From NCBI GenBank assembly GCA_011033025.1, contig WFMF01000162.1:62001-126000 (forward strand): a stretch of DNA of 64,000 bases, given 5' to 3'. A program made the translations under genes and the position numbers. The stretch's first letter is position 1; every line of letters begins with the position of its first letter. The notes beneath the pieces were generated by a model, which was not told the origin of the DNA, did not search any database, and saw only the letters and a program-made list of their open reading frames with translations. Positions 1 through 64,000 of the stretch are shown piece after piece. This DNA comes from Beroe forskalii (Eukaryota; Ctenophora; Nuda; Beroida; Beroidae).

Positions 1-670
1 CTGTCGAATCACGCGCGCAATGGAGCAGCGGTACCTACAGAGCAGCGGTACCTCATTCGTAGACAGTAATGTACTTTTTTACACCATCTCATGGTTTCTT
101 TTTATAGAAATCCACATTTGTGAAGATAGAGACTTGGGACCTTCGAGAATCGATAGAGGATAAAATTCTACATTGTTAGTTGATCATAGATTTTCGATAT
201 CATGTTCCTGAGCTCCACAATGAATCGTTGAACACGCCACTACTGGAAAACCTCGTTTTCTGCCGCGAGGTGTTATTGATCATAACTTCTGACATGAAAG
301 GCGTATTCAAATGATCTCTTCACCACTGAACTCCTATGCTGTGCTCTATCGAATGGCCACCTTCAAAATTACTCTATCTGAAGTTCAGCCTATGAAATCG
401 GGCAATATTGTTGCAGAATTGCTGCGTTTCGCAAAACTGCGCACAAACAACTAGCAGCAGCGCTACCTCGCGTTCCGGGGTTGTTATAGGAGCTATAAAT
501 AGTGTCAGCATTGAATAATGTACACACAACTTGTTAATAAATACTGTAACGACAAATGGAAATAACGTAGTCTTTCTCACATATATTACAATATGTTCGA
601 TAACTGAATTCCTCAAAGTATGTACGACATGTAGGATTCATAAGATAGGGAAAACTGATATAATATACGC
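1..670. other. Intronic or upstream DNA, nothing recognised
   Basis: No exon with TPC similarity or good splice sites was found. Presumably this is intron lying 5' of the IS3 exon. A short GAGCAGCGGTACCT direct repeat occurs near positions 23-50. Confidence 0.4.
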
Positions 671-673
671 TTA

Positions 674-841
674 GAGCATGGCTGGGAATGCGCTAATAGA
701 AATTATTGCACGAGGAGTAGACGAGTGCAATAATTTGTATTGTCGCACGAGGAGCAGGCCGAGTGCGACAATACCAAATTATTGCACGAGGCGAAGCCGA
801 GTGCAATAATTTTATTAGCGTCATGACCATTTGCCATGCTC
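674..841. mobile_element. PIF/Harbinger-like MITE, 168 bp, TTA target duplication
   Basis: Terminal inverted repeats GAGCATGGC/GCCATGCTC are flanked by TTA at 671-673 and 842-844. The interior is near-palindromic, with repeated blocks reading ATTATTGCACGAGG and GAGTGCAATAAT. A 3-bp TWA duplication is the PIF/Harbinger signature. There is no coding capacity, so it is non-autonomous. It sits in the intron upstream of the IS3 exon. Confidence 0.6.
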
Positions 842-1006
842 TTAGTGTATTAGCCAATGTGAGGAGTGCAATATTACTTATTATTGCACGCCTACAAGTA
901 CCCTCAAAATTGGCTAATAGCGATTAGTTCAAGCTAGACTCGTCATGAGACAATGAATAATTATTTTTGGTAGCAATTATGATGCCTAATCAATCATTCC
1001 CCCCAG

Positions 1007-1088
1007 GGTTGCAACGTTTTTTATTTTATTGTTTTCAATCGACTGGATCATCTTCACCTGTACCTACTACGCGCTGGATCAAAAGGGG
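1007..1088 (+). CDS. TPC exon: domain I S3
   Basis: The acceptor is ccccccag and the donor is GGG|gtaagt. The exon starts one base into a codon and ends in phase 0. It encodes a hydrophobic segment (VATFFILLFSIDWIIFTCTY) ending YALDQKG, which joins in frame to the S4 exon. Length and position fit S3 of voltage-sensor domain I. The single acidic residue in the helix (D of SIDW) sits where TPC S3 helices carry an Asp. This exon is short and less diagnostic than the next, hence the lower confidence. Confidence 0.65.
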
Positions 1089-4000
1089 GTAAGTAGTATT
1101 CTCACTTGTACCCAACTAGACCAATTTAAATTCTTAGGCAGTAAGCACTTTGCCTTTGATTGGTAAAAGTTACCCAAGCCTAGAAAGGTCTATACACCAT
1201 ATGTCTCCCTCAGAAACCCTATCGTAAACCCTCATGAATGATTTACTGTTGTTTCATCAGGGAGGTGTTTATTAATAATCGAGGTGTTCAAGGGAGCATT
1301 AGATAAATCTAATGCCCCCTTGGACACTTTACTTCACCTCTAACAAAGTAACAAGGAATGCCCCCTCTTCTAACAAAGTAACAAGGAATGCCCCTCTTCT
1401 AACAAAGTAACAAGGAATGCCCCCTCTTCTAACAAAGTAACAAGGAATGCCCCCTCTTCTAACAAAGTAACAAGGAATGCCCCCTCTTCTAACAAAGTAA
1501 CAAGGAATACCCCCTCTTCTAACAAAGTAACAAGGAATGCCCCCCTTCTAACAAAGTAACAAGGAATGCCCCCTCTTCTAACAAAGTAACAAGGAATTCC
1601 CCCTCTTCCCTTCTAACAAAGTAACAAGGAATGCCCCCTCTTCTAACAAAGTAACAAGGAATGCCCCATCTTCTAACAAAGTAACAAGTGATGCCCCTCT
1701 TCTAAAGTTCTAACAAAGTAACAAGGAATGCCCCCTCTTCTAACAAAGTAACAAGGAATGCCCCCTCTTCACTTCTAACAAAGTAACAAGGAATGCCCCC
1801 TCTTCTTACAAAGTAACAAGGAATGCCCCCTCTTCTAACAAAGTAACAAGGAATGCCCCTCTTCCCTTCTAACAAAATAACAAGTTGTACTCCTCTAACT
1901 CCCCCTTAATTTCAGCTGAGGTTCAGCAGGCCGTTCCGTCCGATCCTGCTCCTCACGCGTTACCGTGAGTTACGGCGTATCCTGGAGACGCTGACCGACA
2001 TGTTAAACCAGCTCCTCAAACTGACGGGGGTCATCATCAGCTTCGTGCTCTTCTTCTCCTGGCTCGGCGTGGTGAGTCTTACTCTAGGGCGTGTTGCTAG
2101 GGCGTGGGGAGTCTCACTCTAGAGCGTGTTGCTAGGGCGTGGGGAGTCTCACTTAAGGACGTAGTAAGCGTTGCCAGGGTGTGGTGAGTCTCACTCTAGG
2201 GCGTGTTGCTAGGGCGTGTTGAGGGTTGCGGAAAATGGGGAAATGGGAATTTTTCAGTTGCAAAAGCTAAATTCCCCATGAAAAAAAGTCCCCATTTTTC
2301 CCCATTTTACCCCATTTTTCCCCATTTAGTTTTATCAAATTTACTGATGATTCTGTCGCGTCAAAACATTCCAGATTATTGTTATGATGTGAAGCAAATT
2401 ATGTGTAACATTATCACTCCACTAATTGCTTCTCCATATTCTGCACCTAATTTAATGAGATACGCCTATTCATATTTCTGCTTTGACAGATCACCGAAAC
2501 ATGGTTTGTTTATTTAATGAGATTTCACTTACCATGTTTCAATCACAGAATTACATCAATTGTGCAATGTACTTGTATAAACACTACCCCTTTCCCCTAT
2601 AATACACGAGATCTATACACGAGATTTAGTGTCACCAATCCTTTCTTATTTTGCATGTCTGGTTGGCGCCTTGCGGTTCTTATCAATTCGCTTTTCAAGT
2701 TCTCAATTTCTAAGAAAAACATACCGTGTTTTGTTATTCCTATTTTGTCCAAGTTACTTCTTACTCGATGCACAACAAAACTATTTCCTCCTGTTTACCT
2801 GCCTAGTGTTTGATACCAATCATATTCTGAAACCTCTCTCTTTTCCCATTTTGACTATCAATTCAGATAATAACTGAGATTCACAAAAGGATCACATACT
2901 TGATACTTGAAAAGTGATCCCAAATGGTAAATCAGTTGGCGAGGTTACTCTAACTTATTGTGGATTGTTGATTTGACAGTTCCTGTCTTCTTTTTTCTCT
3001 AGTCCATAAAAGCATAAAGCCACAACTTACGTTCACTTTGTCTCTAAATAATTGAGTTCGCGCAATGTGCGCTGCGCGCACATAGCGCGTTTCAGCATTG
3101 AATTTGAAAATTTTGATAATTGCAATTCGAGCCTCGAGGTACGGCGAGGTAAACTTATTATAGTGCAGTAGTGCGTATACAACGGTCGGATACAACGGAC
3201 CCTACGTCTGATTCCATTGCCTCTATATTCCGATCACGCCTGATTCCAGCCACCTTTCCAGCTTCACTTTCAACTATTCAAATAATTGACCAGTGACATT
3301 GTATAAACCTCCTACAATAATTTTGACTACAGCCATCTCTGAAAATTGCAAAACCTAGTTACCGTTAAATTCAATCTCCTTTCACTCCCGTCACCAGTGA
3401 CTCGTGTGACTTCTGGGTCCCTTAACCTCTGGGTCCGTCACATTTGAGTTCCGACTCCCATCACCTCTGACTCCACTCACTTCTGAATCAGTAACATCTG
3501 AATCTTGTGACTAGTCACTTAATCACCCTGTCGTTCAAATCCAGTCATCCATGACTCGTAATAATATCTCTGAGTGTAGTCACTTCTGAAGTTCTATGAT
3601 CAGTCGCCTCTGAGTCTAGTGACCTCTGACTCTCTGAAGTCATCTCTCAGTTCAGTCTCCTGACTAGTGACTCTCGTCACCTTCGACTCTTGTTGCCTGA
3701 ATCCTCTGATTTCAGCCATTCCCAAATTCTTATTTAAGTCTCCTGAACTGAGTCTGACTCTCGTCACTTCTGAGCCCAGACATCTCTGAGCTCAATCACC
3801 TCGGTTAAACGGGTTAAAGGGGATGAGCCGAAGCCCATCAGATGAGAACAAGTCACTTAGTCACCACTCACCTCGGACTCCTATCACCTAGAGTCTGCAC
3901 TCTGCACACCTCTGAGTTTAGTTTATATTCCAGTCACCTCTTGGCAAGTCATTAGTTACCTATAAGTCGATTCACCTCTAAGTTCAGTCAGCTCTGACTC

Positions 4001-7000
4001 TAGTCACCTTTAATAGTCTAGTCCAGTAACCTCTGATCTTGTCATCTTTAGACTTTTATCCCAGTCACCTATGTTTCTCGTTACTTTTGAGCCGACTTAC
4101 TACTGTAGGGTAACCGCTGATGTTTGTAGTATACCCATACACCTCTATAGATAAGACATTGGATTACCTCTGACTCCCGATTCTGTTCACTCCTAACTTG
4201 TACTAACCTCTGACTCTAGTAACTAGTTACTCTGTCACTTAGTCATATCTTACTGTCCGATTACCTCTGAATTCTGATACCTGTCTCCTCTGACTCTATA
4301 TACCTCTGAGCCAAGTCATCTTTTATTCTTGTCACCTTTGACTCTTTGAGTCCAGTGGCCTCAGACTCCCTCACCTCTGACTCTTTTGCTCACTTTTTAG
4401 TCCATTTACCTCTTAGTCCCGTCACTCCCAACACCTGTCACTTAAGTCCAGGCACTTCGTAGTCCAGTGACCATCTGACTCATGCCACGTCTTTATTAAT
4501 CTTAGTCCAGTCACCTCTAAGTTCAGTCACCTCGGAGTTCTGCCACCAATGAGTCCAGTCACCTCTGAGTCCAGTCACCTCTGAGTCCTGCCACCAATGA
4601 GTCCAGTCACCTCTGAGTCCAGTCACCTCTGAGTCCAGCCACCAATTATTCCAGTCACCTCTGAGCCAGTAACTCCTGATTCCTGTCACCTCGGAATCTT
4701 ATCACCTCTGAGTCCTGTGTCCAGTCGCCTCTGATCAGAACCCAGCTTCAGAGGTCACTGATTCTGGTGTCACTGGAGTCAGGGATCTTTGACCCTCTGA
4801 CTAAAGTCACCTTTGTGTCCTTGTGTCCCAGTCACCTCTGAGTCCAGTCACTCCTGATTCCTTTCACCTCTGATTCTAGTCACCTCTGAGTCCAGTCACT
4901 CCTGATTCCAGTCACCTCATGTCACGTCTTTATTAATCTTAGTCCAGTCACCTCTGAATCAGAACTCAGAGGTCACTGATTCTGGTGTCACTGGAGTCAG
5001 GCGCTGATTCGTGTAATTCTGGAGTCCAGCGATCTTTGACCCTCTGACTAAAGTCACCTTTGTCCTTTGTGTCCTTGTGTCCCAGTCACCTCTGAGTCCA
5101 GTCACCTCTGACTTTTGACACCTCTGACTCCCCCAGTCCCCTCATATGAGACATATCTGACTCTTGTTACCTCTGAGTCAAGTCATCTCCGATTCCTGCG
5201 AACTTTAAAACGACTCGTCACCTCTTAGTTCAGTGACCTCGATTACCTTTTTTCCCTCAGTCTAGTTTAATAACCTTTGAATCATTATACCGAGTTCACT
5301 GATTTTTTCACCTGGATCTGAGTCTCGTCAGTCCGTTTTCCAGTTACCTCTAATTATTCTAGTCACATCTGAGTCCAGCGAATTCTCACTCTAGTCACCT
5401 CTTAGTCGAGTTATCTCCGACTCCTGTCTCCTTGGTCTGCTGCCAGTCTCGTGCATCTGACTCTAATCATCTTATTCTCAGTAATCAGCTCTAACTCTAG
5501 TAATCTCTGACTAACTGAATCTCTACTGTCTAGTGACCTCTTACTCTAGCCACTCCTTTTAGGTCCAGTCACCTCCGAGGTGGAGGCCACAGTCACTGGA
5601 ATCTGACGTTACTGGAGTCAGAGGTTCTGACTCCATTCCTCTCGGAGTTCTGCGACCTATGATTTAAAGCACCTTTGAGTCCGGGCAGCTCTTATTCCAG
5701 TGACTCTGAGTCATCTCTGAGTCCAGACACCACAACCCCTCGTAACTCGTTACATCTTAGTCAAACCATCTCTGACTGCTGTTAATGTTATCTCTAAGTC
5801 CAGTTACCTGTGACGGTTACCTCTAGTAACGTCTCAGTTCATTGACTTTTCCAGTGACAACTATATATCCTGTTATTCCTGGTCAGATATGAAGTAGAAT
5901 TACTGGCTCAGGCCCGGTGAAAAGCGTCTTTTCACTCTTTCGAATACGCTAGATAGTTAGACTACCAATTGTTCCCAAGGCATACATTATCTATGGATTA
6001 GAACAGGATTTCATGATTAGGAGTTCATGATATCATGTGAGCCAATTTGTGACAGAGCCCAGTGATACAGGTCCCAGATGCTGGATGCAATGCGTGTTCA
6101 AAGATAGGTGTTCTGAAGCGGCCTACACCAGTTCTTTCGTCCAAATATCTAAATTTTACTGAAAATCACCAACCGCAAATCATCTTATTAATTATCTAAT
6201 TATTCATATCAAGATCATTATGATACCATCCAAAATGAAATTCTGATGTTTGATGATCATTTATAAAGTGAATATATTGCTCTACAATTTAATCCTACTT
6301 GAATTTAAGGTGAAATAAAAATGGGGAATAATGGGGAAAAATGGGGAATTTTTCAGTTAGAAAAAGCTAAATTCCCCATGAAAAAAGTCCCCATTTTTCC
6401 CCATTTTACCCCATTTTTCCCCATTGCCACCGCCCCGGTGAGTCTTACTCTAGGGCGTGTTGCTAGGGCGTGGGGAGTCTCACTTAAGGACGTAGTAAGT
6501 GTTGCCAGGGCGTGGTGAGTCTCACTCTAGGGCGTGGTGAGTCTCACTCTAGGGCGTGGTGAGTCTCACTCTAGGGCGTGGTGAGTCTCACTCTAGGGCG
6601 TGGTGAGTCTCACTCTAGGGCGTGGTGAGTCTCACTCTAGGGCGTGGTGAGTCTCACTTTAGGGGTTGGTAGGCATGGTGAGGCCTCACCATGCCTACCA
6701 ACCCTTACCTAGGGAGTGTTGAATCTCACCTTAGAGCGTGGTTAGTGTTGCTGGGACGTGGAGAGGGTTGCTAGGGAGTGGTGAGGATTATTGCTTTAAA
6801 TTGGGACTTGGTGAGGGTTGCTGGTGGTGTTGCTAGGGCGTGGTGAGTGTTGCTGGGGTGTGATGAGTGTTGATATGGTGTGTTGAGTGTTGCTAGGTAG
6901 TGGTGAGTCGCATTTGGGGCGTGGTCTGTATCTTACTACTTATAATTCTTCCTCATATAGAAATAGAAATAGAAATATAATTACAGTCTTATTACATAAA

Positions 7001-10000
7001 ATACAGTAATGTCAGACCGTTAGGCAATCACAATGATTACCTAAGAAAATTAATAATTTAAAATGAGAAATCGGACCCTGAAAAATATAGGTAAAGTTGC
7101 AAAAAGAAATTATATCCCCTGGAAAAACTGATGAAAAACTTCCATTCTCCAAAATAAAGTCCATGTCAAATCCAAAATGCCAATAGTCAGCGATGCTGGT
7201 GAGCGGGTCTATCTTGGGGGTGGAGGTGAGTTTTCTTCTATTGTGGCCTGGTGTTGATGTTGGGGACTGTCCTTCGTCTTCGGGAAGCTGATGATCCGGT
7301 CCTTTCTGATGATGTGATAGCACTCTGGCTCTTCTCTGATTTTCCTCCTCAGCTTATGAACAAGTTCTCTGTGGGCTTTCCTCTCTTCTTCAGATCTGTC
7401 TGGGCTGATGTACACTGAATTGTAACCCTTGTTTCCTCGTAACAGATGAGATCTCCTTAAAATGGACTCCACAGAACTGGCGCTGCTCAATGTAACCTTA
7501 ACAGGTTTGGGTGCTGAATTCGGTTCCCTTCGCCCAATCCGTTCACAGTTCTCGATATGTGGCTGTTCTCCTAACTGCTTCAATAGTCCAGTCACACTAG
7601 TCTTGAGGTTACCCTTCTCTTCAAGTCCGAAGATCATGATGTTCTTGCTCCTGGCGTTATCTTCTGTCACGACTTTCACTGCTTCTTTTACATCTTGCAC
7701 TGTGATTTGATCCATATCACCCTTCTGCGAACAGACAGCATCTCTGTAGCTCTTTATCTCCGTCTGCAGCGATGACTGAACCTGCTTGATCTGCTCCTTG
7801 CTTCCTTCCATCACCTCCTTCTTGCTTTCTATCACTTCCCGCTGCACCTCAATAATCGTTGACTTGTCTCCTAACGCCTGTTTCTGCAGCTCGTCAACTT
7901 CCACCTTCAGCTCGTCGATCTCCACTGTCGCATCCCGAATCAAGTTCCTACTTATTCGCAGATTATCCAATGCTTCAACCAGCCATGATGCGATGGTATC
8001 TTTGTCAAGTCTGGAGAACATTCTTCGTTCTAGCTTCAAGATCTTTTCACATTTGACAGCTTTTAGGATAGTATCAAAAGAGTCCTGTATCTCCTTTTGC
8101 ATCTCAAACGCTTGTTCGGTTGTGTATCCCAACGAATCTGTATCATTGCCACGGTCCGCAAGAGCGGATAACATCGCCATCTTCTAGAAGTAACACAATA
8201 CTATACAAATGTACTTGTATTAAATGTATAGTGCTGTCAAGCTTAGGGTTTCCATTATCTACTTCAAATCATTTATCTAGATAAATAGATAATTTTTTCG
8301 CCATTATCTAGATTATCTAGATAGTCTAGATAATTTTTGAATCCAAAATTTGTCACAATTTTCGAAGTAAGAAATGCACAATTACTGTTGCAGTGGAATA
8401 CCATCCTATAACCAGCTGTCGGTTATTGCTGGTTATTGAAATAAATGTTTTAATGACCACCAAAAGTTCATTTTGATATCGAATGAAGTTCAGGACATTC
8501 ATTGCTTCATTCCGATTGAGTTGAAATCAATTTTCATCCATCAATTCATAACAAAGTGAAAACAGCATCATCTACCAATTAGTTGATATGAATACTAGTA
8601 TCATTCATCGGAAAGGAGTCAATTAATGAGGAAATAGGGTAAATTTGATGACGATGCCTCGGAGAATTGAGAAAAGAAAGGAATTCCTCCTATTTAATCA
8701 CCATAACATACCACAGTCGATAGTTCCTCGAGCTGAATGCTAAATAATTAATGTTGGTAATTTTGTAGGTTAGTTTCAAACAAGCAATCACTTTGCAATT
8801 GCTGGAGGCTACTTTCGTACATATTTACAGCCTACCTTATGTGAAAGTGCGCCAATAAATTTGTGATATTGGGAGCAGAATATAATTGAGCGTTAAGAGT
8901 AGGCATTATTTAACTTTTGTCAAAAGGTTAAAGTTGCAAATGGCGATTTGTAAGATGTGATAAGATACTTTGAACATCGCCTTCTTATTCTGCCTTTTGT
9001 AATTTCAGTTTGACAAAGGTGAAATTATCAGTTAAACAGATTGTATTTGAATCAAAACACTAACAGTCTGTCCTTAAACCAGAGGTCCCTGAACATTGAA
9101 CAATGTTCATATAGAATTATGAAATGAGTTGTCCGGTCCATCTATGCGTAGCCATAAGTTGTCTTACTACCTAAGATCTCCAAAACGGATATGAAAAATA
9201 TGATCAGATAGGAAATTTTGAATATTTGAAATCCGATAATTATTGAAAAAGTTCTAGAAAATTGCGATTTTTGCTGAAAAAGGGATATGAAATTTATCTA
9301 GATATCTAGTAAAAATTATCTAGATAAATAGACAAAGATTTTTTGCAAATTATCTAGATAATCTTATCTAGATAATATCTAGATGGAAACCCTAGTCAAG
9401 CTAAAAGGTGCAAGCTGTACAGTGTACACACAGTTATTAACGAGAGCAGATAAAATCGTTACCAAATCCATACACACACTACACACATCCATACACACAC
9501 TACACACATCCATATATAAATTAATAAATATATATCTGTCTGTCCGGTCTTCCCTATATATAGCCACAGACGTCTCTGACACCACTCAGTACCCAATCAA
9601 GCATACCGATGATAGGAATGTTCATACAAAAGTACTGTGACGTTTGACACCACCAGGTATATAGACATCAGTTAGAGGAGTAGGCACATCCGATTTAAAT
9701 ATGACCTCATCACTGATAAGAACTACAGTACTATACATTGTACTGTACGAATTGCTGAAGCGAAAAAATGGTGAACGGTGGCCGGAGGCCACGGGCCCTG
9801 CTAGTGTTGCTAATGTGTGGTGAGGCCAGCAGGGCTTGTTGAGAGTTGCTGGTGGTGTTGCTAGGGTGTGATGAGTGCTGCTTGGCCGTGGTATGTGTTG
9901 CTGGGATGTGGCGAGTGTTGCTAGGGCTTGATGACTTGGTGAGTAGGTGAGTGTTACTAGAGCCTTCTAGTTTTCTCATAAAATGCATTGTTTATGATTA

Positions 10001-13000
10001 TCTTAAATGGAACTGTATGATGTGTATGGAAAATAGACTTAAATCTTAAATCTAATAGTTTTTATAAAATACTACTACTATTATTACAATACGTTTATTA
10101 TTACTATCATTTTTACTATTATTATTACTATTATTACTATTATTACAATACGTTTATACGTTTATACCGTCCTGTAGGTTTATACCGTTATTACATTGTT
10201 TTTATCTGCTAGATTTCGAACTGTGGGCGTTGTCTAATGTGGGCTGATACTGTAATGCGTGTTTCTATTCAAGTCTATTTGACCTGAAAACGTGCTGCTA
10301 TTCACACTGAACCTGTGCCTTGTCAACACTTTCCCTGCCTTGAGGTGGAGTAACTTGTTGCCTTCCTCCTGACTCAAATGCCTTTCAATAATCAAGATGT
10401 GGTACATAGCGTCTCGTGGTAGCTGTTGTACTGTCCGAGAGGAATGTACCTAATGTTGCTAATCGGTATGTACATTGAGGTACCCATTAGTAGTTAGAGC
10501 TCTGATATCACGACAATTTGGAGACTTCAATAGCTATTGTACATTAAAAAGCATCGATAAGTTTTACACTGAATTCTCCTTGCTTTTCACCAGGCTATGA
10601 AAGGAATCGAATGATCTTAGTAGCAAAGCCAGTTGCTCAGTTGCGGTTTAATAGAAAGTGATAAGCATCCCTTATTTAGAAATTTCATGCAACCTTATTA
10701 ACTACCTCATGCGCAGTTCCTTGTCTTAACGGCTGAGTGAACTAAGTGCTCCAAATTCCAATAACTCGATAGACTTGAACTCATTCCCTTGCCCTTACCA
10801 CAGTGGGCACTGAATCAAGCTATTGATCTTAGCATTGCTAATTCCTTCCTTTTTAATCTCTGTATGTGTTCAATGCCTCTGCTCTGTCTTGTGTACCACT
10901 TCACTCTTATAAGACCTGTGTGTTCTCTGAACCACTCGACATTGTCAAACTCATGTCTTCTGAGCCGTATACCGTATAATTATGCGATGACGGGTAAAAT
11001 ACCAGCACAATCCTTGTAAATGCTCTGCAGTCAAATGGGGAGTCCTATTGTTTTTGTGATAGGATTAGAGCGCGGTCACATGCCGTATATTAAAACACAT
11101 CAAGGGAATAGTTAGCAGCGTCCTCTAATATTATATGATCTCTGTCTGCGGGATTAGAAGCAGACCATTGTGCACTTTACACACTTTACACCTCTACACT
11201 TTAAACTTTACACCTCTAAAGTGCGCTGTCAATCCCCGGGAAATGACTCTCTTTCCCCGGAATACCGGACTCTAAACTTCTAATTTATATCCACCGTTCT
11301 GCTGTTTCCTGGCCCCACTCGAACAGAGGGCCGTGGTGGGTGACGTCATTATCAGGGTTTACAATGGTGCTCTGATGTCGTCACTCCGACTACCCTGCGC
11401 CTGCGTTATGCAATATAGGATGTGTTGTTTGTGAAGTCGGACAAGTGTTGCTGCATGTTGAGTGCGTGTGGCTAGGGAGGCGACAAGCTCTTTTCTTGCG
11501 ACCATATTATCCACCGGCTTATGATGTACGTAAACATTATAAGATAGTTATAGTGGCTCTGCAATAAGCAGTAATATGGCAAAGTGGTGACTGTATTAAT
11601 ATAGTGTATACCGTAACATACCTGATAGAAGAGAGAGACTTGGTAAGGTGGATAATGATAGAGGTGTGTTAGATGCGGGAATAATGTATATCGAGGTCGC
11701 AACTGAGAACTAAAGTAAGGATGGAAACTTACTGGTCTTTATTTTAACACCCCAATAAAGTGATCTTTAATCTATTCGGCCTTTTAAACCGGCTCTTTAG
11801 ACAAAGTAACTGGTATTCGCTTTTGGACAAGTGGCCTAACTATATCATAGTCTTTGGCTCAGATCTTTGTATTGATACTGAATACTAAACTATTTGACGA
11901 ACTTCATCACTCCACCAATCCCCTTCACGTGTTTTCAGACGTTTTTCGGCAAGACGTACATCTTCACGGACCACTGTATCGACACTAACCACGACGCTAG
12001 CGTGGAGACTGAGTTGCAGCAGAACGCAAACTACTGCGTAGAGAACCCCTGTTGGGACGTCTCCAAGTATCCCTTCTGCCTGTGTCGGGAGTCCAATGAT
12101 ACCAATCAAATCTACAAAACGGGTTGTGACGACGATACGATGAAGTTTACTGCACGGTACCTCAACGAGGAAACAGCAGTGTATAACACCAGCTTTGCTA
12201 ATCCTCTGATTGCCATGGTGCGACTTATGGTGCTGATTTCTACAGAGAATTATCCTGATGTCATGCGTGAGTGTTTCATAGATATTCTTATCACCTATTA
12301 TAGTGAATACTGATTCCTGAAGTGAGTGGTTTCCTGTTACGTATTGCCTCGTTTTGTAAGTTTGTATCAACACCAGACACCTTCACGATTTACAGTCCCT
12401 TTCAGTCAGGCGAAATAATGCTCCTAGAAACCTTGCCGTAGCTCGATTATGAAAAGCAGTATGATAGTCAGCAATAGCTCAATAGTGATAAGTGCGATAT
12501 AGCGATTAGGTGCTTTTTAATGGGTTCATGGAATGTATGTTGATAAATTGTTTCTCTAATTCTGTGTTACATATTATTCGGCAACATCAAACTTATGATT
12601 TAACACTGGTAACATATCACTGTGGGCTGTTTGACATAGGTGTTTCTTGTTGCGCTCGTGTGGGACAACTATCGTCGAAAGGGTCTTCCCAAAACCTGCT
12701 CAATTTATACGTGTGTTGCTATGGCTAGTCTCCACAGCGGTGTTTATGACGCGCCGCGCGCACGCGGCACTCACTTCTGTTCCATGTTTCATCCCGCGGC
12801 CGGTCCGGTTCTGCATTCCGGATTTTTGGGCTGTTTTCCAGATTTTAGTTTTTCCAAGTCCAGTAAAGTCATATTGGTTGGTAGTGAACCTGGATAGCAA
12901 GGTTAATCGGGTAGGTTGGTAAGGTAGCTAGTGCAATCCAGTGATGTATGTACAGTACAAAGGCTGCTGTTCCTCATGCCTGATATGATACTGACACGAG

Positions 13001-16000
13001 TGGTGTCAACGTCATTGAGTTGGCATGTGGAATGTCCATACGTAGCCGTTCGTCATTGATGACAAAGTGGTGTCAGCAAACATATATAAGGGCATGTTTT
13101 GCAGGTCTCGCCATTATTCTTTCGTAGTTGCTTGCTTAACTTGTTGTTTGATAAAGTGTCGTTGTTAATAAGGTACCGTTGTAAATAAGGTACCGTTGTA
13201 AATAAGGTACCGTTATAAATAAGGTAGCTTTGTTAATAAGGTACCGTTGTTAACAACAAGGTACCGTTGTTAACAACAAGGTACCGTTGTTAACAACAAG
13301 TAACCGTTGTTAACAACAAGGTACCGTTGTTAACAACAAGGTACCGTTGTAAACAAGGTACCGTTGTTAACAACAAGGTAACGTTGTTAACAAGGTAACG
13401 TTGTTAACAACAAGGTAACGTTGTTAACAACAAGGTACCGTTGTTAACAACAAGGTACCGTTGTTAACAACAAGGTACCGTTGTTAACAACAAGGTACCG
13501 TTGTTAACAACAAGGTACCGTTGTTAACAACAAGGTACCGTTGTTAAAAAGTTACCGTTGTTAACAACAAGGTGCCGTTGTAAACAACAAGGTACCGTTG
13601 TAAACAACAAGGTACCGTTGTTAACAACAAGGTACCGTTGTTAACAACAAGGTACCGTTGTTAACAACAACGTACCGTTGTTAACAACAAGGTACCGTTG
13701 TTAACAACAAGGTACCGTTGTTAACAAGGTACCGTTAATAAGATACCGTTGTTAACAAGGTACCGTTGTTAACAAGGTACCGTTGTTAATAAGGTACCCT
13801 TGTTAACGCACTAACGCAGTGTATCGGTTCATTGACCGTTGTTAACAACAAGGTACCGTTGTTAACAACACGGTACCGTTGTAAACAAGGTACCGTTGTT
13901 AACAACAAGGTACCGTTGTTAACAACAAGGTACCGTTGTTAACAACAAGGTACCGTTGTTAACAACAAGGTACCGTTGTTAACAACAAGGTACCGTTGTT
14001 AACAAGGAACCGTTGTTAATAAGGTGCCGTTGTTAACAAGGTACCGTTGTTAACAAGGTACCGTTGTTAATAAGGTACCTTTGTTAACAAGGTACTGTTG
14101 TTAACAACAAGGTACCGTTGTTAACAAGGTACCGTTGTTAACAACAAGGTTACGTTGTTAACAACAAGGTAACGTTGTTAACAAGGTACCGTTGTTAATA
14201 AGGTACCGTTGTTAACATCAAGGTACCGTTGTTAACAAGGTACCGTTGTTAACATCAAGGTACCGTTGTTAACAAGGTACCGTTGTTAACAAGGTACCGT
14301 TGTTAACAAGGTACCGTTGTTAATAAGGTACCTTTGTTAACAAGGTACCGTTGTTAACAACAAGGTACCGTTGTTAACAAGGTACCGTTGTTAATAAGGT
14401 GCCGTTGTTAACATCAAGGTAACGTTGTTAACAAGGTACCGTTGATAACAAGGTACCGTTGTTAACAAGGTACCGTTGTTAACAAGGTACCGTTGTTAAC
14501 AAGGTACCGTTGTTAACAAGGTACCGTTGTTAACAAGGTACCGTTGTTAACAAGGTACCGTTGTTAACAAGGTACCGTTGTTAACAAGGTACCGTTGTTA
14601 ATAAGGTACCGTTGTTAATAAGGTACCGTTGTTAATAAGGTACCGTTGTTAATAAGGTACCGTTGTTAATAAGGTACCGATGTTAACAAGGTACCGTTGT
14701 AAACAAGGTACCGTTGTTAACAAGGTACCGTTGTTAACAAGGTGCCGTTGTTAATAAGGTACCCTTGTTGACGCACTAACGCAGTGTATCGGTTCATTGA
14801 CCTCGTTGAGCTCGGTACTAATGTTCCCGTGGTACTTGATATGTGGTACTTGATATGTGGTTCTTGATATGTGGTTCTTGAATCTTGATATGTGGTACTT
14901 TATTTTTTATTTTGAAGGTTTTACGGCCAATGACAGGAATCGAAGGATTCAAGTGAAATGAAGCCAGTGACGGTTAAGGAAGTGTAATCCATACTTTCTT
15001 CGCCCGAGACTTCGCTGCAATTTAACCCTCCCGCACAGTTTCCTGTCCGCTCGGCTGAGTAAACCGTCGGGCTGCATAGGCTCAAGATGAATCTCACTCT
15101 AGCTCAGTGGTGCTGGCCGGGAATCGAACCCGGGATCTTTCGATCCTGTGCTCAACTCGATACCACTACACCACTGACCCTATGTGGTACTTGATGAAAT
15201 TTAACTGCTAGTATCTCAATTTCCCGTCATCAAGAACTGTAAATATTATATATGTATGGCACGTTGGTACATTCTGTATGTTGGGTTTGCACATTTTAAC
15301 CTCGGACTCAGCACAATCATGACCCTCTCCTATTTCAGTTCCCGCGTACAAGGCATCAAGACTTTCTCTCGGTAAGACATTTTCCTTTATATGGAGTTCT
15401 ACTAGGTTTCGTGATTCAACGATATGACTATGGTAAATATTCGAAGTTAACCATAATTGACTTCACACAGTTTCATTGACAAAATCCCCTGAATTTCAGT
15501 CTACTTCATCGTGTTTATATTCATCGGGATGTTCCTCTTGCTGTCCGTCCTGTTGGCTGTCATTGTGGAGTTCTGGTTGTCTTACCTCAAGAAAACAAAC
15601 GACACAGAAAAGCGAAAAGAGCGTCTGGGGATAACTAAAGCCTTCATTTGGATTGACAAAGATCGTGAGTGTCATGGCTTCACGCGCATTTAAAACTGTA
15701 TGCATAAACTTTGAAGATGTAATTTACACCTGTTCATGTTTTTTTTATTAATTTTTCGTCATCACTAATAGCTAAAGTAACATCTGAAACCTTCCCCAGA
15801 AAACTACTACATCAAGGAACACTCCTGGAACGAGTTGATTCTGCTGCTGAAGAAGGACTTCACCAAGCTCCAGTCTCACTTCATGTTCCAAATGCTGGAC
15901 TGGGAGCAGAAGGGGCAGCTCGATGTGCTGGATTTCCTGAACATCACTGAGGCCCTGAAGCTGCACTACACGCTGAAGGACGCAGATACTGCTATTGAGA

Positions 16001-19000
16001 ACACTGAAATCGGGCAATTCGCAAGGTGAGCGCGTCAAACGACTTGTCGTTGATTTAGTGAAAAGTTACTGCGCGTGAAAAGAGTGGTTTTCCGAGTTTA
16101 TACGATCAAAAAACTTTATTTGGACAATGGACATTGTTACTGTACTCAAGTAAACATTGTATACTGGACAAAGTGTACATACTTCTTGAACCCAAATCCC
16201 TCCTCCAGACGTATCCTGAGTTACTACTTCACTATAAACTTCTGTGGGTGGCTGAAGCCAAGGAACATCAGTGTCCGGACTGTCTCCATCGCCTTCTCCT
16301 TCCTCCACACAGCCCTGGCCATTGTGCACACCTACGACATGAGTCAGACGTACATCATAGTCCGAACTACCATCAACACCGTCATCCTTCTGGTGCTCCT
16401 GTCTGAGGTCAGTGGGGCTGATTTATCTGCTGTTTTTAAGATACTATTTTTGTATTTTAGTTAATGACAATTGCCATATTACTCATTTCGCACTTAATCA
16501 ATTTCATCACCACTTCTCTCTTCAGGTTTTACTGAGAGTAATGGCTCACGGCTCAGGGTTCTTCCACCCCCTCCTAAACAAGTGGGAGGTTGCCAGTATC
16601 ACGGGGGCTTTCATATCCATGATCGGCTATTGGATCACGTGAGTGATTTTACACCTTTATATCCTGTGAAATAAAACCCTTCCATGATCTTACCCTCATA
16701 TCTCACCCCTTTTTGTGTGTCGCCCAAGGTCGTTTTCCACGCTATCAAAAAGAGGACAGGGTATGTGGTGATGAACTTCACAGCTTTACAATTGAATGTT
16801 CAATCAACACGCCCTCTCTCTCTCTCCCTACAATACTATACAAATCACGTTTACCCTTCCCCCTCTAATGCAGTAAACCACTTTAAAACAGTACACCCCT
16901 TCCTGACCCCCATGTCCCCTCTATTACAGTGCACCACTAACAGTAACATAGTAACCCCTTGCTGACCCCTGTCCCCTCTATTACAGTACACAAATAACAT
17001 AGTAACCCCTTGCTGACCCCTGTCCCCTCTAATACAGTACACAAATAACATAGTAACCCCTTGCTGACCCCTGTCCCCTCTATTACAGTACACAAATAAC
17101 ATAGTAACCCCTTGCTGACCCCTGTCCCCTCTAATACAGTACACAAATAACATAGTAACCCCTTGCTGACCCCTGTCCCCTCTATTACAGTACACAAATA
17201 ACATAGTAACCCCTTGCTGACCCCTGTCCCCTCTATTACAGTACACAAATAACATAGTAACCCCTTGCTGACCCCTGTCCCCTCTAATACAGTACACAAA
17301 TAACATAGTAACCCCTTGCTGACCCCTGTCCCCTCTAATACAGTACACAAATAACAAAGTAACCCCTTGCTGACCCCTGTCCCCTCTATTACAGTACACA
17401 AATAACATAGTAACCCCTTGCTGACCCCTGTCCCCTCTAATACAGTACACAAATAACATAGTAACCCCTTGCTGACCCCTGTCCCCTCTATTACAGTACA
17501 CAAATAACATAGTAACCCCTTGCTGACCCCTGTCCCCTCTAATACAGTACACAAATAACATAGTAACCCCTTGCTGACCCCTGTCCTCTCTATTACAGTA
17601 CACAAATAACATAGTAACCCCTTGCTGACCCCTGTCCCCTCTAATACAGTACACAAATAACATAGTAACCCCTTGCTGACCCCTGTCCCCTCTATTACAG
17701 TACACAAATAACATAGTAACCCCTTGCTGACCCCTGTCCCCTCTAATACAGTACACAAATAACATAGTAACCCCTTGTCCAGGTGGCTGTCCTCCCTGAA
17801 ATCTGCATCAGGGGGCGTGGAGAGCTCCACCCCCACTGCAGACGACTACTTCAGAACCATCTGGGAAACGGGCATCCTCCTCCGACTGTGTCTGCAGTTC
17901 CGGGCTGTCAAGGGGCAACTCGTCTTCATGTACAAAGTAATGCGAGCTGATCTTACCCTGCATGTTCTGCTGCTTATTTAGAATAATAATAAGTGGAACC
18001 TAGACCTGCTGTCATGATGTAGATTCTGTAGGATTAGAGAAAGTTTGCTGTGTAGTGTGTTTTACAAGTCAGATTTATGAGTATGATATTTAACTGACCC
18101 ACCTTGCAGGTACTGAACGTTCTGATTGAACTCTTCTTTTTCATTTTAATCATCTTATACGTGTTTCTGGGCATTGGCTTAGAGCTCTTTGCCATAGCGG
18201 ATGGTGGGGATGACAACTATTTCCAGCATTTCAATTGCAAGCTGGTAAGTTGTGTGATTGACTATCTTCCCACACTAGAGATGGCATTTTGGGAGTGAGC
18301 CCCGAGTTATCCTCTACTCTCAAACACACAGTGCCGATGATGCCACTCCCAAGATGCCATCCCTCAGTGGCAGTGCCATGCCACTTAACCACCCGTCCTC
18401 CTCTCTCCTCGCAGGTCCTCCTAGTTTTACTGATGTTAATGCTATTTGTCCTCGTTATCTGTTACGTGTTCCTTATCATCGGCCTCGAATTGTTCGCCCT
18501 CTCCACAAACGAAGACCTCTCCTACAATTACTTCCAACAGTTCGGCTGCGAATTGGTAAGCCGGACACGAACCCCGTCTCTCAGACGCCGAAGCTTTGCT
18601 CGCATTCTCTGTTTTTCAAGGGGCGTTGCGCACGAGGAATGGGCATTGCGGCGCCATCACTTAACTATCGGCGGCGCATTAGCTTACCCATGCATAGGAT
18701 ATCTTGCGGAGTAATGGCGCAAGACAGCGGGTAATCTAATACGCCGCCAGTGTTGGCGCCCTCACCGGCCTATTGTTCGTGCGCGGCGTATTATGCGCAC
18801 CCGGGATGTTAAATAGCTCTGCTGCCGTGTCATGCCCTCCAGTAATCGGAGAGAGAGAGAACGCCCCTCTCTCTCCCCCTGCTCGCTCTGTCTTGTGTTG
18901 ATGTACACCTTGTTATAACCTCAGATATATATCTCTTTGCAAATAACATGCAATAACGTGAGCCCCTAACGTGATGTGAAGTGAAATCACGTACTTCTTT

Positions 19001-22000
19001 ACTAATAATAATACCTTTCTATGCCTTTCGATTTTCACTCCGTGACATGTTTTTAGAGAGGGACCGCTGGTTAGACATTGGGTAATGCTTCTGTTTACAT
19101 ATTGCTTGTGTTGTGATGCTACGTGCAGTTTAAAACATGTCACATTTCTTACGATATAATACCTCTCAATACCTCTCTCAATATAAATATAATACATACA
19201 ATTGCTGGATTACTCAAATTATTAATGATATTAACCATTAACATCTCCGGCACGTTGATCTTATTCTACTGTTATCTTCTTTACAATTAACCTTATTGGA
19301 AATGAACCTGATATTGGGTACCCCTTTTTATTTTGTTATGGCAATAATACTGCATGGGGAAACACGTTATTACTTGATTAATGATATTTTAAAGCGCAAT
19401 GAAGGTAGTTTTAGAGGCATCATGAAGACCGCAATCAGAGTTATTCGAGCTGAACAATGCTGTTGGCTTATCATTCATAACGCATTGTGATAACTTCCTT
19501 ATCAACTTCCTAGGATGACTGGTCGACTGATTGCAATACTGTCGCAGTATACCACCCAATACCTTACTTGTAATTCATAATTCCAGTTTGAATCGTGTTT
19601 ATAAATTACATTAAATATTTTTCTTCATTTTTTTACTGTATGATATTAATATCATGTTTTATCGCTACATTTCGATATTCTGCAGCACACCATTATTATT
19701 GCGTACCGTATCGGCTCTGATTTTAAAAATACAGATCTCCGAAATGCTCTTAATCTCGAAAAAAACATGTTTTCTGGTATAGTTCTTTAAGTTTCTTGCT
19801 ATTCCGTTTAGTGATCGATTTCCATTTTACTTGGGGTAGTGCTATTTTAGGCCACATATCGAGAAAGGCCAAAATGGTGCTGTCCCAGGCCCCCTCCTTT
19901 CTCATCCAATATTTTTTATCGTACACCATTTCCTTGCTAATCGGTTCTGGATTGCTACTTACTGCTACTTATGGTCAACTCCTTGACCTCTGCTAAGTCA
20001 ACCTCTATTTATTCTTATATAGTTAGTGTAAAGACATGTATAACTATCTTCAGTTTTGTATGTTGTGGCTAGAAACGATCCTGAAGTCTGCTATAATTGT
20101 TTTGTCACTTGTAAATGAACAAAGAAGTGCTAACAAGTTAAAACACATCTTTTGCCGACAAGCCAATCTTTATAATACAGCTATACCTCAAGTTCACCGA
20201 CTTTATTTCATGTCAAACCATTGTGATCCATTAAGTTATTATTGTGCGAAAGCTTTTTAGGACCGTTAAAAACCAGGCTTGAATTAAAAAATAATGCAAT
20301 GATTTGGAAACCCAACCTCTGACATCTTCCACTGCATGTTATGAATGCTTCTCTAGTTTTACTTCCATATACAGTTTTAATTGTATCACAGCAAAGCAAA
20401 TTAGCAGTTTGGTGCTGCTGAAAACTTCGGGGAGCGAACAGAAGTAGTTTCCATCCAACGGACTGGGATCCAATCATCCATGATCCCAATGAGAAGAAGA
20501 TAAGAAACTGAAGTTACGAGCATCATTCCCCAATATTAGAAGAAAATAAGAAACTGAATTTATGATCATTATTACCCAAAAAGAAGATGAGGAACTGAAT
20601 TTATGATCGTTATAACGGAAACAGCTATGATAACAATAGCCTGCTTCATGCTTGGTCCAGTGACTGCAATTTCTTCTTCATGTGGAAACTTGGAGAAAGG
20701 AAATCATGGCACAATCACTTCATTGCTGTTAGGTTTAGGATTGGGTTGATAGTATGTATTTTGGCTTATGCAACATGAGTTCTGTTAATAAGCTTTAAAT
20801 CTGCATTATTGTGCACATATGAAGTTTTCCGTAAAAAACAATTGCAGGCTGTTTTCACTGGGATGTGTGTTCATGTAGGTTGAAAGTCAAGACAAGGTCA
20901 GGCGATCTAGATTCCAAAACCCTGCCTCCTCTGAGGCAATGTTATTTTGACCTGGATGGACACACATGTCAGTTGCTTAGTAATTGTAGTTTGGGAGGTT
21001 ATGAAGCTTTTTGCCGTTCTATACGCTCTTCAACGCATGGTTCAGTAGAAAGTTAAAAAATAATCAACATCCATCAAAATTGAAACTAACCCCCCCCCCA
21101 CAATTTTTCCACATATTTTGACAGTTACTCACTTCACTTTGACAATATCAATATTATGCCAGGTTGATAGGTTGCAGGGCTAATTTTCAAATAGTGAAAA
21201 CACGAACATTTTATAGAATACCACTTTGGCAAACTACCGCCTTGTCCTACCACATTCGCATTCTACTGTCTTGGCAAAATACCACCTTGACATTCTATCA
21301 CCATGGCAAACTTGATAATACCACCTTGGCATACTATCTTGACATCTTCCTTCCACAAATATTCTTCTTCCAAAATAAAGAATACCTACTAAAATTTAGA
21401 TATTTTGCTAATGACGTTCATATCATTATAGTGATTGTTGCCTTGTTAAGTATAGCTGACTGATCTTTCCCTGACAAATCTATTCCCTATTCCCCTTTCT
21501 AACATGCCCGTTTCAGGGTTTCATCGACCCTACCTGTGGGTTCATCACCCTCCTGCAACTGATCACCACCAGTAACTGGCATTCAGTGATGAACTCAGTG
21601 GCCCTGGCCAGTGGTAACTGGGCCTATGTCTACTTCATCCTCTTCTACATTGCCATAGATCTCATACTGCTCGATTTAATGATCGCCATCGCCATTGAAA
21701 TGTACAATGCTGTACGGTCGCAGTTTGAAGATGCCTTCGGGGACCAACCAGGCATCTGCTTTGAGGTTTGACTTCATAACGTGTCTACTGTCTAGTGTAG
21801 ATCAGAAGCTGCTTTGAAATAACAGCATGTTTCAGCTATGGCTAACAACAAATATATTAGTACCTATTGAATAGTTTTTCTGTCCTGGTATCACTCTATC
21901 AGTCCATCCCTCCCTCCCTCCCCTACTCCTTTAGCTAGTACTAGTAGTTGTCATGCCCCCATGCCCTACTATAACAAAGCCTTATCCCTGACACAGGTGT

Positions 22001-25000
22001 AGTTATAGTAGTCATGCCCCCATGCCCTACTCACAAACCCTTATCCCTGTCCCAGGTGTACGAGGGCACGGTCCCAGAACCGACGTGTAGCTCTGTCTCC
22101 AAACCTGAACGTCGTCGGTCCCGTCTCGGTTCCATATTCAACACTAATGGCACTGGTCAGCCGGAGCCCTACCGGAAACTTATTCTGGAGGTGACGCGGA
22201 GCAAAAAGGGGTCGTGGCGTCAGAGTATCATTACTAGTGAGATATTCCTCATTGATTCTAACGAAATTGATGACATTCAGAAGTCCCTGGATAAGGATTA
22301 CCCCGGGGCGAAGAAGGATAAGGGCGGGCATGCGGGTGACGAAAAGGGGGGCATAGAGGTCAAATTGCTCTATTCAGAAAAAAGCAATGAGCGAATGAAA
22401 CTGAACAAGCCAGACTGCAAGTTATACATCAAATCAGTTTTTAACGATTTTAACGACAATCCACAAGGTAAAATCTTGATGGAACTTAATGACAATCAGT
22501 CAAGTTTGCATTTCAAACTAATATTTAAAAGTGACAGTAAGCCTATTAGGGGAATTTTTAGACATAGCGACGATGTAAAATGCGAGGATTACTATGAACT
22601 CGACGAGAGTGAATTCTCGTACCACCCGCACACGAACGATTATCATGTGTATAAGCACTGGCGAATGAAAAGGATTCAGAAACAAAACCTCATTCATGGG
22701 CAGGTGTCATTCCTTATCCTTACCCAAGATAAACCGAACGGCGCCATGGTCGCAGAGATTGATGGCATTCAGGTTGGTCTTTTTGGAAATTTTATTTGGT
22801 AGGCATATTATTAACTGACACGCATGATTTAATGATAAAAACATGAACTTCACATGCTTCTACGCATACTTTGCCATTTCTTTAATTTGGTAATTCCGAA
22901 AAAATATCACGAAAGTACGAATAGAAAAGTGTGATTCTTTAATTTACCCTAAGGCGGCGAAGTAAAAATGGCATGATCCAAATTTCATTTGGAATTCTTT
23001 GATCACTTTTTTTCTCGATATATCTAGTGTAAAAACTATTGATAATGAAATTAGCTCGACTCACTTGATGGTATTGCTCTACAATATTGATATTGCTCTA
23101 CAACATTGAGGTATTGAGTATTGACTCATAATGGTATGTAATTTGCAGCAAGAAAAGCAAAGGTGGATGATGCGGAAGGAGGAAACGCAACAAAACGCGG
23201 AAACGTTCGGCAAGATCTCGCCTCTTCTGCAGTGGTTTGCGCACCGAGTCACGACCCACGTCATGAAGGACGAGGACAGCGACGAAGAGGATGAGAGTGC
23301 GGTGGAAGAGGGGGCGATCGTTAAGAAACAGGTTAGAGTGCGGTGGAAGAGGGGGCGATCGTTAAGAAACAGGTTAGAGTGCGGTGGAAGAGGGGGCGAT
23401 CGTTAAGAAACAGGTTAGAGTGCGGTGGAGGAGGGGCGATCGTTAAGAAACAGGTCACAAATCATCCAATTTTCATCCGATTATGGTGAAAATGTTCTTT
23501 TCAAACAAATCTTACCTCATTAATAAACCCTTTTCAACTTTGAAGTTAGTTAATCACGGTATTGTTCGGTATGGTTATCTTTGTGACCTATTTAGGGCAG
23601 AAGTTTACTAAAAAATCTCCCAATTTCCAGGAGTTCAGACGGAAAATCTACATTCCTAACGAGTACAAGACTGAAACGAAGTACATCAACGATGCCCACA
23701 AGGAATGGCTGAACATGTATCAGAGAGACGTGAGTTTCTCCCTGCTTCATGTTGTCTTGACGGTTTATTGACAGCAGTGTACCTATGATTAGCTTAACCA
23801 TATTATCCCGAATTGACCAATCAGCGTGCAAGTTGACCGTCAGTTCGTGTGTTGATTGGTTGAAGTGAGCTGTGGGAAACACGGTGCTGGTACATTCCGT
23901 TATTCATGAATCTCATTCATGATTCATACCACGTTATTCCGAAGCACCACGGACCTATCACACGACTGTTGTGAATCCTCCACCCTCTTATGAAACCCAT
24001 TGAACACCCTTCAGATCCCTGAGACTCTGGGCGACAGTCCTGCTGCTGTCCTGGACCAAGTGAAGAACTTCATGGTGAACCAGTCCAACACCAGCGGCGG
24101 GTTACTCGCTCCCCCGGGCGGCGGGAACACCTTCTTCCCGCCCGCGCAGGACGTCTCCTCCTCCGAGGACGACGACGACTCGGACGACAGCATCGAGGGC
24201 GACTCCAATCCCGGACTGCAGATCGGAGGCGGGGCAAACAAACTGAAGGGGCTATTCGAAGCCATCTCCAGCGGGACGCCCGAACGGAAACAAAGCACTA
24301 ACTCACGGAAGTCGTCGTCGAGCTCGTTCAGATCGCAGGTCTCGAACCGGTCGTGTCGGTCGCAGCCGACCCCCGGGTCAGGGAAACCCACTCTGATCAT
24401 CCCTCAAGTTATCAGCACGGACCATGACGAGGAAGTTAGCAGAAACGCAGGAGCACCTTCACCAGGTGATTACCATACCATGGGTATCATGTTTACCATG
24501 GTTAACAGTGCCATGTGTTGGTCACCATGGATACCATGGTTACCAGTGTCATGTTTTGGTTACCATGGACCATGGTTACCAGTGTCATTTCCTGGTTATC
24601 ATTGTTACCAACTTGTCATGTGTTGGTTACCAGTGTCACTTTCTGGTAACCATTGTCCTATCCTGGTTACCATGGTTACCATTGTCATTTCCATATGTAC
24701 ATAATATGGTGGTTACCATGACTCCATTGTTTTTTTTTTTTTGTTTTTTTTTTGAAAAACGTACCACGAAAACCAATGGAGTGGGGCCCATCACCTGTGC
24801 CCCGCCCGCGCCCTGCCCTTTGCATGCTAACAACTCTCTGGGTATACAAGGCCAGAACGCGGACTGGAGGCAGGCACCGGCGCACCACCACACTGCCTTT
24901 CGGGGCAGTCTTGGACAAGATAATCCCCAACCTCTGACGGTAGCCACCTTATACGCCCGTTCCCGGGCCAAGACTAGTCCTAAACCAAAGGGTGTGGCTA

Positions 25001-28000
25001 CCATCGCTGAGGGTATACCCCCGATGCATAGGAGATCCAAACATACGGAATCCAAGACTTTGAGGATCCTAAGGTATAAGGATCCTAACAATGACTCCAT
25101 TGTTACCATGCCTGATACCAGTATGTAGTGAACTTAAAAGTTAAATTCCATTTTGACAATGGTTTAATTCCATTTTGACAATGGTTTAATGAAGCTATCA
25201 CATGAAGTGCAGAGCACCTAGATTCTAGCATCATCATGATTTTAAGGTCTGATCAGGGCCCTATTCTTTTTCCCCTTTAATGTTATTGTCCCCATTGTGA
25301 TTGTGATGTTACTCGGATGAAATGTAACATTTCTCTCATCAAATATGTAACTCCGATCGAATATAACGTAACTGTATTGAAATATACCGTTACTCTGTAA
25401 CCCTTCCCCTAGAAGATGACGCTGAAAGGGGGGCCATTAGCCCAGAAGTCGAAATCTAACCTAACAAGTAAAATGTGAACTTGTAGTACTACTACTAAAC
25501 GCTAATCATGAGTTTGTGTTGTGTATAACGCCTTGTCAAGACGAGAATATGTACTTTCTAAAGTAAACAAAACGACCTTCCTAAGTTCGCATTGTTTGGG
25601 AAACCCTCTGAGGATCCACTAATTGGTATGACCAGCCTCAAACGCCAGAGAGTAATTCTCAAGAACTGCCTGCTTCTAGTTTTTCATTAGTTGCTGAAAC
25701 TGCAGAATTTGCTTTATAGAGCATACTATTTGTACCTAACAAGGAATTCTTGTTGAAAATATGACAAGGGTGTCTTTCATGCATTATTTAACGCTGAAGT
25801 TAAACTTGTTAGGCCCGAGGCATCCTTTATTCTGAATCGCAATATATCTGACATAGCCCGATTTAACGTCTTGATCAGCGCGCGCATAACATGGTGGATG
25901 TGCACAATTTGATGCAGATGGGGTGAATATCCACTTCTAAATTTGGCGAACGAAATCTACCCTATTTCGAAAGTCCATATTGTCCTTTACAAGGTGTGTA
26001 ATTATCAATGTCTTCGTACTTTGTTTGTGACCTTGTAGCATTGTGATTTGCAGTATTCTCAAAGCACTTATTATTGGACCTCATGCGCAGTAAAAGCTAC
26101 CATAGTTGGCAGCATTTCAAAAGAGGGTGTAAACTAAATGTAAATTGAATGAATGCGGCGCTCCGCCCCATTCAACCGAAGCTGGAAGTGGCAGCAGTGG
26201 CGTAACTTGGAGTGGCAGCTCTGCGCGTGGGGTCCAGGCACTAGCCATCCTTACATTCACTGCTTTCTCAAAGCTTACTCCTTATATGAGCACCTAATAT
26301 CGACGGCACATGAGCTTACCCATCGGACCATCAGCGTCCAAGTTTACAGTTAACTCAAGTCCTGTTGGTATGAATCTTTTTCAATCTTTTAGACTCACTA
26401 GTGTCATAGACTGTGACTCCAATGCCCCTTGAAGCAACCACCGGCCCACCACTGTCTCACTGTGCAGCATTTTGACTGATTGGTCACCAGTCTAGACCTC
26501 ATTTTCTTCCTAATTCTCAAGAAGCCAATATTTGTCATTAATCAGTAGCAGTTGACACTGGCACTAATAGCACATTCCTTCATATAACATGTATATTGTA
26601 TACAGTTGTAACTGTATGTTTTTAATTTTCAATCGTCTACACCTTTAAATGTAACAACCCCTACCCAAAAGTCATCTCCTCAGATAAACTAGGAATACAG
26701 GGCACTACCACCCTTCCTAAGTCCTTATCTCCTCAGATAAACTAGGAATACAGGGCACTACCACCCTTCCCAAGTCCTTATCTCCTCAGATAAATTAGGA
26801 ATACAGGGCACTACCACCTTCTCTAAGTCCTTATCTCCTCAGATAAACTAGGAATACAGGGCACTACCACCCTCTCTAAGTCCTTATCTCCTCAGATAAA
26901 CTAGGAATACAGGGCACCACCACCCTTACTAAGTCCTTATCTCCTCAGATAAACTAGGAATACAGAGCACTACCACCCTTTCTAAGTCCTTATCTCCTCA
27001 GATAAACTAGGAATACAGGGCACCACCAACCTCTCTAAGTCCTTATCTCCTCAGATAAACTAGGAATACACTATACAGGGCACTACCACCCTCTCTAAGT
27101 CCTTATCTCCTCAGATAAACTAGGAATACAGGGCACTACCACCTTCTCTAAGTCCTTATCTCCTCAGATAAACTAGGCATACAGGGCACTACCACCCTCT
27201 CTAAGTCCTTATCTCCTCAGATAAACTAGGCATACAGGGCACTACCACCCTCTCTAAGTCCTCATCTCCTCAGATAAACTAGGAATACAGGGCACTACCA
27301 CCCTCTCTAAGTCCTCATCTCCTCAGATAAACTAGGATTATACCCCTCCCAAGCTTGTTTTGGCGACCGTGTAAGTTTGGTTACACGGTCTCCACTGAAT
27401 TTCAGTGCAAAATAGGTTAAAATAAAATTTGATTTTATAAAGGAGCACTCAAAAATCTTCTTAAGCGTTGAATCCTCAGAGGGTCGTCAGACCTTATTCC
27501 GGGAAAAATACAGTTGTTTCTAAGAGAACCTCTAGGCGCTTGTTTGTACAAACACGCCCGGTAGGCCATAATCCGGTTCCATGATCTTATGAGGTGACCG
27601 TATACCTCATTGGTTTTTGATAATGAATATGGGCACGCCTCGTCCCTTTTCCTCAGATAATCCAAGGATTATTTTGTCTCGGCTGTCCTCGACCATAATG
27701 TTGCGGTAGCTGTGACCTTATGCGCATAATCACCACTTCGACATGTACCCCTTCCCAAGTCCCCTCCCAAGATAAACTAGGAATACAGGGGTTACACGGT
27801 CTCCCTCAAAACTACACCATCCCTTTAAGCGTTTAATCCGGACGAGGGTCGTCAGACCCGAGTGGGAAGAAATACTGTTGTTTGGTCAGAGAATAGTAGG
27901 TCCCAGCTGTTCCGGTCTAGGAATATAATCCGGTTCCATGATCTCAGCTGTGACCGTATACCTTCATCTCCTCAATGAACTCGGCACGCTCGTCCATTAT

Positions 28001-29731
28001 CCATCTTACAAAGTCTCGGCTGTCGCCTCGACCATGTAAGTTGCAGTATACGGTCACCACTTCGACATGTAACCGCTTATTATACCCCTCCCAAGCTTGT
28101 TTTAGTGACCGTGTACAGGGGTTACCGGTCTCCACTGAATTACCGTGCAAAATCTCGCTAAAATGAAATTTGATTTTATAAAGGAGCACTCAAAAATCTA
28201 CTTAAGCGTTGAATCCGGACGAGGGTCGTCAGACCCGAGTGGGAAGAAATACTGTTGTTTGGTCAGGATATTCGACCCCAGCTATTTCCCGGTCAGGGCA
28301 CTACCACCCTCTCCATGTCCTCAGCTCTCCGTATACCTTCGATAATGAACTCGGCACGCCTCGTCCATTATCCATCTTACACAGTCTCGGCTGTCGCCTC
28401 GACCATGTAAGTTGCGGTATACGGTCACCACTTCGACATGTAACCGCTTAGTACAGGGCACTACCACCCTTCCTAAGTCCTTATCTCCTCAGACAAACTA
28501 GGAATACAGGGCACTACCACCCTTCCTAAGTCCTTATCTCCTCAGATAAACTAGGAATACAGGGCACTACCGACCTTCCTAAGTCCTTATCTCCTCAGAT
28601 AAACTAGGCATACAGGGCACTACCACCCTCTCTAAGTCCTTATCTCCTCAGATAAACTAGGCATACAGGGCACTACCACCCTCTCTAAGTCCTTATCTCC
28701 TCAGATAAACTAGGAATACAGAGCACTACCACCCTTTCTAAGTCCTTATCTCCTCAGATAAACTAGGAATACAGGGCACCACCACCCTTCTCTTAGTCCT
28801 TATCTCCTCAGATAAACTAGGAATACAGGGCACCACCACCCCCTCTAAGTCCTTATCTCCTCAGATAAACTAGGAATACAGGGCACTACCACCCCTTCCC
28901 TAAGTAAGTCCTTATCTCCTCAGATAAACTAGGAATACAGGGCACTACCACCTTCTCTAAGTCCTTATCTCCTCAGATAAACTAGGAATACAGGGCACTA
29001 CCACCCTCTCTAAGTCCTTATCTCCTCAGATAAACTAGGAATACAGGGCACTACCACCCTCTCTAAGTCCTTATCTCCTCAGATAAACTAGGAATACAGG
29101 GCACCACCACCTTCTCTAAGTCCTTATCTCCTCAGATAAACTAGGAATACAGGGCACTACCACCCTTCCTAAGTCCTTATCTCCTCAGATAAACTAGGAA
29201 TACAGAGCACTACCACCCTTTCTAAGTCCTTATCTCCTCAGATAAACTAGGAATACAGGGCACTACCACCTTCCCAAGTCCTTATCTTCTCAGATAAACT
29301 AGGAATACAGGGCACTACCACCCTCTCTAAGTCCTTATCTCCTCAGATAAACTAGGAATACAGGGCACCACCACCTTCTCTAAGTCCTTATCTCCTCAGA
29401 TAAACTAGGAATACAGGGCACTACCACCCTCTCTAAGTCCTTATCTCCTCAGATAAACTAGGAATACAGGGCACAACCACCCTTCCCAAGTCCTTATCTC
29501 CTCAGATAAACTAGGAATACAGGGCACTACCACCCTCTCTAAGTCCTCATCTCCTCAGATAAACTAGGAATACAGGGCGCCAGCTCAGCCCCGGTGTCCC
29601 CAGTGAACAGCGTCCGTCGGACCAGTCCTCCGGCTCTCCTGGGCAACTCCAAAGTGGAAGCAGAGAGCAGCGAGAAGGGCAAGTCGGGGGAGGCTGGAGG
29701 GGACAGTAACGAGGCCATCACCAATGTTTGA
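1007..29731 (+). CDS. TPCN: Two-pore channel (TPC/TPCN family) gene, 3' portion, 16 exon positions
   Basis: Joined exons: 1007-1088, 1916-2071, 11939-12266, 15339-15371, 15500-15664, 15800-16025, 16209-16407, 16526-16638, 17783-17936, 18110-18244 or 18415-18555, 21517-21765, 22056-22772, 23149-23331, 23631-23729, 24015-24465, 29589-29731. All junctions are GT-AG and codon phases match throughout. Diagnostic motifs are an S4 (LRFSRPFRPILLLTRYREL), pore I (TENYPDVM followed by LPAY), an S6 followed by EKRKERLGITKAF, an EF-hand-like linker, a second six-TM domain and pore II (TTSNWHSVM). TPCs are endolysosomal cation channels that dimerise, each chain giving two Shaker-like domains, gated by PI(3,5)P2, NAADP pathways and/or voltage. 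Pore and S6 segments resemble TPC1 more than TPC2. About 1,140 residues are visible, whereas mammalian TPCs are about 750-820 in total; the excess is in the C-terminal tail. The N-terminus and IS1-S2 are outside the window. Family assignment is firm; paralogue identity is not. Confidence 0.87.
1286..1329. repeat. Short hairpin-forming inverted repeat
   Basis: GTGTTCAAGGGAGCATTAGAT is followed after 2 bases by a near-exact reverse complement (2 mismatches in 21). It lies immediately before the 30-bp minisatellite. It may be a small MITE remnant. Confidence 0.6.
1336..1882 (+). repeat. Minisatellite, 30-bp unit, next to IS4 exon acceptor
   Basis: About 17 copies of a 30-bp unit built from TTCTAACAAAGTAACAAGG plus AATGCCCCCTC. 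Some units are truncated or carry an extra CCCTTC. The array ends about 33 bases before the acceptor at 1915. Each unit contains CTAAC, which matches the animal branch-point consensus, and a pyrimidine run. Confidence 0.9.
1916..2071 (+). CDS. TPC exon: domain I S4, S4-S5 linker and S5
   Basis: 156 nt, 52 codons, phase 0 at both ends; acceptor ttaatttcag, donor GTG|gtgagt. It encodes the basic S4 (LRFSRPFRPILLLTRYREL), the linker RRILETLTDMLNQLLKL and the hydrophobic S5 (TGVIISFVLFFSWLGV). TPC domain I S4 typically reads R-x-x-R-x-x-RP followed by aliphatic residues, as here. It is the most confident voltage-sensor segment in the window. The donor sequence of this exon has been copied many times into the following intron. 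Confidence 0.85.
2072..2230 (+). repeat. Minisatellite built from the S5 exon donor
   Basis: Beginning exactly at the donor, GTGAGTCTTACTCTAGG is followed by repeated GGGCGTGTTGCTAGGGCGTG and GAGTCTCACT blocks. The exon's terminal GGCGTG plus gtgagtct recurs as a unit, so each copy carries a donor-like GTG|GTGAGT. The same family recurs at 6437-6960 and 9780-9965. Confidence 0.8.
2231..2328. repeat. Dispersed palindromic repeat, copy 1
   Basis: A roughly 95-bp inverted repeat made of ATGGGGAAA and TTTCCCCAT blocks around GAATTTTTCAGTT and AGCTAAATTCCCCATG. A second copy lies at 6321-6425. Both copies abut the donor-derived minisatellite, which suggests a MITE that was duplicated together with the array. 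Confidence 0.7.
2329..3380. other. Intron, AT-rich, no feature recognised
   Basis: Short open frames here (for example 2517-2813) have no splice context or recognisable domain. No repeats of note. Confidence 0.5.
3385..5870. repeat. Degenerate simple repeat, AGTCACCTCTG-like
   Basis: About 2.5 kb is dominated by diverged 10-11 bp units resembling CCTCTGAGTCCAGTCA. Better preserved stretches occur at 4500-4700 and 4830-5110. Some blocks are inverted (CAGAGGTCACTGATTC near 4748 and 4965). It is an ancient, eroded minisatellite. Confidence 0.85.
5871..6310. other. Intron, nothing recognised
   Basis: AT-rich sequence without open frames, repeats or splice-bounded exons. Confidence 0.5.
6321..6425. 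repeat. Dispersed palindromic repeat, copy 2
   Basis: This is the same ATGGGG/CCCCAT palindromic unit as at 2231-2328, in the same orientation. It lies directly before the second donor-derived minisatellite block. Confidence 0.7.
6437..6960 (+). repeat. Donor-derived minisatellite, block 2
   Basis: It starts with GGTGAGTCTTACTCTAGGGC, identical to the sequence at the S5 exon donor 4.4 kb upstream, and continues through the same CACTTAAGGACGTAGTAAG stretch. It then expands into at least seven copies of a 22-bp unit containing GGCGTGGTGAGTCTCACTC. It decays after about 6720 into looser GTTGCTAGGGCGTGG repeats. Confidence 0.85.
6663..6704. repeat. Perfect 42-bp palindrome inside the minisatellite
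   Basis: Arms GGGTTGGTAGGCATGGTGAG(G) and reverse complement meet without a spacer at 6683/6684. The 21-bp arms are exact. Confidence 0.9.
6950..7208 (-). mobile_element. Probable 3' end of the ORF1-bearing LINE
   Basis: On the minus strand the sequence downstream of the ORF1 stop ends in TATTTTATGTAATAAGACTG followed by a (TTTCTA)n-like microsatellite tail, as in CR1/L2-type elements that lack poly(A). A target-site duplication was not identified. Confidence 0.45.
7209..8180 (-). CDS. LINE-type ORF1 protein (RRM-like, coiled coil), 323 aa, no ORF2 nearby
   Basis: An intact frame of 323 residues. Residues about 85-145 are charged and heptad-like, consistent with a coiled coil. Residues about 178-262 look like a retroelement RRM, with KNIMIFGLEE, then CERIGRR, then PVKVTLSSA and ILRRSHLLRG. 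This is followed by YNSVYISPDRSEEERKAHRE and a basic tail. Such proteins are the nucleic-acid-chaperone ORF1 of metazoan non-LTR elements (CR1/L2/Rex-like). No reverse transcriptase or endonuclease follows: within 200 bp the sequence reaches an AT-rich 3' end with TTTCTA repeats (about 6955-7012). It is thus a solo-ORF1 or internally deleted copy, antisense in a TPC intron. Family confidence is good; clade is uncertain. Confidence 0.75.
   Translation of the reverse strand: MAMLSALADRGNDTDSLGYTTEQAFEMQKEIQDSFDTILKAVKCEKILKLERRMFSRLDKDTIASWLVEALDNLRISRNLIRDATVEIDELKVEVDELQKQALGDKSTIIEVQREVIESKKEVMEGSKEQIKQVQSSLQTEIKSYRDAVCSQKGDMDQITVQDVKEAVKVVTEDNARSKNIMIFGLEEKGNLKTSVTGLLKQLGEQPHIENCERIGRREPNSAPKPVKVTLSSASSVESILRRSHLLRGNKGYNSVYISPDRSEEERKAHRELVHKLRRKIREEPECYHIIRKDRIISFPKTKDSPQHQHQATIEENSPPPPR
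8244..9394. mobile_element. Non-autonomous hAT-like transposon, 1,151 bp, with 8-bp target duplication
   Basis: TIRs TAGGGTTTCCAT and ATGGAAACCCTA are bounded by an exact 8-bp duplication, GTCAAGCT, at 8236-8243 and 9395-9402. An 8-bp duplication is typical of hAT elements. Next to both TIRs lie many copies of the palindrome TTATCTAGATAA, which look like subterminal transposase-binding repeats. The interior is AT-rich and has no transposase frame. It inserted just upstream (5') of the LINE ORF1. Confidence 0.8.
9467..9516. repeat. CATCCATACACACACTACACA short tandem repeat
   Basis: Two to three imperfect copies of a roughly 21-bp CA-rich unit. The flanking 9403-9775 sequence may be 5' DNA of the LINE, but this is not shown. 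Confidence 0.6.
9780..9965 (+). repeat. Donor-derived minisatellite, block 3 (eroded)
   Basis: GTTGCTAGGGTGTGATGAGTG-type units continue the family seen at 6720-6960. The LINE and hAT insertions probably split a once continuous array. Confidence 0.65.
10065..10180. repeat. (ATT)n/(ACT)n microsatellite
   Basis: Imperfect ATTATTACTATT repeats with two copies of ACAATACGTTTAT. Confidence 0.8.
10580..10800 (-). mobile_element. Old SINE copy related to the element at 14901-15180
   Basis: AGGAATCGAATGATC, AGCAAAGCCAGT, GCGCAGTTCCTTGTC and CGGCTGAGTGAAC occur in the same order as in the younger SINE body. It is strongly diverged and no tRNA head is clear. Confidence 0.5.
10801..11938. other. Intron 3' part; contains a dispersed repeat
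   Basis: No exon is seen. GGGTGACGTCATTATCAGGG plus TTTACAATGGT (11338-11368) is matched in inverted orientation near 63014-63045, so it belongs to a dispersed family. Confidence 0.45.
11939..12266 (+). CDS. TPC exon: domain I extracellular/luminal turret and pore I filter
   Basis: 328 nt, starts in phase 0 and ends after one base of a codon (ATG C|gtgagt). It encodes TFFGKTYIFTDHC, then a long turret of about 75 residues holding six cysteines and several N-x-S/T sequons (for example NDT and NTS), then the pore helix LIAMVRLMVLIS and filter TENYPDVM. TPC filter I in vertebrates reads T-A-N before x-P-D-V-M, so here Ala is replaced by Glu. The turret is far longer than that of mammalian TPCs. 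The acceptor is gtgttttcag. Confidence 0.85.
12267..13145. other. Intron 5' part, nothing recognised
   Basis: Short open frames at 12510-12922 have no splice-bounded homology. GGTGTCA motifs near 13000 are isolated. Confidence 0.45.
13150..14790. repeat. Minisatellite with GGTACC and GTTAAC palindromes in each unit
   Basis: Roughly 85 units of two main lengths: GGTACCGTTGTTAACAACAA (20 bp) and a 17-bp form lacking one ACA. Each copy carries a KpnI-type GGTACC and an HpaI-type GTTAAC palindrome. The 20-bp form dominates 13250-14000 and the 17-bp form dominates 14270-14790. A spacer, CGCACTAACGCAGTGTATCG, occurs at about 13807 and 14772, which indicates a higher-order duplication of about 965 bp. 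Confidence 0.92.
14901..15180 (-). mobile_element. tRNA-derived SINE, 280 bp, 12-bp target duplication
   Basis: The exact duplication TATGTGGTACTT lies at 14889-14900 and 15181-15192. Read on the minus strand, the element starts with a tRNA-like head: A box TGGTGTAGTGG and B box GGTTCGATTCC, with a perfect T arm (CCGGG..CCCGG). The body contains CGAGCGGACAGGAAACTGTG, and the 3' end is A/T-rich (AAAATAAAAAATAA). The D and T arms are good but the anticodon stem is not, so this is a SINE rather than a functional tRNA gene. Confidence 0.8.
15339..15371 (+). CDS. TPC microexon (33 nt) after filter I
   Basis: The acceptor is tatttcag and the donor is G|gtaaga. It completes the split codon from the pore exon (C|TT) to give LPAYKASRLSL and leaves one base for the next exon. 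In TPCs the sequence PDVM-x-PAY directly follows filter I, so this very small exon is required. It is supported by motif and phase rather than by length. Confidence 0.82.
15500..15664 (+). CDS. TPC exon: domain I S6 and start of linker
   Basis: 165 nt. It encodes VYFIVFIFIGMFLLLSVLLA then VIVEFWLSYLKK, the IS6 helix, and TEKRKERLGITKAF, which matches the basic helix that follows IS6 in TPCs and precedes the EF-hand region. The acceptor is gaatttcag and the donor is C|gtgagt; one base of the next codon remains. In animal TPCs this linker contributes basic residues to phosphoinositide binding. Confidence 0.87.
15800..16025 (+). CDS. TPC exon: EF-hand-like interdomain linker
   Basis: 226 nt. 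It encodes YYIKEHSWNELILLLKKDFT, then FQMLDWEQKGQLDVLDFLNI and TEALKLHY. The D-W-E-Q-K-G-Q-L-D-V-L-D-F spacing mimics an EF-hand loop, but the ligand set is incomplete (W and Q at positions that are usually D/N/S). It is probably structural, as in animal TPCs. The acceptor is cttccccag and the donor is AG|gtgagc. Confidence 0.82.
16209..16407 (+). CDS. TPC exon: domain II S1 and start of S2
   Basis: 199 nt. It starts by completing AG|A (Arg) and then encodes RILSYYFTINFCGWLKPRN, IIS1 (VRTVSIAFSFLHTALAIVHT) and the first part of IIS2 (TTINTVILLVLLSE). It ends in phase 0 at GAG|gtcagt. The acceptor ctcctccag is strong. Confidence 0.82.
16526..16638 (+). CDS. TPC exon: domain II S2-S3
   Basis: 113 nt, starts in phase 0 and ends after two bases of Thr (AC|gtgagt). 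It encodes VLLRVMAHGSGFFHPLLNKW then EVASITGAFISMIGYWIT, corresponding to the end of IIS2, the S2-S3 loop and IIS3. A Trp after the loop (KWEV) matches the W-N-x-F-D position of TPC IIS3 but lacks the Asp. Confidence 0.8.
16936..17775 (+). repeat. 51-bp minisatellite carrying an acceptor-like sequence, running into the IIS4 exon
   Basis: Sixteen copies of a 51-bp unit that includes CCCCTCTATTACAG|TACAC, a pyrimidine tract plus AG that looks like a 3' splice site. Two unit types (CTAATACAG and CTATTACAG) alternate for most of the array, so the working repeat is a 102-bp dimer. The last partial unit, ATAGTAACCCCTTGTCCAG, supplies the actual acceptor of the exon at 17783. Because 51 is divisible by 3, both minus-strand long frames are repeat artefacts. 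Confidence 0.93.
17783..17936 (+). CDS. TPC exon: domain II S3-S4 loop and S4
   Basis: 154 nt. One base completes Thr, then WLSSLKSASGGVESSTPTAD forms a Ser-rich loop, followed by DDYFRTIWETGILLRLCLQF and RAVKGQLVFMYK. The Arg/Lys series LLRLCLQFRAVK corresponds to IIS4 (LLRLFKL in TPC1). It ends in phase 0 at AAA|gtaatg. The acceptor ttgtccag lies in the last unit of the 51-bp array. Confidence 0.82.
18110..18244 (+). CDS. TPC exon 10a: alternative domain II S5
   Basis: 135 nt, 45 codons, phase 0 at both ends; acceptor caccttgcag, donor CTG|gtaagt. It encodes VLNVLIELFFFILIILYVFL, GIGLELFAIADGGDDNYFQ and HFNCKL, i.e. IIS5 plus the beginning of the second turret. The segment GIGLELFA corresponds to the (A/V)IVGMEFF region of TPC1 S5. 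A homologous exon lies 170 nt downstream, so this one is probably used alternatively. Confidence 0.85.
18245..18414 (+). promoter_or_regulatory. Inter-exon intron with 18-bp inverted repeat between alternative exons
   Basis: Arms at 18280-18297 (GATGGCATTTTGGGAGTG) and 18344-18361 (CACTCCCAAGATGCCATC) pair along all 18 positions in RNA, with one G-U. The loop is 46 nt. Folding would shorten the distance from the exon 10a donor to the exon 10b acceptor from 170 to about 88 nt. A likely branch point is TTAAC near 18384. A role in exclusivity is inference. Confidence 0.6.
18415..18555 (+). CDS. TPC exon 10b: alternative domain II S5
   Basis: 141 nt, 47 codons, phase 0 at both ends; acceptor ctctcctcgcag, donor TTG|gtaagc. 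It encodes VLLVLLMLMLFVLVICYVFL, IIGLELFALSTNEDLSYNYF and QQFGCEL. It aligns along its whole length with exon 10a: YVFLxIGLELFA and NYFQxFxCxL are shared. The turret start differs, with a two-residue insertion and more Ser/Thr/Glu. Both exons are multiples of three, so inclusion of either keeps the frame; including both would give two S5 helices. Confidence 0.85.
18650..18760. repeat. GC-rich inverted repeat downstream of exon 10b
   Basis: GGCGCC...CGGCGGCGCATTAG at 18650-18682 is matched in inverted orientation by CTAATACGCCGCCAG...GGCGCC at 18736-18760. The block is CpG-rich against an AT-rich intron. It could be a MITE remnant or a structured intronic element. Confidence 0.65.
18761..21516. 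other. Long intron before pore II, no exon recognised
   Basis: AT-rich. A degenerate ACCACCTTGGCA repeat occurs at about 21220-21345. I looked for a third S5-like exon here and saw none. Confidence 0.5.
21517..21765 (+). CDS. TPC exon: pore II and domain II S6
   Basis: 249 nt, 83 codons, phase 0 at both ends; acceptor cgtttcag, donor GAG|gtttga. It encodes GFIDPTCGFITLLQLITTSN and WHSVMNSVALASGNW, then IIS6 (VYFILFYIAIDLILLDLMIA, IAIEMYNAVRSQFE). In mammalian TPCs filter II reads V-N-N-W; here it is T-S-N-W, so the first filter Asn is Ser. The S6 matches the LYFMTFYIVTM layout of TPC1. The tail EDAFGDQPGICFE continues into the cytosolic region. Confidence 0.87.
21950..22055 (+). repeat. Tandem duplication of a 3' splice site
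   Basis: CATGCCCCCATGCCCTACT, then CTTATCCCTG and CAG|GTGTA occur twice, with acceptors at 21996 and 22055 (59 nt apart). The downstream copy is the frame-preserving acceptor. Use of the upstream one would read GTG TAG, an immediate stop after IIS6. Confidence 0.85.
22056..22772 (+). CDS. TPC exon: long C-terminal tail, unrecognised globular region
   Basis: 717 nt, 239 codons, phase 0 at both ends. It begins VYEGTVPEPTC, followed by a basic patch (KPERRRSRLGS), then alternating hydrophobic and charged strands such as YRKLILEVTRSKK, IEVKLLYSEK, CKLYIKSVFNDF, GKILMELNDN, LHFKLIFKSD and GQVSFLILTQD. The pattern suggests a beta-rich domain. Mammalian TPC tails are only about 60-100 residues. I do not recognise the domain. 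The donor is CAG|gttggt, which is weaker than at other exons. Confidence 0.75.
22773..23148. other. Intron, nothing recognised
   Basis: AT-rich; ATTGCTCTACAA is repeated near 23080-23102. Confidence 0.5.
23149..23331 (+). CDS. TPC exon: C-terminal tail, acidic helix
   Basis: 183 nt, 61 codons, phase 0 at both ends. It encodes QEKQRWMMRKEETQQNAETF, then an amphipathic stretch (ISPLLQWFAHRVTTHVM) and an acidic run (KDEDSDEEDESAVEEGA) ending IVKKQ. The last 41 nt of the exon are the first unit of a tandem array that continues across the donor into the intron. Confidence 0.75.
23291..23453 (+). repeat. 41-bp tandem array spanning exon end and donor, four units
   Basis: Units: 23291-23331 (coding), 23332-23372, 23373-23413 and 23414-23453 (40 bp). 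Each ends AAGAAACAG followed by GT, so four potential donors occur in a row (23332, 23373, 23414, 23454). Only the first keeps the reading frame into the next exon, since +41, +82 and +122 are not multiples of three. Confidence 0.92.
23631..23729 (+). CDS. TPC exon: C-terminal tail
   Basis: 99 nt, 33 codons, phase 0. It encodes EFRRKIYIPNEYKTETKYIN and DAHKEWLNMYQRD, a charged, probably helical segment. The acceptor is caatttccag and the donor is GAC|gtgagt. It is accepted because phase and splice sites fit between neighbouring exons; there is no recognised motif. Confidence 0.7.
24015..24465 (+). CDS. TPC exon: C-terminal tail, Ser/Asp-rich disordered region
   Basis: 451 nt. It starts IPETLGDSPAAVLDQVKNFM, then a Gly/Pro-rich segment (LLAPPGGGNTFFPPAQ), an acidic serine cluster (DVSSSEDDDDSDDSIEGDS), a Ser/Arg-rich stretch (STNSRKSSSSSFRSQVS) and IIPQVISTDHDEEVSRNAG. 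It has the composition of a phosphorylatable, disordered tail. The GC content and CpG density are higher than in adjacent introns, supporting coding status. It ends after one base at CCA G|gtgatt. Confidence 0.75.
24470..24720. repeat. Palindromic GGTTACCATGG-type repeat directly after a donor
   Basis: About a dozen imperfect units of ATGGTTACCAGTGTCATG and GGTTACCATGGTTACC start four bases after the exon donor at 24466. Units contain CCATGG and GGTTACC palindromes. Confidence 0.85.
24732..25090 (-). mobile_element. Poly(A) retroposon, 359 bp, 14-bp target duplication
   Basis: ATGACTCCATTGTT is exactly duplicated at 24718-24731 and 25091-25104. On the minus strand the insert ends GTACGTTTTTC followed by A-runs interrupted by one C. 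The body is GC-rich (about 55% by eye) and unlike the surroundings. I do not recognise the source RNA: there is no clear pol III A/B box pair and no intact frame of known family. It may be a retrocopy of a host transcript or a SINE/LINE 3' end. Confidence 0.75.
25105..26685. other. Intron, nothing recognised
   Basis: A duplicated TTCCATTTTGACAATGG occurs at 25146-25184. A short frame at 26153-26353 has no support. Confidence 0.5.
26690..27340 (+). repeat. 53-bp acceptor-like minisatellite, block 1
   Basis: About 12 copies of a 53-bp unit containing TCCTTATCTCCTCAG|ATAAAC and AGGAATACAG|GGCAC. Both positions look like 3' splice sites. The copies are highly similar, so the array is young or homogenised. 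Confidence 0.93.
27341..28455. mobile_element. Dispersed repeat element interrupting the 53-bp array, with internal direct repeats
   Basis: CTCCCAAGCTTGTTTT, ATTTTATAAAGGAGCACTCA and GAGGGTCGTCAGACC occur at 27350-27500 and again at 28086-28260; part recurs at 27770-27900. CGGTCACCACTTCGACATG near 28053 and 28423 is matched at about 47251 outside the gene. Fragments of the 53-bp unit lie inside it, so insertion and array expansion overlapped. No TIRs or coding capacity were defined. Confidence 0.65.
28456..29575 (+). repeat. 53-bp acceptor-like minisatellite, block 2, reaching the last exon
   Basis: About 21 further units. The final unit (29532-29580) runs directly into the last exon. Its CTCCTCAG (29558) or the following GCTCAG (29588) serves as the acceptor. 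Confidence 0.93.
29589..29731 (+). CDS. TPC last exon: C-terminus and stop
   Basis: With acceptor GCTCAG|CC the split codon from the previous exon closes and the frame reads APVSPVNSVRRTSPPALLGN, SKVEAESSEKGKSGEAGGDS, NEAITNV, stop TGA at 29729-29731. An alternative acceptor in the last array unit, CTCCTCAG|AT at 29559, is also in frame and would add ten residues (DKLGIQGASS), so the start is ambiguous. The composition matches the disordered Ser/Pro-rich tail of the preceding exon. Confidence 0.7.
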
Positions 29732-30200
29732 TAATATTATATCCACAGTGCAGCTTTTACCCGGGTTTTCTATGATATTCAGCACACCGTTCTGCGTGCC
29801 ACCTCATATTGTGATATACGACGATGGAGATAGGAAAGTCGTGGAGCTTTCTTTCTTATATGTGTTTTGTTGGAGTTATGAACGTATATGAATTGAGGTG
29901 TCTTTGGTAATAATATTATGTAATTGGTTTTTAAAATATTTAATTCTTTTCGGAAGCAAGTGGAATAGTTCATGTTTTTTTTTCTTCTTCGGAAAATAGT
30001 GCTTTCTTCTCTGTGACAAAGTGCCACAGGTTATAAAATCTTATTAGGTTTAGTTAGCTTATCCCGTGCTGCCATACAGTTTGATATATTATATCTGCAG
30101 TCTTAGCTTTTGTAACATCAAATTATTTTGTTTTTGTGGTAAAAGTAAAAAACTGTTTAATCATCTTTATGATATATGAATAAAGCACCATTAGTTGATG
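29732..30200 (+). other. Probable TPC 3' UTR
   Basis: AT-rich sequence following the stop, with AATAAA at 30179-30184 as a plausible polyadenylation signal. Confidence 0.5.
30179..30184 (+). terminator. Candidate polyadenylation signal AATAAA
   Basis: Canonical hexamer about 450 nt after the TPC stop; the downstream sequence is T/GT-rich. No transcript evidence is available. Confidence 0.45.
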
Positions 30201-30371
30201 ATTCTTAGTCTAGGAAATTTAAAATTTCAACCCTGTATATTATTTGCTAAAACTAACTTGTAAAATGTAAATACAATTATTCAAAAACTGAGTTGAAGTT
30301 ATGTACGTAATTCAGAGTGGTCATAATATACGCCTATTATATCAGGAATTATTTGTCTGGTAATATTAATA

Positions 30372-30611
30372 ATGAATGTTTTCATTTTTGCCGTGGTGTC
30401 CCGACTTTTTGTGTGCGCGGCTCAATTGAAACACCGAGTGATGTACTTTAATTTTAAGGATGCTTGCACGAACGCAACTCTGAACGCTATTCCATATATT
30501 TGTAAAGTACATTGCACTGCTCCATTATGTCGTGTGCTTAAAAAGGTCGAGAACCTGTGGTGGAACAGCTTAGAATGTTGCTACAAAACGCCTGTGTGGA
30601 AGTCGAAGTAA
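30372..30611 (+). CDS. Candidate small secreted Cys-rich peptide, 79 aa (doubtful)
   Basis: The frame begins MNVFIFAVVSRLFVCAA, which resembles a short signal peptide. It then carries cysteines in ACTN, YICKVHC, PLCRV and ECCYK. I recognise no family. It lies just after the TPC 3' UTR in AT-rich DNA with no Kozak context or introns, so chance is quite likely. Confidence 0.2.
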   Translation: MNVFIFAVVSRLFVCAAQLKHRVMYFNFKDACTNATLNAIPYICKVHCTAPLCRVLKKVENLWWNSLECCYKTPVWKSK

Positions 30612-32418
30612 AATAGTTGAGGAGCTTTGTCAATAGTATTTAACCAAGGGGGAGTATTATAGTAATAGTATTGCCACATGTTACGCGTTCCTGTTAGTGT
30701 TTACTGTTTATTGTTGACTATTGTGAAACAGGGGCACGTAGAAGTGTAGAACTAGAAGTATTGGTTATATGAGTCATATCACCCCGAATTCCTTAAATGA
30801 CATCAGCATATTATTATTATGTGGCTGATTTAGTAGTTTAGTTTTATCAAAAGCGTGTGATTAGCAGACGGATTAGCAGGCGGTGGTAAGCACGCGCAGT
30901 GACAGTGGTAGTATTCCTATTGCCTGTCTTTTAAACAAACTTTTAGAACTCAATCTCATGCTGCCGATTTGCATTTTGCATACATGCTTTTAATGCTTAA
31001 CACTTTCAGCTTTCCGACCAAAAGATTTACACTAGAATAGCTTTACTTTCAGACTTTTAGTTGTTGTAGAACAAAGTACTGATTACTGATAGTGATATCT
31101 TACTTGCTCTAAATTAAACTCTGCCCGGAGCTAATAGAATACCAACAAAACTTCTCTAAGTTCATACTTTAACTCTTTCACTATTTAGTTCGAAAACACA
31201 CTTCCGAGTTGCAATTACGGGATTACGATATGTTAGTCGAAGAATTATTATTATGATTATTTCTGAAATTTCTCAAACTTTGAGTTAACTATTTTATCAA
31301 TTTACACTTTAAATTTTAATTCTTAAGTTTTAAATTGCCTGATATTTTCAAATGATAATTTCGGTTTGTGTTATACTGAACGTATTTATCATCCAAAGAT
31401 TTATTTATATCTTGTGTCCTTTGGTCGAGTCAAGGCAGTGGACGTGTCGTGGCGGTAAGGTCCAAATTGGAAATACTGAAATAGCATGTATAACATTAAC
31501 ATATTTGACAGAATATGTCTTGTGCATTGGCCCTTGTGGAACTTCAAGTCCAAGATCAAGATGCCTCATCACTTGTGTTTCAGGGGGACCAAATGTTCAG
31601 AAATGGCCAAAACGCTTTGTTAAAATAATTGTTTGGCAGGTGTCTTTGTTCCTGTTTTAAAGGAGCTTGGCACAGGCAAGCACCAAAGTAAGCTCTTGGA
31701 AAGATGGGTGTGTCAATCTTTGGGTTTGGCCATTTGACCCTCCTAGAACTCGAGGCATGTTCCACACTTCTACGAGGGCAAAACGAAAAACCTATGCCAT
31801 ATGCCAAATATGCGATATGCTATTTTTAATTTGGTCCTTCAAATTCTGTGCATTTCCTCTTGAAGTGGATTCCCCTAACCGTGCGCGTAACCAGGGCCCT
31901 GGTTAGGGCTATGAAGTGGAACACCATGACCAAGCTGAAGCATTGCACTTGCAGGAGGGCTATAGTGTTAAATTGAGATCCTCCTGGAACACGACACAAG
32001 TCGACGCATTTTCCACTTACACATATCCACAAGAAGAGCCTAGGTTCGGCATTTGTCCCATATAACGTCTAGTGTCCCATCTTATATATAAAGTAAAGTC
32101 ACACGTGAATAATGTTTGTATGTGCCGCCGTCCACAATTAAATTTGAGCTTGCCAAGAAAATATCAAGAGAAACGAATGCAAAAGGGAGAAATGAGGCGC
32201 CGTTGCTATGGAAACCAATTTTTGTGCACGTGCTGATTATAATCAGTTCTATGCGAGTGCTTTCTATTACGCTACTACTGTTAAATGCTGTGCTGACATA
32301 GTTTTTGACAATTTGACGTATTCTTTACTTCAAATTCAAGATCTCAAGGTGGAGAAAGGACATGACTTGAACAACGGAGGATATTTCAGATGAATTGTTT
32401 TATGTAACAGAGTTTGGC
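30612..32418. other. Intergenic DNA, mostly unassigned
   Basis: A palindromic TAACCAGGGCCCTGGTTA sits at about 31889-31906; a related ACCAG..CCCTGG block recurs at 33670-33730. A short frame at 31352-31660 starts with a hydrophobic stretch but has no supporting features. Confidence 0.45.
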
Positions 32419-32426
32419 AGATAATC

Positions 32427-32515
32427 TTGCCAGACGTTGCCTGCCCCATATTTTTTTCTGCGAGTCGGGGCGCGCGCGCTTCGCGCGCGCGAGGGGGCCA
32501 GGCAACGCCTGGCAA
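32427..32515. mobile_element. Very small hAT-like MITE, 89 bp, 8-bp target duplication
   Basis: TIRs TTGCCAGACGTTGCCTGCCC and the reverse complement of GGCCAGGCAACGCCTGGCAA are flanked by exact AGATAATC at 32419-32426 and 32516-32523. The centre is a GC palindrome, GCGCGCGCTTCGCGCGCGC. Confidence 0.75.
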
Positions 32516-32523
32516 AGATAATC

Positions 32524-34860
32524 AATGCTGAGTCGGTGATAACAATAGTACTATAGTAGCTATAGTTTCGAAATTAGTCGTTTAGTTTACAAAAGTGTAC
32601 AATTCAATCGAGTCGAATATAGGTGTAGCAGATTACGAAGACAGTTCCTGGCCTGGATTAATGTAAACGAAACAAAATGGTCCAATGTCAGTATCAGTAG
32701 GTATGGGAATTAACATAAACTTCTTGCAATCAAAACGGAACGCTGGAACAAAACTCACATGGTTTAGCATAACTTACACTAACCGACGCGTTCTATTTTC
32801 CACTCTGCTCCTTCATAAAATTGAATAATGATTTAATTGATTCCGTTACGAGTAAATTTTGATTTAATTGGAATTTTTGATGCGGTAAGAAGTATCCAAT
32901 CAATTTGAATGGTAGTTTTTAAAATTTGCGAACGAGGTGCTGCGTAGCTGTGTGATCTGTGTATATGTAGGCCATACGGGCCTGCTAGTCTTTAATATAA
33001 AGGAAAGAGGGGAATTTCTCAGTACCCTCCGCCCTTGATGAATAACTGAACCAAATGGAGATGAAACGCCGCATTTTTTTTGCAGGGTGGTAGAAAAATG
33101 GATTTCGGTGTCGACGATCATTTCAAAATTCGTATTGATGCTTTACTTTTTTCGTAATTGACGTCCAAAGTTGGAAAAAGCATCGCGAAAAACAAGGTTG
33201 AGAATTGCTCTTAATGCAGCTCAATTCACAAGTTGCGCGCGTTGCTATGCAAGGTGCAAGGTGCAAGTGCACTTACTCCATGTTACGGAGCCTTATTTTG
33301 CGCGCGCAAGCGCGCCTCTTCAGAGAAGCGCGAACAAACAGGGACACGTAACATGTGGTAAACGTGCACGCGCGCACCACTTTCACGATGCAGTTGCCAT
33401 TTCGTCGCTTGCTCTTTTTGAAACGTTTTAACTGTTGAAAATCACAACTTACGTTCGGAACGGAATTTTCGAGTTCGGTAAAAAAAAATTGGCCGAGGAT
33501 CTATCAACGTTTCCTACAAGAGATTCAAACGGCAAGAAAATAAAAGGTTTGATTATTTCATTCAAATACTTCACACTGGATGAAACTATCCTTCTATACC
33601 TCACACTGGCGTCAACTATACTTCACACTGTCCTTCTGGTATGTCTCCCATATAAACGGCTTTGCCCTAACCAGCGCCCTGGTTTCGCGCACGGAGTGCG
33701 CGGCGCGGCAAGCCGCTAAACCAGGGCCCTATTTCTCACTAACAGTTGGTCGTTTTGACGTGTCGATTTGACACGTCAAAACGACCATCCAGGAAAATGG
33801 CGCCGCGCCGTACGTTCATAGTAATTTCTCAGTTTTCATCCAAACACTGACCAATTATGTCAGCATTGGATAGCTGACTTCATATGAAGTACCAACAAAT
33901 CACTTCATACTAGATGGATTTCACCCATCCCTAGCGCGCAACACTCGGAAATTTGGAGGGTCGTGCGGAGAAAAATGGTGAAAAATGGCGCGCGGCGGAG
34001 GGTAGGGTAAAATCCTACTAACTTCATACACATTTCCTTCTTGCTTCCAAGTTTATCTAACCAAGTCTTCTTCCACTTATTCCCTTTAAATGTACCTATC
34101 CAAGGATCTGGGTGAGGAATACCATTCGTTTCTATATCTTTTTAAATTATATTAGTGAAAGACTTTATTGCTTTTTTGAGTTTCGTCTACATCAGCCTAT
34201 TTTACCATTGAAAGAACAGTTTTTCGGTTAGCTCTGTTTATTTATTTTATTTATTTATTTATAGATAAGTTGTACTTCATGAGGTCATGATATATGTATA
34301 GTTTTCATAATACCTCTATAGGAAGTAAGTTTTTTTAAACTCATTTAAGGCACTGTTTTGAGGGCAAATAGTGTCCATGAATGTGATTTTTTCTTTCCAA
34401 GCTATATATACCTCTTAATGCCTTATTATTTTGAGCTTTCATTTCATTGCCGACTTCATTCTCTACAAAATGAATTTTCTGTCTCCACAAAATGTAGTTT
34501 CTGTCGTTTTCAATTTGTAAGCTAATTTATGCTGAAAATTTCACCTAGTTTTTGGTGTCTATTTGAGGCAAAATATTTCCCACTTTATACTAATAAAACA
34601 AATAATTTTAATAAAACAAATAATTTACATTTTGTAGCACATTACACCATGATTCAAACACAAATTCCTTTGATCATATAACAATTGTGATTTTAAGTAG
34701 TTGGATACTTGGTTGATGAGAGACCTAGCATTTAATTAGCAATTAATAAAGTAATAATTTAAAATTAAAAAAGGGGAGACAGACAGCCCATTATCATAAA
34801 AACAAATTAAAAGATACGGGGACCCTACCATGCTGGTCCAAAACTTACAACACAACACAT
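32524..34860. other. Intergenic DNA with small inverted repeats, no gene recognised
   Basis: AT-rich, with CpG-rich patches at 33230-33400 and 33690-33720. Short frames have no support. Confidence 0.45.
33747..33787. repeat. Perfect hairpin, 18-bp arms, 5-nt loop
   Basis: TGGTCGTTTTGACGTGTC, loop GATTT, then the exact reverse complement. It lies next to a second imperfect inverted repeat (ACCAGCGCCCTGG..CCAGGGCCC at 33671-33730), so both may be parts of one MITE. Confidence 0.85.
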
Positions 34861-35084
34861 ATTAAATTAACTAACTGAGATAGGGACGTAAGTGCAATGA
34901 CACCCCCTAAGGGGACAAAGTGCTGATGGTACAGTTGGAATGATAGTAGAGCCAGAATCTAGAGTTACCTATTCCTAAGGATTTACCTCATCATCAAACC
35001 TATCTTCATCATCCCACACCAACATCGAACCTAAACTCAACTTCTCTCATCTGGTCAGGTGTTGTTTTTTATATTTGTTTTGTT

Positions 35085-36055
35085 ATGGAATCCCAATGCC
35101 CTAACTGTGAATCTCTCACAGAACAATGTAAACAACTCAAATCAGAAGTTGCTATGTTAAATAAGAAAATTGATGACCTTATTGAACTTATATTCGTGAA
35201 AAAGCTGATCAAACTTCCCAAACAGATCCTTGTCAGACTAATGTAGAGTCACAGCCAACAACCCCACAATCTCACACTTCATCTGGAGTTCAAACTGACC
35301 CAATGATAACCACCTCTACATTCACTAGCACTGATCATGGTGATCTAGCTGAATCCCCAGAAACATCATCAGATGCTTTGTTTAACCTTTTTTGTCAGGC
35401 AAGTGAGTCTCAGGGCATACTTAATCATATCACAGAACATGATCAACTTCCTTATGATCTCTTGCCAGATCATCCATTTCAGAATTTTGATCTCAATCTA
35501 TTGGACATAGAAACATCATTCACAAGATCGCATGCCAATCGGTCCACTGTGTACTATGGTCAGTATCCATACTCTTATGGACACTACCCACACACCATGC
35601 CCTCTGCCCCTCCCACTAGTTATCTGAGCAAAATTTTAGATCACCTCCATCAGTTACTTCCTGCTTTCAGTACAACAGTATCTTAATAACTACTGTAATG
35701 CTTCTGATAATATTGGTTTTCATAGTGACAATGAATCTGAAATAGTCACCCACTGAAATTGCCACTATATCTTTAGGGGAATCAAGAGGCAAAATTCAGG
35801 TCAACCTCAGATCCTGAAAACACATCCTATGAGGTCAATGTTAACCATGGAGACATTTTTCTGATGAGCAAAGCTTCCCAGCATGTTTTGAGCACTGTAT
35901 TCTCCCTGGAGCAAGTGACCACGGATCAGTATCACCTTCCGTCTCCTGAGCCCCCTTATGAACCCACCCCAGCACTCACCCTTCTCCCCAGGATGGTGAC
36001 AACATTATCCCTGACTCTTCTAATTTTTTTTTTTTCCCCCCTGGCACCCAAATAG
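35085..36055 (+). pseudogene. Decayed element ORF: coiled coil plus AlkB-like 2OG-Fe(II) dioxygenase domain
   Basis: It starts at ATG 35085 with MESQCPNCESLTEQC and a heptad-like KSEVAMLNKKIDDL. A frameshift follows near 35190, then a long frame to 35686 ending in YYGQYPYSYG and SYLSKILDHLHQLLPAF. After a further frameshift comes GFHSDNESEIV (HxD at 35721-35729) and a stop. In another frame IATISLGESR (35756-35785) and then NHGDIFLMSKASQHV (35843-35887) follow, with a 1-nt loss just before the codon for the expected distal His (about 35893). HxD, SLG-x-R and HGD-(I/L)-(F/L)-x-M are the hallmark blocks of AlkB dioxygenases. The upstream coiled coil and multiple frame breaks suggest a mobile-element protein, now dead. 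Confidence 0.7.
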
Positions 36056-36594
36056 AAATGGGAGAACTTTTATTGTGAAACATTAAAATCTGAGGAAGTA
36101 GGAAACATATATTTCGGCTAGGATTTAGATCTAGCTTTCGCCAAATCTTGAAAAATGTATCTACTCTGGGCATAAAGTTGCCATTCCACTTAATATAGTA
36201 ATATGGAAATCAGAAAAGCATTGTAATCACTAATCACTAATTAAGTAATTACTTAATTAGAACAACATTCGTACATAGATTTACGTTGATTGAGTACCCT
36301 CCTGCATGCTTTGATAAAGTCGACTGATGTCGCTTCAAACTGGTCCTTGATCAAGTTACATCCGATCAACCCTTCAAAATTTGGCACACGACAGCATTTT
36401 ACATTGACTGTGCCCCTTTTTAATTTCATCGGTATTGGTTGTGTTGTTGACACTAGGTTGATTTTTGGAAGCTTTCAAGTAGCATGTGCTAATCATCTTC
36501 AGTGCTTTCATTAGAATTAATACTTTATAGCTGATTTTAAATGTCAATGTCAAGTGATGTCAAAATATACTGCATTGTTGGTGCGATGCGATGC
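36056..36594. other. Intergenic DNA, nothing recognised
   Basis: Directly 3' of the AlkB-like remnant. I see no reverse transcriptase, integrase or repeat end. Confidence 0.5.
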
Positions 36595-36597
36595 TAA

Positions 36598-36997
36598 GGG
36601 GCCATCCAGAAATGAGCTCATCACTTGGGTATGTATGTATGTTTCGGTAATGATGAGGTAGTGATGAGGTAGTATGTATGTAGGTTTGCAAAATGATGAT
36701 GAGCTCGTCACTACAGGGAAATTTTGACATCAACCACTCGTTGTAAAATTGACCATACCGGTACACTAAATGTAGCATCGGGAACATTTTCAATTTGAAT
36801 AAATAAGTTAGATGATCTAACCAAAATTGCAGTTGTGACGCCACTTCAGCCTTTCATATTGGATGAGTTACGTAACATAAATCTTGAAATGATGAGATGA
36901 GGTTGGGCTATGTATGTATCTTTTCCAAATGATGAGGTAGTATGTATGTATGTTCAAAAAAGGCCGGTTTTTGATGAGCTCATTTCTGGATGGCCCC
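36598..36997. mobile_element. PIF/Harbinger-like MITE, 400 bp, TAA target duplication
   Basis: Perfect 26-bp TIRs beginning GGGGCCATCCAGAAATGAGC lie between TAA at 36595-36597 and 36998-37000. Subterminal ATGATGAGGTAGTATGTATG motifs occur in both halves. GGGGCC termini plus a TWA duplication fit PIF/Harbinger. It is non-coding. Confidence 0.8.
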
Positions 36998-37129
36998 TAA
37001 AGATACGAATTATGATGTCAATTGTCAAAATCGATTGTTGTGTACTTGAAGTGATGCCATTTTGGACTGATGGACTGGTGTCAATGTGCTATAAATGATG
37101 TCAAAAGATTATACTGGTGTCAACATGCA

Positions 37130-39090
37130 TACTGATTTAACCATGCATACTGATGTCAACATGGAGATTGATTCCAATATTAAGACTGGTGTCAACATCT
37201 AAACAGGTGTCAACCTTCAGACTGGTGTCAACATTTAGACTGGTGTCAATATTTAGACTTGTGTCAACATTTCGACTGGTATCGACACTTAGACTGGTGT
37301 TAACATTTAGACTGATGTCAACATTTAGACTGGTGTCAAAATTAAAACTGGTGTCAACATTTGGACTGGTGTCAACATTTAGACTGGTTTCAACATTTAT
37401 ACTGTTGTTAACATTTAGACTGGTGTCAACATTCAGACTGGTGTCAACATTTAGACTGGTGTCAACATTTAGACTGCACCGGTGTCAACATTTAGACTGG
37501 TGTCAAGATTAAGACTGGTGTCAACATTTAGACTGGTGTCGATATTAAGACAGGCGTCACCATTTAGACTGGTGTCAACATTTAGGCTGGTGTCAAAATT
37601 TAGACTGGTGTGAAGATTTAGGCTGGTGTCAACATTTAGACTGGTGTGAAGATTTAGGCTGGTGTCAACATTTAGACTGGTGTAAATATTTAGACTGGTG
37701 TCAACATTTAATCTGGTGTCAACATTGAGACTGGTGTCAACATTTAGATTGGTGTAGACATTCAGACTGGTGTCAACATTTAGACTGGTGTCAACATTTA
37801 GACCGGTGTCAACATTGAGACTGGTGCCAACATTCAATCTGGTGTCAACATTAAGACTGGTGTCAAAATTTAGATTGGTGTCAACATTCAGACTGGTGTC
37901 AACATTTAGACTGGTATCAACATTCAGACTGGTGTCAATATTCAGACTGGTGTCAACATTCAGGCTCATGGTTTCAACATTTAGAATGGTGTCAACATTT
38001 AGACTGCACTGGTGTCAACATTTAGACTGGTGTCAAGATTTAGTCTGGTGTCAACATTCAGACTGGCGTCAAGTCAATATTCAGACTGGTGTCAACATTA
38101 AGACTGGTGTCAATATGAAGACAGGCGTCAACATTTAGACTGGTGTGAACATTTAGGCTGGTGTCAACATTTAGACTGGTGTCAACATTCAGACTGGTGT
38201 CAACATTTAGATTGGTGTTAACATTTAGACTGATGTCGACATTCAGACTGGTATCAACATTTAGACTAGTGTCAACATTTAGACTGGTGTAAACATTTAG
38301 ACTGGTGTAAACATTTAGACTGGTGTCAACGTTTAGATTGGTGTCAACGTTCTGGCTCATGGTTTCAACATTTAGACGGTGTCAACATTTAGACTGGTGT
38401 CAATATTTAGAATGGTGTCAACATTTAGACTGGTGTCAACTGTTAGACTGGTGTAAACACTGAGACTGGTTCCAACATTTAGACTGGTGTCAACATTCAG
38501 ACTGGTGTCAACATGTAGACTGGTGTCAACATTAAGACTAGTTTAGACATTCAGACTGGTGTCAACATTTAGACTGGTGTCAACATTTAGACTGGTGTTA
38601 ACATTTAGATCGGTGTCGAAATTCAGACTGGTAACATTTAGACTGGTGTCAACATTTAGACTGGTGTCAACATTTAGACTGGTGTCAACATTAAGCCTGG
38701 CATGGTGTCAACATTTAGACTGGTGTCAACCTTTAGACTGGTGTTAACATTTAGACTGGTATCGACTACCATACTGGTGTCATGATTTAGACTGGTGTCA
38801 ACATTAAGACTGGTGTCAATATAAAGACTGGTGTCAATATTTAGAATGGTGTCAACATTTAGACTGGTGCCAGCATGTAGACTGGTGTCAACTGTTAGAC
38901 TGGTGTCAGCATTGAGACTGGTTCAGTGGTTCCAACAATCCAACATTTATACTGGTGTCAACATTTATACTTGTGTCAACATTTAGACTGGTGTCAACAT
39001 TTAAACTGATGTTGTCAATTTAGACTGGTTTCAACATTCAATCTACAATTTGACACTAGTCTACATTGACACCAATCTACATGTTTGAAA
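37130..39090. repeat. 18-bp minisatellite, about 2 kb
   Basis: More than 100 imperfect copies of ACTGGTGTCAACATTTAG. Because 18 is divisible by 3, both strands stay open for long runs (VSTFRL repeats on +, NVDTSL repeats on -). Those frames are not genes. A few units near the end are inverted (39040-39090). Confidence 0.95.
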
Positions 39091-42000
39091 CCAGTCCAAA
39101 ATTGATGATCTTAATTTTTAGTTGATAATTTTCTGCCGTCATTTAACATCCAATGGCGGTGATTTGTCCCTTATTTTCTTTCCCTTTTCGTCTTTACCTC
39201 TGATGTTGATCATCAATCAAACACGAATGACGGATATCTTCATGAGAAAACTCACATTGACATCTGAAACGCGTCCGGTCGACACACGACTCTCCCACTC
39301 TGACATGGTCTGACATTCATTCCAAACACAGGCCCACCCTTCCTTTGACTAGGAAATAATTGCTGTTGTGCTCCTCAATCTATTTTCCATTATACCGCGG
39401 CAAATAATTTATCTTTATTTATGAAGGGTTTTCGCCTTTTCATGGTGAGTATATTGAAATCCTGTTTTAAGTAGTAAACTAGCACCTTTTTGTCGTCAAT
39501 GATGGGCGTCCAGTTCCTGGATGATGAGGTACGAAAATAATTATAGGCCACAACACTTCGAAATCTTGAAAATATAAAACATTTATATCAACCTTAAAAT
39601 AACCTGAAATAGCTCTATATTTTTTCTCTTTGGTTTTAAGGGAAATTTTCTTTGAATAATTTGAATCTTTGTTATCTTCTTATTTTTATGTCCTGAAATA
39701 ATTCATAGAATTTTTCCGCATTTTTCACATTCATGGAAAAATGAAAAAAAGTTCACTGAACTAAATCTGATACAATGATAGTCTGATACAATGGCAGATT
39801 TCGCAAAAATAAATCTAGGGTCATTTTCGTCTAGGGCCATTTGGAAAATCTCAAAATTGCATTGAGAATCATGGTCCTATTGAATGACCAAGACTGGCAT
39901 TGCCAAAATTCTTCATTTAAGAAGTTTGCAGACGCATTGGGAGAGAGGAAGGAGTCTAAAATTCCCAACATTTTACTGGCTGATCAGCTCAGTGTTCTTG
40001 AATTACGACGTCAACCAATATTTTTAGTTATCACTCGATGTTGGTGAAAGTCGAGAGGACCGAAGTGAATGAATTTCCAGTACTTATAAAATCAATAAAT
40101 CAGACAAACTTACAGGTATTGCTTGAAAGATATTCCTCAGTGAGCGCTCAGCATTACTTGAGTCATTGAACGCGACGCTTTTGACTGCTGCCCTACAATC
40201 TGCATTATGAGTCATTACCGTCCCCTCTCTTACGACAGCTTTTGACTGCTTCCCGAGTGTGAAGTGTCTAGCGAGTTCCACTTCCGAGTTGGAGCCGCGT
40301 GATTTACTGCCCTCACGGCTCACGTGGCACCACTTCACTGCCTCCTGCAGTCCAAATCACCAGTAAATTATAATTATTAGCTGAGCAGCAAGTCCCCCTG
40401 CCGGGCATCTTCCAGCCTCCCCACTCCTCCTCCTCCTCTACTCCTCCTTCTCTTCCTCCTCTTACCTCTCTCTCTTCTCCCCCTCTTCTTCTGGAGTGTC
40501 TCGAGGAGTCCTGCGCCGGAGAGCGCAGCGTAGGTTCCAAGACAGCACGTGAATTAGAGGGAGTCTCTGCAGCGTTCAGTGCTCTCTCCCTCATTAAACA
40601 TGACGTAGAGTGGGGTATGTCAAGTGGTTTGCTGTCTGCAGGAGGGCTGTTGTCTGCACCATGTGATACACACTGTTTGTGTGTGTGTGTGTGGTGGAGG
40701 AGAGCTAGAGAGAGAGCTGCTGGAGAGGTAATGACGCTAACAGGAGAGGAGGAGGAGGAGGGGTGATTAACACAGCACACATTACCATGGTTGAGAGATT
40801 ACGATCTGTAGTCGCGGTGAGGAGACGGCTCCCCTAACTTCTACCCGTATTGTCGGGAGGAGAGGTCGAGTGAACAAGGAGAGTTGGGGGAGCTCACATG
40901 CTGAGAATTGGGTGGTCTCGGGAACCCATGTCTGCTTGCAATCACTATTAACACACTCCCCTCCCCGGTAAATCGGCATGTGCAACCTCGCCACATTCCA
41001 GTGCTGGAATTAACGTGTGATTGCAATCATCGCACGCCCTGCATGTGCAAGCAGTTTTAGCGGGGTGACATACATCATATCCCATAGATAGCGTTCCATC
41101 ACGCATAGCGTTGAGTTGTGAACTTGGGCAATTGTGGCATCTCCCCCTGTTAAATTGATTAGATGAAATGCCAAGGTGTTGAGTGTTAAGTGGGTAAGTA
41201 GCTGTCGATAAATAGATCTTAATGAGGGAATGTGCGGGGGTCACGTGGATACGTGAAGTTCTTTCGAATCTTTGAGTCTTGAAAATTTCTCAAGGAAGCC
41301 GGAGTAAGTGGATGTAAGGAAGCCTGAATTATCCGATATCATGTCATGAAAACTATTTAATGATTATGTACTGAGTGTCGGATGGGCTGTTCTTGCCTGC
41401 AAGCAGCTTCAAAGGTTTCCCTAGATTCCACAATGAATCACCAGATTTTATTAAAAGCTATTAATTTTGAATTTCTTGAATGACTCAACAGTTTTTAGAA
41501 CTTGGCAAGGTACCGACAAGGGCCGTTATGTGTGTGTTCAATATTCCTAAGAATTAAGAATGCCGAATTATTCCCCGATATGTTTTCCCTTCATTCCCAT
41601 GAGTAGTACTCAATGTACAAAATGATTAAAAAGCATCTGTTTGGTTATCATGAATGATTTTTCACCAAAGTTATTTTTCCTTTCTGAAAGTTCTTCATTT
41701 CTTATCTTGTTATCAAAGCAATTTATCGCCAGAAAGCTGTAAAACAGCCAAGTTTTCTGATCATCTTCGGAACGTCAATTCTTCATGTATGTCAGTGTTA
41801 AGTGTAACCATGGAATTGTCAAAATTCACCAAATTCCCCTCCTAATTCTCCCTGAATTCTGCCGAAATAGAGAATGTCCTCACGTGCGGTCCTGTGAACC
41901 TACTTCCAATGAATCACAATTCATTCCGAGCCTCCGAAAGGAACTTAGATTTATACTAGTGGTTCAGCGCATGTTTTATAACAAAGGCCCTGCCTCTTAC

Positions 42001-45000
42001 CGCACGTTAATAGCTTAATGAGAAATATATAAAGCTACTGGTTCTGACTTTCGTGCAATGGTGAAGTATATAATACGTATTCCTCACATTCTCTCATCTT
42101 TAATAGTTTTATATGCTCTTCCTTGCCCCTTATCAGAGCTTAACGACTGTTTAAAGTGTGGTCAACAAGACACAAACAATAATGTGTTGTGGGTTCCAAG
42201 CATCTCGACCTGTGACCATTGTCTGCGGCCTGTGTCCTATGAATAGAACCCCAACAACGGCTCTTAGAGAAGCTTTTGGGGCCGTTGAAATAAGTGCGAA
42301 CAAGTGAAAACGATTCGTGGGTTCCAAAAGTTCAGGATCTTATCAAAATATTACATTTCCTCGAATATAAGCGATTTTAGAACAATAGATTTTCACGTTA
42401 ACATTTGACGCTCATCCTATCATGGACTTTCATCATATCGAATGATTTCATCGTTCTTAATCAGTGTTTGAGTGTTACTGATGATACACGGGTGTTTCAT
42501 CATTTAACAAGGAAGATATTACAATCATGGCTCTAATCACTTATGTCGCAATAGCAATGGCCTGTACGGGCCCTTCTGTTTCGATCCTTGGTTCTACTTA
42601 TTAGCACTGGTACGGGCCCTTCTGTTTCGAACCTTTGTTCTACTCTTAGCACTGGTACAGAAAAGATTTACACTTGGCTCACTGGGCCGTCAGCTCTCCT
42701 AGTAGGTTTAAAGTTAGACACATCTATAAGCATCTAGCCACTAGCATTTCGAATGAGTTACTTACTGATTAATTTTGAGATTTTTCTCAGAATAATGTCA
42801 CATATTTTCGCATCTGATGTTCTCAGCTGGCCATTTCATCATTTCACTTGGACTATTGTGCTACTGATGTCTTGTAACCGAATATTTTGCACCAGAATGG
42901 TTTGAGTACACCGTAAATCATATACCTTCGAACAGAACTGAAAAGTTGGGAAATTGTGGGATTTTTTGTTTCCGGGAATGGGGACACCCGAATCTTTAAC
43001 CGGGAATAGTAGGGACACCCGAATCTTTAACCAGCACAATCATTCAAGCGGGGTACGATCAGTTGTACTGTTAGGCAGAATTTTAAGTGCTGCGGCCTGC
43101 GTGGGTTGAACAGTGTCCTAATACCAACTTCAAAACATTTCTATCAGCTATAATGATTATCATATTATGATTGTTGAATTAATTAATCAATTATTTCTTA
43201 TCCATTGAATTGCCGAATGAACTCCGATTGCATTGTTGAATTAATCAATATCAATTATTTCTTATCCATTGAATTGCCGAATAAACTCCGATTGCATCAG
43301 CTGTTTCTTCATATACAAGCACACAATTAACTGTAGCAATGCCAGGTGCCACAAAGTTTGTCTTATCGCATATAAATGTTTTCCTCCTTTGGCGTAGTTC
43401 CATATAAATTTAGAATTATCGTTATTCATAATACTTGATTACATTCCCCACAATGAAGAAATGAGCTGTTCATGCTTCTAACGTCTTCTGAAATTTCCAT
43501 AAGACCGCCACCGCCATTTGTGCGTGCGTGATACTGATTAACTGTATTATACCCACGTACGTACATGGTGCCGCGCAACTCGGAAATGTCAAATATTCAG
43601 AATGATTCTCGATTCTCAAAGTCGTGACACCTTTGAAACTCGAAACCTGATATAGATATTCGTTTGTCGAGGTGATTTGGCTTGGCTGAAATTTCAAAGG
43701 GCAGTGTCTAAAGTGTCTAAAAGTCTGGTAACCCTGGACCTTATGATAATCACCGAAATCTTTTCCAGAATTCGAAATAAATGCCGTATTTTCGAACTAT
43801 CAAATAAATGGGATCAAGAATTATGACCCCCCCCCTTGATTTTATGTCCATGTCTTGCTCGATATGAAATCGAAGTAAAAAAATGGATATCGGTGTTCTA
43901 TGAAAAGAATGGATGTCAAATCAATATTAGTTCGGCTTGAATTTATTGATTCTGCAAAATTTTGAAAATTATTTTTTTAATATACGATGATATTGCTATT
44001 TAATTTCAATCTCTTACTGGACGGTGTTAAATAACGCATGTGTATTAAGATCCCTTCTCTGTTAACTAACATTTATTGTAATGATAATAAACTCATTAAT
44101 CTTCCCTCTTTTATATACGTGTCTTAAGATGTGAGATAATGGTTATGTATGATGAGCTGATGAGGGATAGACTGGCGACCGTGAGATGACGTCGAGATCA
44201 CTGTTTAAGATGTCCTATTACGTGAGGTCGGAGTGTCTATAGTCGTGTGCGGTGTGAGGACCCAGTCCTTAGTCTCCTGGCGTTCTTAGCAGCCTTGCAA
44301 ATGGTTCACACTGTATATATTGTGATGGCGCTCGCCACTGTAAACAACTGTATATAATTACATATAAAGAGTCGCTACAGTTACTCGAATGAAGACTCAT
44401 TAACTCTGCGAAATGTTAATTTAGATGTTTCTTATTGTAATGAAGCTCATTGTGCAATCTTCGTATTGTGTCACTTTTGTTTTCAGTTTTGATAAATATT
44501 CAAATTTTGCATCCCATTTAATTGCCATTGCTTTGATCACTCCTTCATAATGACTCCTTCATATTATTCAAATTCCCGTGTTTCCTGTCACCCCTTTTCC
44601 GAGTTTAACCCCAACCCACGATGGTGGTTCGACGTCATCAACTTGCTACATTGCAGTATTGCACTATGAGTTATGACCTCATTTTAGCACCTATTTGCTA
44701 TTTCTCATATCATTTTTATCATGTTTATTGAGCATTCTTACGATTCGTTTAGATGGATGCAATGTTCGGAATAACCATTAACCAATCAAAATTGTCACGT
44801 GAACAATCTATTGCAATATCTTTCGTCTAGTTTTTCCTATACCATGATACTAGAGCAATGCAGACGTTGGAATAGTTGATCAAATTGGCCCAAGGGACAC
44901 GAATGTAAATCCTATAAGTATTTCACTGCACGATTTTTTGACTATATTGATCTATTGACCATTAAATTTATTGAGTTCAATTGTGACCTTAGATTTACAA

Positions 45001-45380
45001 TTTCTTCCATAAGATCCATTTGTGACACGTTTATTGTAGTTAATTCCCATTGATTCAGTATACCATAGCACGAGACTTACCAAAGTTCTTAAATACGCAT
45101 TTTTTTCTGGAAATTGCCATAATTTTGGGGAGAGCCCAAGTGCATCGTTCAACTTTTATGCTCAATTGTATAGCTGTGTGTGCAAAAACGTCGCGCGCGC
45201 ACTGTAAATGTTGACGCGTATTTTTTCGCGTATTATATATAAAAAACCCTATTCAGACCTGGTGTTGACTTATATTAATCTTGTCGCGTATTTATGAGAA
45301 AAATACGCGCATCTTTATCCAGAAGCAAATACGCTGTATTTTTGGGGATTTTGGCGGGTATTTAACAACGTTAAGACTTA
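39091..45380. other. Intergenic DNA, no convincing gene
   Basis: Noted inside: a pyrimidine-rich tract (CCTCCT/CTCTTC) at about 40425-40490, a (GT)n run at 40675-40692, a tandem duplication of a roughly 48-bp unit with TACGGGCCCTTCTGTTTCGA at 42561-42655, a duplicated GGGACACCCGAATCTTTAAC at 42980-43033, and a roughly 63-bp duplication with TTATCCATTGAATTGCCGAA at 43180-43300. The frames on the minus strand at 40313-40780 are low-complexity. Confidence 0.45.
42058..42246 (+). CDS. Candidate 62-aa peptide with CxxC pairs (doubtful)
   Basis: MVKYIIRIPHILSSLIVLYA resembles a signal peptide; two CxxC pairs follow (CLKC, CDHC). No family is recognised, there is no splice support and the DNA is AT-rich. 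It could be random. Confidence 0.15.
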   Translation: MVKYIIRIPHILSSLIVLYALPCPLSELNDCLKCGQQDTNNNVLWVPSISTCDHCLRPVSYE

Positions 45381-45381
45381 T

Positions 45382-46298
45382 ACTTGGTCTGTTCCATAAA
45401 TAATTTCGCACCTCAATAAACTGTCGAACCACAATTTTGTGATGATTTTGAACTTCTCTAACTCCCGTAAAAGCAATAGTTTCGAAGTTGCCACTTGCCC
45501 CAGAAAACGCTTTACGTCAGTATGCAACTCCTTACTTTGGGACAGAGAAAATGGAACAAATGTGACTCACAAAACTGAATGCAGACTGGGACAATTTGGA
45601 CAAATTGGTACTATTGAGACAGAGAAAAATTGGGACAGGGTCAGATGGGACATTAAGGGACAAATGGGATATTTGGGAAAAAGTGACAGAGACAACTGGG
45701 GCTCAAATGATTGTGGTTTTGGGCGGCAGTTTAGTGTTTTTGTGTCTTACAGTCTGTTACATAGTGAGATAGTGGCACTTTCTGCGTTGCAACTGCTCTG
45801 TTTTTTACTATCAATTTTCATTGGTTTTGGGATAGAGAAGTGGGAACACTTAACCACTGCAAACAAACACAACAAAAATATGTACTAAGGATAGTAGTAT
45901 GAATATAACTTTCATTATGATAGAAAAACTTGCATCATTGTAAAACTGACAAATGACTGATTTTTTTCAACTTTATGTTTGTCCCAAATGTCCCAGTTGT
46001 CCCAAAAACCAGTCCCGAACTCAGAAAAAGTAAATTACTAAATTAGGACAGGGAAAATTGGGACATTGGCTCCCCCACCCCCATACAGTAAATTGGGACA
46101 GGGAAAATTGGGACATTGGCTCTCCTACCCTCCCCCATACAGCGGTAAACTCAACCAACTTTTACGCCGTTTACTGGTAATGAGATAAGGCCAATCTTTT
46201 TCATTTGTTCAAAAGTTTCTGTAGATTCACGTAGTTCACTGAAAAATTATCCATTCTCAGAAATAGGGCAGTGAAATTATTTATGGAACATACTAAGT
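45382..46298. mobile_element. TIR-bearing element, about 917 bp, with internal GGGACA repeats
   Basis: ACTTGGTCTGTTCCATAAAT..AATTTCG at the left is inverted at the right (AATTATTTATGGAACATACT..AAGT), with four mismatches in 28. No target duplication is evident. The interior carries TTGGGACAGGGAAAATTGGG repeats (46041-46120) and a 149-aa open frame at 45439-45888 without a recognised domain. The superfamily is unknown; mariner-like is one possibility. Confidence 0.55.
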
Positions 46299-47295
46299 TT
46301 TTTCAATTAATTATTTTCATCTTTGGACTCACGGATTGTTTCCATTATTAGTATGTGTCTGATTTTTTCCGTGGGTTAGGTCCATTTCAGCACTTCGCCA
46401 CCTTTGCTCCTCAGTAATAAATGAAAGTGATCCATTTTCTTACTAAACGATTGAATAGAAATCGTTCTATATAGTCTGTATAGTCGTTCTATATAGTCGT
46501 TCTATATAGTCGTTGTTCTTTGTCTTCCCAGACAGTTGTGAGTTGACAACTTACTAACTTAGTACCTAATGGACACAATAATCATGCTTTCTTGGACACG
46601 CTTTATCATGAAAATAAAGTCACTATGACCAGCTTCAATAGAGAATTAGTGAACACGCCACGTTTATTTTTCAAGTTGCATAAAGTCTCGGCTCCCAATC
46701 CTCGGCTTTGTACATAGCTTCATCCTGGATTGAAAACCCCCCTCAATGTTTCAACGTCACGCTCTCCGAATCCTTCCCTGAATTTTCAAAATCCGCGGTC
46801 CGCCACACCTTTTCGGGTATAAAACTGGTGATTTTAAAAAATTCAACTCAACCCTCACCAAATATTTTGAAAATTTATCAATATGTTCATCGAATTGGTA
46901 TAAAAACACAAGGTCTCAAAGAGTGAAAACATCACATTATGGCACACTTGAAATAGATTCCTTGATTAGAAGTCTGCTATGCCGGTCTTCCAAAAAATGA
47001 TTAAAAATTTTAAAAAATAACGGGTCAGTTTTAAGGATCGTCTTATAAATAAACAGTGGAGAAATATTTCTCAGGGAAATAATATTTTTATCTGAAATGT
47101 TGAAATACTTCTGCCACAATTCACTCCCCCTTTCTGCTCCACTCCCCCAGAATCCTTGAATTTACTCTGCCCACGCCGCGCCTACCATTTCAGAGGGGAT
47201 GAAGTTATGTAAAGACCTTTTTTATTAATGTAAGCTGTTGTATCCGGTCACCACTTCGACATTCAACCGCTTATTTTATTTGCAGCACATATTAG
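46299..47295. other. Intergenic DNA, nothing recognised
   Basis: Tandem AGTCGTTCTATAT near 46470-46510. CGGTCACCACTTCGACATTC at 47246-47265 belongs to the family seen at 28053 and 28423. Confidence 0.45.
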
Positions 47296-47304
47296 GGAAA
47301 AATT

Positions 47305-47358
47305 TTTTTGGTCCTCGGACCAAAAATCCCCGGGGATTTTTGGTCCGAGGACCAAAAA
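47305..47358. repeat. Perfect 54-bp palindrome
   Basis: 27-bp arms meet without a spacer at 47331/47332 (ATCCCC|GGGGAT). Each arm contains a smaller palindrome, GGTCCTCGGACC. A/T runs flank both sides and extend the symmetry imperfectly. Confidence 0.92.
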
Positions 47359-47639
47359 TTTTTTTCGGGGGCCTAACTCAAAATTTCGATCAATAACATA
47401 AGTGCGAAATTAAGTTTCAAAGCGATTCTGAAAATTTCGTGCAAAAATATTAAAAATGGCGGAGGAGTAGCGAAAAAATGTAAAGTCGATTTTCGCAAAA
47501 CCGCAAACCGAGAAAATGGCGATTTTGTGGTTTTTAGAGGTTTTTTGGACCTCAAATGGCCATTTTAGTAGCAATCAACCCCATACTTGCAGAGAATACA
47601 TAAACCAATGCTATCTATCGAATAAAGTTGGTTTCATTC

Positions 47640-47756
47640 AAAAATATTGATATTTGGCCAAGTTATGGGCCAAAATAAGCTTGCGCGACGCGCGTATGCC
47701 CATATATGGGCATACGTTTTTCGGCCATAACTCGGCCATTTTTTGAGATATCGACT
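47640..47756. repeat. Imperfect long inverted repeat centred on GTATGCCCATATATGGGCATAC
   Basis: GCGTATGCCCATATATGGGC with its symmetric half forms a perfect core. Outside it GGCCAAGTTATGGGCC is roughly inverted by GGCCATAACTCGGCC, and ATTGATATTT by GAGATATCGA. Together with the palindrome 300 bp upstream it may belong to one foldback element (about 47190-48020, bounded by TTCAGAGGGGA direct repeats). Confidence 0.65.
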
Positions 47757-47984
47757 TCAAATTTTTTATGGTAACTCAGGGGACCATTATCTATCGATTG
47801 CACACCTCAGATCTCGTCCAAGTCCCTCTTAAAAAAATATGCCCATTTTAGGCCCATATTTGGGCATGGCGCCACGGCGGCACCAGTGGGTCTGGTGGTA
47901 CCAAACCCGGCCAAAAAGTTGGCCCACGTGGTGTACCTTTTGGGTCAACCATTATCTCAGAAACATGTTTTCCAAAAAATTTGG

Positions 47985-48005
47985 GTTGAACCCCCCCCCC
48001 CCCCT
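47985..48005. repeat. Poly(C) tract
   Basis: A run of 14 C. Similar tracts occur near 21090 and 61164-61185. Confidence 0.9.
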
Positions 48006-48639
48006 TAATTCAGAGGGGACGTGAGGCAAATGGGGCTGTGTGGGTGATAAATTAATACCTCGTCATCACAGTTGTTCAATGCTTATGGATATACCAAATT
48101 CTCAAATGGTTTTCCAGTTGAACAAAAAGCTAGTTCTTTGATCTCCCCATTGGAAGGTTCTGCGACAGTTTTAGTGCTGCGGCCTGCCCACCCACTTAGT
48201 ACTCTTTTCATAGCCGCGTAGCCAAGCTCTAATAATGAGGGGTTAGAAGTCCAAACGGGAACAAATTACTCTAATAAGAATTTAGCTACTGAGAACAAGG
48301 TGAGTCCTGGCCAAAATGTTTTTTAACTGTTCAGATAATTTCTACCCGCATTTAGAGTATTTGGGCCCCCATATCCAAAAAATAAAAAATTTCCTCCGAA
48401 CCAGAAATTTTTACCCATTTCGCTGCCTACTCGCTTCGCCCACAGAACTTTTGCCTATTTTGCTGTCTCCTCACTTCGATTTTTAAATTGATTCCATTTT
48501 GACAACAAAGCAAACAGGCCTCAAAATTGGCTCCTTTAATGATTACTATTAAACAAAAGCAATTATTTTGATAAACTTGCGAAATCACAAACAGTCCGTC
48601 AATTGCATGTAGACTTTTTGATTTCGAATCCCTACTGAC

Positions 48640-49110
48640 ACTGTCCTTCGACGCAGGCGAAAGTTTTACATGTCTGAGACTCTGAAAATTTGGAAGGTTT
48701 TACCTCTGAGACTGTCTAGGATCAATGTTCAGCAACATAATTTGATCATAACAGCCCGCCACAGGCGAAAATTTGGAACCTGTTTTACCACTGAGACTGT
48801 CTAGGATCAATTCAGCAACATACTTTGATCACAACAGAGCGCCGCAGGCGAAAATTTGGAACCTGTTTTTCCTCTGAGACTGTCTAGGATCATTCCAGCA
48901 ACATAATTTGATCATAACAGCCCGCCGCAGGCGAAAATTTTTAAGTTTCATTGACTATGAATTTAGTAACCGTTATATTAGTTATGATCGGATTACAAGT
49001 ACAATATCCGGCCGCATACAAAAATTTTTGAAAGTCTTACATCTGAAACTGTTTCTGAAACTATTTCTGACAAATTAAGTGACATCACAACAGCCTGTCG
49101 AAGGCAAAAA
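48640..49110. repeat. Tandem repeat, period about 80-86 bp, about four copies
   Basis: CTGAGACTGTCTAGGATCA, CAGCAACATA(A)TTTGATCA and CAGGCGAAAATTTGGAACC recur in order. The outer copies are diverged. AAATTTCCTCCGAACCAG occurs on both sides (48385-48404 and 49444-49461), so the array may lie inside a larger repeat. Confidence 0.8.
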
Positions 49111-52100
49111 TTTTCAAGGTTTTTCGCATCTGAATCAATTCAATTTGTTCTTCCTGGGAAGGTGCTCACATGGAGGGATGATGCCTCTGAAAATGCCGAT
49201 TCAGATTGAGTACATGCAGGCACGTTTTTGCACATTCTACATTGAATATCTTTCTGAGACAGTTTATACAATATACATCGTAATTCTTATCACTGGAAAC
49301 TGTAAGTTAGTACAGGAATGATTTCAAATTTCATTTATCAAATGCAATTCGGGTAAAACACAGTGCAGAAAATTAAATTTTCAGTCTATACTAGCTTTCC
49401 ACCGAGAATTTCCTCCGTTTTTCCCAAAAATTTCCTCCGTCTCAAAATTTCCTCCGAACCAGGTTTGCAGGTTCGCAGCTTTTTGGATATGGGTTTGGGC
49501 CACATTTTGTCGAAAATCAAATTTATAATTATCGGCATCAATGGATGGAATTTTATGGTACCACTGTGATTTGCCATATTGTTGAATGTGGCCATTTGCG
49601 CAACATCTGACTTTATATCTCAAAAACATATAGGCGGATGGAAAACTTTATAATTTAAAAACCCAGATACCTCGTCGGTCATATGATTAGGTCACATGGG
49701 ATTAGATTTTATGAAAGATGTTTTCAAAATTTCATGTGACAAAGCATGATGACCAATTAAATAATTATCATAATCTAGATTTGGTTTCTTTTTCTTATTG
49801 TGCACAAATTTGATTGATTGAAAGCCCCCGTGGGGGATTGCCGCTTTTACGGGCGAAAAAACGAATCATATAATTAATCTTTAGGTACAACTTTTGCTCT
49901 TTTGCAACTTTCGGTATCATTTATAACCTATTTTGGTTAATTATTCAGACTCATTGTAGCCAAGTAGTTGATGCTAAGGATGGTCATATTAAGAAAGTAT
50001 GCTTAATGACATCGTTACGAACTTCTGATGTCCCATCATTAAATTTTGATAATATTGATTTGAAAATATCGATTTTTATTCACGGCGTTCTCAGTTCCTC
50101 ACATTTCTGTTAGATTTCAATGTTGAATTCTAATACTATAAATTCTGAACAGTGCTACTTAATTTATATTATAAGCAGATGCACGGTCCCTGACAAAGGA
50201 ATTGCTTTACCATTTGTAAATGGAAGAATGACAAATTAAAGTGGTGAATGTGGCGCTCCTCACGTTGCCGTTGGCTGAGTGGCGGCAGGTAGAGTGGCAC
50301 GCTGCACGACCACCGGGCGCGGCCTCTAACCCGGATCTTTAGGGTGGTGTGAATCTAGCACATGTCTCCCGGTCTCAAGGGCAAGCAGGCAGAACAACTG
50401 CCACCAGAGCTAGGGTGGCCGGCACACGCATGAGGGAGAATTCACTCACTGACACTCGCTCAGAACCTAAACCGGAGATTGGATTACCGATCCTCGGGGA
50501 CTATGTAGCCTGTCCCCGCTGATTGGCCGCTTATCGGTCACGTGACTGCCAGGAGAGGCTCCCATTGGTGGGAGTTCAGTCAGCCAGATAGAGTAGGTGC
50601 ACGATTAGCTACACGAGCACGTGACAACACGTATAGGATGGCATGTCATTTCCCTGCTGCTAACGTATTGATAGCGGCTGGTAACACGAACCCTGCGGCT
50701 GGCGGCTGCCGAGGAGCTACCCGACAGATAGCGGTGGATACAACACTCACACTCGTACATACACCCGCTAATTATTGGCACTTTCTGCTGCAGACGATGC
50801 AGACACAAACACGTTCCCAATCGCTTCCTATTAAAGCGTTCTCCTCCCCAATCACTTTGTTTTTCTTCGCAGGGCTTATAGTGAATGGGTTATACTGCTT
50901 GCAGCTTTTGTTTTTGTGTTCCTATCTCCAAAAGCAGATAGACTTCCTTCTTCCCCCTCTTATAGTTAACCTTCTAGACGTTTCATGACAAAGAAACAAC
51001 TAACATTGTCTGTTTGAATTTATTCAGTGATTCAAGTGACAACATGACTGATTGGACCTTTTTTTGTTCCCCATCAATTGCATTTTTCGCTGATATTCCA
51101 TTAAAAGTCATCATGCCTTTATTCCATAGTTTCAAACTCATGGTTATTGACAATTTCCATCACTCATATCCTAACCCTAGGGACTCTCTTTCAAGCATTA
51201 AGTTGATAAGATGAAAAATTCTCTTCATTTTCATTCTAATAGTACCTCAGCAAAATCATAAAACTGCTGAGGACACTTCATTACGAATAGGTAGGTACCA
51301 AAAGTTTCCTAATTCCTTGTTTCTTTCTTTATCGAGTTCTTTGGTTATCTTTGATCCACCCTATTACTGATAAATAGTGAATTGTACGATGTTCAACCCA
51401 TTAAGAGATGTAAATTGAGCATGAACTGAGTAATTCGCTGTTTTACCTCAGTTCCCAGATATCACGTTTTATCAGCCTTTACAAAGAAACGCGTACCTCA
51501 TGGCATTTTACTCAGCTATTATTATCTGATAATATGAGCCTCAAGATAGGTCGTAGGTGTGCATTGTTATAAGTCGCAAAGAGGTGCTGCTGGAAACTCA
51601 ATTTACCTTTTAGCTAACTGGTGATTCTCTCGTTACTTTTCTTGTGACAATTTAAAAGGGAATTTATCACTCAAATTTCAAAAATTTTCTGAAAAATTAT
51701 TCGTTTCAAAGTCGCTGCTTTGTAGATAAAATTTCCTCTTTCGTGTCGTGTTTCAGGAACGCACTGATGAGTTCCGTTATATTCCGATTACCAACGTATC
51801 TAGAGAATTGAAAACCCCAAAACAACCCATTTGCAGCGCGAGCCGCGAACGGGTGCGAATGGGTTGTGACTTGCGAAATTCTCACAAAATCAGATTGAAT
51901 AGTTAGTTAGAATGAGCCTAAATTTTGGACACAACACCTGCGTACTGCACCCAGAGTACATCACCGGTGTGCAAGGCTCATCAGGATGCCAAGCGAGCAG
52001 ACTGGTGGGCCGAGTGCGCTGCATTATTCAACGGCCTGAATTTAAGAATTTAGGTTTAAGTTAAGGTTAGGAATTAAGTTATTACACTTAGAAAGTTAGA

Positions 52101-53399
52101 ACGTGCGAATTTCATTCTTTTATTGCATTTAGGTACAGATATTCGGAGTGTATGGCAGAGTTTTCGTTTCTGACCGACAATTCTGATTTTCCCACGGTAC
52201 CCTGTATGGGACTGTGTTTAATTCAGCGCAGTTTGCCCGGCAGCCACTTAGTCTCCACTTAACGAAGATACCTGCATTAGCCTATGACGCAGCTACACAA
52301 ACGGTTTGCAGGCGTTTGTAAGGCGTTATTGCGTACACTTCTTGAATGTAGGGTTTCGAGTGCAAACACACACATGCAGAAAACAAGTACTCGAATCAAA
52401 TCGTTTCTTGCGGCAACTATTTCGAGGTTTGTACTTCTGAATTCGGCGTGAGTTGGAGGCTTTGTGAATATCGTGATTTGTTAAGTGCAATATATTCTGA
52501 TAATAAATTAATGAGCGTCTACTTGATTGAATGACTCGTGATTTGAAATCGAAATCGTAAGATTTATTCACGTGCACCTCTCAGACTTTGATATCGATTT
52601 GGTTGATAACATTGATTACTGTTTCCTGAGTATTAGTGAGCAATGCCCACCTTAGCAATTCTACTTTCTGCAGAGGCCGTGGATCACATTAACTAATTTC
52701 TTTTGTCTGGATTTTTTGAGTACTAGCCTGGGTTCTAGATACTAGCCTGGTAATCTCGTCCAAGCTCGACTATCTTCAGAGTATCTGTGCTGTCAAAAAA
52801 ATCGGATTTTATTGCCACTAATCCGGGTCAATTGTTAAGAGAAAAAATCGCCGTCTGAGTTCAAAACTATCTGAGTGCAAAAAAATCCTATCTCCATTTT
52901 TTGCGTACAGCCTCCTGAAAGGCCCCTCTACCCTTTAGAATCGATTTCAGTATCATAGCATGCTATTTAGGCATGTTATACAATTTTGAAAATTATCTTA
53001 AATCCACCTTTTAAATATTTTGAGTGTAAGAAAAGCCTAAGGTACCTTAAGATAATTGATAGATTGATATGCAACAAGAATTGCGCCTGCACCGACACAA
53101 TTTTTGTTGTTCCCGTAGGCCGTATGCAGGCGCTTAATTTCCCTCCCCCGCGATGCTTGATGTCTTGTAACTCAACATTTTGGAAATTCTAGTCTTAACG
53201 ACCTGGGCAACATGCTTATTTGAGTATCGTGCCATCGTGTATTTCGAAATCTAACTGCTGAATTAAACTTTTTACTGAAAATTTTCTGTGACCTGATTAG
53301 TGATTTAAAACCTTTCTGATGAACTGATTGGGCTGTACAGGATCATTTTTTGCTATCAGAAAACTGAAGATAAGCTAAGAAAATGAAAATTTGAAATTT
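49111..53399. other. Intergenic DNA, no convincing gene
   Basis: A GC-richer block at 50240-50830 contains TTGGCTGAGTGGCGG, which resembles a tRNA A box, but no B box follows. A 148-aa frame at 50542-50988 in that block has no recognised domain. An inverted ACAACCCATT..AATGGGTTGT lies at 51823-51868. Confidence 0.4.
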
Positions 53400-53482
53400 G
53401 ACTATAGTGGGGCTTGAACCCGTGACGTCTAGCGTGCCAGCACTACAAAGTCTGACGCGCTAACCGATTACGCTACGAAGTC
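53400..53482 (-). pseudogene. tRNA-like sequence, probably a pseudogene or SINE head
   Basis: On the minus strand TAGCGTAATCGGTTAGCGCG gives an A box and D arm, and GGGTTCAAGCCC gives a B box. The acceptor stem pairs only in its outer four base pairs, the anticodon stem has mismatches (loop TTTGTAG, anticodon TGT if read normally) and the variable region is long. It is therefore unlikely to be a working tRNA-Thr. Confidence 0.5.
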
Positions 53483-53826
53483 GTGAAATGACATGTTAAT
53501 TATGTGTAACAATACGTGTAAAATTTCAGTTTTTTATTGTGATATTGATTCAATTTTCCACATCATTACTCAAAGAATAGTAAAATTTGGCAAGCCTTCT
53601 TCACATTTACTCAGTCAATATCTTTTTTGGCGAAAAAAATCGTGTTTTTTTGTTTGAAATAGTCGAAATGAAAATCAATTTCCAGGACATTAGATTTGGT
53701 CGATATGAAAACTTTAGTGGCTGGGAATGTGGCACGGATGGGCCTGATCAACGTATGAGATTAAAATTTTTGACAACCGAAAGCTCCATGAATTAGGAAA
53801 TTCGTGATTTTGAAGATTTGTGTGAA

Positions 53827-53871
53827 AAGGGGACGGACGGACGGACGGACGGACGGAGGGACGGAGGGACA
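53827..53871. repeat. (GGAC)n microsatellite
   Basis: GGACGGACGGAC repeats with GGAGGGAC variants. Confidence 0.95.
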
Positions 53872-53874
53872 TTT

Positions 53875-56800
53875 TCGCGACTGATATTATAAAGGAGCAA
53901 TCCGGGCACTTTCCAGAAATTACAGTAGTTGTATTGCAAACCTGGACCTGATATACACATATCCTATTTCTCACCTTCCCGAACCACGATCTCTGCCAAC
54001 CCTCTCATTTGCCTTTTTGTATTCACAAAAAGGCCAATGGGGAGGGAAAAAATAATTGATTCCAACTAAGGAGATAGAATACTTTTATCCTTGACAAGTA
54101 TCCTATCTCCAGTCATGTTAGAATATTTTTGTCAGTCGTTCTACTTAAGACCTATATTAAATTTGGAGATAGGATACCTAGATGCAAAACATCTTATTAA
54201 GCAATACTTTTACACAGCATTGTAATACGTAATAGTGCTATTATTTTCCCATTAATACTTAAAAGCTTACTTTTAACCTAAAGCTTGAAAAGACTAGGTA
54301 CGGTATGATTACTCAATCTATATGCCAATAAGCATCATGGAAAAGACAGGGTATGTTCTTTTTTTAAGTTTTAAAAAGGTTGCAGGTGTAACCTTGTTCT
54401 TGGATAATGAGACTGGGGCACTTCGATGGGTCTTTTAAGTGTTAGTGTTGTGCCTTGTGGTACAACCAGGTTATCAATCTCTCCTAATATCATTGAAATC
54501 ATAACTCTGATTTTTCTTAAATCCACAAATATCCTATCTCCAGATAATTAGAATACTGATTATCCTAACTCCAAATACTATCATTAAAATCAGTAAATTT
54601 GAACTATCCTAAATCCACAACTATCTTATCTCCAAATAATTAACAAACCAATTATCCTAACTCCAATTTTAAAAATTCAAATGCTGATTTCCCAACCTGC
54701 TTTAGCATTGATAAAAAAGCAATGATTGAGATCCATAGACAATAACCCAATATAAAATAATAGATGCTAAAAGAATTTCCAATCAAGCAGTATTGGGGGA
54801 TAATTAGTTTTTTTTGATTATCTCGAAAACTAAAAGTGGGTGGAGATAAGATAGTTGGATATAGGATTGTTTTGAACTGGACCGGCGAAATGTTTCTGAG
54901 CCTTCCTAGTTTTGTCTCAGAATACCTCGTTCATGTTTCTCATAACCGTGATGGTTCAGATCTATAACAGGAGAAAACGCAACTCTTGCTTAGTAATCTG
55001 TCTCAATTTCTCGTTTCTGATGCCGATGAAGCCCACAAACTTGAGCACTATTTGAGTATTTGATACAAGTCATGACTCCCGATGTTACCTTTCTCCGATG
55101 AAGTACCGGCCGCTGATGAAAGAACCTCACATTACGAGTGTCTTTGTACTTCCAACTTTCAAACACCTCCGAAGTCCGAGCTGTAACACCCACCCCATCC
55201 ATCCCTCGCCTCTAACACCCACTTTAAGCTGTGGTAAAGACGGTATATATATTTGAGTGTTGTACAATGTGTTTGCAGGGTGATAATATACGGAAAATGA
55301 GTTGGTCTTAAGCTTTTTCTCATCAAAGGCAGCGCGCACACACAGATGGTGCCAAGTTGGCCCTACAACTCGCTGAATCAACCAGAGTTTAATATAGATG
55401 TTAGATTCCTTTGCCTTTATATTATTAGGTACCGTTTGAGTAACATCGCCGACTGAAATAAAGAATATTGCAATACGGATAAACTTTTCATCAAACAGCT
55501 GGAGCTGGATAGTATAAATGTGAAACTGGTGTTGGTGTGATGATAGTAGTATATACTCAAGGTGGAAGTTAACAGGAGAGGTGCTGCCCTTCAAGACAGT
55601 AGAATATCAGCTTTGTTTTGAGATGTCACTTTGTTTGGATGAGTATAATCATTGGTGTAGTGGTTGGTAACAATTATAAGACGTAGATTGAGTATTGACA
55701 CGAGTCTGGTTGAGCAGCAAGGCTTTCATTAATTGCAGGGGCGATTGTTTAACCCTCCATTACAATTATTGGATGCTTTACAACTACTTTTGGATGTCGA
55801 GTTACTGAATCATTCAAAATAAAAGCAATGCAACTGCGATAGTTGAAAATTTACAAATGTATATTTTTTGACAAACTCATAATGCAAGAATTATTGATAA
55901 TCGTCGATAAACTTCACCATTGGTCTCTGACACGTGCACTCCTCAATCTCAATTTCACCAACTTTAGCCGCATGATTGGAAAAATGTGCGAAAATCAATT
56001 TGCCTAAATCAACCATAAAAATATTCTCTGAAATTTTGAATTTCTGATCTAATTTTTTCACTCACCGTTTTAACTGTCTTACTCAATGATCAGGGAACCC
56101 TTATCTTATATCAAACAATCAAACATCAACATTATGCACGTGTACTGAGTCACGAGGTCTGATATTACGATGAATTTCATACTTCTAACATTTTTCTAAC
56201 TTCAAAGATTAACATATATCATCTAATGAGTTAATGGGAGGCACTGTAAACATTGGGATTATTAAATAGCAGCCTTGAAAGGGCACCCACAAAGGTACAG
56301 AATATGTTGGTGCTCGTGGTCACATTGCACCACTTTAGAAATTGCAATGTGACTCAATGGGCGGCCACTGTTCTTTATGAAGGTGTGTATAAAGCACACA
56401 AATATAGTGCAATGAAAGTTCACGTTATAAGCTCTCAAGATATTGTGGAATCTTGGGAGTTTTGAATAATGCGACACCGCCTAGAATCTTTTTCTTCGGA
56501 AAATATGAATTTTTAGAAATTTATATTTTAATATCAGAATATCATCTTCTCATACTCTCATGATACGCCGCAATACTGTACGCTAGGAACAAGCTTTTGG
56601 AAATGCTCTCATGCCAAGGTAGGATTTAATCAAGACGCTTTGACATTACGGCCAATATAATTGGGAGATGGGATTTTTAAATCGAGAAGCTACGTATTGA
56701 TTTGATAGATCTATAGATGGCGATTGTCTCTGTTGTTTCGATCAGTAGATAAAAACACGTGCTGAGGAGTGATTTTAGTCTGCATTTTGCTACATACTTC

Positions 56801-57970
56801 CATTGGCCACATCAAGTGATGTACTAAACTTGCTACGTTGGAATGTTGGTCGGGCCACATACTTAATCCTATATAATGTGTTCACTCTCATATATTGGAG
56901 GAGAAGAAAAAAAGATTGATCGATATACCTCCTGGTATTCGATTGAGATGCTTGCTCGCTTGTCATCGGTTGATGATGTATATAAAGTTAAACTACATTA
57001 ATTCATAGCATAATACGATAACGTGCGAACTCCATTGCTGTTTATAAGGTCATGTGACGGGCACCTGACCCGTCTTTGACATACCTTTCAAATGATATGT
57101 AATATGCATTGGTACTCGGGAGATGTTCTATACCTGCAAGGTATTGAATAATGAATACACAGCAAGAAAGCAAAATGCTGCTATGTCAATCTGAACTTTG
57201 AACCTAGGGGTCAAGCTTTTCCAAGAAAGAAGGAAAGGTTTGCAATTTTGAAAGTTCCAGAAAGTGAAGGATTGTGAACTGAAAACAGTGTTGTGCCAGG
57301 ATAGGACTACCACACGTTGCTTTGCATAACCCTCTTGTTTAGGGCAAGAGTTAGGCTGAATGACATTTAGGGCTGAGACTTGGGGCATATAAAGGTAAAG
57401 AATGGGATGTGTCGTAGTGTTCAAATTGTAAACCACGTGTCAAATATTAGAGGAAAGAAAGAAAGCATCTTTCATCTTAGCTGCTAAACATTGCGCAACA
57501 TCCGTTGAGTCTGGGAAAGATGACAATTTAAGCTCTCAGAGGGGGCCCATGAAGTTCAACTGTTCAACAGCTTCTACTTTATCACCTCATTTAAAAAAAA
57601 CAATAAAAAACCGTTATTTGAAGGAAGTCGTGAGCAAAATATAACTTTCTACCAGTGCTTCTAAGCGTGTAGCGCGATCTTTCAAAAATGGTGGTATTTC
57701 ATCGTGGAACGTACTTTAAATGAGTACAGGGACGTGTCTTGACTCTCGAAAGATAAGCAACTTTTCATTGCGGACGGAAACTGGGTTTCCACGGTATCAG
57801 ATCAGGACAATTCATGAACTTTGTTATATATTGACACTGAGGAAAGGCTGAGGAAAGCCATCTTGCTATGAAAACATTCTATCAATATGGCTGATAGGTA
57901 TTGCTTTATACAGAGCTAATATAAACCTTTTAAACTTCCTTGCACAGACGAGTGAGACTGAACCATTGCA
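53875..57970. other. Intergenic DNA, nothing recognised
   Basis: AT-rich. CCTATCTCCA-like words recur loosely at 54060-54660. Short frames have no support. Confidence 0.45.
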
Positions 57971-57976
57971 CCCGAG

Positions 57977-58277
57977 TTCCTGTTACGAGAAAACTTACAA
58001 GATAACTTACGAGGATTTTTTTTGGCCGCAGTTCCTGTGCAAAAAAATGCGAGAAAAAACATCTTTTTTCCAGTCGCGAGAAATTTGAACTTGAACACGT
58101 TTTTCTGAACATTTTCCTCGCGAGAATTCTCGCAAGGAAAATACGAAAAAGGAATAAATGATTTTGGATCAAATGTTACACATAATGGGAATATTGAATG
58201 AACGCCAATTACGTCCAAGTAAAACAAAAATCCTGATTTCTCACGAGTTTTCTCGTGCGTTTTTCTCGTAACAGGAA
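57977..58277. mobile_element. TIR-bearing MITE, about 301 bp
   Basis: TTCCTGTTACGAGAAAA at the left is inverted at the right (TTTTCTCGTAACAGGAA). Internal inverted blocks include CTCGCGAGAATTCTCGC. The target duplication is not clear (CCGAG / GCCGA). Confidence 0.65.
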
Positions 58278-58370
58278 GCCGAATGTTAACCGTAGGAAAA
58301 CCATGAAACCTCGTTTCAAGGCATGGTGTGGCACCTTCTGGGTGTACGTCTAATGAGATTCGTTATCATT

Positions 58371-58650
58371 GTTGGTATGTTTTCATTATCACTCTTTATT
58401 TACTGAAATTACTGAAATTAATGGGACGGAGTTTCTAAGTGGTAGATTGTTATTGTTGTTGTTAAATATTTAATACTATTCATCGTTTTGCTGAATTATT
58501 ATTGCTAATAATTCAAAGGGTGGTTTCTGGGTGGTAGGCTGTTATAATAGGACAAGAAATTACATGTGACTAATGGAGGTTGTTCTGTACGCTTTTGTTG
58601 ATTATCAATATTTGGTTCTTCCACTTTTTACCACCGCGGCGCTCTTTTGT
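58371..58650 (+). repeat. Segmental duplication, copy 1
   Basis: About 280 bp from GTTGGTATGTTTTCATT to GCGGCGCTCTTTTGT, similar over its length to 59638-59929. Each copy is followed by a CTTCTGTACC-type array. Confidence 0.8.
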
Positions 58651-58689
58651 TACTCGTGAGAAGCTCATCACTTACAATTTACAACCCCC

Positions 58690-59000
58690 TAAAACTTGTG
58701 TCTGTTTTTTGAAAGGAGTGTTGTACCTATCTCTCCTGTAACTTCCTCCTCTGCACTTTTCCAGTTTTTACTTTTCCCTTCTGTAACCTTTTTCTTCTGT
58801 CCCTTACACTCCTGTAACTTCCTTTTCTTTACCTTTTTCTTCTGTAACTTCCTCTTTTGTCCTATTTTTCTCTGCACCTCCCCCTTCTCAAACTTTCTCT
58901 TCTTGCCTTTTCTGCCGCATCTGTCCCTCCTGACTTCTATAACATTCTATTCTGTACTTCTCTCCTTATATAAATTTCTCTGTTGTAACATCTCCACAAC
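58690..59000. repeat. CTTCTGTAACTTCCT-type minisatellite (eroded)
   Basis: Diverged 15-bp units of the same family as 59995-60235. Multiple-of-3 length keeps frames open on both strands. Confidence 0.8.
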
Positions 59001-59013
59001 CTGAAATACCTAA

Positions 59014-59439
59014 TTGGCCTTAATTTAGCCGGCCTTTTTTTAACCGGCGCTATGGACAAAAATCGAATCATTTTTGAACCATTTTAACCGGCCCCTTGGA
59101 GAAAAAATTTTCCAAGCAGTTGCCAAACCAAGAAATTTTTGCTCAAAATAATCACGAAAACCAACTTATACTTCGTGGATTGTGTCAAAAAACCCATATC
59201 CTGGTCTAATATCATGATTTAGGTCATTATCTGTGTTGTATAATGACGGTATAATGACGATAAAATGACGGTTGTATGATGACGGTAAAATGAATTTAAC
59301 ATTCCATAAGCTAAGTAATAAAAGTTCCGTCTGACCTTAATCAACTGGCCTTTCATTTAATCGGCCCCACTTAAACTGGCCTATTAGACAAAAATCTCAG
59401 GGTAGTTTTTTCCTTAAGGTCCGGTTAAATAAGGGCCAA
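59014..59439. mobile_element. PIF/Harbinger-like MITE, 426 bp, TAA target duplication
   Basis: TIRs TTGGCCTTAATTTAGCCGG and the reverse complement of CCGGTTAAATAAGGGCCAA lie between TAA at 59011-59013 and 59440-59442. Internal AACCGGCC and GGCCCC blocks repeat the TIR theme. It sits between the two segmental duplication copies. Confidence 0.7.
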
Positions 59440-59637
59440 TAAGGTAGCAGGAGCAGGAGGTGAGTGAAACACTAAAACATAGCCAGTAGCTACCTGAGTA
59501 GGTACCTGGATCATTCGGAAAATCATCAAACTTTATTTAAAGGCGTGGTGTTGATGAGTCATCAACACGCAATCATCAATCATTGCGACATTGCGTGGCT
59601 TGTTGCCTTGTTTCTGGGCGGAAGATTAGCTATTATT

Positions 59638-59929
59638 GTTGGTATGTTTTCATTGTCATCCCTACTTTCTTAATTTGAACTACTATTGGTGGAATGGAGC
59701 CTCTAGAAAGTATATTGTTATTTTTGTTTTTAAATGTTTATTCATTTTTTCTGAAGTATTATTGCTAATAACTGTTTATGTGGTTTCTGGGTGATAGACT
59801 GTTGTAATAGGACGAAAAATTTCATGTGACTGGAGGCTATTCTGTTGGGTACCTATTGTTGAAATATTATTAACTATAATATTTTCCATTCGTGTCATTA
59901 TCATTTTAACCAGAGCGGCGCTCTTTTGT
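59638..59929 (+). repeat. Segmental duplication, copy 2
   Basis: Partner of 58371-58650, sharing ATTATTGCTAATAA, TGGTTTCTGGGTG and GCGGCGCTCTTTTGT in order. Confidence 0.8.
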
Positions 59930-59994
59930 ACCTCCTCGTTGGAAGGTCGCCACTCTCTTCAAAACCCCTATATTTTTATCTCCTTTTTCAAGAA

Positions 59995-60235
59995 GTGCAG
60001 TACCTTTCCCTTCTGTACCTTTCCCTTCTGTACCTTTCACTTCTGCACCTTTCACTTCTGTACCTTTCACTTCTGTACCTTTCACTTCTGTACCTTTCAC
60101 TTCTGTACCTTTCACTTCTGTACCTTTCCCTTCTGTACCTTTCCCTTCTGTACCTTTCACTTCTGTACCTTTCCTTCTGTACCTTTCCCTTCTGTACCTT
60201 TCACTTCTGTACCTTTCACTTCTGTACCCTTCTCT
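59995..60235. repeat. 15-bp minisatellite TACCTTTCACTTCTG
   Basis: About 16 near-identical units. The EVKGT repeats (-) and LYLSL or FHFCT repeats (+) predicted across it are artefacts. Confidence 0.95.
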
Positions 60236-60515
60236 TCGAATTACCTTACGAGACATACCTTATCAGACATGATTATCACGGACTTTACTTTCACAGAACT
60301 AAAACATCATCAATCATGGACATTAGTATTCACGCTTGATCCTGCCACTTCAACAAAAAATTGAATTTATCGGCTCGATTTTTCCCATTTTCTTTCACGA
60401 TTTCAATACTTAAATCGAACATTCTTCAATATTTTTGTTAATAGATAATAAATTTCCGTATCGAAGTTACTAAGCAATGCTAAGTAACTACTTAGCAATT
60501 CTGGTAATGAAATTC

Positions 60516-60579
60516 TTCAGGAAATTGTACTTCTTTTTCATGCTTAGTAAGCATGAAAAAGAAGTTTCATTTCCTGAAT
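60516..60579. repeat. Near-perfect long palindrome
   Basis: 18-bp exact arms (ACTTCTTTTTCATGCTTA) around a single G at 60547, extended after three mismatches by TTCAGGAAAT/ATTTCCTGAA. Total span is about 64 bp. Confidence 0.9.
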
Positions 60580-60944
60580 AATTTTATTAACTGTGCGTTT
60601 AAAGAAATGAAGTCAGAACTTTGTTGTCTATACTCCAGAATATTTGAGAGGAAATACTGGACTTTGATTTCACGGACCTGAAAATCACGAACATAATTTC
60701 CAAGGACATAAATATACACGCTGAGGTGCTCCCGTCAAACTGTGATGTCCGTGATAATTAGTGGGGCAATAATTCTAAGGATTTTGGGGTTTCCAAAATT
60801 ATGGTAATATTTTAGATATTACCGGTGTCAACGTATGATGATGACGTTATATTAAAGATTTCATGAGTGCAAAAATATTGGACTTTTGTGAAATTTCCAC
60901 TTTTCATTCCCCAATCCCCATTAATTGACATGAGCCATAAGGTA

Positions 60945-61090
60945 ACTTTCCCTTCTGTACCTGTTTCTTCTGTACCTTCCTTTTTTGTAATTTTCTCCTC
61001 TGTTCGTTTTTCTTTTGTATCTTTCTCTTCTGTTCGTTTCTCTTCTTAACCTTTCTTCTTCTGTACCTTTCATTTCTTTGGTGTAATAAT
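60945..61090. repeat. Third, eroded block of the CTTCTGTACC minisatellite family
   Basis: TTCCCTTCTGTACC, TTTCTTCTGTACC and related units, interrupted. Confidence 0.75.
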
Positions 61091-64000
61091 TTTCTCTTCT
61101 TTACCTTTGTCGAGAAACCTACCCTGATGTTTCTAAGACAGGTTTATTCTGGTGTAAGGTACGAACCCCCTCCCCCCCCCCCCCTACGAAGTAGATTGAG
61201 TAGGCCTCCGCTCTTGTAAAGGAACATTTACCAGTTTACCACGAGCATTAGCACACGTGTTATTGATCTAGGTTACAGGGTGAAGGGGTGGCCCGACGTT
61301 GCACTATGTTCTATTTAATTGAAGGGCCATATATTTATCTTGGTACCAAGTAGTTTCAATTTATCAAGGTGTTTCGGTACCAGTTGACTGGTCTTTTGGT
61401 ACCAGGCACTTGGTGTCTTAGTGCACAGATAGCAGGTTTATCATAAGTAGGTAGGACATAATATAACGATGTTGGTACAAGAGAATCGTATCATCCCTAC
61501 GTAAATCCTGTAGAGGAGATAGTGTTACGAAATGTTAAAATTGAAACAGGGTGTTACGAACGTACTTTGACACCCACATACCTATGACGTGTGACAGTGT
61601 ACCGGTATGTATCACGTGACCTGACGGAGCGGTCTGCGCTGCGCGGTATATATATATTTATATGATAATGACACGATCTCTTCACCAGATCCAGTGTATA
61701 CTGCGCTGCTGCAGTGTGTTCAAATTGGAGAGGTAGTCCTTTGTATTCTGATACCACTCACGTTGCAGCCGCAGAGTTGGGATATCACCTGTTAAACCTC
61801 TTGACATGACAAACACAGGAGCGCACGTGCAACAGTCACTAGAAATGTCGCCACACCACTAAATCACTAATGTACAACAACAACAACAACAACAACAATA
61901 TGAGAGCGCGGCGCGGTAGCTGGGAGCTCTCTCCCTCGGTCAGGGAGCTATTAATTTACTAGCTATTATCATATTTATTTGTGTATATCTCCCCCTTATA
62001 ATTCCCTGATTACCTGGGATTTGGCCCTGTACACGTTGCTTTTTGCGTTTCATAGTAGGTTGCTATTGTGTAGTGAGACGCGTTGGTTCAGGTGGCAGTC
62101 TTGATTTGTTATTGTTGTTACGTAACTCTTACTTAACACGTGTTGAGCCGTTCCACTTTAACACTTTTATACCATCGACAGAACGCGGAACAGTTATCAG
62201 ATGGTTTGAATTTATTCGTTATTTCGTTATCGTTTTTTTGTTTGATTCCAGTCCCTTGTTAGAATCTTTAGTCGTAGCACAGCCCATCATTTTACGGTTG
62301 ATTTTTGTAAAATATTGCTAGACCGTAGGCACCGTTTTGAGGAATTTTTTCTTCAATAAAAGTAAGGATGGATTTCGGCAACGTTGTAACTTTATAGCAT
62401 ATCATGTGCTGCCAAACAAATTTCATATATTGGAGATCTTTTGCAAAATCAAACTAGAAACATTTCACGGTTCATATTCTACGGTCTCGACGGTCAAATG
62501 TTCTTTCACCGTATATTGGGAAGCTGCGTGGCTTTCTGTTCAACCTGTTCTACCTCAACGGCAGAACAGTTTCAAGTTTTATGCTTTTGACAAATTGCAG
62601 AAGTGATCAATTTTATTTGGCTTGTTTGGAGCTATAGACATTTGACTTAATCCTGTGTTCTCATATTATCAGCACCGTATATTGATTACTTTTGCCTAAA
62701 TCACACCATGGTTTACGGGTTTTCCTACTTTGTGTAAAAACTATTGTGTCAAATATTGCTTATAATACAAATTGTGTTTCTCAATACAATCAAATCTAGT
62801 CACTTTTTACCGATTTCTTTTTGTACAACTCCATCGGAGCGAAGCGTCTTGCTATACTTGAGTACTTCCCTCGCTTACTGAGTATCGTTATTAACCATTG
62901 TAACTCTGAGTCCGGTTTAGTATCCGCTTCACGAAGTGGAGCAGCGGCTGTTGCCGGATATATCCCGTTTATATAACCCTCGCAGGGAAGTATAAAACGT
63001 CATCAACTCACCATTTTAAACCCTGATAGTGACGTCATATCGTCCATCTATAGTACCCCTCGGAAGTTGCCAATGGCTCACTGTAACAAATGTTGTATCG
63101 GTAGGTCTGATAGTACTTGACTGGCTGACATATTATGATTACATAATGTGATACATGCATTCGATGATAATAATAATAAGTAGCTAGGTAGGTATATATG
63201 TGTGTGCGTGCAGTGTTATTTTAAGTGGTTATAAATCTTAAATGTACCTTCTTTCCTGCTAATTAACCAATTAATTATTCAGTTTGGCAAGTTCGTTAGT
63301 CGGTATAATGGACGTATATATCTATCTAATATATACGCCATATAGACTTAAACCCATACTTTCATGTGCAACTCACTAGGTCAGTAGGACACCGTGTAGT
63401 CATTGTTCACTAGTTTGTCCGGAAAACCAGAGACCGCCACGTGTCCTGACCCGGCACATTAGTGTTTACATTAACATTTAACATCGGAACAAACTTCAGT
63501 TATTTTCACGTTATATAGGTTCTATATGTGCGTTAGATTAGGAAATATATGGGAGTGTGTCATTAGGCTTTTTGAACGTCAGTATAACACGGGTGACCTA
63601 GATTTGAGAGCATATAATATGTGCATATTTCTTATATTCACATATATTTGAAAAAATAACCCTTCCGCTAGTCTCGGGCACGTGATTTTTCCACATTAAA
63701 TAAAATATTTATAATATTGAATAAAAAGCGTTTAAATTTAAACCCATTTTCCCAGCAATTATGACTAGGTTATTTGACTGAATTGGTGCCCATTAACCAC
63801 GTCAATGGAGCTTCTGCCTGAGCCAGACAGAGAAGTGGCTACCATCAAAACATGAGATCGCGCGCTACCAAAATATCCGAGCGATATAAGCGTCGTAACC
63901 TTTAGGTCTATGTCAAGGTAGACTCGTGTCTACTGTCTACTTCTCTGTCTACTTCTGTGTTTGTGACATTCTAGCACGCATGTACATTCCAAGCACATGC
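61091..64000. other. Intergenic DNA, no convincing gene
   Basis: Contains a (CAA)n run at about 61875-61898, a CpG-rich patch at 61900-61945, and ACCATTTTAAACCCTGATAG plus TGACGTCA at 63011-63038, an inverted match to 11341-11368. ACTTCCCTCGC near 62864 is roughly inverted by GCAGGGAAGT near 62983. Confidence 0.45.

Follow-up and report, generated by a model that had tools for sequence, protein, structure and literature searches.

The window, a 64,000-nucleotide stretch of DNA from the ctenophore Beroe forskalii, carries on its forward strand the exons of a two-domain channel gene. Our gene model draws on the window, a further 10 kb upstream and a paralogous locus, and the spliced protein used here (779 residues) lacks the initial coding exon(s) and the final exons. 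Domain I is encoded by exons for S3 (1007-1088), S4-S5 (1916-2071), the turret and filter (11939-12266, with the motif STENYPDVM) and S6 (15500-15664), and a 33-nt exon that has an equivalent in the paralogue (15339-15371) lies after the filter exon. A domain linker exon (15800-16025), with an EF-hand match under the curated cut-off, leads to the domain II exons for S1 (16209-16407), S2-S3 (16526-16638), and S4 with the start of the S4-S5 linker (17783-17936). Two homologous exons follow, A (18110-18244) and B (18415-18555), separated by a 170-nt GT-AG intron (18245-18414); each encodes a domain II segment that runs from the end of the S4-S5 linker through S5 into the first part of the turret. 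An exon common to both forms (21517-21765) supplies the domain II pore helix, the filter (TTSNW) and S6, and a further exon (22056-22772) encodes a C-terminal region that is also found in the relatives P0004-P0006.

Pfam places Ion_trans on two stretches of the spliced protein. With this protein as query, two-pore channels account for the best 14 of 52 PDB sequences; the top match is two pore channel 3 (TPC3; 6v1q, E 1.2e-21), which aligns across both domains, as do TPC1 chains (5tua, 5e1j and others), with E values up to 5e-20 in the TPC3 and TPC1 set. The gene has two Ion_trans domains, ordered as in these channels, and differs from them in its long C-terminal region. The domain content and the nearest solved relatives support its assignment as two-pore-channel-like. 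Outside the ctenophore-like group the nearest relatives are P0010-P0023 (23-25% identity), among them proteins from sea urchin, coral, a hydrozoan and amphioxus. P0010-P0014 and P0016-P0023 are two-pore-like channels, several of them titled only “uncharacterized” or “hypothetical”, and bear Pfam accessions that we take to be SH3-type; the ctenophore genes seem to be relatives of these SH3-bearing channels.

Tandem arrays overlap or adjoin splice sites in both the channel gene and its paralogue, at 2066-2218, 16890-17777, 21945-22060 and 23294-23455 in the window, and elsewhere at L007:915-2612 (C206:52915-54612) and L005:5801-6212. Several of the repeat units contain a splice site together with an exon edge: one array consists of 31 copies of a 55-bp unit, each comprising an acceptor plus 30 nt from the beginning of an exon, and another of 6.4 copies of a 64-bp unit at the acceptor of the paralogue’s pore exon. 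The arrays look like repeated amplification of exon-intron borders. A separate 1.6-kb array (13160-14769; 17-bp unit, 88 copies) is located within an intron. The 9.9-kb intron of the channel gene holds, on the minus strand, a 324-residue open frame (7209-8183), possibly akin to the coiled-coil proteins of retrotransposons, which it resembles by eye.

Exon A (135 nt) translates without a stop to VLNVLIELFFFILIILYVFLGIGLELFAIADGGDDNYFQHFNCKL, and exon B (141 nt) to VLLVLLMLMLFVLVICYVFLIIGLELFALSTNEDLSYNYFQQFGCEL, likewise without a stop. Both are preceded by CAG and followed by GTAAG, both have lengths divisible by three, and both are phase 0 at either end. When splice sites were scored with a matrix trained on 27 other assigned sites of this gene and its paralogue (29 sites ranked for each type), the acceptor and donor of A ranked 4 of 29 and 1 of 29, and those of B 13 of 29 each. 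The two translations are homologous, being 58-60% identical, and a tblastn search within 31 kb with A as query found B at E 7e-9, a likeness beyond chance. The boundaries, homology, phase and good splice sites given to both exons in the original prediction are thereby confirmed to the base, and their identity as the domain II S5 of a two-pore-channel-like gene is borne out by the alignments with PDB entries and with relatives. Within the first 31 codons, differences between A and B fall at codon positions 1, 2 and 3 in 16, 5 and 24 cases, respectively, and 13 of the 19 residues common to the two exons use different codons, which points to an ancient duplication in which the protein sequence has been constrained.

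A whole-genome search (216 Mb, E<=0.001) with either A or B as query returned the same three places: the two exons themselves and a single exon (88377-88514) of a paralogous gene on contig C316. The paralogue belongs to the same family and has the same S5 exon boundaries and phase as the window gene, but profile and protein searches found a single S5 exon in it, against two in the window gene. Two minus-strand hits to the S5 profile (E 0.6-0.7) were disregarded. Among 14 exons scanned (E<=0.05), A and B formed the sole tandem pair, and the remaining off-site hits were short pieces of the tandem array at the first modelled exon.

The spliced-protein search returned 22 proteins, five of which (P0004-P0008) are close full-length relatives. 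The nearest named one is the Mnemiopsis leidyi protein P0006 (80% identity), a gene model on a chromosome-size record. In P0004, P0005, P0006 and P0007 an A-type S5 is joined directly to the pore segment, whereas the S5 of the more distant P0008 (50%) is neither clearly A nor B. Three of these records come from contigs of 4329 nt (P0004, open frame 1334 residues), 5335 nt (P0005, 1337 residues) and 4296 nt (P0007, 1262 residues); with 3.8-4.0 kb of uninterrupted coding sequence in contigs of 4.3-5.3 kb, they look like spliced RNA. The evidence for transcripts with A alone comes from these records of relatives.

A search aimed at B gave three proteins from three candidates, all with B, and a further protein search gave six, four carrying B and two only the pore exon. 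B-type sequences are thus found in five other records (P0026, P0027, P0028, P0029 and P0030), which may represent fewer than five species. P0026 and P0029, the strongest of these, each read in a single open frame from A, through 27 or 42 residues, to B and then VR. The inter-exon residues start with VS and finish with Q, corresponding to introns of 81 and 126 nt, so these two records are unspliced sequence, though not necessarily genomic DNA, in which A and B stand in tandem with their splice sites in place. The A-then-B arrangement for which related sequences were to be searched thus recurs in both. Decay of one exon in relatives, which had been proposed as evidence against the pair, was not seen in the five B copies, all intact; these copies came from searches with B, which favor conserved copies and would miss decayed ones.

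The two exon types are about equally conserved. Mean identity is 78.8% within A (21 pairs, 7 rows), 78.6% within B (15 pairs, 6 rows) and 56.2% between A and B (42 pairs), in sets that leave out P0008 and the paralogue rows (C316, P0009). The A and B copies of P0026 are 82% and 81% identical to those of the window, and those of P0029 are 69% and 72% identical. In a tree of 47 columns, the B rows form one clade (support 99/99), indicating that the A and B copies have not homogenised. The A rows are not a single clade, the bootstrap had not settled and P0008 and P0009 have long branches, leaving the root of the pair unsure. The single B clade makes the A/B duplication look older than the split of the window’s species from the sources of P0026 and P0029.

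At eight aligned positions the A rows and B rows, taken from the same sets, have no residue in common. At position 7, at the start of S5, all seven A rows have glutamate and all five B rows that cover it have methionine. The residue is aspartate or glutamate in 17 of 19 aligned relatives (P0009, P0017 and P0018 not being in this alignment) and proline in P0024 and P0025. Further along S5, position 16 is leucine or methionine in A and cysteine in B, and position 21 is glycine in A and isoleucine in B. In the turret, subject to the alignment chosen, two residues before NYF lose their acid in B; the second of them, position 35, is aspartate or glutamate in A and histidine, lysine, arginine or tyrosine in B. 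The original prediction placed the differences in the lipid-facing S5 and in the start of the turret; by a hand count at 100 degrees per residue, the fixed differences lie on more than one face of the helix, and some lie in the turret. The B rows keep GLE-x-FA and NY-x-Q and contain no stop.

The recurring A-B order, the equal conservation of the two types and the consistent differences between them are best read as those of a maintained alternative exon, and B is probably a maintained coding exon. We consider it likely that A and B form a functional alternative exon pair, most probably mutually exclusive, in a ctenophore two-pore-type channel. The two alternatives adjoin and fit the same neighbors, and either one alone gives an open protein. 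Because channel topology calls for one S5 per domain and relatives carry A only, B would be expected to replace A rather than to join it, and we infer that B is used exclusively, in its place. The exclusive use originally predicted is upheld on the side of A, which stands alone in P0004-P0007; for B, protein searches of a collection clustered at 90% gave no record in which it is spliced to the pore exon. With such clustering, an A representative could stand in for a B isoform, and the absence weighs little.

A reading in which only A serves as protein S5, and B is retained in some other role, such as that of a regulatory or decoy exon, would account for that same absence of a spliced B record and for the A-type S5 of P0004-P0007. 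We nevertheless consider it unlikely, as the B rows resemble one another at the protein level as closely as the A rows do, and as B retains GLE-x-FA and NY-x-Q, has no stop and keeps the frame on inclusion.

Inclusion of B together with A in some transcripts, which would give domain II an extra hydrophobic segment, is compatible with the reading frame: both exons are in phase and multiples of three, and A followed by B stays open through the pore exon. By established channel topology, however, a second membrane helix would misplace the pore loop to the wrong side of the membrane; moreover, B starts and ends where A does, and the four close full-length A-type relatives (P0004-P0007) join A straight to the pore segment. 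Joint inclusion is therefore distinctly improbable. That B belongs instead to a different transcript or nested gene with only this stretch in common is very improbable indeed, for although the 2961-nt intron after B has room for other exons, a profile of 16 S5 stretches found no third S5 copy above threshold in the window or in 30 kb of C316, a scan of 31 kb gave no second copy of the pore exon, the end phase of B fits the common pore exon, and the A-B order recurs in P0026 and P0029.

Returning to the alternative pair, we considered how one exon might exclude the other. No simple device for it emerged. An exclusion based on frame is not supported, as the protein stays open with A and B together and with neither, and every combination thus keeps the reading frame. 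The 170-nt A-B intron (other introns of the gene span 118-9867 nt) and the GT-AG sites of both exons indicate that exclusivity is explained neither by too short an intron nor by incompatible splice sites. Pairing between introns was assessed in five comparisons of 60 shuffles each, in the window’s genome alone, and gave long, gapped duplexes throughout. The intron before A paired with the first 500 nt after B better than 60 of 60 shuffles, the score of the A-B intron with those 500 nt was reached by four of 60, and the remaining three comparisons were reached by 7, 18 and 19 of 60, so that pairing is at most a candidate mechanism. The donor of the preceding exon (17936, AAA|GTAATG), which would serve both A and B, has the lowest score of the 29 donors, and its equivalent in the paralogue (C316:87879) the third lowest; a weakest donor in this upstream position would agree with what is often seen where exon choice is regulated.

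In the proposed switch, the spliceosome would link the S4 exon with one of the two alternatives, A or B, which would in turn be linked with the common pore exon. The A type of the full-length relatives suggests A as the likely default, and B may be used in restricted cells or stages. The choice would replace everything from the last part of the S4-S5 linker through S5 to the beginning of the turret, and would leave unchanged the filter and S6, which are encoded in the exon common to both forms. B has methionine where relatives keep an acid (E/D) at the S5 start, isoleucine where A has glycine, and no acids before NYF; the properties most likely to be affected would be the charge of the domain II vestibule and the way in which the voltage sensor and the S4-S5 linker couple to the pore. 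Two-pore channels are dimers, and A and B subunits could accordingly give AA, AB and BB channels.

Ctenophores are a very early branch of the animal tree, and how their muscles and nerves arose is a matter of debate. It is conceivable, as a tentative extension that we would not rate as probable, that ctenophores evolved a splicing switch for a whole two-pore-type pore helix and turret before the split of the lineages sampled, that B, having lost the S5 acid and the turret acids, differs in ion preference and in its coupling to voltage or ligand, and that this switch is a counterpart, reached independently, of exons 12a/12b of mollusc Cav3. If a two-pore channel has a conserved alternative pore helix, then the tuning of a channel core by exon duplication also arose beyond the calcium and sodium channels, whose families are well studied. 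The pair would also offer a natural experiment, in which one filter is combined with two S5 helices, and a conserved acidic residue is either present or absent.

In a literature search with little coverage of subscription papers, no title among the matches listed dealt with two-pore channels of ctenophores, or with an S5 encoded by alternative exons in any two-pore channel. Among those matches, the earlier statement that no such case is described in a TPC stands, but Cav3 channels are known to have alternative exons in the corresponding part of domain II (PMC9694082). In another paper, a mention of mutually exclusive exons concerns annotation (PMC8527503). From a ctenophore, a further study describes a predicted cluster of mutually exclusive exons, unlike any other known, in the Mnemiopsis muscle myosin Mhc2 (PMC3912159). 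Like the A/B pair, this cluster consists of homologous exons of a ctenophore gene for which mutually exclusive use is predicted; the Mhc2 cluster lies in a myosin motor domain, whereas A and B belong to a membrane channel.

The closest precedent found for the A/B pair is exons 12a/12b of the T-type channels of molluscs and nematodes, which are alternative exons in domain II before a common selectivity filter (PMC9694082). These exons code for the S5-P1 turret (39 and 50 residues), a single turret lysine moves the channel from calcium to sodium preference, and isoforms and functions were shown experimentally (PMC9694082). The likeness to A and B lies in the superfamily, the place in domain II and the difference in turret charge. 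Cav3 is a four-domain calcium channel in which the swap is limited to the turret, whereas the A/B pair, known here from sequence, would also exchange all of S5 together with the last part of the S4-S5 linker.
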